IMG/VR virus record: IMGVR_UViG_3300042898_001922
Location: 1 to 21,837 of that record
Source: a virus
Direction: 5' to 3' (one strand)
Length of the DNA stretch: 21,837 nt
The position numbers and the translations under genes were made by a program. The notes under the pieces were generated by a model. It had not been told where the DNA came from. It saw nothing but the letters and a program-made list of their open reading frames with translations, and did not search any database. Shown one piece after another: positions 1-21,837 of this stretch; within the stretch, counting starts at the first letter, position 1; every line of letters starts with the position of its first letter.

Positions 1-87
1 ATGAAACCTTTTCTAATCATTATGCTAGGCATATTCCTATTCTTAAACTACATGGCCTATCTTCAACAAATCCGTATGTCTGGATAA
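1..87 (+). CDS. Short membrane peptide, possibly cut by the window edge
   Basis: An ATG lies at base 1 and the frame runs 28 codons to TGA at 85-87. The peptide begins MKPFLIIMLGIF and is one hydrophobic stretch (about residues 3-20) with a short polar, basic tail. No ribosome site can be judged because the sequence begins at the ATG, so the real start may lie upstream and this could be the C-terminus of a longer membrane protein. It points right and ends 5 nt before the end of the convergent GIY-YIG-like gene. No function is proposed. Confidence 0.4.
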   Translation: MKPFLIIMLGIFLFLNYMAYLQQIRMSG

Positions 88-92
88 ACCAG

Positions 93-410
93 TCAAACCT
101 CTTTAATCGCCTTATTAACCATACGAATCAACATTCTCTTGGTTACTTTATTTGCATCAAATGTCTCCGTATATCCCCCATGAGGCATTTGTTCTTTAGT
201 TAGATAGTGTCCGTATCTATCCCTTAGTGTTCTTAGTACTGTAGTTTCTACTTCTTTTGCCCTATACCGTTCAAAAAAATGCCAATACTTAATTAAGATC
301 CAACCTTTTTGTCTGTGGCTTGCAAACCTTTTACCTGAGATATCAGATATGCCTATCTTAATAGCCCTATGCTTTGGACTGTATAGTAGGTATAAGACTG
401 CTTGCTCCAT
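93..410 (-). CDS. GIY-YIG-superfamily (T5orf172/MUG113-like) protein
   Basis: The 105-residue protein carries the pattern of the T5orf172/MUG113 branch of the GIY-YIG fold: a first strand LYLLYSP (residues 6-12), then KIGIS (18-22) replacing the classical YIG, a conserved GW (36-37), a helix with acidic residues E53 and E55, and the tail motif LTKEQMPHGGYTETF (70-84). GIY-YIG relatives are nucleases or DNA-binding proteins and are common as free-standing phage genes. Seen: the motifs. Inferred: DNA-related function; nuclease activity is not established. The ATG at 410 is 6 nt downstream of a minus-strand TATAAT, so the mRNA may be leaderless. The gene is divergent from the oxygenase gene at 465. 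Confidence 0.72.
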   Translation of the reverse strand: MEQAVLYLLYSPKHRAIKIGISDISGKRFASHRQKGWILIKYWHFFERYRAKEVETTVLRTLRDRYGHYLTKEQMPHGGYTETFDANKVTKRMLIRMVNKAIKEV

Positions 411-431
411 ACCCCTATTATAGGCTATACT
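402..431 (+). promoter_or_regulatory. Putative sigma-70 promoter upstream of the 2OG oxygenase
   Basis: TTGCTC (402-407), an 18-nt spacer and TATACT (426-431) lie in the divergent gap and inside the 5' end of the leftward gene. A second TATACT at 437-442 could be an alternative -10. The following ribosome site AGAAAGG (about 450-456) precedes the ATG at 465, so unlike several genes here this mRNA would carry a leader. Confidence 0.4.
417..422 (-). promoter_or_regulatory. -10 box placing +1 at the ATG of the GIY-YIG-like gene
   Basis: The minus strand reads TATAAT, then AGGGGT, then ATG at 410. A TATAAT ending 6 nt before the ATG puts the usual transcription start on the A of the start codon. 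No good -35 hexamer is seen at 16-18 nt spacing (TTATAG is the nearest at 18). AGGGG could also act as a ribosome site if transcription starts further upstream, but it would sit unusually close to the ATG. Confidence 0.45.
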
Positions 432-464
432 AATGATATACTATAAGAAAGAAAGGTTTAAACA

Positions 465-1103
465 ATGGAAGATAGATTTGGACCAAGCAGTTCAAAACAA
501 GAGCATAAGTTTTTTGAAAAATATTTAGATAATGATCTTGAAGATTTATCAAAAATGTTACATGATAGATATGAAAGAATTAGTAATGGAGAATATTTAA
601 AAAATCCAATTAGAACTGATGGAATATTTTCTGAATCAAACAGTCTTTCAACAATGAATTGGTATTCATATAATGCGTTTCAGTTTACACATCCAGGAAC
701 ACACAAACTACTTAAAGCCATAAAAGAAATGACAATAGATGCTTGTGAATACTATGGACTTGACTTTGATAAAGAACAGTTTATGGTTCAAGGATGGTTT
801 AATATTACACATGTCGGTAAAGGTAAATTAGATTGGCATGATCATGGTGGCGCAGGTTCGCCATTTTTCCACGGCTACTATTGTGTTAGCGCAGAGCCCA
901 CAATCACTAACTATATGCTATTTGGTAAAGAACTTGTAGACAATGTTAATAAAAATAACCGTGCGATCCTTTCAGAAACTGGACACCCACATGCAATGGG
1001 TGATTGGGACTGGGAAGGTCCAAGAATAACAATAGCCTATGATGTTATTCCACTTAGATATATGGGTGACTCGCCAGAACAACATTATTTCCCGCTTGTA
1101 TAG
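465..1103 (+). CDS. 2OG-Fe(II) oxygenase family protein
   Basis: The 212-residue protein fits the phage-type 2-oxoglutarate/Fe(II) dioxygenases. The core strand and metal site read W124-H125-D126-H127 followed by GGAGSPFFHGYYCVSA, matching the H-x-H-plus-Gly-Tyr-Tyr-Val layout of 2OG-FeII_Oxy_5-like proteins. The distal half has H174/H176 in GHPHAMG and R187 in GPRITIAYDV, expected for the distal iron His and the 2-oxoglutarate-binding Arg. These enzymes hydroxylate protein, nucleic acid or small-molecule substrates; the substrate cannot be read here. The start is supported by AGAAAGG about 9 nt upstream. A second, unrelated-looking 2OG oxygenase is encoded at 10969-11556 on the other strand. 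Confidence 0.78.
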   Translation: MEDRFGPSSSKQEHKFFEKYLDNDLEDLSKMLHDRYERISNGEYLKNPIRTDGIFSESNSLSTMNWYSYNAFQFTHPGTHKLLKAIKEMTIDACEYYGLDFDKEQFMVQGWFNITHVGKGKLDWHDHGGAGSPFFHGYYCVSAEPTITNYMLFGKELVDNVNKNNRAILSETGHPHAMGDWDWEGPRITIAYDVIPLRYMGDSPEQHYFPLV

Positions 1104-1158
1104 TATATTAACCAATGGTGCCCGTGTAGGGCATTAAGAGGTTTATTACTCTATTTTT

Positions 1159-1188
1159 CGCCGAACTTGACAAACTATCCGCCGAACT
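1159..1188 (+). repeat. Direct repeat CGCCGAACT x2 overlapping the promoter (candidate operator)
   Basis: CGCCGAACT occurs at 1159-1167 and again at 1180-1188, a start-to-start distance of 21 bp, about two helical turns. The first copy runs into the -35 box and the second fills the spacer up to the -10 box. Its GC-rich content stands out from the AT-rich surroundings. The arrangement suits a regulator binding one face of the helix over the promoter; that role is inferred. Confidence 0.6.
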
Positions 1189-1195
1189 GTATAAT
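1167..1195 (+). promoter_or_regulatory. Perfect consensus sigma-70 promoter, leaderless start
   Basis: TTGACA (1167-1172), a 17-nt spacer and TATAAT (1190-1195) match the sigma-70 consensus at every position. The ATG of the next gene begins at 1202, exactly 6 nt after the -10 box, so the expected +1 is the A of the ATG. There is no Shine-Dalgarno sequence between. It should drive the cascade of small genes from 1202. Confidence 0.85.
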
Positions 1196-1201
1196 GGATA
1201 T

Positions 1202-1375
1202 ATGAGCATAGACGATATGACACTACGAGAAGAAATAGCCAGGGCTATAGAGGCCATACCTATTGAGGACTCAGTTACCAATGCACTTGGTATGCGTATG
1301 CTTGCTGCAGATGTAGCAAGAGGGTTGGATAATTATATGACTCAGTGGTTTGAAAGACAAGAAAACTTTGAATAA
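1202..1375 (+). CDS. Small acidic hypothetical protein (57 aa), leaderless
   Basis: The 57-codon frame starts MSIDDMTLREEIARAIE and ends in NYMTQWFERQENFE. It is hydrophilic and largely predicted helical, with no Cys, no signal and no membrane segment. The start is set by the promoter rather than a ribosome site: the ATG is 6 nt after a consensus TATAAT. It is the first gene of a run of short overlapping genes. No homologue is recognised; its position behind the strongest promoter in the right-going arm suggests an early-expressed product. Confidence 0.65.
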   Translation: MSIDDMTLREEIARAIEAIPIEDSVTNALGMRMLAADVARGLDNYMTQWFERQENFE

Positions 1376-1484
1376 AAACGAATGCTTAAAATGTAAAATG
1401 TCACATAAAGATCCCTTGTTTTGGGAGACTCATCAAACCATGAGTGATGGTAGGGTTTGGTGTGCTAACAATGACAGAAGATGA
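1368..1484 (+). CDS. Putative 38-aa Cys-containing microprotein (TTG start)
   Basis: A TTG at 1368 overlaps the end of the previous gene and opens a 38-codon frame with C6-x2-C9 near the start (NECLKCKMSHKDP) and a single later Cys (C32, VWCANN). The C-x2-C knuckle followed by W, H and C suggests metal binding. It fills what would otherwise be a gap of about 95 nt and overlaps the next gene by 14 nt, in keeping with the local pattern. The evidence is frame continuity and motif only; an internal ATG (1398) would remove the C-x2-C. Confidence 0.35.
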   Translation: MNKNECLKCKMSHKDPLFWETHQTMSDGRVWCANNDRR

Positions 1485-1704
1485 AATTCTTTTAAAGATT
1501 AAAAATATAAGAACACCAAAAGGTGGTTTTACCAAAGCAGGATTAGCGTCAATAGGAGTACCTTGGCCTCCTCCTAAAGGATGGAAACAAAGGCTATTGG
1601 ATAAAGCAACAGATAGCAAATGTAGCCATACTTGGTATATGCGTGAACTAGGTATACAATGCACTAAGTGCCTACTTTTATGGGAGAGTGATGAAAGAGC
1701 CTAA
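1471..1704 (+). CDS. Phage hypothetical protein with TPKGG/WPPPKGW motif and C-terminal Cys pair
   Basis: The ATG at 1471 gives 77 residues beginning MTEDEILLKIKNIRTPKGG. The block GLASIGVPWPPPKGWKQRLL has the pattern of a small conserved phage protein I know only as hypothetical. The C-terminus has one Cys in SKCSHTW and a C-x2-C in GIQCTKC, together suggesting a zinc or other metal site. An in-frame ATG at 1444 would add nine residues (MMVGFGVLT) but lies deep in the preceding frame. No function is assigned. Confidence 0.6.
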   Translation: MTEDEILLKIKNIRTPKGGFTKAGLASIGVPWPPPKGWKQRLLDKATDSKCSHTWYMRELGIQCTKCLLLWESDERA

Positions 1705-1816
1705 GATAACTCAAATGGATTGGCGTAGTCTAGGCTATTGGCCTGTATGGAAAGATGGAAAGAAAGTCTGGGTACCTAAAGATGATAAATCATTCAACAA
1801 AGATACAAAAAACTAG
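1691..1816 (+). CDS. Small Trp/Lys-rich hypothetical protein (41 aa)
   Basis: The frame overlaps the end of the previous gene by 14 nt and encodes MKEPKITQMDWRSLGYWPV followed by WKDGKKVWVPKDDK. Four Trp in 41 residues and a basic C-terminus are notable. The sequence preceding the ATG (TGGGAGAGTG) contains GGGAG about 4 nt away, a usable ribosome site. The open frame, ribosome site and staggered overlap support a real gene; no family is recognised. Confidence 0.5.
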   Translation: MKEPKITQMDWRSLGYWPVWKDGKKVWVPKDDKSFNKDTKN

Positions 1817-2021
1817 AATACTACCATTACGATGGATAGGTAATTTTCTTGGAGGTTTTGCTGGTAATCATCTTGTTAAGGCTATTGACTTAGATGAGGA
1901 ATTAGATAGTAACTTGGGGTTTCGTTATAAATACCACGCAAAAATGTGGGTAATTCTCAATAAGCCATACGAATGGTGGGGAACATACTATATAATAGAT
2001 TTAAAAGAGGAGAATAAGTGA
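1782..2021 (+). CDS. Phage hypothetical protein (PLRWIGNFLGG / NKPYEWWGTYY family)
   Basis: The recognisable core starts at PLRWIGNFLGGFAGNH and ends NKPYEWWGTYYIID, a pattern I associate with small actinophage hypothetical proteins; nothing enzymatic is visible. The ATG at 1782 overlaps the preceding gene by 35 nt; another in-frame ATG at 1755 is possible and the start is uncertain because neither has a strong ribosome site. Its stop (TGA 2019-2021) is interlocked with the GTG of the next gene, and GAGGAG just upstream serves that next gene, indicating translational coupling. Confidence 0.55.
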   Translation: MINHSTKIQKTRILPLRWIGNFLGGFAGNHLVKAIDLDEELDSNLGFRYKYHAKMWVILNKPYEWWGTYYIIDLKEENK

Positions 2022-2185
2022 GAAACTTAAATAAATTTGAAGAACTAGAGCAGCCAATTGCTCTTACGGTTAAAACTAAATGTGCAGAAAAATATCTTCT
2101 TATAGATAGAGAAACTGGAGATATGTTTATTGGTAATTCAATGGGGTTTTGGGATAGACTTGATCCAGTCACTAGAGATTCCTGA
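2018..2185 (+). CDS. Small hypothetical protein (55 aa, GTG start)
   Basis: A GTG at 2018 within a GTGA junction follows GAGGAG by 4 nt, a strong start signal. The product (MRNLNKFEELEQPIALTVK...) is hydrophilic, with a short RETGDMF segment and one Cys (C22), and ends RDS. It is not related to any family I recognise. It overlaps the next frame by 56 nt if that frame starts at its upstream TTG. Confidence 0.55.
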   Translation: MRNLNKFEELEQPIALTVKTKCAEKYLLIDRETGDMFIGNSMGFWDRLDPVTRDS

Positions 2186-2369
2186 TCCATTTCAAGCCTT
2201 TATAGCAAAGAAATATGCCAATGCTAAAGGTTATGTACATGACTTCTTTACTGGAGAATGGTCTTATAGGTGTTTAACTTGTAAGGAAGATCTTTCTGCT
2301 CCGTCCCGCAAAATTATGACAAAGATTAGACTATTTCATAGCAGGAATGAGTGCACAGGTGGATATTAA
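2130..2369 (+). CDS. Putative C2HC-type zinc-binding small protein (TTG start)
   Basis: The frame has no ATG near its start. TTG at 2130 follows GGAG (2117-2120) with a 9-nt spacer; a TTG at 2160 is an alternative that shortens the overlap with the preceding gene. The C-terminal half reads W-S-Y-R-C48-x2-C51 ... F-H70-x4-C75, a CCHC pattern likely to hold zinc. Of 79 residues the first 20 are least certain. It ends just before the promoter at 2377. Function unknown; nucleic-acid or protein binding is only a guess from the zinc-finger-like layout. Confidence 0.5.
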   Translation: MVIQWGFGIDLIQSLEIPDPFQAFIAKKYANAKGYVHDFFTGEWSYRCLTCKEDLSAPSRKIMTKIRLFHSRNECTGGY

Positions 2370-2376
2370 CTTATTC

Positions 2377-2405
2377 TTGCAATAAACATTGAAACCTGAT
2401 AGAAT
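2377..2405 (+). promoter_or_regulatory. Sigma-70 promoter with extended -10 before the zinc-ribbon microprotein
   Basis: TTGCAA (2377-2382), a 17-nt spacer and TAGAAT (2400-2405), with TGA directly before the -10 (extended -10). The start codon is 18 nt further on with AGGAGA in between, so this message has a normal leader. Confidence 0.6.
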
Positions 2406-2423
2406 AGATAGGTTAGGAGAAAC

Positions 2424-2525
2424 ATGTTTTGTAATTATTGCGGAAATAGGTTAGAGTACGGCGATTGTAATTATTGTAATGATAATAATAATGCCCTTAG
2501 AGAATTTGAGGAAGAAGATGATTAA
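2424..2525 (+). CDS. 33-aa zinc-ribbon microprotein
   Basis: The ATG follows AGGAGA by a few nt and a well-formed promoter lies upstream, so this very short frame is well supported. The peptide has C3-x2-C6 (CNYC), G-N-R-L, then C15-x2-C18 (CNYC) in residues 1-18, a complete four-Cys zinc-ribbon knuckle pair, followed by an Asn/Asp stretch and an acidic tail FEEEDD. It could be a protein-interaction adaptor; function is unknown. It overlaps the next frame by 8 nt. Confidence 0.6.
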   Translation: MFCNYCGNRLEYGDCNYCNDNNNALREFEEEDD

Positions 2526-2607
2526 TATTTTATTCTTGATACCTGCATTTATTGCTGGGTATTCAATTTGTTATTTTGTTATGACATACAAAGTTAAGCA
2601 GGACTAG
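2518..2607 (+). CDS. 29-aa single-pass membrane peptide
   Basis: The ATG at 2518 overlaps the zinc-ribbon gene by 8 nt. The peptide MINILFLIPAFIAGYSICYF is hydrophobic for about 23 residues and ends in a short charged tail (TYKVKQD). GAGGAAG upstream, inside the previous gene, can act as ribosome site. Its stop is 1 nt before the GTG of the next membrane gene, so the two are probably co-translated. Confidence 0.5.
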   Translation: MINILFLIPAFIAGYSICYFVMTYKVKQD

Positions 2608-2608
2608 C

Positions 2609-2830
2609 GTGGAGTGGTATTCCTGGGTTCTTGCAGTAATAGGTGTTTCTGGAATATACTTTGTTGGTCGTAAAAAGAAGTGGGCCTGGCTATGGCTTAT
2701 ATTCAACGAGTGTCTATGGATCATTTTTGCACTTGCCACTGAGCAGTACGGCTTTATATTTGCTGCTCTTGCATACACTGCCGTTTACATTAAGTCATTT
2801 TTACGTTGGTCTAAAGAAACAGTAAACTGA
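2609..2830 (+). CDS. Small three-segment membrane protein, PnuC-like in pattern
   Basis: A GTG at 2609 follows AGGA by 5 nt. The 73-residue protein has three hydrophobic segments (about residues 4-20, 25-43, 46-64) separated by GRKKK and by EQYG, and a basic C-terminus. The layout (short basic loop, WAWLWLIFN, then YGFIFAALAY) resembles a fragment of PnuC-type nicotinamide-ribonucleoside transporters and similar small proteins that phages often encode. That resemblance is weak; a holin-like role is an alternative. The -10 box of the following gene begins immediately after its stop. Confidence 0.55.
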   Translation: MEWYSWVLAVIGVSGIYFVGRKKKWAWLWLIFNECLWIIFALATEQYGFIFAALAYTAVYIKSFLRWSKETVN

Positions 2831-2836
2831 TACAAT
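2831..2836 (+). promoter_or_regulatory. Extended -10 box giving a leaderless start for the PD-(D/E)XK gene
   Basis: TACAAT is preceded by TGA (extended -10) and followed by 6 nt (AAACAT) and the ATG at 2843. TTGGTC (2806-2811) at a 19-nt spacing is a poor -35. The fixed 6-nt gap matches other leaderless starts in this window. Confidence 0.5.
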
Positions 2837-2842
2837 AAACAT

Positions 2843-3283
2843 ATGGAAAACTTTCAATCACAATCTAAGAAGTCAGGAGACGCTTTTGAAGAACTTGTAT
2901 ACGCAGATTTGGTTAATAGGGGTTTTGGTCCTATTGATAGAAATTATTGCTTTGAGGATGCTGGTTGTGAAGTAGATTTTCGTGCCCATTCTAATATTCA
3001 AACTGAATATGTTGAAGCAAAGGGTGGCCTTTCTGGTGAAGGTAAGAGACCAGGGGCACAAAGAACTGACAATGTTAAAAAAGCAATTGCTAATGGTGCA
3101 TTAATAAAAACCTCTAATGCTTTATACTATGTTGTTTATTTTTCTGCTAAACCAGAACCAGGAAGTTATTCAGATAACATGATTAAAACTGCATTAAGAC
3201 ATAAGATTGTTGATGAAGTTAGATATTTAGAACCAGTTAACCAGTTTAAACAGTACTGGCTTGATTTTGATAAAGAATTTTAA
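2843..3283 (+). CDS. PD-(D/E)XK nuclease-like protein
   Basis: The 146-residue protein has the small restriction-endonuclease-like core in the expected order: an N-terminal helix with acidic residues (GDAFEELVYADLVNRGF, E16/E17), a strand with GCEVDFRAH (D45), a strand EYVEAKGG providing E58-x-K60, and a C-terminal helix/strand pair (LYYVVYFSA). D45, E58 and K60 would form the active site. This suggests a DNA nuclease (Holliday-junction-resolvase, VRR or restriction-like); the exact subfamily is not clear. No Shine-Dalgarno sequence precedes the ATG, fitting the leaderless start. The next gene begins 19 nt downstream with its own ribosome site. Confidence 0.68.
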   Translation: MENFQSQSKKSGDAFEELVYADLVNRGFGPIDRNYCFEDAGCEVDFRAHSNIQTEYVEAKGGLSGEGKRPGAQRTDNVKKAIANGALIKTSNALYYVVYFSAKPEPGSYSDNMIKTALRHKIVDEVRYLEPVNQFKQYWLDFDKEF

Positions 3284-3302
3284 ATAAAGGGGTTATAGAT
3301 AC

Positions 3303-4988
3303 ATGATTATTGTTGGTGTAAATAAATCTACACATAATGCATCAGTTGTTTTGATGAAAGATAATGAAATAATTTTTCATATAGAATCAGAAAGACTTTC
3401 TCATAACAAGTATGATGGATTACCCTTTGAAGCAATGAGCAAGATTAGAGATTATGTTGATCATGTAGACATAGTTGCTCTTGCTGGATTCACAGGTTCA
3501 CGTCCTTATGATAGCACTAGAGAAGATAATGTTTACAAATCTTATATTTTAGGTATTCATAAGACATTTTTTGATAATAGAAAAAATATGAAAGTGTATG
3601 ATTTTGGAAACCAACACCATGCAACGCATGCTGCAATATCATTTTATAATTCTGGTTTTGATGAAGCCCTTTGTGTTGTTAAAGATGGAGCAGGTTCTGA
3701 GATTCAATCTAAGTCAAGAGAAGATCGTCATCTGATCGGTAGAGAAAGTTCATCTTTTTTTACAGCAGAATATCCTGAAAACATTTCATTAGTAAAACAA
3801 CATATTACTACTCCTTATAGATTGAGTGATAGTCAGCCTGATAATTGGAAAAATGATGCTGTATATGAAAATAATTCTTTTTCAGAAGGAACTGCATACG
3901 AGATGTTTGCAGAAAACATAGGACTTACATGGAGAGATGCTGGCAAAGTTATGGGAATGTCAGCATATGGTAAACATGAAGATATAATTCCACAAATATA
4001 TAAGGATAATCATATCAATAGAGATATTTTTTCTTTTAATGAAGTTTTAAACATGGATCGTTGGGAATTTAATTACAAAAAAATTGATAAAAATAATTTT
4101 CAATCTTTAGCAAATTTTGCTTATGCATTACAAACACAGGTCCAAGATCATGTTGCAGAAGAAATTTTAGATATGCTAAAACAAACAAATCAAAAAAAAT
4201 TATGCTTATCTGGAGGGTTTTTCTTAAATTGTGTTTCAAACTATAACCTATTAAAAAAACTGCCAAAAGATGTTAAAATTTATGTTGAACCAATCTCAAG
4301 TGATGCTGGAACAGCAATAGGAGCAGCAAAACTTGCATATTATATTCAAACAGGAAGCAAGGAAATAAAAAAACAAAACCACATATATTATGGTCCAAAA
4401 TATAATTATACAAAAGATGATTTAATTAATGAAAAAATTATTGAAAATATAAATCCAGCAGATGTGGCAAAAATTATTAGTGAAAAAAATATTGTTGCTA
4501 TATATCAAGGATCTTCTGAGGCTGGTCCAAGGGCACTAGGAAATAGAAGTATACTTTATGATCCACGTGATCCAAATGGTAAGGACCATGTTAATACTGT
4601 AAAGAATAGAGAATGGTATAGACCATTTGCTGGATCTGTATTAAAAGAAAACGCTAAGGAATGGTTTGATTTAGTTAGTCTAGATGAATCAAAATTTATG
4701 ATGTTTGCAGTTGATGTGCTTGAAGATAAAAAAGATTTAATTCCAGCAATTACCCACGTTGATGGAACCTGCAGAGTTCAAACAGTTGCAATTGAAGATA
4801 ATCCTAACTTTTATGATTTAATTAATGAGTTTTATAAAATAACTAATGTTCCAATACTCTTTAATACATCTTTTAATTTAGCAGGAGATACTATTGTTGA
4901 AACACTAAAAGATGCATTGTGGACATTACATAACTCCGAAATAATGTTTTTATATTTACCAGAGTTAAAGGTGCTTGTTACAAAATAA
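3303..4988 (+). CDS. NodU/CmcH-family O-carbamoyltransferase
   Basis: This 561-residue protein is a full-length member of the carbamoyltransferases that move carbamoyl from carbamoyl phosphate via carbamoyl-AMP onto a sugar or antibiotic hydroxyl. The N-terminal Kae1-like domain shows GVNKSTHNASV (5-15), the metal motif H105-H-A-T-H109-A, KDGAG (D128) and SSDAG (D334), matching the metal ligands of TobZ. The C-terminal YrdC-like domain shows YQGSSEAGPRALGNRS (401-416), the YRPFAGSV block and PILFNTSFN (517-525). AAAGGGG lies about 9 nt before the ATG. It opens the glycan block and is separated from it by three tRNAs; its AT content is visibly higher than that of the next gene. A sugar product carried on phage or host glycan is the likely acceptor, by inference. 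Confidence 0.93.
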   Translation: MIIVGVNKSTHNASVVLMKDNEIIFHIESERLSHNKYDGLPFEAMSKIRDYVDHVDIVALAGFTGSRPYDSTREDNVYKSYILGIHKTFFDNRKNMKVYDFGNQHHATHAAISFYNSGFDEALCVVKDGAGSEIQSKSREDRHLIGRESSSFFTAEYPENISLVKQHITTPYRLSDSQPDNWKNDAVYENNSFSEGTAYEMFAENIGLTWRDAGKVMGMSAYGKHEDIIPQIYKDNHINRDIFSFNEVLNMDRWEFNYKKIDKNNFQSLANFAYALQTQVQDHVAEEILDMLKQTNQKKLCLSGGFFLNCVSNYNLLKKLPKDVKIYVEPISSDAGTAIGAAKLAYYIQTGSKEIKKQNHIYYGPKYNYTKDDLINEKIIENINPADVAKIISEKNIVAIYQGSSEAGPRALGNRSILYDPRDPNGKDHVNTVKNREWYRPFAGSVLKENAKEWFDLVSLDESKFMMFAVDVLEDKKDLIPAITHVDGTCRVQTVAIEDNPNFYDLINEFYKITNVPILFNTSFNLAGDTIVETLKDALWTLHNSEIMFLYLPELKVLVTK

Positions 4989-4990
4989 AT

Positions 4991-5019
4991 TTGACTATTT
5001 TATGACTATAGACTATACT
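4991..5019 (+). promoter_or_regulatory. Sigma-70 promoter of the right-going tRNA cluster
   Basis: TTGACT (4991-4996), a 17-nt spacer and TATACT (5014-5019). The first tRNA base is at 5029, so transcription would start 2-4 nt before the mature 5' end. The promoter begins 2 nt after the carbamoyltransferase stop. Confidence 0.75.
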
Positions 5020-5028
5020 TATAGTTAT

Positions 5029-5102
5029 GCACCAGTAGCCAAGTTGGTTAAGGCACCGAACTCATAATTCGGCTATCGTAGGTTCAAGTCCTACCTGGTG
5101 TA
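5029..5102 (+). tRNA. tRNA with CAU anticodon (Met or Ile2)
   Basis: Acceptor GCACCAG pairs with CTGGTGT (a G-U first pair), then a D-arm with AGTTGGTTA, anticodon stem CCGAA/TTCGG with loop CTCATAA (anticodon CAT at 5063-5065), and T-arm GTAGG-TTCAAGT-CCTAC. The discriminator is A5102; no CCA is encoded. The anticodon stem lacks the three G-C pairs of initiator tRNA, so this is elongator Met or the lysidine-type Ile(CAU); the sequence alone does not decide. Confidence 0.93.
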
Positions 5103-5106
5103 CTAA

Positions 5107-5180
5107 ACATCTGTAACTCAGTTGGTTAGAGTACCTGCCTTATATGCAGAGAGCCGAAGGTTCAAGTCCTTCCAGATGTA
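5107..5180 (+). tRNA. tRNA-Ile(UAU)
   Basis: Acceptor ACATCTG/CAGATGT, D-arm ACTC-AGTTGGTTA-GAGT, anticodon stem CCTGC/GCAGA with loop CTTATAT (anticodon TAT), T-arm GAAGG-TTCAAGT-CCTTC, discriminator A. The outermost anticodon-stem pair is a C-A mismatch. It follows the previous tRNA after 4 nt. It reads AUA directly, a codon most bacteria read with a lysidine-modified CAU tRNA. Confidence 0.92.
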
Positions 5181-5184
5181 CGAT

Positions 5185-5256
5185 ATCCCTGTAACTCAGC
5201 GGAAGAGTGACACCCTTCTAAGGTGTAGGTCGTAGGTTCAAATCCTACCAGGGATG
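5185..5256 (+). tRNA. tRNA-Arg(UCU)
   Basis: Acceptor ATCCCTG/CAGGGAT, D-arm ACTC-AGCGGAA-GAGT, anticodon stem ACACC/GGTGT with loop CTTCTAA (anticodon TCT at 5217-5219), T-arm GTAGG-TTCAAAT-CCTAC, discriminator G. It reads AGA/AGG, and AGA is the common Arg codon in the surrounding AT-rich genes. It is 4 nt after tRNA-Ile and has no encoded CCA. Confidence 0.94.
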
Positions 5257-5284
5257 CTATAATAGATAAAACAAAGGGGTAGTC

Positions 5285-6241
5285 TTGGCTAATATAGTTT
5301 TTCTTGGCAATTTTGAAGTGTCTTATAGTAGTGAGAATCATCACTCTAGTAGTCTAGAGTCTTTAGGCCATACCGTCACAAAATTGCAGGAGCGTAAGGC
5401 CAAGACCCAAACTATCCTAGAAAAAGCATTAGAGTCTGATCTGTTTATCTGGGTGCACACACATGGCTGGGAAACTGGTGGAAACATCTCAATGGATGAC
5501 GTTCTTAATAAACTTAACTCTGCTGGTGTTCCTACTATGACATATCATTTAGATTTATGGTTTGGTCTTGATAGACAAAACGATCTTAAGCATGATAGTT
5601 TCTATAGAACTATTGGTCATTTCTTTACTGTAGATAAACTTATGGCTGACTGGTTTGATCACAATACCGCCGTAAAAGGCCACTTCATGCCTGCTGGGGT
5701 ATACGATAAAGAATGCTACATCCACCCAGACTATGACACACAGAACTTTGAGTACGATGTTATTTTTGTGGGCAGCAAAAGATATCACCACGAACACAAG
5801 TATCGCCCAGAACTAATTGACTTCTTAAGAAAGACATACGGCAAACGATTCCTTCACGTTGGTGGAGATGGCGACACAGGAACTATCCGTGGTGATGCAC
5901 TAAACCGTATCTATGCTAAGAGTAAGATTGCAGTAGGAGATAGTCTTAACATAGGATTTGAATATCCTTACTACACTAGTGATAGGTTGTTTGAGTCTAC
6001 TGGTCGTGGTGGTTTTACCATCTACCCAGAAATTAAGGGACTAGATGAATACTTTATGCCTGATGAAGTTGTATTTTATAAGCATGGAAACTTTAATGAC
6101 TTAAGAGATAAGATAGATCAGTATCTTGAAAACTCTTTGGTACGAGAAAGAATCAGGGTCAACGGTCACAACCGTACAAAGAAAGAACATACCTATGTCC
6201 ATAGATGGACTGCAATCTTAGAAGAGTTGGGTATTAAATGA
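5285..6241 (+). CDS. CgeB-like glycosyltransferase (GT-B fold)
   Basis: The start is a TTG at 5285 preceded by AAAGGGGT; no ATG fits. The 318-residue protein begins NIVFLGNFEVSYSSENHH, a first Rossmann strand, and continues in the manner of CgeB/GT1-type transferases: PTMTYHLDLWFG (83-94), HFFTVDKLM, HFMPAGVYDKECY, DVIFVGSKRYHHEH (158-171), then the C-terminal sugar-nucleotide domain with KIAVGDSLNIG, SDRLFESTGRGGFTIYPE (232-249) and a final TYVHRWTAIL helix. E237 in LFESTGRGG takes the place of the conserved nucleotide-binding acidic residue. A TATAAT at 5258-5263 just after the tRNAs may be its own -10. It overlaps the epimerase gene by 4 nt (ATGA). Less AT-biased at third positions than its upstream neighbour. 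Confidence 0.82.
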   Translation: MANIVFLGNFEVSYSSENHHSSSLESLGHTVTKLQERKAKTQTILEKALESDLFIWVHTHGWETGGNISMDDVLNKLNSAGVPTMTYHLDLWFGLDRQNDLKHDSFYRTIGHFFTVDKLMADWFDHNTAVKGHFMPAGVYDKECYIHPDYDTQNFEYDVIFVGSKRYHHEHKYRPELIDFLRKTYGKRFLHVGGDGDTGTIRGDALNRIYAKSKIAVGDSLNIGFEYPYYTSDRLFESTGRGGFTIYPEIKGLDEYFMPDEVVFYKHGNFNDLRDKIDQYLENSLVRERIRVNGHNRTKKEHTYVHRWTAILEELGIK

Positions 6242-7239
6242 ATATATTAATAACAGGTGTTGCTGGACTACTTGGAAGCAATCTGGCAAAAAGTTTATCT
6301 CATCACAATATAACTGGTGTTGATAGTCTAATCGGTGGATATACAGATAATATTCCTTCAGAAATTAATTGGCTTAATAAAGACTGTAATGATTTAACTA
6401 AAGAAGATTTTAAAGACATTGAAGTTGTTATCCATGCAGCATGTACTGCTCACGAAGGACTTTCTGTTTTTTCTCCTAAGTTTATTACTGACAATACATA
6501 CGGTAACTCTATGAATGTTTTAAGTTGTGCAATTCAGGCTGGTGTTAAAAAGTTTATATTTACTTCTAGCATGGCTAGATACGGTAACCAAGACACGCTT
6601 CCTTTTACAGAAAATATGATACCAAAACCAGAAGACCCTTATGGTATTGCAAAACATGCCTTTGAGTTAACATTAAAAAATCTTTCAAAAACTCACGGTA
6701 TTGAATTTGTTATTTTTGTGCCACACAACGTTGTTGGTATTGGACAAAACTATACGGATCCTTTTAGAAACGTTGCTGGGATTATGATTAACCGCATGTT
6801 ACAAAACAGACAACCAATAATATATGGTGATGGAAACCAAAAAAGGTGTTTCTCTGACATAAGAGATATTATAGATCCATTTCATAAAGTTATTTTTTCT
6901 GATGTCGCTAACGGAGAAGTAATTAATATCGGTCCTGATGACAACTTTATAACTATTAATCATTTAGCAGAAGAAATTGCATCAATTCTTGATTTTGATT
7001 TAAACCCAATATACTTAGATTCTCGTCCATCTGAAGTTAGGTTAGCGCATTGCTCTGCAGATAAAGCAAGAAAACTACTTAACTATGAAACACATTATGA
7101 ATTAAAAGAAATCCTATCGAATATGATAGATTGGGTTAAAATAAGAGGAACAGGACCATTTAATTATAATTTACCAGTTGAAATCCAAAGTCATTTAACA
7201 CCAAAAACTTGGGTCAATCAAGATTTATTTAATAAATAG
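6238..7239 (+). CDS. NAD-dependent nucleotide-sugar epimerase/dehydratase (extended SDR)
   Basis: The 333-residue protein has the extended short-chain dehydrogenase signature: G7-x2-G10-x2-G13 in ITGVAGLLGSN, D29 in TGVDSL selecting NAD, HAACTAH (66-72), the catalytic TSS (109-111), and Y135-x3-K139 (YGIAK). The C-terminal half contains IYGDGNQKRCFSDIRDI, the usual substrate-side motif of GalE-like epimerases. Length matches UDP-glucose 4-epimerase relatives. It presumably epimerises or dehydrates a nucleotide sugar feeding the surrounding transferases; the exact sugar cannot be read. It shares ATGA with the previous gene. Confidence 0.88.
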   Translation: MNILITGVAGLLGSNLAKSLSHHNITGVDSLIGGYTDNIPSEINWLNKDCNDLTKEDFKDIEVVIHAACTAHEGLSVFSPKFITDNTYGNSMNVLSCAIQAGVKKFIFTSSMARYGNQDTLPFTENMIPKPEDPYGIAKHAFELTLKNLSKTHGIEFVIFVPHNVVGIGQNYTDPFRNVAGIMINRMLQNRQPIIYGDGNQKRCFSDIRDIIDPFHKVIFSDVANGEVINIGPDDNFITINHLAEEIASILDFDLNPIYLDSRPSEVRLAHCSADKARKLLNYETHYELKEILSNMIDWVKIRGTGPFNYNLPVEIQSHLTPKTWVNQDLFNK

Positions 7240-7250
7240 GAGACATGAAA

Positions 7251-7964
7251 ATGACAGAAATGAGAACAGTAATAGTTAATGGTGAGTTTGAGATTACTTT
7301 ACCAGAGCATCGTGCTGCACGTCCTGATTGGTATCAACCACACGGTTGGGAAAAACCAAGACTAAAACACATGTCTGAAAATATTTCTTCTGGAGATGTT
7401 ATGTATTATGTTGGTGCAGAAGAGGGTGAGTTTGCTGCACTATGTCAAATGTGGGGTGCGGAAGTAGTTGTATTTGAGCCAAACCCCAAAGTCTGGTCAC
7501 ACTTTCCACTACTCTGGAGTGCAAACAATTTAGATCTTCCAATGGTTTGTATTCCTGGATTTGCATCTGATAAGATAAACAGTCTTTCAAGAATATATTA
7601 TAATGAATGGCCACCAGAAGTTAACGATGTAATTGAAGCAGCCCACGGATTTAAAGAACTATACCTTGAAGGAGAAACCTATGGTCAGATTACTATAGAT
7701 TCTTGTGTATATGATCATGGTATTAAAGCCCCTACCGCCATTTCCTTGGACGTAGAGGGTAGTGAGTGGAGGGTCCTAGGAGGGGCTGAGAGGGTGCTTA
7801 GAGAGCACAAACCAAAGATTTGGCTATCTGGACACCCTGAGTTTATGTTACAGCAATGGAATGAATCTTTATATAATCTTAGACAATGGATTAAAGGATT
7901 AGGTTATACTGAAATAATTTTAGATTACCAACATGAGGTTCATTTATATTATGAATCAATATAA
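7251..7964 (+). CDS. FkbM-family SAM-dependent methyltransferase
   Basis: FkbM-type O-methyltransferases act on sugar or polyketide hydroxyls. The protein shows motif I as DVMYYVGAEEGEF, the acidic strand VVVFEPNPKVW (Glu for the SAM ribose) and the family block ISLDVEGSEWRVLGGAERVL, followed by PKIWLSGHPEF. Two in-frame ATGs compete: 7245 and 7251; AGGAG overlapping the epimerase stop is 2 nt from the first and 8 nt from the second, so 7251 is preferred. A GC-richer patch (about 7730-7810) codes for the ISLDVEGSE block and stands out from the AT-rich neighbourhood. It overlaps the next gene by 14 nt. Confidence 0.85.
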   Translation: MTEMRTVIVNGEFEITLPEHRAARPDWYQPHGWEKPRLKHMSENISSGDVMYYVGAEEGEFAALCQMWGAEVVVFEPNPKVWSHFPLLWSANNLDLPMVCIPGFASDKINSLSRIYYNEWPPEVNDVIEAAHGFKELYLEGETYGQITIDSCVYDHGIKAPTAISLDVEGSEWRVLGGAERVLREHKPKIWLSGHPEFMLQQWNESLYNLRQWIKGLGYTEIILDYQHEVHLYYESI

Positions 7965-8805
7965 CGCATACTTATATTCTCATGATGGACAAGACTATGC
8001 AAATGACAAATGGGATTATGGATTATTAAAAGAAATATTTGATAAGCATGGAGTAGATCAAACAAGGGTTACAGAGATTCCAAAAGCAGATAAAGCCTTT
8101 GTTGTAATCCCTGGACCACAGACTGCTGGCAATGAGGAACTCTTGTCTAATGAATTAAATAAACTTTCTAGAGTTGTTTTATTTATTAATGGAGATGAGA
8201 ATGCTAGGTTTGATGTAAGTAAAATTAGACATTCTAATATTGAGATATGGATTCAATACCCTCATGAAAAACATGATCAATATAACAAGATGCCAATTGG
8301 AGTTCCACAACACCTAAAAGACAACGCTCCAGAGTATAAAGAAAAAGAGTATGATTTATATTTTGGGGGACAGATAACACACTCAAGAAGAAAAGAGTTA
8401 GCCTCAGTTATGCCAAGGCTAAAGAATTCACTCTATGGACCAACAAAAGGATTTTCACTTGGAGATAAGCCAAAAGATTACTATGCTAAACTTTCAAGTG
8501 CAAAGATTGCTCCATGTCCATCTGGGGCCGCAGTAATAGATACATTTAGATTCTTTGAATCAATAGAGTTGTTGACCCTTCCAATTGCAGATAAACTAGA
8601 TCCAAGCATGACAGAAACAAAGTTTTATAAAAAAATGTTTGGTACTGAGTTTCCTGTTGAATCTGTAGATAATTGGAACAATATTGAAAAACTTTTGCCA
8701 GAGTTGTTGGAAAGTTATCCAAATAATATGCACAGAGTTGTTGGTTGGTGGATTAAATATAAAAGAGATCTGGGTATTAAGATAATGGAGCAAATAAATG
8801 CATAA
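7951..8805 (+). CDS. Exostosin-like glycosyltransferase
   Basis: From the ATG at 7951 the product is 284 residues, beginning MNQYNAYLYSHDGQDYANDK; an in-frame ATG at 7933 would add six residues but lacks a ribosome site, whereas GAGG lies 12 nt before 7951. The C-terminal half has the exostosin/GT47-like order: DLYFGGQITHSRRKEL, then YYAKLSSAKIAPCPSG with TFRFFESIELLTLPIAD, where the Arg and Glu of RFFES correspond to the conserved nucleotide-sugar site. It overlaps the FkbM gene by 14 nt and the next gene by 8 nt, so it is in the same transcript. Donor and acceptor sugars are unknown. Confidence 0.7.
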   Translation: MNQYNAYLYSHDGQDYANDKWDYGLLKEIFDKHGVDQTRVTEIPKADKAFVVIPGPQTAGNEELLSNELNKLSRVVLFINGDENARFDVSKIRHSNIEIWIQYPHEKHDQYNKMPIGVPQHLKDNAPEYKEKEYDLYFGGQITHSRRKELASVMPRLKNSLYGPTKGFSLGDKPKDYYAKLSSAKIAPCPSGAAVIDTFRFFESIELLTLPIADKLDPSMTETKFYKKMFGTEFPVESVDNWNNIEKLLPELLESYPNNMHRVVGWWIKYKRDLGIKIMEQINA

Positions 8806-9556
8806 AAGAGATATAACTATTGTTCTGGTAACCTCTGTTTTGCCATCTCACCCCAATACAGACATCATTGATGAAACAATTAAATCTATTAGATTTCACT
8901 TTCCAGATAATGAGATAATCATGCAGATTGATGGGTTAAGAAGAGAACAAAATCACCGTAAGGCAGACTATGATGAATATAAAAATCGCATCTTATGGAA
9001 ATGTTTGCATGAATATAAAAATGTTCTGCCAATGGTTTTTGAAAGTCATATCCACCAAACAGGAATGATGCGCCTAACAATGCCAGAAATAAAAACATCA
9101 TTGCTTCTTTATATTGAAGGAGATGCCCCTCTTACAACTGATCCTATTGATTGGGAAAAATGTTTAGACATGATTGAGTATGGCAAAGCAAACACTATTC
9201 GTTTTCACTTTGAAGCCTTTATTCCAGAACCTCACAAACACTTAATGTTTGATTTAGAAGATGGATTTTTAAAGACTGCTCAATGGAGCCAACGTCCACA
9301 CCTAACCAAAAAGAGTTATTACGCAGATGTTGTCTTGCCATCATGCGACAAATTCTTTTTTATAGAAGATACTTTTCATGGCAAAGTTCAAGATGATATG
9401 CTGCCATATGATATTTTTAGCGAAGATGGCTGGAATATGCATAAGTTATGGATCTATCATCCTGATATAAACATTAAAAGATCTTACCATTTAGATGGCC
9501 GTGATGGTCATAAAAAATTTACTACAGATGATAAATTTTGGGGATATAAAGAATGA
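8798..9556 (+). CDS. GT-A-like glycosyltransferase
   Basis: The 252-residue protein starts with a GT2-like strand and helix (DITIVLVTSVLPSHPNTDIIDETIKSI, residues 5-31), followed by EIIMQIDGL and, at residues 103-109, LLYIEGDAP, where E-G-D occupies the place of the DxD metal motif of GT-A enzymes. The rest (TIRFHFEAFIPEP, KSYYADVVLP, SEDGWNMHKLWIYHP) is unusual and no subfamily is clear. The call rests on the fold pattern and on its place between other glycosyltransferases; it overlaps both neighbours (8 nt and 4 nt). Confidence 0.6.
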   Translation: MHKRDITIVLVTSVLPSHPNTDIIDETIKSIRFHFPDNEIIMQIDGLRREQNHRKADYDEYKNRILWKCLHEYKNVLPMVFESHIHQTGMMRLTMPEIKTSLLLYIEGDAPLTTDPIDWEKCLDMIEYGKANTIRFHFEAFIPEPHKHLMFDLEDGFLKTAQWSQRPHLTKKSYYADVVLPSCDKFFFIEDTFHGKVQDDMLPYDIFSEDGWNMHKLWIYHPDINIKRSYHLDGRDGHKKFTTDDKFWGYKE

Positions 9557-10584
9557 GACTAGGTATCATAGCAAGATCTGATAACACTGGCTTGGGTAAT
9601 CAAACCAGAGAACTAGTAGACATGCTGAAGCCTGACAAAATTCTACTTATTAACTCAAGTTTTTTTAATCAAAATAAACAGCACCCAGAGTGGTATGCGG
9701 GTTATAACTGCATTACAACAGACAGAGGGTTTCCTAGACAGGGTGAGATAAAAGAATTTTTACGAAACCTTGATGTTGTTATTAGTTGTGAAACTTTTTA
9801 CTCGCAACAGTTTATTGATATGGCTAGAATGGCTGGTATAAAAACCATCCTTCAATATAACTATGAGTTTTTAGGTAACTTACAACATGAAGACTGGTCA
9901 TTACCAGATGTATTATTGGCTCCAAGTACTTGGCATATAGATGATATTATAAGGTTATATGGTACTAGATGTGAAGTTATTCATCTACCGCCACCAACCG
10001 ATGCAGAGTTATTTAAAGATGTAAGAAATATAAATGCACAAGACCATAAAAGAATTTTGCATGTTGCTGGTAAGGCAGCCGTTAAAGATCGCAACGGTAC
10101 CGAAACTGTTATCAAGATGCTTGAATATTCAAAGGAAGATTACAAATTAGTTATTAAAACACAAACACCTTTAGAAATTAAATCAACAGATGAAAGAATT
10201 ATTATAGAAACCGATAACGTTGTAAACAAGCAGGATCTATACTCTGGCTATGATGCAATGGTATTGCCTAGAAGATATGCTGGTTTATGTTTACCAATGA
10301 ATGAAGCATTGATGAGTGGCTTACCAGTGTTTATGCCAAGGGTTTCTCCAAACACAACGGTATTGCCAGATGAGTGGACACTAAAGGCTGAAAGAATTGA
10401 TAGATTTAAAGCAAAAGCAACTGTAGATGTTTGGTCAGTTAGTCCTAGATCACTTGCTGAACTTATTGATAACTATATTGTTAGTGATAAAGAAGCAATG
10501 AAAACAAGGGCATTTAATTTAGGGTTTGAACATTTTTCAAGAGAGTCATTAAAAGAAAAATATATAAATATTATTAACTCATAA
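9553..10584 (+). CDS. GT-B glycosyltransferase (GT1/GT4 type)
   Basis: The 343-residue protein opens with LGIIARSDNTGLGNQTRE, the acceptor-side glycine-rich loop of GT4-like enzymes (G13-L-G-N). LLAPSTWHIDDI and VIHLPPPTDAELF (142-154) form the linker to the donor domain. The donor domain has RILHVAGKAAVKDRNGTETVI (167-187), KLVIKTQ and the family E-x7-E-like block PRRYAGLCLPMNEALMSGLPV (239-259), in which the first Glu is replaced and E251 is kept. It is the last gene of the right-going block; the stop is followed almost at once by the convergent terminator. Confidence 0.82.
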   Translation: MRLGIIARSDNTGLGNQTRELVDMLKPDKILLINSSFFNQNKQHPEWYAGYNCITTDRGFPRQGEIKEFLRNLDVVISCETFYSQQFIDMARMAGIKTILQYNYEFLGNLQHEDWSLPDVLLAPSTWHIDDIIRLYGTRCEVIHLPPPTDAELFKDVRNINAQDHKRILHVAGKAAVKDRNGTETVIKMLEYSKEDYKLVIKTQTPLEIKSTDERIIIETDNVVNKQDLYSGYDAMVLPRRYAGLCLPMNEALMSGLPVFMPRVSPNTTVLPDEWTLKAERIDRFKAKATVDVWSVSPRSLAELIDNYIVSDKEAMKTRAFNLGFEHFSRESLKEKYINIINS

Positions 10585-10615
10585 AACAAAAAAGCCAGCC
10601 TATTTCTAGACTGGC
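10583..10615 (-). terminator. Strong intrinsic terminator of the left-going arm
   Basis: On the minus strand GCCAGTCTA pairs with TAGGCTGGC (9 bp, one G-U) around a GAAA tetraloop (stem bases 10615-10607 and 10602-10594), followed by TTTTTTG and more T. On the plus strand the hairpin is followed by AATTCTG, not a T-run, so it acts mainly on leftward transcripts. It lies between the two converging arms. Confidence 0.88.
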
Positions 10616-10632
10616 AATTCTGTAAGTAAATG

Positions 10633-10917
10633 TTACTTCTTTGGTGCTGCCTTCTTAGCAACAGCCTTCTTTGCAGCCTTCTTTGCAGGTGCCTTAGCAG
10701 CCTTCAGAGCCATCTCTACGGCCTTAGCATCTGGCAAGATACCAAAAGCCTTGTCGTTAGGGTTGATTGCTCTAATTGCAACGGGTGCAATTGCTGCAAC
10801 AAGGGCAGTCCATAGATCTTTTGGATCTGTTACGCCTGCCATGTATAGTGCAAGGCCTGATGCAAGGACTGAACGTCCGTATGATGCAAGTAGTGCCTTT
10901 AGTTGTTCTGTGTTCAT
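10633..10917 (-). CDS. Holin-like membrane protein with Ala/Lys-rich (H1-like) tail
   Basis: Residues 1-60 (MNTEQLKALLASYGRSVLAS..., then ALVAAIAPVAIRAINPNDKAFG) contain two hydrophobic helices and resemble small membrane proteins often labelled holins in actinophages. Residues 66-94 are almost only Ala, Lys and Pro, with repeated AKKAA/AKKAV units like bacterial histone-H1-like tails. AGGAGGA about 5 nt upstream is a near-perfect ribosome site, and a TATACT with TGC in front lies at 10950-10945. It is the last gene before the terminator. Membrane insertion is inferred from hydrophobicity; the basic tail could contact DNA or the phospholipid surface. Confidence 0.65.
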   Translation of the reverse strand: MNTEQLKALLASYGRSVLASGLALYMAGVTDPKDLWTALVAAIAPVAIRAINPNDKAFGILPDAKAVEMALKAAKAPAKKAAKKAVAKKAAPKK

Positions 10918-10944
10918 TTTTCCTCCTAGGATAGAACGTTTATT

Positions 10945-10953
10945 AGTATAGCA
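10945..10953 (-). promoter_or_regulatory. Extended -10 promoter for the H1-tailed holin-like gene
   Basis: The minus strand reads TGC-TATACT (10953-10945), an extended -10. No convincing -35 is seen at 16-18 nt. It lies in the 51-nt gap after the 2OG oxygenase gene, so the terminal gene can be expressed separately; a leader of about 20 nt would hold the AGGAGGA site. Confidence 0.45.
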
Positions 10954-10968
10954 CGAAAATCGTACTAA

Positions 10969-11556
10969 TTATTTTAGTCTTTTGCCAGAGTTCCATTCAT
11001 CTTCTGTAAGATCACCTTGAATAACATTTAAATATTTTGGCCCTTTAGTATAGTACCAATGATCAGGCTCTACAAAATGAAAAAATATCATTGCAACATG
11101 CTGTGACTCAGGATTTGGAAACTCTGGCCTCCAGTGCTCTTGGTCATTTCCATAATATAAAACTGCTTCATTTTCTTGTAAAGTATATTCACTATCTTTA
11201 CCTTTATGTTCAATGCCAATTGCCCATGGCTCAGTTTGATATAAACAAAGATCTACAGTATATGTACAGGCATTATCATCTACATGCCTATAAAGGTTTG
11301 CCCCAGGACCTTGATAACGAGCAAATACAGAATAAGATGGCAATAAAGTTTCACTATTAAAAATTTTTCTTGCTAAAGGTATAAGTTTTTCTCCATACTC
11401 ATCTATAACGGGAGAGTTTACAATATGTCTTCCAAACGATCCGTCCCACTCTGTAGGCATTGGCCAGTTTTGCATAATAACTTTTAATTCTTTATGCTCT
11501 TCATCACTAAAAACATTTTTAATAATTACAGGCTCTTTTACTTCAATCTTTGACAC
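10969..11556 (-). CDS. 2OG-Fe(II) oxygenase superfamily protein
   Basis: The 195-residue protein starts at GTG 11556 behind AGGAGG. The iron site is YRHVDDNACTYTVDLCLY with H91-x-D93; the distal histidine is probably H141 in NDQEHWRPEF, followed by QHVAMIFFHFV. This resembles prolyl-hydroxylase-like 2OG oxygenases common in phages. It differs from the enzyme at 465-1103, which uses an H-D-H arrangement, so the two are not recent duplicates. It overlaps no neighbour; the XapX gene ends 8 nt upstream. Substrate unknown. Confidence 0.75.
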   Translation of the reverse strand: MSKIEVKEPVIIKNVFSDEEHKELKVIMQNWPMPTEWDGSFGRHIVNSPVIDEYGEKLIPLARKIFNSETLLPSYSVFARYQGPGANLYRHVDDNACTYTVDLCLYQTEPWAIGIEHKGKDSEYTLQENEAVLYYGNDQEHWRPEFPNPESQHVAMIFFHFVEPDHWYYTKGPKYLNVIQGDLTEDEWNSGKRLK

Positions 11557-11564
11557 CTGTCCTC

Positions 11565-11723
11565 CTAATTTATAATCTTAAATAGTATAGCATATCCAGC
11601 CCATAGCCCTACAATTCCTGCTACCCCTGCAAAAACTGGTGGTGCAGGAACTGGCAATTTAAATGCAGCAAATACCACGCCACAGCCAAACCCTGTTAAT
11701 GTTGATAATAATATATCTCTCAT
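11565..11723 (-). CDS. XapX/DUF1427-like small membrane protein
   Basis: A 52-codon frame starting at ATG 11723, overlapping the upstream stop as TAATG. The sequence reads MRDILLSTLTGFGCGVVFAA, then FKLPVPAPPVFAGVAGIVG and LWAGYAILFKIIN. A membrane helix, a central P-x-P-x-P-P motif and a Gly-rich second helix are the XapX (DUF1427) pattern. The biochemical role of the family is unknown. It carries no separate promoter and is translationally coupled to the gene upstream. Confidence 0.7.
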   Translation of the reverse strand: MRDILLSTLTGFGCGVVFAAFKLPVPAPPVFAGVAGIVGLWAGYAILFKIIN

Positions 11724-12166
11724 TATTTTATTTCATCCTCTGGAAGTAGTATTTTTAATTCTTTATATGCTTTTGAAATATTTTTCATAGATGGATAGTC
11801 TGGTCTTGACATAGATAAAGTCTCTCCGTATTCATCAAAGTGAGATATATCTGCATCAACATCGTTAACAAACTTAGTTAAACCTTTTTGCACATTCTCA
11901 ATATATTCAAATGCCCATAATCTAGAATCAGAGAGAAACTTAATAAAGTTTTCTTTATGTATTGAATCATCTGATTCTTCTTTTATTTTTGTAGACTTTG
12001 TTAGATCAACATATTCTTGAAGTAATGTTTTTTCAATAAAAAGTTTTGAAACATCTCTTTTAAGTTTAATAGATTGTCTTAAAACTAAAACGTATGAAAT
12101 TGCAAAACAAAATGACAGGGTTGCAAAAACAACAATAATAATATCTTTCATATCACCACTCCACAT
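11723..12166 (-). CDS. Membrane-anchored coiled-coil protein, leaderless
   Basis: The 147-residue protein (from ATG 12166) has one N-terminal membrane helix (about residues 8-28, IIIVVFATLSFCFAISYVLVL), then a charged helical region with heptad-like hydrophobics (LKRDVSKLFIEKTLLQEYVDL) and an acidic C-terminal half ending KILLPEDEIK. Two starts compete: ATG 12166 sits exactly 6 nt after a perfect-consensus promoter, while ATG 12151 follows GGTGAT. The promoter favours 12166. The layout recalls spanin- or tether-like phage membrane proteins, but no family is recognised. Confidence 0.65.
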   Translation of the reverse strand: MWSGDMKDIIIVVFATLSFCFAISYVLVLRQSIKLKRDVSKLFIEKTLLQEYVDLTKSTKIKEESDDSIHKENFIKFLSDSRLWAFEYIENVQKGLTKFVNDVDADISHFDEYGETLSMSRPDYPSMKNISKAYKELKILLPEDEIK

Positions 12167-12172
12167 ATTTTA

Positions 12173-12201
12173 ATTATATCCTAATGCCTTGGGTTTGTCA
12201 A
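12173..12201 (-). promoter_or_regulatory. Perfect consensus sigma-70 promoter, leaderless start at 12166
   Basis: On the minus strand TTGACA (12201-12196), a 17-nt spacer and TATAAT (12178-12173) are followed by TAAAAT and the ATG at 12166. Every promoter base matches consensus and the expected +1 is the A of the ATG. The -35 lies inside the final codons of the GT60-like gene. Confidence 0.85.
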
Positions 12202-13101
12202 ACTATAAAAATCTTTAAAGTTAGTATTAGTAAAGATCTCATACTCTGCAAGAGTTCTAATGTTTCCAGCACCAAAGATTCCTTCTTCTTCACCACAAAG
12301 AATTCTTTTTTGTTTTTTGTATGATATTTCTTCTAACTCTTTCCAAGATAAACCTCTTAGGTTTCTATCTCCCCAAATTTTATAGTATCCGCCACGAGAA
12401 TAAAAATGATAAACAATATTTTTTGCAGGGGAATAAATGTCCCAGCCTCTAGTCCAAGCCCTCATAGCAAAACAAATCTCTTCACCAAAAAAACTTAGGT
12501 CTGGATCATATGGAAGTTCATTAACCATTGCTCCATAAGAAAACATAAAACCACCAAGGACGGTCTCTGATATTTCTGGATCTTCTTTTGCTCTATTTAT
12601 AAACTCAAGTCTTTCTGCAGTCCACTGATTCTTTCTATTTAAGGCTATCTTCTGTCTAGTTGGGTATGACTTTATCTTTGGATGTTTTTTTATTAAATGC
12701 ATACCGCCATTACTTTCTGGCTCAAAGGGTGCTGGGAAATATGAAAGAAGAACTGATGAATGACCAGAAATATTCTTGGCTCTTTCTAGTTGATCAATAG
12801 ATATCGTGTCCCAGTCTTTTGCAAACCTTGTATGGGAATCAATTTGAAGGAAATAGTCTTCATTGTTATATAGTTCCATGGCCTTTGCTCTTGCATACCC
12901 CGCACCTCTGGCTTCTTTAGAGTGCATATTTACAAGAGATAGGTTTGTAACAAAGTCAAAGTTTGGCATTTCTAATGGCAGGCCCTGATAAACAACACCA
13001 AAGTGTAGGTTTTCTGGATTACTTGCATTGTCAATAGCACTCTTAATAGTATAAGGAAGTTCTGGATCACGAAAAGATGCTATAGATATAAAGATTGTCA
13101 T
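12181..13101 (-). CDS. GT60-like (GlcNAc, PF11397-type) glycosyltransferase
   Basis: The 306-residue protein matches the GlcNAc-transferase family known from Skp1 GnT1 and found in many phages: IFISIASFRDPELPYTIKSA (3-22), LHFGVVYQG (32-40), RGAGYARAKAMELY (65-78), and the catalytic strand YFLQIDSHTRFAKDWD (83-98), where D88-S-H90 replaces DxD. Later landmarks are GGFMFSYGAMV and SFFGEEICFAMRAWTRGWDIYSP, with the Glu pair likely near the active site. It would transfer a sugar, by family precedent GlcNAc to a hydroxyl of a protein, in the cytoplasm. It is the only glycosyltransferase on the leftward arm. Start overlaps the upstream stop by 4 nt (ATGA). Confidence 0.82.
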   Translation of the reverse strand: MTIFISIASFRDPELPYTIKSAIDNASNPENLHFGVVYQGLPLEMPNFDFVTNLSLVNMHSKEARGAGYARAKAMELYNNEDYFLQIDSHTRFAKDWDTISIDQLERAKNISGHSSVLLSYFPAPFEPESNGGMHLIKKHPKIKSYPTRQKIALNRKNQWTAERLEFINRAKEDPEISETVLGGFMFSYGAMVNELPYDPDLSFFGEEICFAMRAWTRGWDIYSPAKNIVYHFYSRGGYYKIWGDRNLRGLSWKELEEISYKKQKRILCGEEEGIFGAGNIRTLAEYEIFTNTNFKDFYSLTNPRH

Positions 13102-13328
13102 TTAATAGCCTCTCTTGTAACCAACACAATTGCGCCTTCCATCTCTAATGCTTTTTTTGCATTTAGTACATACTGTAATGCCTGTATCTTATCATCATGA
13201 ACCATTCTTGCAAATACATATTCGTCTAGTTTAATTGTTAAAAAATGTTCATTATCAATTAATTCTATTTTAAAACCTTTCGGAGGAATTATAGAGTGAA
13301 AGGCTCTACGCATTTGATCTGTATACAC
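13098..13328 (-). CDS. Actinophage-type hypothetical protein (76 aa)
   Basis: Starts at GTG 13328, which overlaps the WhiB stop; an ATG six residues in is an alternative. The C-terminal block KIQALQYVLNAKKALEMEGAIVLVTREAIK is a motif I associate with small proteins in actinobacterial phages but without known function. The N-terminal half looks like a short beta-rich domain (FKIELIDNEHFLTIKL). It lies directly between WhiB and the GT60-like gene with overlapping ends. Confidence 0.6.
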   Translation of the reverse strand: MYTDQMRRAFHSIIPPKGFKIELIDNEHFLTIKLDEYVFARMVHDDKIQALQYVLNAKKALEMEGAIVLVTREAIK

Positions 13329-13612
13329 TATTTCTCCATTGTCAATGCTTGCCAGGTATTAGCCCAGTCTTGTTTAGTTTTATGTTTATTAAACTCTCTA
13401 GATATATTTCCAAGTTCAAGGAATACTCCACCCCAAACACCATACTCTTTACCAGAAACACCGTTAGCAAAACAAATATTTGATACTGGGCATCTTTGGC
13501 AGATTGAGTCTACTATTGGACGTACTTCTACCTCATCTTCATACTTATCAAAGAATATATTGGTATCAAGCCCAAGACAGGCTGCTTCATCTTTCCATAA
13601 ATGTTGTTTCAT
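13328..13612 (-). CDS. whiB: WhiB-family iron-sulfur transcriptional regulator
   Basis: The 94-residue protein has the four cluster-binding cysteines in WhiB order: C12 (EAACLGLD), C38-x2-C41 (CQRC) and C47 (ICFANG), then the G58-V-W-G-G62 turn that contacts the sigma factor, then a basic tail (REFNKHKTK) for DNA contact. WhiB proteins bind a [4Fe-4S] cluster, interact with the primary sigma factor and occur in actinobacteria and their phages. Phage copies can block or redirect host WhiB regulators. Translation starts at an ATG directly abutting the upstream TAA. It is the clearest host-lineage marker here. Confidence 0.92.
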   Translation of the reverse strand: MKQHLWKDEAACLGLDTNIFFDKYEDEVEVRPIVDSICQRCPVSNICFANGVSGKEYGVWGGVFLELGNISREFNKHKTKQDWANTWQALTMEK

Positions 13613-13822
13613 TTACTGACCGTATTTGTTTGGAATATCCCAACCATTACGATTAAGGTTAAAAGTTTTTTGTAGGTACCATGCATGCTTTACACGTACA
13701 CCACTTGGAGATGTTCTGGCAAGATCTGATCTTTTACGTTCTACAACGTCCCAGCCAATCCATGCAAGTTCTTTATTTTTTTGAACAATTTTTTCCATTT
13801 GTGCCAACGAATTGATTATCAT
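13613..13822 (-). CDS. Actinophage-type hypothetical protein (69 aa)
   Basis: The protein has the recurrent pattern MEKIVQKNKELAWIGWDVVERKRSD, then SGVRVKHAWYLQKTFNLNRNGWDIP, a compact domain I know as a hypothetical in actinobacterial phages. AAAGAAAG precedes the ATG at 13822; ATG 13798 (M-E-K-I-V) is an alternative start and gives the form most typical of the family. The Trp-rich blocks suggest a folded small domain. It sits just upstream of WhiB with no gap. Confidence 0.6.
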   Translation of the reverse strand: MIINSLAQMEKIVQKNKELAWIGWDVVERKRSDLARTSPSGVRVKHAWYLQKTFNLNRNGWDIPNKYGQ

Positions 13823-13835
13823 TATATTCTTTCTT

Positions 13836-14186
13836 TTAGTAACGGAAGATTCCTACTTCTACATTTTTTGATTCTGCAAAAGTTGTTAATTTTGATACTG
13901 GCTCTTTTGGTTTGCTAAGAAATGCAAAATAGTTTATGTGCTCCATGTTGTCATGTACCCAACTTTCTGGAACTTTATAAAACTTTATCTTACGACCTCT
14001 TGCTTTCATTCCTCTTTCTGAAAGGTTTGAAAACTCTGAAACAAAAGAATTGACCTTTGTTGGGCCAACAGAATAAATTATGAAATCTTTTTCTTCTTCC
14101 TTCATTCCAGATAAAGCAACACTTATAGCACGAAGGAATAGATTATAGTCATTAAACTCATTAGTTCCCTGCACTGCCACTATCAT
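13836..14186 (-). CDS. SLOG/DUF2493-like Rossmann-fold protein
   Basis: The 116-residue protein begins MIVAVQGTNEFNDYNLFLRAI, a beta strand plus G-T-x-x-F turn as in SLOG/DUF2493 proteins, then IIYSVGPTKVNSFVSEFSN in place of the usual GGA-x-GVD nucleotide-ligand loop, and IKFYKVPESWV. The replacement of the GGA loop by VGPTKVN means ligand binding cannot be assumed. It overlaps the upstream gene by 26 nt. Family assignment is tentative. Confidence 0.5.
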   Translation of the reverse strand: MIVAVQGTNEFNDYNLFLRAISVALSGMKEEEKDFIIYSVGPTKVNSFVSEFSNLSERGMKARGRKIKFYKVPESWVHDNMEHINYFAFLSKPKEPVSKLTTFAESKNVEVGIFRY

Positions 14187-14592
14187 TTATTTTCCCATTC
14201 TTTAAGTTATCCAGGATGAATAACATCTTATCTACTTCTTTTTTTGACATTTTGGTTGTGTCTAAAGGCTTGCCAGTTTCTGGCCTAACCTTTCCATCTA
14301 CTGTGTCTCCAACATAAAACATGTTATTTGACACCCAATATGCTTTTTGATCTATTATGACAACCTTAGTTGTTTGTTTGTCTCGCCATATTTTGGATTG
14401 AGAATTAACAACCTTATCATCAAAAATGTCTTTAAAGAAAAAATCTTTTAATATATTATGCATATCGCTTTGACGATATAATACTTTATTAAAAGTTTTA
14501 TTTCTTTTTTTGTTCATTAATATAAGTATAGCGCAAAAGGCTATAGATGTCAACATGATACATAACAAATATAACATTTTATTGTTTACCAA
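14161..14592 (-). CDS. Membrane-anchored phage hypothetical protein
   Basis: An N-terminal membrane helix (LYLLCIMLTSIAFCAILIL, about residues 7-25) is followed by a basic patch (NKKRNK) and a soluble domain with SKIWRDKQTTKVVIIDQKAYWV and MSKKEVDKMLFILDNLKNG. The frame opens with TTG 14592, directly after the upstream TAA; ATG 14577 is the alternative and neither has a strong ribosome site. The C-terminal Gly/Ser tail ends in GSAGN. Function unknown. Confidence 0.55.
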   Translation of the reverse strand: MVNNKMLYLLCIMLTSIAFCAILILMNKKRNKTFNKVLYRQSDMHNILKDFFFKDIFDDKVVNSQSKIWRDKQTTKVVIIDQKAYWVSNNMFYVGDTVDGKVRPETGKPLDTTKMSKKEVDKMLFILDNLKNGKINDSGSAGN

Positions 14593-14892
14593 TTATTTTT
14601 TTTCAGTTTTTGTATTTATTTTTTTTTCTGTTTTTTCATATTTTTTTATAATATTCTGTATTTCTTTATCTTTTGCTTGTTTTTCCAATTCTGCTAAGTA
14701 AAGTGAATGACTTTGTAAGTCTTTAATTTGTTTTTCATGATCTGCAATATTGCTATCTATCTTGTCATTTAATGACTTTACTTTATTATTTGTTTCTAAT
14801 TGTAAAACTAAATAACTTAACTCTTGTTGAGATACTTTTGTTTTGTAAAATTCAATAATTTGGAATAAATCTTGTTTTGATAAATTTTCCAT
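14593..14892 (-). CDS. Short coiled-coil protein
   Basis: The 99-residue protein is almost entirely predicted helix, with a Gln/Glu/Leu-rich first half (QIIEFYKTKVSQQELSYLVL) and a strongly charged, Lys-rich C-terminal heptad region ending EKKINTKTEKK. No Cys, no membrane segment. AAAGGGG, formed by the last codons of the upstream gene, is the ribosome site. It could be a scaffold, tail-assembly or DNA-binding chaperone-like protein; nothing decides between these. Confidence 0.6.
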   Translation of the reverse strand: MENLSKQDLFQIIEFYKTKVSQQELSYLVLQLETNNKVKSLNDKIDSNIADHEKQIKDLQSHSLYLAELEKQAKDKEIQNIIKKYEKTEKKINTKTEKK

Positions 14893-14897
14893 ACTTA

Positions 14898-15263
14898 CTA
14901 CCCCTTTAGACTAAATGGACTTCCTATCCATAATTTTTCTGTTTTACTTTTTTCTCTGTTTACTATTGCACGACTCCAAGCAAACCCTGCATCTCCACCC
15001 CATGCTAACCACATGATCTTTCCATTAGATGGATTTTCTGCATTGTCCCAATCTTTACCTTTTTTATCTACTTCATGACGTGAAAAAAAAGAGTACATTC
15101 TTTTAACAGTATCAAGAGACATAGACGCACCATTTACAATATCAGTTGCTCTACCCCAACCTACTGGAGTACCAGCACCTGTTGCTTTGCCATCTTCTTT
15201 ATACTTTAAGGCACGTCTTGCAGCAGCCTTCATACCATCATTAGGTGAGTATGTATCTGCCAT
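14898..15263 (-). CDS. Phage-conserved TPVGxxRA/RHEVDK domain protein
   Basis: The 121-residue protein consists of a domain found free-standing or fused in many phage proteins: AARRALKYKEDGKATGAGTPVGWGRATDIVNG, then SLDTVKRMYSFFSRHEVDKKGKDW and GKIMWLAWGGDAGFAWSRA. I recognise the pattern from phage proteins, where it is sometimes joined to capsid-protease or other multi-domain proteins, but do not know a biochemical activity. The Trp and Gly at WGGDAG are its signature. Start shares 1 nt with the upstream stop (TAATG). Confidence 0.65.
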   Translation of the reverse strand: MADTYSPNDGMKAAARRALKYKEDGKATGAGTPVGWGRATDIVNGASMSLDTVKRMYSFFSRHEVDKKGKDWDNAENPSNGKIMWLAWGGDAGFAWSRAIVNREKSKTEKLWIGSPFSLKG

Positions 15264-15397
15264 TACTTATCCTTCTTTGGATGCTTCACTTCATATGGAC
15301 CAAGAATAGATTTAACTGTACCGTTTTTATTCATGCGTACAATCTTTCCGTCCTTAATTTGTGTTGCATTAAATGATTGTGCTTTTTTCTTTGGCAT
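15263..15397 (-). CDS. Small basic hypothetical protein (44 aa)
   Basis: The frame starts at ATG 15397 in a TAATG junction and ends in another at 15263. The peptide MPKKKAQSFNATQIKDGK is strongly basic at both ends (HPKKDK at the C-terminus), with a central RMNKNGTVKSILGPYEV. The tight coupling on both sides supports a real gene although it is short. A nucleic-acid-binding or scaffold-like role is possible. Confidence 0.6.
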   Translation of the reverse strand: MPKKKAQSFNATQIKDGKIVRMNKNGTVKSILGPYEVKHPKKDK

Positions 15398-15930
15398 TAT
15401 TTTAAAAATCCGTTCCAAAAGTTATCTGATCCTAATTCTTTTTCAGACTTATAGGTTCCACCACGTCGTTTATATTCTTGTACTACCCAAGAGTTTGCAA
15501 CTGCAGAGGGATACACATCAAACTTATCCTTTGCTGCCTGCACAACTCTTGCATAAAGTTGTGGATTAGAAGGTGTTGATCCGCCTCTTCGTGGTTTAAT
15601 AATATCTTCATAGTTTGGCTTCTTTCCCTTGCCAATTGATGAATCATACATTGCCATTGCAACTTCTGAATTCATATCATGATTGTTTACGTCTGCAACT
15701 TGTGCATCTTTATACATCATTCCAATACTATAGGCTGTGGGTTCCCATTTGCCATCTTCTTCTTTATAAATTCTAACAGACATTGCTGGGTTTTCTGGTG
15801 GCATTGATTCAAGTGCATACTCTGACCCAGGCGTACCCAATGTTCCACCCTCAACCATAATGTGCTCTACAACACCATGCATAACACCCTCAGATGTCCT
15901 GCCCATAACAAAGTCGCCTTCTTTTATCAT
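15397..15930 (-). CDS. Two-module phage protein (TSEGxxxGxVxHIMxEGG + DUF5872-like)
   Basis: The 177-residue protein combines an N-terminal beta-rich module (EGDFVMGRTSEGVMHGVVEHIM, then PPENPAMSVRIYKEEDGKWEPT), known from phage proteins, with a C-terminal module PQLYARVVQAAKDKFDVYPSAVANSWVV followed by QEYKRRGG, which looks like the short DUF5872-type domain shared by phages and large viruses. No catalytic residues are evident. The linker (KGKKPNYEDIIKPRRGGS) is basic. The ATG at 15930 is 6 nt after an extended -10 TATAAT, so it probably starts a leaderless transcription unit running left through the coupled small genes. Confidence 0.65.
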   Translation of the reverse strand: MIKEGDFVMGRTSEGVMHGVVEHIMVEGGTLGTPGSEYALESMPPENPAMSVRIYKEEDGKWEPTAYSIGMMYKDAQVADVNNHDMNSEVAMAMYDSSIGKGKKPNYEDIIKPRRGGSTPSNPQLYARVVQAAKDKFDVYPSAVANSWVVQEYKRRGGTYKSEKELGSDNFWNGFLK

Positions 15931-15936
15931 ATACTG

Positions 15937-15945
15937 ATTATATCA
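15937..15945 (-). promoter_or_regulatory. Extended -10 promoter, leaderless start at 15930
   Basis: The minus strand reads TGA-TATAAT (15945-15937), then CAGTAT, then the ATG at 15930. An extended -10 compensates for the absence of a recognisable -35. The 6-nt gap again places +1 on the start codon. The promoter lies in the 19-nt gap before the upstream gene's stop. Confidence 0.6.
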
Positions 15946-15949
15946 GACT

Positions 15950-16276
15950 TTAGTTCTTTAGTAGTCTTTTGACTTCTTCTAATGCCCAGATTTCTGGCTT
16001 TGTAAGTTTAGAAACCTCAACCTTGTCAAGACCTTTTTCGGATATTGTAACTATTGGATCTGGCAATAAAAGGTCAATGTTGACATACCCCTTTTCCCAC
16101 AGATTTAACAAATCTCTATTTACCGTCTTAAGATGATCCTCATACAGATCTGGCATAACTTCTTTCATTCTAGAGGTTATAGCATAAAGAAATTCTCCAT
16201 TTTCAGAGTCTACCCCAGCAACCTCTAGGGCACCTTCAAGTATAAGGTTTTTTATTAGTTCATCTTCAGTGTTCAA
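15950..16276 (-). CDS. Hypothetical protein, possibly winged-helix-like
   Basis: The 108-residue protein opens MNTEDELIKNLILEGALEVAG from a TTG (16276) that overlaps the stop of the thioredoxin upstream. HLKTVNRDLLNLWEKGYVNIDLL resembles the recognition helix plus wing entry of a wHTH fold, and EKGLDKVEVSKL the following helix. The match is only in secondary-structure pattern. Function unknown; a DNA-binding role is possible. Confidence 0.55.
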   Translation of the reverse strand: MNTEDELIKNLILEGALEVAGVDSENGEFLYAITSRMKEVMPDLYEDHLKTVNRDLLNLWEKGYVNIDLLLPDPIVTISEKGLDKVEVSKLTKPEIWALEEVKRLLKN

Positions 16277-16532
16277 GGTAACGAAGAAACCCTTCTAATC
16301 TTTTTCTATTTGCGTCTCCTTGTTCACGACGGAATTCTTCTCCATTTTTAATAAAAACAAATGTAGGCACCATTTCAACTGCAAAATCTTTTACCATTTG
16401 AGGTGCTTCAAATACATCAACAATAAAAAATTTAACTGTTTCACTTTCTTGGTTTAAAGCCTCAATATGTGGCCAAGTTTCTAAACATGGTTCACACTTA
16501 TCATCCTTAAAAAATATTATAAAATTTTCCAT
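16266..16532 (-). CDS. Thioredoxin-like protein 2 (CEPC)
   Basis: The 88-residue protein has a thioredoxin core: FIIFFKDDKCEPCLETWPHIE with C13-E-P-C16, FIVDVFEAPQMV and the cis-proline loop VEMVPTFVFIKNGEE (P56). It lacks the N-terminal helix and WCGPC motif of housekeeping thioredoxins, as is common for phage thioredoxin/glutaredoxin-like proteins. AAGGAG precedes the ATG. It sits 11 nt downstream of a second thioredoxin, so the two form a tandem pair. It may reduce a ribonucleotide reductase, a methionine sulfoxide reductase or another protein; none is encoded in this window. Confidence 0.8.
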   Translation of the reverse strand: MENFIIFFKDDKCEPCLETWPHIEALNQESETVKFFIVDVFEAPQMVKDFAVEMVPTFVFIKNGEEFRREQGDANRKRLEGFLRYLEH

Positions 16533-16543
16533 TTTTCTCCTTT

Positions 16544-16804
16544 TTATTTTTGATAGTCAATTAACTCTTTTAACTGTTGCTTTGTCTGTGCGCCAGTTAC
16601 ACGATGAATTTCTTTGTTGTCTTTCATTACTACAAAAGTAGGAACAGATTTAATCTCAAAATCCTGAGCCATCTCAATTTCTGAATCAACATCAATAATA
16701 AAAATTTTAGCCATGGTCTGTTCACGGTTTAAATCTTCAACAATTGGCTTTGTTTGTTTACAGGGATTACACCATTCAGCAGTAAAATAAAAAATCATTT
16801 TCAT
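16544..16804 (-). CDS. Thioredoxin-like protein 1 (WCNPC)
   Basis: The 86-residue protein begins MKMIFYFTAEWCNPCKQTKP with C12-N-P-C15, followed by FIIDVDSE and the cis-proline loop IKSVPTFVVMKDNKEI (P55) and a C-terminal helix. It is closer to canonical thioredoxin (W before the CxxC) than its neighbour. Stop and start of the thermonuclease and this gene share TAATG, so expression is coupled. The NP dipeptide between the cysteines differs from GP of standard thioredoxin and would change the redox potential. Confidence 0.85.
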   Translation of the reverse strand: MKMIFYFTAEWCNPCKQTKPIVEDLNREQTMAKIFIIDVDSEIEMAQDFEIKSVPTFVVMKDNKEIHRVTGAQTKQQLKELIDYQK

Positions 16805-17211
16805 TACTTGCCTGATTTTAATCTAGACTTTTTAAGTGCTTGAAAGTCCTTAACCTTGGTATCTCCAAGGTAGCCCCAAGCATACCCATCATTAATCATT
16901 TTATCATTGAGAGATACTGTGTCTCCATTAACATATACCCAGCCTAAAATGCGACCATACTTTTCAGATGAATCCATCTTTTCAGTCTTGATAATAACAG
17001 ACTTAGCATCCTTCAGAGACTTTTTTAGATACTCCTTGGCTTCAAGACCGAGAGCCTTTTCAGCAAGGTCCTTTGTGCGAGACTCAGGGGTGTCAATACC
17101 AGCCAATCTAACACGGGATGCAAATAAAATATCAAAACCTAAATCAATAAGAACATCAATGGTGTCTCCATCTACTACGTTCTCTACTTTTCTAACATAA
17201 TACTCATACAT
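16804..17211 (-). CDS. Thermonuclease (staphylococcal-nuclease-like)
   Basis: The 135-residue protein has every landmark of the SNase fold: VDGDTIDV (13-20; D14, D16), RVRLAGIDTPES (33-44) with R35, D40 and E43, SEKYGRILG (82-90) with R87, and NDKMINDGYAW (102-112). The residue numbers nearly equal those of nuclease A (R35, D40, E43, R87), so catalysis is likely. It cleaves DNA and RNA with Ca2+. No signal peptide is present, so it acts inside the cell, perhaps in host-DNA breakdown. It overlaps the DUF7455 stop by 8 nt. Confidence 0.92.
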   Translation of the reverse strand: MYEYYVRKVENVVDGDTIDVLIDLGFDILFASRVRLAGIDTPESRTKDLAEKALGLEAKEYLKKSLKDAKSVIIKTEKMDSSEKYGRILGWVYVNGDTVSLNDKMINDGYAWGYLGDTKVKDFQALKKSRLKSGK

Positions 17212-17455
17212 AATCTTTATCCTTTAATTTATTTTGAACTAACTTATCTCGTTCGTCAATCAAAGTTAATGCAAAAGACATCATTTTTTTATATCCACTT
17301 GCATCATTCATAATTTTATTATAGTGATGCCCACAAAACATTAAATCTCCAGATATTCCAGTTACTTTAACAAGTGCTTCTGAAGGACAGGAATCACAAC
17401 GATCTGTTGCCTTTAATAGCCATTCTTTTTCTGCAACTGCTTCTGTAATTGTCAT
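17204..17455 (-). CDS. DUF7455-like zinc-binding protein, leaderless
   Basis: The sequence KATDRCDSCPSEALVKVT and GDLMFCGHHYNKI gives C-x2-C and C-x-H-H, the zinc-ribbon pattern of DUF7455, a small family of actinobacteria and their phages. Two ATGs exist, 17461 and 17455; only 17455 (MTITEAVAEKEW) is exactly 6 nt after the TATACT at 17467-17462 and is taken as the start, while the first lies right against the -10. The C-terminus is a charged helix (LIDERDKLVQNKLKDKDYV). Function unknown. Confidence 0.78.
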   Translation of the reverse strand: MTITEAVAEKEWLLKATDRCDSCPSEALVKVTGISGDLMFCGHHYNKIMNDASGYKKMMSFALTLIDERDKLVQNKLKDKDYV

Positions 17456-17461
17456 GTTCAT

Positions 17462-17467
17462 AGTATA
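17462..17467 (-). promoter_or_regulatory. -10 box giving a leaderless start for the DUF7455 gene
   Basis: The minus strand reads TATACT (17467-17462), six bases (ATGAAC), then the ATG at 17455. No -35 of quality is visible. The match to the 6-nt spacing is the main support. Confidence 0.42.
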
Positions 17468-17470
17468 CCG

Positions 17471-17653
17471 CTACTTTCTGTTATCAGTGGAATAAAACCC
17501 ACTACCGTTGAATACTGCTCCTACATTAGAGTATACACGAACTAAATAAGTATTGCAAGTGTCACACTTATACCCAGGATCATCTTCTTTAATAGAACGC
17601 TCCTTGGTATATCTTCGTGCACATGGCATGCAATCATATTCGTATAAAGCCAT
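17471..17653 (-). CDS. FmdB-family zinc ribbon protein
   Basis: The 60-residue protein starts MALYEYDCMPCARRYTKERS and has C8-x2-C11 and C30-x2-C33, the two knuckles of the FmdB (CxxC_CxxC_SSSS) zinc ribbon, followed by VRVYSNVGAVFNGSGFYSTDNRK, the typical bacterial C-terminus of the family. FmdB-type proteins are regulatory or small zinc proteins. Fully complete and strongly family-like. It ends just before the -10 of the DUF7455 gene. Confidence 0.88.
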   Translation of the reverse strand: MALYEYDCMPCARRYTKERSIKEDDPGYKCDTCNTYLVRVYSNVGAVFNGSGFYSTDNRK

Positions 17654-17658
17654 TTGTA

Positions 17659-17877
17659 TTATTTAACCTTATTTCCAAATTTAGCCCATACTCTTTCGTG
17701 TAAAAAGTATCCAATCATTTCGCAAGCCGTGTATATAATTGCAAACGTTCCAGCGTATTCCCAATGGGCTTCGCCAGTAATAGCCTTTTCAAAAAAATAA
17801 ACTAAGGTTCCAACAAATCCAATATGAACTGCTGGCCAAGACAAAGACTTATAAATACTTCTCTTGTTTGACTCCAT
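17659..17877 (-). CDS. DUF2061 membrane protein, candidate holin
   Basis: The 72-residue protein has the DUF2061 pattern: KRSIYKSLSWPAVHIGFVGTLVYF, then a middle helix AGTFAIIYTACEMIGYF and the family ending LHERVWAKFG. Two membrane helices (about residues 15-31 and 43-60) with short basic ends are expected. It starts at a TAATG junction with the endolysin gene directly upstream, so the two are translationally coupled, which suggests a lysis partner; DUF2061 itself has no proven holin function. Confidence 0.72.
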   Translation of the reverse strand: MESNKRSIYKSLSWPAVHIGFVGTLVYFFEKAITGEAHWEYAGTFAIIYTACEMIGYFLHERVWAKFGNKVK

Positions 17878-18521
17878 TACAGTGCTACCTTTCCCTTTCC
17901 TCCGCCAGAGGATGCTTTCTTTGCAGCAGTATTTGCAGTCTTCTTTGCAGCATCTGGAGATGTTGCCTTGGCTGGTGTTGCTGCTAACTTGTTTAATAGT
18001 GGAGCATTTTCTTCACCAGTATAAACTGGACGACCCCAACCAACAACAGCATTAAGTAATTTCTTTTTATTGTTCTTTACATAACCACGAGTCTTCTCAA
18101 CGCACATGCCTCCGTTACGCTGATCTCCCTTTGCAGTTCCTGAAGTGTTTCCTTCAATAACTTGAATTGTTCCATCACCATTGTTTTTAATGCAAATACC
18201 AACATGTGAAATACGATTTACACCATCATCTGGAAAATCAAAATAGATCCAGTCTCCTGGCATTGGGTCATCATTACGAGCATCTGACCATCTGCCCTCT
18301 TTCTTAAATTGATCTGATGCTGCTACTGTTGATGCAGACTTTGGGAACTTTGAAACTCCCGCTGACATAGCGCACCAAGAAACAAATGACTGGCACCAAG
18401 GTTGGAAATTAACCTTCATCCATGCACCGTACTTTGTTTCGTTATCTTTAGGACCTTCAATGGTTCCTAACTCTTTCTTTGCAACCTCAATGATTGCTTC
18501 TAAACTTCCTCTTGTTGCCAT
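17877..18521 (-). CDS. CHAP-domain endolysin
   Basis: The 214-residue protein has an N-terminal CHAP amidase/peptidase: PWCQSFVSWCAMSAG with the nucleophile C43, GDWIYFDFPDDGVNRISHVGI with H106, and the acidic residue in VIEGNTSG (E123). The domain ends about residue 170 and is followed by an Ala/Lys/Thr-rich tail (about residues 180-212) that closes with GGGKGK. No separate cell-wall-binding domain is recognisable, so the basic tail may do the targeting. There is no signal peptide, so release needs a holin. Start: AAAGGGGGAATA before the ATG, behind a strong promoter. Confidence 0.87.
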   Translation of the reverse strand: MATRGSLEAIIEVAKKELGTIEGPKDNETKYGAWMKVNFQPWCQSFVSWCAMSAGVSKFPKSASTVAASDQFKKEGRWSDARNDDPMPGDWIYFDFPDDGVNRISHVGICIKNNGDGTIQVIEGNTSGTAKGDQRNGGMCVEKTRGYVKNNKKKLLNAVVGWGRPVYTGEENAPLLNKLAATPAKATSPDAAKKTANTAAKKASSGGGKGKVAL

Positions 18522-18547
18522 TATTCCCCCTTTAGGTACTATATTCT

Positions 18548-18577
18548 ATTATAGCATTATGATGCTTGTGATGTCAA
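18548..18577 (-). promoter_or_regulatory. Strong promoter of the lysis genes
   Basis: On the minus strand TTGACA (18577-18572), an 18-nt spacer and TATAAT (18553-18548), with TGC directly before the -10 (extended -10). The -35 lies in the last codons of the HNH gene. The expected leader is about 20 nt and holds the strong AAAGGGGG ribosome site of the endolysin. Confidence 0.78.
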
Positions 18578-18832
18578 TCTGTTATGCGTTCTTATTCTAT
18601 GGCAATTAGCACAAACAACTTCACATTTTTCAATTTCTTTTTTAATTGCTTTCCATGAAAATCCATCGTGGATCATCCTAGATATATTATATTTTTTATT
18701 TTTTATGTGGTCAAAGTCTAAGATTATATGATTGTTAATTCCACAGTCTACACATCCAGAAGCCTCTTTAATTTCTGCAAGCCTCTTCTTTAAAATCTGC
18801 TTATTATAATGGTCTAACTCTTTGTCAGTCAT
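18557..18832 (-). CDS. HNH endonuclease (homing-type)
   Basis: The 91-residue protein (from ATG 18832) is a compact HNH nuclease with a zinc scaffold: C27-x2-C30 (CVDCG), the catalytic strand ILDFDHIKNKK with D41-H42, and the second knuckle EVVCANCHRIRTHNR with C74-x2-C77, N76 and H78/H83. Upstream in-frame codons up to 18874 (a TTG start, MPVWGLIF) would read through the 3' side of the structured RNA and are not preferred. Such stand-alone genes in phages are usually mobile homing endonucleases. A -10 TATAAT lies 7 nt before this ATG. Gene direction and position just downstream of the structured RNA are noted. Confidence 0.83.
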   Translation of the reverse strand: MTDKELDHYNKQILKKRLAEIKEASGCVDCGINNHIILDFDHIKNKKYNISRMIHDGFSWKAIKKEIEKCEVVCANCHRIRTHNRLTSQAS

Positions 18833-18839
18833 TAACATC

Positions 18840-18845
18840 ATTATA
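18840..18845 (-). promoter_or_regulatory. -10 box 7 nt before the HNH start
   Basis: The minus strand reads TATAAT (18845-18840), then GATGTTA, then the ATG at 18832. The -35 region falls in the 3' arm of the structured RNA and has no consensus match. Spacing is 7 nt rather than 6, still compatible with a leaderless or near-leaderless transcript. Confidence 0.4.
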
Positions 18846-18860
18846 CCGTTAAATATTAGG

Positions 18861-18944
18861 CCCCACACAGGCAATTCACCTGACTTGCGCCACGGTCTCT
18901 ATCCAATGGGTAACTATGCCATCGCTAAGGTCCTGTGTGGGGAC
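18861..18944 (-). ncRNA. Candidate structured RNA closed by an 11-bp stem
   Basis: Between the Hsp20 stop and the HNH start, CCCCACACAGG and CCTGTGTGGGG pair perfectly (bases 18942-18932 with 18871-18861) around a 60-nt interior. Inside, ACCT/AGGT (18931-18928 with 18881-18878) continues the helix after a one-sided 6-nt bulge, GCG/CGC (18925-18923 with 18889-18887) forms the next step, and ATGG/CCAT (18922-18919 with 18909-18906) a hairpin with a 9-nt loop. A minus-strand -10-like TACAAT (18956-18951) predicts +1 at 18944, 2 nt before the stem. No long reading frame or known riboswitch core is seen. The orientation is inferred from that box. Confidence 0.5.
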
Positions 18945-18956
18945 ACTTATATTGTA

Positions 18957-19373
18957 CTACTTGATTTTGATTGTCTTAGGCTTTTTATCTTCAGGAACAA
19001 TTCGTACTACGTGAACATGTAGCATGCCATCCTTTAGTTCTGCAGAAGTTACTTCCATGTACTCTCCCAGTGCAAAAGATCTTACGAACTTTCTTCCTGC
19101 AATACCCTTGTGTACTACCTCTGCATCTGTTACCTCAACAATTTCACCCTTGATAATCAGTGTTCCATTATCTACTGATACATCAATATCTTCCTTTGAA
19201 AAACCAGCAATAGCCAGCGAAATCTGATATGTATCTTCATCTAGTTTAAGAAGATCATACGGAGGATATGACTGTGAGTTTGTTTTATGTGCTGTATTTA
19301 AACGGCCTAACTCTCTGTTAAAGCCAATAAAAAAAGGATCGTTAAATAGATCCATAGCGTACTTTGTTACCAT
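18957..19373 (-). CDS. Small heat-shock protein (Hsp20/alpha-crystallin)
   Basis: The 138-residue protein has a short N-terminal arm (MDLFNDPFFIGFNRELGRL), then the alpha-crystallin domain (about residues 38-125) from PPYDLLKLDEDTYQISLAIAG to the signature A111-x4-G116-x-L118 (AELKDGMLHVHVV), and a C-terminal I-x-I motif (TIKIK, 134-138) used for oligomer contact. It is an ATP-independent chaperone that holds unfolding proteins. Phages use such proteins for capsid or host-protein folding. The mRNA leader is about 51 nt with two predicted hairpins, the second enclosing much of the AAAGGGG ribosome site. The gene is flanked by three tRNAs and the structured RNA. Confidence 0.92.
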   Translation of the reverse strand: MVTKYAMDLFNDPFFIGFNRELGRLNTAHKTNSQSYPPYDLLKLDEDTYQISLAIAGFSKEDIDVSVDNGTLIIKGEIVEVTDAEVVHKGIAGRKFVRSFALGEYMEVTSAELKDGMLHVHVVRIVPEDKKPKTIKIK

Positions 19374-19374
19374 G

Positions 19375-19424
19375 TTATTCCCCTTTCAAGCGAATAAGTT
19401 AACGTACCCCCAATCGGCAGGTAC
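19375..19424 (-). promoter_or_regulatory. Hsp20 leader with two hairpins (possible RNA thermometer)
   Basis: The predicted transcript starts with GTACC (19424-19420), which pairs with GGTAC (19408-19404). A second hairpin pairs TTATTC (19397-19392) with GAATAA (19380-19375), an AU-rich 6-bp stem whose loop and 3' arm contain the ribosome site AAAGGGG (19386-19380). Heat-shock genes of bacteria often use such weak leader hairpins to block ribosomes at low temperature. The pairing is seen; the thermometer role is inferred. Confidence 0.35.
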
Positions 19425-19430
19425 TTATAT

Positions 19431-19439
19431 ATTATATCA
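19431..19439 (-). promoter_or_regulatory. Extended -10 promoter of the Hsp20 gene
   Basis: The minus strand reads TGA-TATAAT (19439-19431), an extended -10, with predicted +1 at 19424. No clear -35 is visible because the tRNA-Glu gene ends at 19449. Leader length is about 51 nt. Confidence 0.5.
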
Positions 19440-19448
19440 AACTTTTAG

Positions 19449-19520
19449 TAGCCCTACAGAGAATTGAACTCTGCTCACCAAGATGAAAGCCTGGTATCCT
19501 AACCACTAGAAGATAGGGCC
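19449..19520 (-). tRNA. tRNA-Glu(UUC)
   Basis: On the minus strand acceptor GGCCCTA/TAGGGCT (G-U first pair), D-loop AGTGGTTA, anticodon stem CCAGG/CTTGG with loop CTTTCAT (anticodon TTC, plus bases 19485-19487), T-arm CAGAG-TTCAATT-CTCTG, discriminator A. No CCA is encoded. Confidence 0.93.
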
Positions 19521-19525
19521 TTTGG

Positions 19526-19596
19526 AGCGAGTGACCAGAATTGAACTGGCACCATCTGCTTGGAAGGCAGAAGCACTACCATTATGCAACACTCGC
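19526..19596 (-). tRNA. tRNA-Gly(UCC)
   Basis: Acceptor GCGAGTG/CACTCGC, D-arm GCAT-AATGGTA-GTGC, anticodon stem TCTGC/GCAGA with loop CTTCCAA (anticodon TCC), T-arm GCCAG-TTCAATT-CTGGT, discriminator U as usual for Gly. Spaced 5 nt from each neighbouring tRNA. Confidence 0.95.
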
Positions 19597-19601
19597 TTTT
19601 G

Positions 19602-19674
19602 CTGGTCTGGCAGGCATCGATCCTGCGACATCCGAATTAACAGTTCGGCACTCTACCATCTGAGTTACAGACCA
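19602..19674 (-). tRNA. tRNA-Asn(GUU)
   Basis: Acceptor TGGTCTG/CAGACCA, D-arm ACTC-AGATGGTA-GAGT, anticodon stem CCGAA/TTCGG with loop CTGTTAA (anticodon GTT), T-arm GCAGG-ATCGATG-CCTGC, discriminator G. It starts 8 nt after the subtilisin-like gene's stop; the three tRNAs are probably read from an upstream promoter. Confidence 0.94.
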
Positions 19675-19681
19675 AATCCTA

Positions 19682-20560
19682 TTATCCGAAAATACTAACA
19701 AGCCTGTTAGTTTTAGTTGATCTTCCTACTGCAGCCTTTGATACTGATACAAAATAATCATAAGTTGATTGATAGGTACCCTTGTAATTTTTAGCCCAGT
19801 ATGCAGAAAATGCTGCTGTTGCAGCCGAAGTTCCTGAAAATCTTCCAATTTGAGTATTAAACAGACCAAGAAAATAAAAATCTACTTCTGGTGCAACATT
19901 TGAGTATGGAGCCATAGCGTTATCTTCTGATGCTCCACCAATTGAAACTGCTTGTGGAATGCATGCTGGAAAATCAATTCTTGAATAGTCACGATTGTTT
20001 CCTGCAGAAAAAATTGTAGCAACCCCAACAGCAGATAACTTATCAATGTTTCCAATAAGTTCAGCATGTGTTACACGAATTGGACAATACTTTGGACCAG
20101 ATCCTAGATTGTGATTTCCTTGTGAAGCAGAAACTGAAACAATGTTGTACTTTTGCTTATTATTAACTACCCAAGTAAGTGCCTTTGTAACTTCATTAAT
20201 GCTATAAGTATCCATTGTTCCACGCTTAGTTAGTCCTGCAATGCGAACAAATATAATATCTGCATCTGGATTAACTTGGTTGGCAATTAGAGCCATAGTT
20301 GTTCCGTGCTCAAACCCACCCTTTAGTGCTTGGGCTGATGGAAGAGTTGCTGCTCCAGGACCTTCTTGGAATCGTTGACCATTTGGACAGAGCATGCTTC
20401 CAAGAATACAAACCTCTTGTACTAACTTTGCCTTTAGTTGCGGAATAGATGAATCAATTGCTGTATCAATAATAACAATTGACTTGTTTGGTTCTGCATG
20501 TACTGGTTGTAATAGTACTAAACTAAATACCGCTATAATTCCCACTGCTATTTTTTTCAT
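19682..20560 (-). CDS. Secreted subtilisin-like (S8) serine protease
   Basis: Residues 1-22 (MKKIAVGIIAVFSLVLLQPVHA) are a classical signal peptide with an A-x-A-like cleavage site. The mature part has the S8 triad: D32 in IVIIDTAID, H85 in GFEHGTTMA, and S245 in SGTSAATAA, plus the oxyanion N188 in FSAGNN. The catalytic Asp lies only about 10 residues after the signal peptide, so the usual inhibitor pro-domain is absent. Four to five Cys (C51, C58, C159, C200) could form disulfides. AAGGAG precedes the ATG. It would be exported and may act on the cell envelope, a virion protein or on host surface proteins. Confidence 0.87.
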   Translation of the reverse strand: MKKIAVGIIAVFSLVLLQPVHAEPNKSIVIIDTAIDSSIPQLKAKLVQEVCILGSMLCPNGQRFQEGPGAATLPSAQALKGGFEHGTTMALIANQVNPDADIIFVRIAGLTKRGTMDTYSINEVTKALTWVVNNKQKYNIVSVSASQGNHNLGSGPKYCPIRVTHAELIGNIDKLSAVGVATIFSAGNNRDYSRIDFPACIPQAVSIGGASEDNAMAPYSNVAPEVDFYFLGLFNTQIGRFSGTSAATAAFSAYWAKNYKGTYQSTYDYFVSVSKAAVGRSTKTNRLVSIFG

Positions 20561-20571
20561 GTTTCTCCTTA

Positions 20572-20793
20572 TTAGTTTTCTTTGATTTTAATTACTACTT
20601 GGCAAGGGTCTCCGCCCTCTTCCCATTCTTGTTGCTCTTCTTCATTCATATAGGGATCACCCTCATGAGTATTACAAAACGGTTCAGTTACCCATCCCCG
20701 TTCAATTCCGTTTTCAAGCCAAATCTCAAACTCTCTATAGTCGGAGTCTTTGTCTTGCATATTATTTAAAATTTCTTCCCATTCTTCGGACAT
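20572..20793 (-). CDS. Acidic actinophage-type hypothetical protein, leaderless
   Basis: The 73-residue protein carries ERGWVTEPFCNTHEGDPYMNEEEQQEWEEGGDPCQVVIKI, the pattern of a small protein common in actinobacterial phages: P-F-C-x-T-H-x-G with a trailing D-P-C. The two Cys and His may bind metal. It is strongly acidic. The ATG follows a TTGACG-N17-TATACT promoter with 6 nt between -10 and ATG. Function unknown. Confidence 0.7.
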   Translation of the reverse strand: MSEEWEEILNNMQDKDSDYREFEIWLENGIERGWVTEPFCNTHEGDPYMNEEEQQEWEEGGDPCQVVIKIKEN

Positions 20794-20799
20794 ATTATA

Positions 20800-20828
20800 A
20801 GTATACTCCTAAAGGCTTACTACGTCAA
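20800..20828 (-). promoter_or_regulatory. Near-consensus promoter, leaderless start at 20793
   Basis: On the minus strand TTGACG (20828-20823), a 17-nt spacer and TATACT (20805-20800) are followed by TATAAT and the ATG at 20793. The -35 differs from consensus by one base and the -10 by one. The promoter lies within the end of the Ntn-hydrolase gene. Confidence 0.72.
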
Positions 20829-21333
20829 CTGGGCCCATGCATGATGGGTTAAATTTAATTGCAGCATTTACTGCTTGAACTACTCTATTCCTTGCATTTT
20901 TTTGCTTATCTGTTGCATACAAAACACCATAAGCATACTCTGCTCCTGAGCCCATAGCAAGATATGGAAGTGTGTACTTAGATAAAGACATATCAGCAGA
21001 ACTGTGCTCATAGATTTGTCCACGAACACAAATAATTAAACCAAGGTCTCCATCTTTAGATGTGTCTACCCAGAACTCATTATAAAATTCTTTTAATTCT
21101 TTGACAAACCTTGTCTGCATAAACCTATCTGTGTCTTTAATATTAGGAGCAGATGGTTTAAAGTTATAACGGATTCTTTCTCCGTCCATTGATCCAGCAT
21201 ATCCAATAAGGTATGGACCTATCTTCCAAACCTTTGGTGCTTCAAGTGCTAGGATAGTTCCATCATCTGATGCTCCACGATCTCCAGCCATATAAACTTT
21301 ATCTTCATGGCGAACAACAGCGATGCAAGTCAT
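20809..21333 (-). CDS. Proteasome/HslV-like Ntn-hydrolase
   Basis: The 174-residue protein begins MTCIAVVRHEDKVYMAGDRGASDDGTI and continues PKVWKIGPYLIGYAGSMDGERI. After removal of Met the new N-terminal residue is Thr1, with Asp17 (GDR), Arg18 and Lys33 (PKVWK) at the places used by HslV and proteasome beta subunits, and GYAG in the SGxxG-like turn. An autocatalytic threonine protease is therefore likely. Length matches HslV (about 170-180). Actinobacteria have a true proteasome, so the phage copy may form its own ring, work with a host ATPase, or process virion proteins; none is proven. GGGAGGGG precedes the ATG. Confidence 0.84.
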   Translation of the reverse strand: MTCIAVVRHEDKVYMAGDRGASDDGTILALEAPKVWKIGPYLIGYAGSMDGERIRYNFKPSAPNIKDTDRFMQTRFVKELKEFYNEFWVDTSKDGDLGLIICVRGQIYEHSSADMSLSKYTLPYLAMGSGAEYAYGVLYATDKQKNARNRVVQAVNAAIKFNPSCMGPVDVVSL

Positions 21334-21338
21334 GACAA

Positions 21339-21388
21339 ACCCCTCCCAGATTAGGTATATTTAAGTATACCATTGCCCCAGGAGGGGT
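21339..21388. repeat. Nested inverted repeats across the Ntn-hydrolase promoter
   Basis: Outer arms ACCCCTCC (21339-21346) and GGAGGGGT (21381-21388) are 8-bp inverted repeats; inner arms GGTATA (21354-21359) and TATACC (21366-21371) are 6-bp inverted repeats around TTTAAG. The inner right arm overlaps the -10, and one outer arm reaches the -35. The arrangement looks like a regulator-binding region; the left outer arm doubles as the ribosome site. Confidence 0.5.
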
Positions 21389-21393
21389 GTCAA
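21364..21393 (-). promoter_or_regulatory. Sigma-70 promoter of the Ntn-hydrolase gene
   Basis: On the minus strand TTGACA (21393-21388), an 18-nt spacer and TATACT (21369-21364). Predicted +1 is near 21357, leaving a leader of about 24 nt with GGGAGGGG. The spacer itself contains a perfect CCCC-TCCT-GGGG hairpin-type repeat. Confidence 0.72.
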
Positions 21394-21411
21394 GCAAGGT
21401 CTATATTATGA

Positions 21412-21699
21412 CTAATTAGCCTTTTTGTCTACTGATTTAAACGCATCATTGATTTCTGCCAATGTGAGTTTTCCATCGTCCAAAAAAGCCCTAGCCAGTC
21501 TTTCTATAACTGTTGCTACGCCTAATAGTCCTGCTAAGAATACAGCCTGCATAGTATCAATTCCTACTACTGCTCCTGCTCCCAAGACTGATAGTCCTGA
21601 TGCTGCAAATACCGCTAAAATTCTCATAAGAATATTAGTGATTGCTTTTTGTGGGTGTTCTTTTTTTGGGGGTTCTACTACTACCTTTTTAGTTGCCAT
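21412..21699 (-). CDS. Holin-like membrane protein with EF-hand-like C-terminus
   Basis: After a basic N-terminus (MATKKVVVEPPKKEHPQK) come two hydrophobic helices (about residues 21-47 and 49-65: ILMRILAVFAASGLSVLGAG, then AVFLAGLLGVATVIERL), then a soluble tail FLDDGKLTLAEINDAFKSVDK. The tail D-D-G-K-L-T-L-A-E-I resembles half of an EF-hand/dockerin Ca2+ loop. Such small two-helix proteins are common actinophage holin candidates. It starts in a TAATG junction with the partial gene upstream, so they are co-translated. Confidence 0.65.
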   Translation of the reverse strand: MATKKVVVEPPKKEHPQKAITNILMRILAVFAASGLSVLGAGAVVGIDTMQAVFLAGLLGVATVIERLARAFLDDGKLTLAEINDAFKSVDKKAN

Positions 21700-21837
21700 T
21701 ATTCATCACCTCTATTTCTAATAGGATATGTAATTGCCCAGGCAATTAATGTACATATAATTGCATAGCCAACTATTGTTTTGGCTGATCCATCTAGAAC
21801 CACCCAGGCAATAAACATACCTAGCAAAGTCCAAAGT
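21699..21837 (-). CDS. Partial small membrane protein (start beyond the window)
   Basis: The reading frame ends with TAA (21701-21699), overlapping the next ATG by 1 nt, and runs out of the window at its 5' end. The 45 visible residues include LWTLLGMFIAWVVLD and KTIVGYAIICTLIAWAITYP, two hydrophobic segments, then a polar RNRGDE tail. It forms a coupled pair with the holin-like gene. Incomplete, so no family is called. Confidence 0.6.
   Translation of the reverse strand, partial: LWTLLGMFIAWVVLDGSAKTIVGYAIICTLIAWAITYPIRNRGDE

Follow-up and report, generated by a model that had tools for sequence, protein, structure and literature searches.

Consensus promoters placed six nucleotides before the start codon as a probable leaderless format for small genes in an actinophage group

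Many small genes of the phage studied here and of its uncultured relatives are preceded by sigma70-like promoters whose −10 box ends exactly 6 nt before the ATG. Leaderless transcription appears to be the best reading of these promoter–6 nt–ATG sites. Exact spacing, its conservation in homologs, the sharing of promoters by unrelated genes and ATGA junctions between adjacent genes are all apparent from the sequences compared. It is highly probable that a sigma70/SigA polymerase takes the A of the ATG as the first transcribed base and so yields leaderless mRNA, that this arrangement is a format for accessory genes, and that the promoter together with ATGA forms a docking module. Leaderless genes as such are known from actinobacteria; what is new is a group-wide consensus leaderless module and, above all, its apparent use as a swap junction.

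Promoter–start sites in the window

The window is the whole virus record of 21,837 bp, with a GC content of 28–41% per kilobase. Its gene content includes six tRNA genes, a WhiB-like regulator (13328–13612, minus strand), a CHAP lysin, an SNase, an HNH endonuclease and a DUF7455 protein. The initial annotation had described a perfect consensus promoter leading directly into the gene at 1202. This element is present exactly as claimed at 1167–1204 on the plus strand (TTGACA-AACTATCCGCCGAACTG-TATAAT-GGATAT-ATG), and a Shine-Dalgarno (SD) sequence is absent. The region is composed as follows:

1159–1167, plus strand: 9-bp direct repeat CGCCGAACT, copy 1, operator-like
1167–1172, plus strand: −35 box TTGACA of the 1202 promoter; all six bases of TTGACA in 29 of 32 distinct homolog promoters
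1180–1188, plus strand: 9-bp direct repeat CGCCGAACT, copy 2, inside the spacer, operator-like
1190–1195, plus strand: −10 box TATAAT of the 1202 promoter, after a 17-bp spacer
1196–1201, plus strand: 6-nt discriminator GGATAT; +1 predicted at the first base of the start codon (A at 1202)
1202–1375, plus strand: gene of 57 aa, function unassigned, read from the 1202 promoter; predicted leaderless start

The two copies of CGCCGAACT are 21 bp apart, corresponding to two helical turns, and the repeat is retained in the promoters of several relatives. For the 1202 gene, 175 relatives were found and 80 retained; homology among them starts at the ATG at 1202. The promoter stands at 6 nt in 32 of 47 distinct upstream sequences, all of them without SD, and among the 15 upstreams without promoter 14 contain an SD-like motif (random ATGs: 7.7%) and 10 still score with a stricter motif set. 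Judged by these upstream sequences, the 1202 gene alternates between a promoter-bearing, leaderless-type state and an SD-led state. The promoter-bearing copies keep TTGACA/TATAMT and the 6-nt gap. Since their spacers and flanks are largely unrelated, the fixed gap before 1202 homologs is best explained by selection.

Comparable elements precede further starts of the window, where homolog counts refer to distinct upstream sequences:

408–422, minus strand: TATAAT-N6-ATG of an endonuclease-like gene (93–410); −10 only, no −35; 11/11 homologs
2831–2845, plus strand: extended −10 (TGA-TACAAT)-N6-ATG of gene 2843–3283; no −35; 4/4 homologs
12164–12201, minus strand: perfect TTGACA-N17-TATAAT-N6-ATG of gene 11723–12166; 24/24 homologs keep the −10 at 6 nt, all with TTGACA
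15928–15942, minus strand: extended −10 (TGA-TATAAT)-N6-ATG of gene 15397–15930; no clear −35; 35/37 homologs
17453–17467, minus strand: TATACT-N6-ATG of the DUF7455 gene starting at 17455; 8/9 homologs where the start aligns
18830–18845, minus strand: TATAAT-N7-ATG of the HNH endonuclease gene starting at 18832; 7-nt gap; ATG in 30 and GTG in 2 of 32 homolog examples
20791–20828, minus strand: TTGACG-N17-TATACT-N6-ATG of gene 20572–20793; 12/12 homologs, TTGACA or TTGACG

The recurrence of the 6-nt spacing at 410, 2843, 12166, 15930, 17455 and 20793, and of a 7-nt gap at 18832, had already been pointed out in the initial annotation, and at each of these starts the spacing is kept in homologs. 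The −35 box of the 12166 promoter falls within the 3' end of the upstream gene. A search for SD motifs in homologs of the eight starts listed, including 1202, found none apart from those of promoter-less 1202 copies. SD-led controls from the window carry no such −10 box, and their SD is found in 20 of 23 homologs (21333, minus strand) and in 34 of 36 (18521, minus strand). The proposal that the phage uses a promoter–start-codon module therefore needs a restriction: the fixed spacing is conserved, but the sites at 410, 2843 and 15930 have no −35 box and ordinary SD-led genes are used as well.

A TTGACA-N17-TATACT-N7-ATG arrangement at 14517 (minus strand) had been overlooked. As a leaderless start it was rejected, its ATG being present in only 11 of 40 homologs though the promoter is conserved. 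The corresponding TTGACA-N17-TATAMT element (14524–14560, minus strand) lies inside a membrane-protein coding region and is conserved in most homologs. Because the ATG is not conserved while the promoter is, the element appears to be held at the nucleotide level and resembles an internal promoter more than a leaderless start.

Two other features of the same part of the window were observed. The SD-led gene at 20809–21333 (minus strand) encodes a protein of the proteasome/HslV (Ntn hydrolase) type, relatives of which occur in many large tailed phages. A conserved noncoding element of about 80 nt (18860–18945, minus strand), with a TACAAT box before it, separates the Hsp20 gene from the HNH gene. 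It has an outer stem CCCCACACAGG...CCTGTGTGGGG with one compensated pair (C-G/U-A, 12:6) and is found in four of five relatives of 106–118 kb; an Rfam search gave no match. This element is possibly a structured, small RNA.

Spacing in related phages and the phage group

In the window alone, exact TATAAT-N6-ATG occurs five times versus zero to three times at each other gap from 0 to 24 nt. With one mismatch allowed, 22 sites are found versus 17.9 by chance, so the window by itself leaves enrichment unsettled. A set of relatives was assembled from homologs of the 1202 gene and of the 15930 (minus strand) gene, giving 160 loci and about 2.0 Mb. Among 1,333 distinct sigma70-like promoters in these related contigs, 256 stand exactly 6 nt before an ATG, covering 59 gene families; these site counts are not independent, since the loci were fetched via two window genes and many of the sequences are related. 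A gap of 6 nt is the commonest one in 52 of 206 gene families, any other gap in at most 7. Five relatives of 106–118 kb together with the window contain 49 sites at 6 nt versus 2.0 expected (mean of first-order shuffles). The enrichment at exactly 6 nt anticipated by the initial annotation is thus strong in the relatives.

The gap from a strong sigma70-like promoter to the first ATG that opens an ORF shows a single sharp peak, at 6 nt. The same phages contain a second, broad class of gaps of about 25–38 nt, often with an SD. In the profile of the 256 promoters, T directly precedes the ATG in 80%, C does not occur at discriminator positions 1–4, and the end of the spacer is G-rich. No SD-like motif was found in the ribosome-binding window of 277 promoter-bearing upstreams, an absence that is partly mechanical because the −10 box occupies the SD window. 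As both signals compete for the same bases, the Fisher test of promoter against SD is not taken as a p-value.

In samples of viral contigs, an ORF of at least 40 codons is opened by 90 of 135 gap-6 matches versus 27 of 118 gap-10 matches, among the matches listed. Outside the selecting sites, a gap of 6 nt is minor in these unrelated contigs (16 of 856 and 8 of 720 promoters). In other environmental phages (L280, L303, L338 and L388; L279, L284, L354 and L380) long ORFs likewise follow consensus promoters at a distance of exactly 6 nt. Recurring protein starts in these L280- and L279-type phages looked RNase H-like and primase-like by eye, which a follow-up check did not confirm. As these phages share the format, it is not confined to the group of the window. 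Perfect consensus promoters with no ORF after them were also seen, in AAGGTTTG-like repeats (L014 392–444, L036 241, L043 6847, L050 1148, L065 5846 and L080 7138).

Leaderless candidates are unevenly distributed along the larger genomes. In relative G005 they cluster at 2–38 kb, in an arm of small genes, and almost none occur beyond 43 kb, where the tail-fibre, virion, portal, helicase, DNA polymerase and terminase genes are found. In relative G001 a few candidates also lie within the structural part. The format thus seems to serve mainly small accessory genes, and structural and replication genes mostly appear to do without it.

The actinophage setting assumed in the initial annotation is supported by the WhiB-like regulator, by DUF7455, for which almost every top cellular match comes from Actinomycetota, and by a relative's terminase, which is closest to those of Streptomyces phages. 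The window contains no terminase gene. TerL of G005 is 54.8% identical over its full length to that of Stanwilliamsviridae (Streptomyces phage Yaboi, MH727564), and the relatives have sizes of 106–118 kb, with about 130 kb being the genome size of that family. By these sequence criteria the phage groups with the actinophages. Searches with the nucleotide sequence and with the 1202 protein found no direct phage relatives. In one actinobacterial order, 80 genomes show a peak at 6 nt for TTGACA-N17-TANNNT sites as well (18 of 82). The full consensus module is found in 0 of 148 genomes of that order, a possible host group whose genomes may be GC-richer. Four candidate host genomes contain no perfect module. 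Since the sites of the order peak at 6 nt and yet the full module is absent from the 148 genomes, the 6-nt geometry agrees with what actinobacteria do, and the strength of the consensus is a trait of the phages.

Promoter sharing and junctions at the start codon

Unrelated genes share promoters far beyond the core boxes. At non-core positions, i.e. bases outside the −35, the −10 and the ATG, 34 distinct pairs of unrelated families agree at 28 or more of 43 positions, where column shuffles give 0.53 pairs and never more than 3. The family definition used BLAST at E<=0.01, at which a few short proteins in separate families could still be distant homologs; single-linkage at E<=0.5 had merged most genes. 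The best cross-family similarity reaches 40/43 and includes the non-operator flank and the discriminator. Past the start codon, identity is near background (0.334 vs 0.304).

Moreover, in several cases the same promoter reads gene B in one phage and gene A in another, where B follows A at an ATGA stop/start overlap. In L003 the CGCCGAACT promoter of the window is followed by a 148-aa MKPIAHIYDVDG gene (MKPIAH), ATGA and then the 1202 homolog (MSIDDM); in the window and in the L036 counterpart the promoter stands directly before the MSIDxM gene. A further series is formed by L048 (promoter-MLDIRG-ATGA-MKLHYG), L065 (promoter-MKLNYG-ATGA-MTCTKY) and L080 (promoter-MTCTKY). Exact ATGA overlap is found in 7 of 8 adjacent family pairs, tallied by hand, where 21% would be the base rate (P about 1e-4). 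The base at +4 is A in 68% of leaderless versus 35% of SD-led starts (p = 4e-6); an A at this position may aid leaderless initiation itself instead of marking the junction. On this comparative evidence the start codon acts like a joint at which genes are exchanged.

A −10 box normally places +1 about 6–7 nt downstream. In the proposed mechanism, a host-type sigma70/SigA polymerase would bind TTGACA-N17-TATAAT and begin transcription on the A of the ATG, and ribosomes would enter the resulting leaderless mRNA at its 5'-terminal AUG without an SD. The transcription start, leaderless translation, the sigma factor and the route of recombination are what we infer from the sequence patterns. Because the start codon would be the sole translation signal required, the stretch from the promoter to ATGA may work as a docking module: any gene placed at its ATG would be expressible, and an ATGA-flanked gene would be removable without a scar. 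Genes would be inserted or lost between the promoter's ATGA and that of the next gene, the direction being either way, and slippage between two ATGA repeats is a possible scarless route. A tentative proposal, about as likely as not, is that leaderless promoters with ATGA at their end are permanent docking sites, at which ATGA-bounded accessory genes are gained and lost scarlessly, and that leaderless initiation allows such editing without new ribosome-binding sites.

Part of the promoter sharing could be due to common operators and not to common descent. If operators were the only cause, the promoters would still be leaderless but alike through the sites of a common regulator, as in a regulon, rather than through gene exchange at a kept promoter–ATG unit. 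CGCCGAA(C/T)T boxes are indeed found directly repeated around the −35, and 9 of the 256 leaderless promoters contain a perfect DnaA box (TGTGGATAA), versus 1.3 expected. However, the likeness extends into flank and discriminator bases that belong to no operator and stops at the ATG, and in seven family pairs the displaced gene lies directly downstream, joined by an ATGA overlap that would not be expected from a regulon alone. We therefore regard operator sharing as the sole cause as rather unlikely. The DnaA boxes often take the form TTGACATGTGGATAAC and stand before several unrelated genes, with L065, L048, L080, L026 and L027 among the carriers; host DnaA might control these phage genes.

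It is clearly improbable that transcription starts farther upstream, giving a short leader, or comes from more distant promoters, so that the −10 next to the ATG would be incidental. The missing −35 boxes at 410, 2843 and 15930 would fit such a view, as would the leadered promoters of the same phages with an SD 25–38 nt downstream, but the exact gap of 6 nt is fixed across unrelated flanks with no SD, and the usual distance from −10 to +1 falls on the ATG here. Chance in AT-rich DNA, with start codons picked by eye, agrees with the lack of excess among one-mismatch sites of the window; it is already refuted by the group-wide count and by conservation in homologs, and its probability is practically nil. 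Leaderless transcription from a promoter–ATG unit onto which genes are exchanged hence stays our preferred reading.

Known systems and significance

Leaderless genes, common in actinobacteria, have TA-like signals about 12 bp upstream of the start (Zheng et al. 2011, PMC3160421), and leaderless translation in mycobacteria both requires a 5'-terminal ATG or GTG and needs nothing more (Shell et al. 2015, PMC4633059). The sites described here resemble the TA-led genes in their −10-like box, the first T of which lies about 12 bp before the start (equal to the 6-nt gap), and in lacking an SD. In contrast to them they are phage-borne, many have a near-perfect TTGACA-N17-TATAMT, and the promoter–ATG unit is common to unrelated genes. 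Start-associated sequences (SAS/ESAS) precede start codons in Cluster K mycobacteriophages (PMC3203893) and Cluster EF Microbacterium phages (PMC7302621), likewise as a repeated, conserved sequence just upstream of many unrelated small actinophage genes. SAS, however, is a 13-bp GGGATAGGAGCCC-like, SD-like motif in ribosome-binding position, whereas the present element is a promoter and occurs in several types; no SD-like motif of the SAS/ESAS kind was found before the leaderless starts. Yaboi of the Stanwilliamsviridae shares a one-strand arm of small genes adjoining a lysin and an HNH gene, but its examined stretch has 49% GC and is mostly SD-led; a −10 at 6–7 nt precedes only about three of the annotated starts (9929, 10410 and 16854, minus strand), which are candidate leaderless starts. 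Phage mosaicism and moron insertion involve exchange joints at gene ends and accessory genes with their own promoters. Here, by contrast, the joint is the start codon of the putative leaderless promoter: the promoter stays and the gene changes. Among the open-licence papers searched, we found none describing this leaderless module in such phages.

For annotation, a −10 box followed by 6 nt and an ATG would locate starts of small phage genes that SD-based callers may miss or misplace. Leaderless initiation, usually seen as an oddity of translation, would be a standard format of accessory genes in this group of aquatic actinophages. It would alternate with SD-led initiation of one and the same gene, and it would offer these phages a concrete route to rapid gene turnover at start codons.
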